This document shows positions 1 to 6,325 of a DNA stretch of 6,325 nt, in pieces. A program made the position numbers and the translations under genes. This stretch comes from Candidatus Tectimicrobiota bacterium (GTDB lineage Bacteria > JACPSX01). The notes under the pieces are model-generated. The model was not told the DNA's origin. It made no database searches and worked only from the letters and a program-made list of their open reading frames with translations. Location of the stretch: positions 1 through 6,325 of the forward strand of contig JACPSX010000155.1 in NCBI GenBank assembly GCA_016193065.1. Direction: 5' to 3'. How positions within the stretch are numbered: the first letter of the stretch is position 1; every line of letters starts with the position of its first letter.

Positions 1-108
1 TGGACTTCTCCTCCTCTGAAGAAGAGGTAACTCTTCACCGGGTGCAAGGTCAATAGTCCAGGTACTCCATTTTCGTAGTGAAAAAGGAGGAGTCTTTCGC
101 ACCGTCCC
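1..108. other. Non-coding stretch with nested and adjacent inverted repeats
   Basis: No credible gene lies here; it follows the stop of the DUF3501 gene on the minus strand. Three complementary pairs are visible. TGGACT (1-6) pairs with AGTCCA (55-60). Inside that, GAAGAG (21-26) and CTCTTC (31-36) flank a GTAA tetraloop. Next to it, CTCC-A-TTTTC (65-74) pairs with GAAAA-A-GGAG (80-89) around a 5-nt loop, with one A/A mismatch. None is followed by a clear U-tract on either strand, so an intrinsic terminator is not supported. It could be a structured 3' untranslated region, part of an RNA element cut by the window edge, or chance pairing in purine/pyrimidine-rich DNA. Confidence 0.3.
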
Positions 109-690
109 TCAGCCTTCGGCCAACTCCTGGCCGAGGACCCGGCGGCTCTCCTCGGAGAGAAGAGCGCGCTCCATGTAATTGGGGTGATCGATGAGGAGAG
201 CAACTGGCTCCGGACTTTCCCGAAAAGCCCGGATCCGTTCCGGGGTCAGGCGGAACTTGACGTAATGCACGGCGCTGAGCCGGTCTTCCCGGTAGGTGCC
301 CGGCTGGAAGATCGCCTGGACTCTCTCGCCTCCGATCTCAAGGAAAACCTTTTCATTCACCCCGATCAGGTCATTGAGGACCCCGCGAATGCGGCTGGAA
401 TCGTCCAGCTCCACAAACAAAGTGGCGCTCAACTCTCCCGACCCGGGGATTAACTCGTTGTAGGTTTCGATCTCGTGGGCAATGCCCTCTTCCTCCACAA
501 TCCGCTCGGCCCGCATCATCTCCTGAATTTGAAAGCGCACGGTGTCCCGATTCTCAAACACGACGGTGATCAGAGGTCCCACGAAAACCCGCCTCAGTTT
601 CTTGAGGGCAACGATCTCCCGGCGTAACGGGACGCGCTCCTTCTCGTAGGCAATGATGTCCTTGATGTCACTTCGCCTGAGCTTTTCCAT
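109..690 (-). CDS. DUF3501 family protein
   Basis: This 193-residue soluble protein of unknown biochemical function matches, from memory, the DUF3501 family. Family-like blocks are KKLRRVFVGP (residues 30-39), FENRDTVRFQIQEMMRAERI (45-64), YNELIPG (77-83) and SAVHYVKFRLTPE (139-151). There is no signal peptide, membrane segment or cysteine-rich metal motif. The ATG at 690 was chosen because homology-like sequence starts at MEKLRRSDI and family members start about there. The frame is open further upstream, but those residues are the out-of-frame shadow of the preceding gene. A purine-rich GGAGGGGGAAG lies just upstream; an alternative ATG at 714 would add eight residues and lacks that site. 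The gene overlaps the end of the Fe-S oxidoreductase gene by 23 bases, so the two are probably translationally coupled. Its place as the last gene of a rubrerythrin/Fe-S operon suggests a redox or stress accessory role, which is inference. Confidence 0.87.
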   Translation of the reverse strand: MEKLRRSDIKDIIAYEKERVPLRREIVALKKLRRVFVGPLITVVFENRDTVRFQIQEMMRAERIVEEEGIAHEIETYNELIPGSGELSATLFVELDDSSRIRGVLNDLIGVNEKVFLEIGGERVQAIFQPGTYREDRLSAVHYVKFRLTPERIRAFRESPEPVALLIDHPNYMERALLSEESRRVLGQELAEG

Positions 691-1963
691 TCCTTTCTTC
701 CCCCTCCAGTCCATAGGCCCGGGCCACCAGCAAGATCGGGTGCACCGCTTTCTGGCCCGTCCCCTGGGTAATCTGCTTCTGGGCCAGAGAACAGTCACAG
801 GCCACAAGCGAACCCGAAGATTCGCGAACCCGGGAATAGAGCTTCCCGCCAATCTGGTGGGAAAGCTCATGGTACTCCCGCTTCATGCTCCAGGTGCCGT
901 CGTGTCCCGAACACTGGGTCACGCAGCCCACTTCCCTCTCCGAGATCAGCGCCAACAAATCCCAGGATTTGCGACCGATGTTCTGGACCTGCAGATGGCA
1001 GGGGTGGTGATACAGGATTCTTTCCTGGAGAGGAGTCCAATCCCGCCGCAGCTTCCCTTGCGCATTGAGTCGCATCAGGTACTCGCACAGATCTTGGGTC
1101 TGGCTGGCCACCTCCCGGGCTTCCGGAGAGGATAAGAGCTCAGGGTATTCCTGGCGCAGCATGAGGCTGCAACTGGGTCCCGGAGAAACGATCGTGTATC
1201 CGGCCCGCACGTACGGCAGAAGCGCTTCCACATTATAGCGGGCGCGCTTCACAGCCGCCTGGAGATTCCCGGTGTCGAGATAGGGCATCCCGCAACAGCG
1301 CTGGGCAGGGCAGACCACCTCGACTTCGTTGTGCTCCAGGACCCGCACGGCGGCTTGCCCCACTTCGGGTTCGTGGTAGTTCACCAAACAGGTATAGAAG
1401 AGCAGCACCTTCCCGTTGGCGCCCGCCCGGGCCCCTTCCTGGCGGAGGCGGCGCCGGTGCCAGGCCGCAAAGGTCCGGGGGCTGAAGGCCGGCAACACGG
1501 CCCGCCGGTGGATCCCCACCACCTTCTCGAGCAAACGGCGGGTGACGCCGAGACGGTTGATCCAGTTCGCCAGAGGCGCCACGGGAGTCCCCAGGCGCCC
1601 CAGGCGGTCCGGATCCTCGAGAAGGCGCTCCCGGAGACCCCGGCGCCCCCACAACGCCCGGGCCCAGATCATGAGACGGGGAAAATCGAGCTGGTAGTTA
1701 TGGGGAGGAGTGTAGGGACACTTCGGAAAGCAGAGCTTGCAGTCGTAGCACAGCAGCACCACGCTCTTGAAATCACCCTTGCTCAGGTTCTCAACCGCTT
1801 CCTCCTTCTCGTCGATCCGCCGGAACAGCTCGCGAAAGGAGGGGCACAAATTAAAACAGAGGCGGCAGCCGTGGCAAATGTCCCCCACCCGCCGCAGCTC
1901 GGCCATCAGCGCGGTCTCGTCCCGAAAGGCGGCTGCTGATGGACTGGGCACCCTGGAGGTCAC
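668..1963 (-). CDS. Two-[4Fe-4S] ferredoxin plus CCG-domain Fe-S oxidoreductase (GlpC/HdrD-like)
   Basis: This 431-residue cytoplasmic electron-transfer protein has an N-terminal ferredoxin region with two complete CxxCxxCxxxC motifs: C30/C33/C36/C40 and C72/C75/C78/C82. Both are followed by proline, as in [4Fe-4S] binding. The C-terminal half holds two CCG-type cysteine-rich domains. The first has C192, CCG at 223-225 and C265. The second has C322, CSG at 351-353 instead of CCG, and C389/C391. This is the architecture of GlpC, glycolate oxidase GlcF and heterodisulfide reductase HdrD subunits, but no catalytic partner of those enzymes is adjacent. There are no membrane helices. The start is GTG at 1963, whose last two bases lie in the GTGA overlap with the rubrerythrin stop, which favours coupled translation. 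A downstream ATG at 1906 is the alternative and would lose 19 residues, none of them cluster ligands. In this operon it most plausibly passes electrons to or from rubrerythrin, which is inference. Confidence 0.9.
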
Positions 1964-2385
1964 GATTTCAAGGACTCCAGGGCTTTTGTGAAGCGTCCCG
2001 CATGGGACTTCTCGGCCCGGGCCAGGGTCTCAAACCACTCCGCAATCTCCTCAAACCCTTCCTGCCTCGCCGTCTTGGCAAACCCCGGGTACATCTGGGT
2101 GTACTCGTAGGTCTCCCCCTCCACCGCCGACTTCAGGTTCTTCTCCGTCGGCCCCACGGGAACTCCCGTGACAGGATCGCCCACCTCACTGAGGAAATCA
2201 AAATGCCCAAAGGCGTGCCCCGTCTCCCCCTCCGCCGTGTCCCGGAACACCCCCGCAATATCCGGATACCCCTCAATGTCCGCCTTGCGCGCAAAATAGA
2301 GATAACGCCGGTTCGCCTGCGACTCCCCCGCAAACCCCTCCTTCAAGTTCTCAACCGTCTTGGTCCCGCTCAGGTCCTTAGCCAT
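1960..2385 (-). CDS. rbr: Rubrerythrin, diiron domain only (no rubredoxin domain)
   Basis: Rubrerythrins are cytoplasmic non-haem diiron proteins, best known for reducing hydrogen peroxide in oxygen-sensitive cells. All seven ligands expected from the Desulfovibrio vulgaris protein can be placed in this ferritin-like four-helix bundle. They are E21 in [10 protein letters not shown]54 and H57 in EGETGH, E91 and E94 in [12 protein letters not shown], and E125 and H128 in EKSHAGRF. The protein is 141 residues and ends straight after the last helix, whereas classical rubrerythrin is about 190 residues with a C-terminal CxxC...CxxC rubredoxin domain. That domain is absent, and the protein has no cysteine at all. 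Electrons must therefore come from another protein, and the Fe-S oxidoreductase that starts inside this gene's stop codon is the obvious candidate. The ATG at 2385 has an AGGAGG site 7 bases upstream. It is the first gene of a three-gene operon. Confidence 0.95.
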
Positions 2386-2392
2386 GACCGTT

Positions 2393-2398
2393 CCTCCT
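2393..2398 (-). promoter_or_regulatory. Ribosome-binding site of rubrerythrin
   Basis: Read on the minus strand, this is a perfect AGGAGG with a 7-base spacer (AACGGTC) before the ATG at 2385. It fixes the rubrerythrin start and suggests strong translation of the operon's first gene. Confidence 0.85.
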
Positions 2399-2429
2399 CT
2401 TGGAGTAAGTTCCCCCCTTACGACTCTCT

Positions 2430-2450
2430 GAAGCCACTCTAGAAGCCACT
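2430..2450. repeat. Tandem 9-bp direct repeat over the rubrerythrin promoter
   Basis: GAAGCCACT occurs at 2430-2438 and again at 2442-2450, 12 bp start to start, so both copies face nearly the same side of the helix. On the minus strand this reads AGTGGCTTC-TAG-AGTGGCTTC. The repeats cover the predicted -10 box and part of the spacer of the rubrerythrin promoter. A regulator bound here would block RNA polymerase. That is inference; no known operator consensus is recognised. Confidence 0.4.
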
Positions 2451-2464
2451 GGGAACCGGGTCAA
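2436..2464 (-). promoter_or_regulatory. Predicted sigma70-type promoter of the rubrerythrin operon
   Basis: On the minus strand, TTGACC (2464-2459) lies 17 bp from TAGAGT (2441-2436). This matches five of six bases of the -35 consensus and four of six of the -10, at ideal spacing. Transcription would start near 2429, giving a leader of about 44 nt before the rubrerythrin ATG. The AGGAGG site lies inside that leader. Confidence 0.5.
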
Positions 2465-2496
2465 TGATGCACGTACTTTATTTTCCTACAATCCCC

Positions 2497-2525
2497 TTTT
2501 CATCCAGGCTGCTGCCGGATAGAAT
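2497..2525 (+). promoter_or_regulatory. Predicted promoter of the peptidase operon
   Basis: TTTTCA (2497-2502, four of six against TTGACA) is 17 bp from TAGAAT (2520-2525, five of six against TATAAT). Transcription would start around 2532, about 32 nt before the GTG start. A second -10-like TACAAT at 2487-2492 has no convincing -35 partner and is the alternative. Confidence 0.4.
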
Positions 2526-2552
2526 GAACGGCCGTACTTGACCATGCAAAAC

Positions 2553-2558
2553 AGGAGG
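2553..2558 (+). promoter_or_regulatory. Ribosome-binding site deciding the peptidase GTG start
   Basis: A perfect AGGAGG sits 5 bases upstream of GTG at 2564. No other initiation codon in frame is as well placed, so the non-ATG start is well supported. Confidence 0.85.
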
Positions 2559-2563
2559 CTCGC

Positions 2564-4066
2564 GTGACCGTTGACCTGATCCGGGATCAGGTGAGAAAGT
2601 GCTTGTATGAGCTCGAGACCGATTCCCGCCTGGTTCGAGCCGGCCTCAAAACAGAAGCACAATCCGCCGCCATCCTGGAGCGCTACCGCGATCTGCAATC
2701 CCTGCGGACTTTGGATTTCTTGCTCCAAGTCCAGGAACAGACGCAAATCCCCCGGGAGAGGGAGCGCAGCCGCCGCCTTTACTATACCTGCCTCTCTCTT
2801 CACCTGTACGGTCACGTGGCCCCCTTGAGCGACTCACTAGACACCCGGCTCGCGCAAACCGAAGTCCTGATGGATGGGAACCCGGTCAACTATTTTGATC
2901 TTCCGATTCTGATCGAACGGGAGGAGAGCGCGATTGTCCGCGAAGATCTCGACAGGCAGCGCCTGCAAGTCGTCGAGGACACCAACGACGTCCGGCTTCA
3001 GATGCTCCGGGAGGTTCTCGCCTGCCTGCAAGAGCACCTTCACCACAGCAGCTACCTGGAATACTGCCGGGCCAAAAAAAAGGTGGACTACGGCAAGCTG
3101 GCCGCTGCTCTGGAGCCGGCTATCTCCAAACTCGAAGGACTCTATCGGAAGCATATGGGCAACTGGCTGGCGCGCCACGACTTGGGGGAGCTCGGCCGGA
3201 TCCCCGAGTGCCACGTCCACTATCTTCTGGCCCTGCGCCCGCTCGACAAAGGCGGGACCCTTCCCCTGGAGAGGATCGTGGGGGGCGCACTGCAAGCCAT
3301 TGGTCTCCCCCTATCCTCCTTTCCAAACATCCATCTCGACCCCCAGGAAAGACCCCAGAAAAACCCCCGGGCCTGCTGTTACAGCCTCTCAGTCCCTGAT
3401 GAAATTCATCTCATCACCAAACCGACCGGGAGTCTGGTGGATTTCAACACGTTCCTCCACGAGTCCGGCCACGCCTTTCACTACGCCTGCACCGGAGCCG
3501 ATCTGGACTTCGAGTTCAAGAAACTTGCCCCTTCTTACGCCCTCACAGAGACGTACGCGTTTCTGCTGCAGAAGCTGTCCTGCGAGCCGGCTTGGCTGGA
3601 AGCTTTTCTAGGGGTCGACCGGCGCGACACCCGCACGATCAGCTACTACACGATCCTGAGCGACCTCTACCTGTTTATGCGCTACACGGCCAAGTTCTCT
3701 TACGAGACCGGCCTCTTCGGACAGGCTAGCGGCAGTCTGGCGGCGGCCCGCAACCTCTACCAGGAAACCCTCACCAACCGCACCGGGTTTCTCTTCAGCC
3801 CGGCGGATTATCTCAACGATGTGGACGAGGAACTCTATTCGGCGGATTATTTGCGGGCCTGGATCGGCGAGCGCCAACTCGCCCAACACCTGCGCCGGGA
3901 ACTGGGCGAAAACTGGCCCTGCCGGGCCCAGACGGGTTCCGTGCTCAAGGCACTCTGGTCCCGGGGGGACCAGGAGGAGGTCGAAGATCTGCTGGGTTCC
4001 CTGGGCTTCGCTCCCTGGGACGCGGAACCTCTCATTTCCTGGTACCGGGATTCACTGGAAGGATGA
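2564..4066 (+). CDS. M3-like zinc metallopeptidase (oligoendopeptidase-type gluzincin)
   Basis: This 500-residue protein is probably cytoplasmic, as no signal peptide or membrane helix is seen. The active-site signature is FLHESGHAFH, with zinc ligands H299 and H303 and catalytic E300. A third ligand is likely E329 in ALTETYAF, 26 residues after the second histidine, which fits the HExxH...E pattern of family M3. The N-terminal 290 residues look mostly helical, like the substrate-enclosing lobe of thimet oligopeptidase and oligoendopeptidase F. By analogy it would cut short peptides. It is shorter than most M3 enzymes (about 600-700 residues), and the flanking sequence is not a clear match to a named subfamily, so the substrate is unknown. 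It starts with GTG at 2564 behind AGGAGG. Its stop lies 10 bases before the thioesterase-reductase ORF, so the two are almost certainly co-transcribed. Confidence 0.85.
   Translation: MTVDLIRDQVRKCLYELETDSRLVRAGLKTEAQSAAILERYRDLQSLRTLDFLLQVQEQTQIPRERERSRRLYYTCLSLHLYGHVAPLSDSLDTRLAQTEVLMDGNPVNYFDLPILIEREESAIVREDLDRQRLQVVEDTNDVRLQMLREVLACLQEHLHHSSYLEYCRAKKKVDYGKLAAALEPAISKLEGLYRKHMGNWLARHDLGELGRIPECHVHYLLALRPLDKGGTLPLERIVGGALQAIGLPLSSFPNIHLDPQERPQKNPRACCYSLSVPDEIHLITKPTGSLVDFNTFLHESGHAFHYACTGADLDFEFKKLAPSYALTETYAFLLQKLSCEPAWLEAFLGVDRRDTRTISYYTILSDLYLFMRYTAKFSYETGLFGQASGSLAAARNLYQETLTNRTGFLFSPADYLNDVDEELYSADYLRAWIGERQLAQHLRRELGENWPCRAQTGSVLKALWSRGDQEEVEDLLGSLGFAPWDAEPLISWYRDSLEG
2574..2592. repeat. 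19-bp near-perfect palindrome just inside the peptidase gene
   Basis: ACCTGATCC (2574-2582) and GGATCAGGT (2584-2592) are perfect 9-base inverted arms around a single G. The element covers roughly codons 4-10 of the peptidase gene, within 30 bases of its GTG. It could be a regulator's operator or an RNA hairpin (8-bp stem, 3-nt loop) that limits initiation, or a chance result of coding sequence. Confidence 0.4.
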
Positions 4067-4076
4067 AAGGGTCTCC

Positions 4077-5315
4077 ATGACTTTGCGGATCCCTCCATTG
4101 CCTTTGGGAAAAAGAGGAACGGTGGAAAAGACGGTCAGGCCGGAAGACACGGCTGACTTTCAGGGGTACAAGGGCGTTCCCGTGCTCTCCACCCCTTCCC
4201 TTTTCTTGTGGATGGAACTGGCCTGCGCGGCTGCCGTCGAAGGACTGCTGCCGCCAGGTCTCAAACATGTTGGCACCCGCACGGAGGCCAGGCACCTGGC
4301 GGCAACCCCCATCGGCATCAAGGTGACGGCAGAGGCTGAACTCGTGGAGGTGGATGGCCGCCGCTTAGTCTTCCGCTGTCAAGCACGGGACCCGGTGGAA
4401 GTCATCGGAGAAGGGATCCACGAGCGCTGCATCGTGGACTGGAAGCAGTTTTGTCGGGCCCTAGAAGAAAAGGAGCAGCTTGGAAAGGAGAAAACCATGA
4501 ATCGTGAAAGCACTGAGCCCCTGCAGGGGAACTGGGGGGTTATCTTGGGCGCTTCAAGCGGCTTCGGAGAGGCCACCAGCCTGGAGCTGGCCCGCCATGG
4601 CATGAACATCTTCGGCGTTCACCTGGATCGCAAGGCGACTCTCCCCAATGTGGAGCGGATCAAGGGACAAATCCAGGAGGCGGGTGGCAAGGCCGTTTTC
4701 TTCAACATCAACGCCGCCGATCCCGAGCAGCGCCAAAAAGCTCTGGACCAGATGCAGGAAAAGCTCCAAGAACAGGGGAATCACGGAAGCATCCGGGTCT
4801 TCCTGCATTCTCTGGCCTTCGGTACTCTCAAGCCGTATTACGATGCGGACCCCGCCCAGGCGCTCACCGCCGCTCAAATGAACATGACCCTGGACGTCAT
4901 GGCTCACAGCCTGGTTTACTGGGTGCAAGACCTGGTAGCCCGCAAGATGATCGGCCGCGGCAGCCGGATCTTTGCCATGACCAGCTCGGGAGGACAGCAC
5001 GTGTTCCGAACCTACGGCGCCGTCTCGGCAGCCAAGGCGGCCCTGGAATCTCACATACGCCAGCTTGCCCTGGAACTGGCCCCTCTGGGAATCACCGCCA
5101 ACTCGATCCGGGCGGGAGTTACAGATACCCCTGCCCTCCGCAAGATTCCCGGACACGAGCAGATGGTCGAGATGGCGCAGCGCCGCAATCCCAGCGGACG
5201 ATTAACCACGCCTCAGGACGTGGCGACGGCCATCGCCGCCCTGAGCTTGCCGGCAACTCAATGGATGACGGGGAACGTCATCGGGGTCGACGGAGGAGAG
5301 GACATCGTCGGGTAA
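4077..5315 (+). CDS. FlK-type hotdog thioesterase fused in frame to an SDR enoyl reductase
   Basis: The ORF encodes 412 residues without an internal stop. Residues 1-128 are a hotdog-fold thioesterase like fluoroacetyl-CoA thioesterase FlK. T39 (in VLSTPSLF), E47 (in LWMEL) and H73 (in EARHLAATPIG) reproduce the spacing of FlK's T42/E50/H76 triad, and G66 matches FlK's G69. It should hydrolyse an acyl-CoA thioester; the substrate is not evident. Residues 129-140 are a charged linker (ALEEKEQLGKEKT). From residue 141 an FabL/FabI-like reductase follows, with its own start (see the entry at 4497). The ATG at 4077 has AAAGGG 5 bases upstream and lies 10 bases after the peptidase stop. Typical thioesterases of this family end near residue 128, so either this is a true fusion, or the stop was lost by an indel or sequence error. 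The open frame continues upstream to an ATG at 3819, but that part is a peptidase shadow. Confidence 0.75.
   Translation: MTLRIPPLPLGKRGTVEKTVRPEDTADFQGYKGVPVLSTPSLFLWMELACAAAVEGLLPPGLKHVGTRTEARHLAATPIGIKVTAEAELVEVDGRRLVFRCQARDPVEVIGEGIHERCIVDWKQFCRALEEKEQLGKEKTMNRESTEPLQGNWGVILGASSGFGEATSLELARHGMNIFGVHLDRKATLPNVERIKGQIQEAGGKAVFFNINAADPEQRQKALDQMQEKLQEQGNHGSIRVFLHSLAFGTLKPYYDADPAQALTAAQMNMTLDVMAHSLVYWVQDLVARKMIGRGSRIFAMTSSGGQHVFRTYGAVSAAKAALESHIRQLALELAPLGITANSIRAGVTDTPALRKIPGHEQMVEMAQRRNPSGRLTTPQDVATAIAALSLPATQWMTGNVIGVDGGEDIVG
4484..4490 (+). promoter_or_regulatory. Internal ribosome-binding site for the enoyl reductase
   Basis: AAAGGAG followed by the 6-base spacer AAAACC and ATG at 4497 is a near-ideal initiation site. 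It lies within the coding sequence of the longer thioesterase-reductase ORF, in the linker between the two domains, and so supports separate translation of the reductase. Confidence 0.75.
4497..5315 (+). CDS. Enoyl-[ACP] reductase-like SDR (FabL/FabI type), internal start
   Basis: Starting at the internal ATG gives a 272-residue protein, the normal size for an enoyl reductase. The Rossmann nucleotide motif is GASSGFGEA (residues 18-26). The active site is Y173 with K180 (YGAVSAAK), a Y-x6-K spacing typical of FabI/FabL enoyl-ACP reductases rather than the Y-x3-K of ordinary ketoreductases. LHSLAFG (103-109) resembles the FabI stretch around HSIGF. The end, GNVIGVDGGEDI, is the usual SDR C-terminus. 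It would reduce the trans-2 double bond of an acyl-ACP or acyl-CoA using NAD(P)H, the last step of fatty acid elongation. Which cofactor and carrier it uses cannot be read here. It lies in the same frame as the upstream thioesterase with no stop between, so it may be made alone, as part of the fusion, or both. A related non-FAS reductase of the SDR superfamily is the alternative. Confidence 0.8.
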   Translation: MNRESTEPLQGNWGVILGASSGFGEATSLELARHGMNIFGVHLDRKATLPNVERIKGQIQEAGGKAVFFNINAADPEQRQKALDQMQEKLQEQGNHGSIRVFLHSLAFGTLKPYYDADPAQALTAAQMNMTLDVMAHSLVYWVQDLVARKMIGRGSRIFAMTSSGGQHVFRTYGAVSAAKAALESHIRQLALELAPLGITANSIRAGVTDTPALRKIPGHEQMVEMAQRRNPSGRLTTPQDVATAIAALSLPATQWMTGNVIGVDGGEDIVG

Positions 5316-5327
5316 AGAGGCTCGGCG

Positions 5328-5927
5328 CTACTGCCCCCGGATTCGGCGGGGCACCCCCAAGTACGTGGCCTTGCGGTTGAGCTCTTCCTGCTGGGATTGG
5401 AGTTCCTTGAGCCTGGCCTCCTCTCCCGCGATTTCTTTCTTGTACTGATCATACTGCTCAATCTCGACCTTGCTGTAGGAAGACCCCATGCGGCGACCCC
5501 GCTCGAAGGCCTGGAGGTAGGTCTTTTTCTGAGTCACCTCGCTTTGGAGCTGCTGAACCTTTTTACTTAAATCCGAAAATGCCTTCTTCCATTGCTCCTC
5601 GGTCTGTCCCCCGTAAGTGGTTGCCTCCTTTTCCGGCGCTTCCTTCGCTCCCGGAGCTTCTTTCCCGGCTGGCCCCGCTTCGGAGGGCTTCGTTCCTTCC
5701 GCCCCCTTGGCAGGAGCGCTCCCTTCCGGCGCTCCGAGCGGGCGCTGTTCCACCTGGGAGCGATACTGAGGAGGGATGGCATAGTAGTTGTCGCTGAAGT
5801 GAACCGTCCCCTTGTCATCCACCCATTTGTAGAGGGTCTGCTGTCCTCCCGCCGGAAGGGGAAGGACCGCCAAAGCCCCCAGAAGAACGACCGTGAACAC
5901 GATGACTCCAGGCCACGTTTTGCTCAT
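5328..5927 (-). CDS. Secreted DUF4124 / coiled-coil protein
   Basis: This 199-residue protein of unknown function has a signal peptide-like N-terminus: K3, then a hydrophobic run at about residues 8-26 ending in LPLPAGG. Cleavage would come near residue 28, placing it in the periplasm or cell envelope. A DUF4124 motif follows at 33-56, with the family's YKWVDDKGTVHFSD signature. Residues 64-105 are a low-complexity Pro/Ala/Gly/Glu/Lys linker. Residues 108-187 are rich in Gln, Glu, Lys and Leu and are predicted by eye to form a coiled coil. DUF4124 proteins are common and mostly uncharacterised. The ATG at 5927 lies just 3 bases after the etfA stop, with AGGAA about 8 bases upstream inside the end of etfA, so it is co-transcribed with etfA. 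Its stop faces the reductase stop across a 12-base gap. Confidence 0.85.
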   Translation of the reverse strand: MSKTWPGVIVFTVVLLGALAVLPLPAGGQQTLYKWVDDKGTVHFSDNYYAIPPQYRSQVEQRPLGAPEGSAPAKGAEGTKPSEAGPAGKEAPGAKEAPEKEATTYGGQTEEQWKKAFSDLSKKVQQLQSEVTQKKTYLQAFERGRRMGSSYSKVEIEQYDQYKKEIAGEEARLKELQSQQEELNRKATYLGVPRRIRGQ

Positions 5928-5930
5928 CGC

Positions 5931-6325
5931 TTATTTCCTCATCTGCTCCCGGGCCCTCTGGAAGTGACGGGTGAGGGCGGGAACCAGAACCTTCCAGTCC
6001 CCCACCAGTCCCAAGGTGGCGTGCTGAAAGATCGGCGCTTTTGGATTGGTGTTAATGGCCACCACGTTGTCCGCACGCCGAATCCCGATCGCATGGTTAA
6101 ATGCGCCGCTAATCCCGATGGCCAGGTAGAGCTTCGGAGAGATGGTCTTCCCGGTGAGCCCGACCTGCTGCTGGCGGAGGATCCACTCCTTGTCCACAAC
6201 TTTGCGGCTGCCGCCGATCGGGGCATCCAGCACGCGCGCCAGCTCGGCAATCACGGGGAGGTTCTCGGGCCCGCCGATTCCCATGCCCACGGCGACCACA
6301 ACCTCGGCGGTATCCAGGGCCATGG
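5931..6325 (-). CDS. etfA: Electron transfer flavoprotein alpha subunit, C-terminal FAD domain (partial)
   Basis: The gene runs off the right edge, so only the last 130 or so residues are visible and the true start is outside. EtfA pairs with EtfB and carries electrons between acyl-CoA dehydrogenases or other flavoenzymes and a quinone reductase or ferredoxin system. FAD-domain motifs are clear: GGSRKVVD (S39/R40 of the fragment), QVGLTGK with T57, PKLYLAIGISGAFNH with H77, and NTNPKAPIF. These correspond to the FAD-contacting Ser-Arg, Thr266 and His286 of human ETF alpha. Two usually conserved residues differ: L56 stands where QVGQTGK has its second Gln, and N76 replaces Gln before the histidine. 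The fragment's methionine at 6321-6323 is internal to the family alignment, not the start. It is upstream of the DUF4124 gene in one transcript. Confidence 0.93.
   Translation of the reverse strand, partial: MALDTAEVVVAVGMGIGGPENLPVIAELARVLDAPIGGSRKVVDKEWILRQQQVGLTGKTISPKLYLAIGISGAFNHAIGIRRADNVVAINTNPKAPIFQHATLGLVGDWKVLVPALTRHFQRAREQMRK

Follow-up and report, generated by a model that had tools for sequence, protein, structure and literature searches.

Does an open frame that spans two enzyme domains encode one bifunctional enzyme, or does it correspond to two ordinary genes that have become joined, either in the organism or during assembly? This question is raised by positions 4077-5312 of the window (the whole stretch of DNA analysed, 6,325 nucleotides long), whose translation is a single frame of 412 residues with zero internal stops. 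The features involved are the following:

2564 to 4066, forward strand: gene of 500 amino acids with an HExxH motif, weakly M3-peptidase-like; upstream neighbour on the same strand
4077 to 5315, forward strand: open reading frame of 412 codons, closed by TAA, in which an FlK-type thioesterase, a linker and an SDR reductase are fused (translation, Pfam)
4077 to 4475, forward strand: FlK-family (hotdog) thioesterase, residues 1-133 (PF22636; phmmer to FlK structures 3p3f/3kv7)
4461 to 4496, forward strand: linker LEEKEQLGKEKT, comprising the thioesterase C-terminal tail and the reductase ribosome-binding site (FlK alignment, codon usage); the linker-spanning stretch of the fusion product reads FCRALEEKEQLGK
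4484 to 4490, forward strand: Shine-Dalgarno sequence AAAGGAG, 6 bases 5' of ATG 4497 (sequence; pairing -8.7 kcal/mol)
4497 to 5315, forward strand: reductase of 272 residues read from its own start, an SDR with GASSGFG, HSLAF and Yx6K (YGAVSAAK) (Pfam, orthologue starts)

Two domains in one frame

A preliminary description of this DNA had placed a thioesterase and an enoyl reductase in one stop-free frame, and the 412-residue translation bears this out, with two Pfam domains over their cut-offs: (i) PF22636 (FlK) at residues 20-122, with 110.5 bits against a cut-off of 27; and (ii) PF13561 (adh_short_C2) at residues 158-407, with 148.9 bits against the same value. Both domains are complete in the fused frame.

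The thioesterase belongs to the FlK family by its profile score and by the positions of its catalytic residues in the alignment. Alignment by phmmer to 3p3f and 3kv7 reaches residue 133, which corresponds approximately to residue 136 of the 139 of FlK; T39, E47 and H73 align with T42, E50 and H76 of FlK (an offset of 3 relative to the 139-residue chains), and we take Thr42, Glu50 and His76 to be the catalytic residues of that enzyme. Hence, the window thioesterase has in common with FlK, the fluoroacetyl-CoA thioesterase of Streptomyces cattleya, the family, the catalytic positions and the length up to the natural C-terminus, but FlK is free-standing whereas the window thioesterase is joined to a reductase. 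Specificity for fluoroacetyl-CoA is not implied by these likenesses and need not be its role.

Regarding the reductase, the earlier label "FabL-like" is accurate as a statement of resemblance but not of membership. The best match by sequence among solved structures is the enoyl-ACP reductase 3oic, an apo FabL structure (PMC9260719), and the FabL signature, Yx6K without an internal methionine (PMC9260719), is present as YGAVSAAK. This spacing is conserved across the orthologues and is common to FabL and FabI enoyl-ACP reductases; the other SDRs read from the source genome show the YxxxK spacing. Nevertheless, the window reductase falls far under the NCBIfam equivalog cut-offs for both FabL (NF005975, 142.5-143.8 bits vs 328) and FabI (NF005717, 96.9 bits vs 337), and it carries HSLAF where the alignment shows NNAA in 3oic. 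Judging from these comparisons, the most fitting description of it is an enoyl-reductase-like SDR from a widespread group without a name in Pfam and NCBIfam. Members of this group, with Yx6K and HSLAF and with scores under the FabL and FabI cut-offs, are found, at E <= 1e-50, in 69 of the 95 genomes searched from one phylum.

The internal start and the linker

The start of the reductase had been described as near-optimal, and this holds: AAAGGAG is followed by a 6-base spacer (AAAACC, 4491-4496) and by ATG at 4497-4499. When 800 in-frame internal ATGs from 427 kb of the same genome were used as background, AAGGAG was present at a start-like distance in four of them (0.5%), so that the ribosome-binding site of the window stands above background, and predicted anti-Shine-Dalgarno pairing at least as strong as -8.7 kcal/mol was present in 58 (7%). 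The strongest evidence that 4497 would be the original reductase start is provided by the orthologues, whose first residue, from 77% identity downwards, coincides with the position equivalent to M141 or lies only a few residues from it, as illustrated by MNLQNPLADHWALILGASSGFGEA (74% identity) and MDEARPLQDEWALILGASSGFGEA (77% identity). Most of them have an in-frame stop just 5' of the start.

The charged linker of 12 residues was confirmed by the FlK alignment and by the tails of free-standing FlKs. The homology to FlK stays in frame up to residue 133, and most free-standing FlKs end 1-14 residues past this matching point with similar charged tails (e.g., RVENKKKS*, KKAEKKKSF*). Residues 134-140 (QLGKEKT), in turn, are the translated leader of the reductase, Shine-Dalgarno sequence included. 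As read from these alignments, the linker is an ordinary charged thioesterase tail followed by the reductase ribosome-binding site.

The same few bases bear on the first rival explanation, i.e., that a sequencing or assembly error has joined, through one wrong base, two ordinary genes separated by an ATGA overlap or by a stop in the linker. A TGA does lie in the +1 frame at 4498-4500, where it overlaps the reductase ATG, and A-runs occur at 4468-4471 and 4491-4494, exactly as had been pointed out. Furthermore, the +1 frame contains a TAG at approximately 4462 and, in consequence, a one-base slip masking the ATGA overlap would sit between approximately 4463 and 4497, an interval that includes both AAAA runs. 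On the other hand, the overlap is weak evidence because an A after ATG is common, and the AAAA runs are short; runs of this length are seldom miscalled by short-read machines. Scored by the codon usage of the genome, the fused frame exceeds the +1 frame by some 0.7 nats per codon over the 11 linker codons, a short stretch; the difference lends mild support to the frame being real. The draft character of the genome (294 contigs, 86% complete, with the locus on a 7.3-kb contig) favours an error. Against it, the SDR and FlK matches of the source genome are devoid of internal stops, and the assembly, therefore, gives no impression of frequent frame breaks. All in all, we consider an error unlikely, albeit the most serious of the rivals to a real fusion. 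As for the kind of change, of the seven codons that follow residue 133, five (CAG, GGA, AAG, GAG and AAA) could turn into a stop by a single substitution and, hence, a point change could have removed the stop as easily as an indel.

A strong internal start within an open frame could also reflect regulated dual coding, in which the join would control how much fusion is made relative to free reductase, in the manner of known genes with an in-frame internal start. In Cas11b (PMC11899642) and in the gene embedded in Ms6 lysA (PMC3111421), such a start yields a shorter C-terminal product, as it would in the window frame; those starts were demonstrated experimentally, whereas that of the window is read from the sequence. 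Regulated dual coding is, however, highly improbable: the arrangement does not recur, no other regulatory element was seen, and RNA folding near the internal start is no stronger than in shuffled sequences, with little predicted structure over the Shine-Dalgarno sequence. A stem-loop controlling the internal start was likewise considered and rejected, since none exceeds the shuffles.

Distribution of the fusion and other fusions of FlK

The preliminary description had named a stop between the two domains in related genomes as its refuting condition. By this criterion, the idea of a conserved bifunctional enzyme did not survive the examination of orthologues, which are separate genes and, where checked, not neighbours of an FlK gene. 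The comparison genomes are related to the source genome at the level of domain only ("same domain"), and the reductase orthologues examined, from many phyla, have about 53-77% identity. The search with the reductase gave 80 loci from many phyla; neither the upstream stretches of these loci nor those of further orthologues contained an in-frame thioesterase, and no FlK match was present at the reductase loci in flanks of up to 5 kb. In 12 whole genomes with close reductases, any FlK present sits on a different contig. In the phylum mentioned above, that of the candidate division NC10 record, none of the reductase matches in the 69 genomes includes a thioesterase. Seen from the other partner, FlK homologues across 386 diverse genomes are nearly all encoded in short frames of free-standing size, and no similar fused locus was found in the plasmid collection. 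Thus, the thioesterase-reductase architecture was found in no other genome examined. The separation of the genes in relatives would also suit an assembly error; in any case, non-recurrence is compatible with a fusion private to the source organism.

Two kinds of apparent fusion were discarded. Extensions of orthologues into the thioesterase (loci L216, of genome G424, and L097; one of them up to residue 99) are chance similarities with no FlK upstream. In genome G084, the length of the open frame around FlK comes only from its upstream extension; the protein terminates in the usual way once the FlK domain is complete.

FlK is fused to other enzymes elsewhere. A second FlK of the source genome shares one frame with a RidA/YjgF domain (302 amino acids; contig C232, L002:1081-1989, reverse strand), and the joint lacks both a start codon and a ribosome-binding site. 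FlK-RidA as one frame was not found among the 386 genomes; in genome G047 (contig C6, 112564-113577), separate genes for RidA and FlK lie side by side on the same strand. A fusion of FlK to a three-domain thiamine pyrophosphate (TPP) enzyme, of 691-692 amino acids, is encoded in two genomes of one genus, G097 and G365 (L169:205-2280 and L170:113-2188, both on the reverse strand). A TPP enzyme also adjoins the FlK-RidA gene in the source genome. As in the window, FlK is the N-terminal part of a longer, stop-free enzyme in all these fusions. In contrast to the window, their joints have no strong internal start and, unlike the window fusion, which does not recur in the genomes examined, FlK-TPP is present in two genomes of a genus.

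Since FlK-RidA and FlK-TPP exist, FlK tolerates C-terminal fusion. These two fusions, the former in the source genome and the latter in two genomes of another genus, are without an evident internal start, and they offer some support to the idea that the window frame encodes a thioesterase-reductase committed to both functions and favoured by selection for the channelling of substrates, with the internal start as a little-used relic. This idea is improbable: the ribosome-binding site is near consensus and has not decayed, and the fusion, or even the adjacency of the two genes, is absent from every relative examined. A further proposal is that of a real and stably kept gene, which would provide a tethered thioesterase-enoyl reductase together with free reductase. 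It would be one of several independent fusions of FlK to metabolic enzymes in which FlK may clean up the acyl-CoA by-products of its partner. We regard this proposal as rather doubtful.

Origin and meaning of the join

The explanation that we hold to be probable is that two operon genes lying next to each other fused through stop loss, with the downstream start kept, and that this fusion is, as far as is known, private to this lineage. Most likely, then, the join is a private event involving neighbouring genes and not a new kind of system. The steps would be as follows: (i) a gene for an FlK-family acyl-CoA thioesterase and a gene for a Yx6K SDR of the enoyl-reductase type would have been adjacent and co-directional; (ii) the stop codon of the thioesterase, whose normal end would be found no more than some 10 codons away from residue 133, as in FlK homologues, would have been lost, presumably by substitution or small indel, leaving one frame; (iii) translation would then read on through the 5' leader of the reductase (QLGKEKT) into the reductase itself; and (iv) ribosomes starting at 4077 would produce the 412-residue fusion, which may tether both activities, while those binding AAAGGAG would produce the ordinary 272-residue reductase from the ancestral ATG at 4497.

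Because the downstream start has been retained, the cell probably makes free reductase and some fusion. Of what the preliminary description proposed, the open frame is confirmed and the free reductase of 272 residues is well supported by the orthologue starts, but the orthologues speak against a conserved bifunctional enzyme.

If real, the locus would be a snapshot of a stop-loss gene fusion before the downstream start decays, and it would pair FlK with an enoyl-reductase-type SDR, a combination for which no report was found in the literature; a search of the literature on FlK fusions and on stop-loss fusions with retained starts yielded no direct precedent. It also matters for annotation, since a gene finder would call one bifunctional enzyme of 412 residues where the cell may mainly make a reductase of 272. 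If, instead, the join were an assembly slip, it would advise caution when inferring fusions from single draft genomes.

As regards the genes around the fused frame, the upstream gene (2564-4066) stops 10 bases 5' of the thioesterase start at 4077; owing to this short gap, both look like one operon, and the upstream gene is probably an operon partner of the fused frame. Its protein carries a zinc-peptidase-like motif (HESGH), its similarity to the M3 family is very weak, and a Pfam search with it gave no match. On the minus strand, between 109 and 2385, genes for a DUF3501 protein, a GlpC-like Fe-S protein and a rubrerythrin lie in a row.
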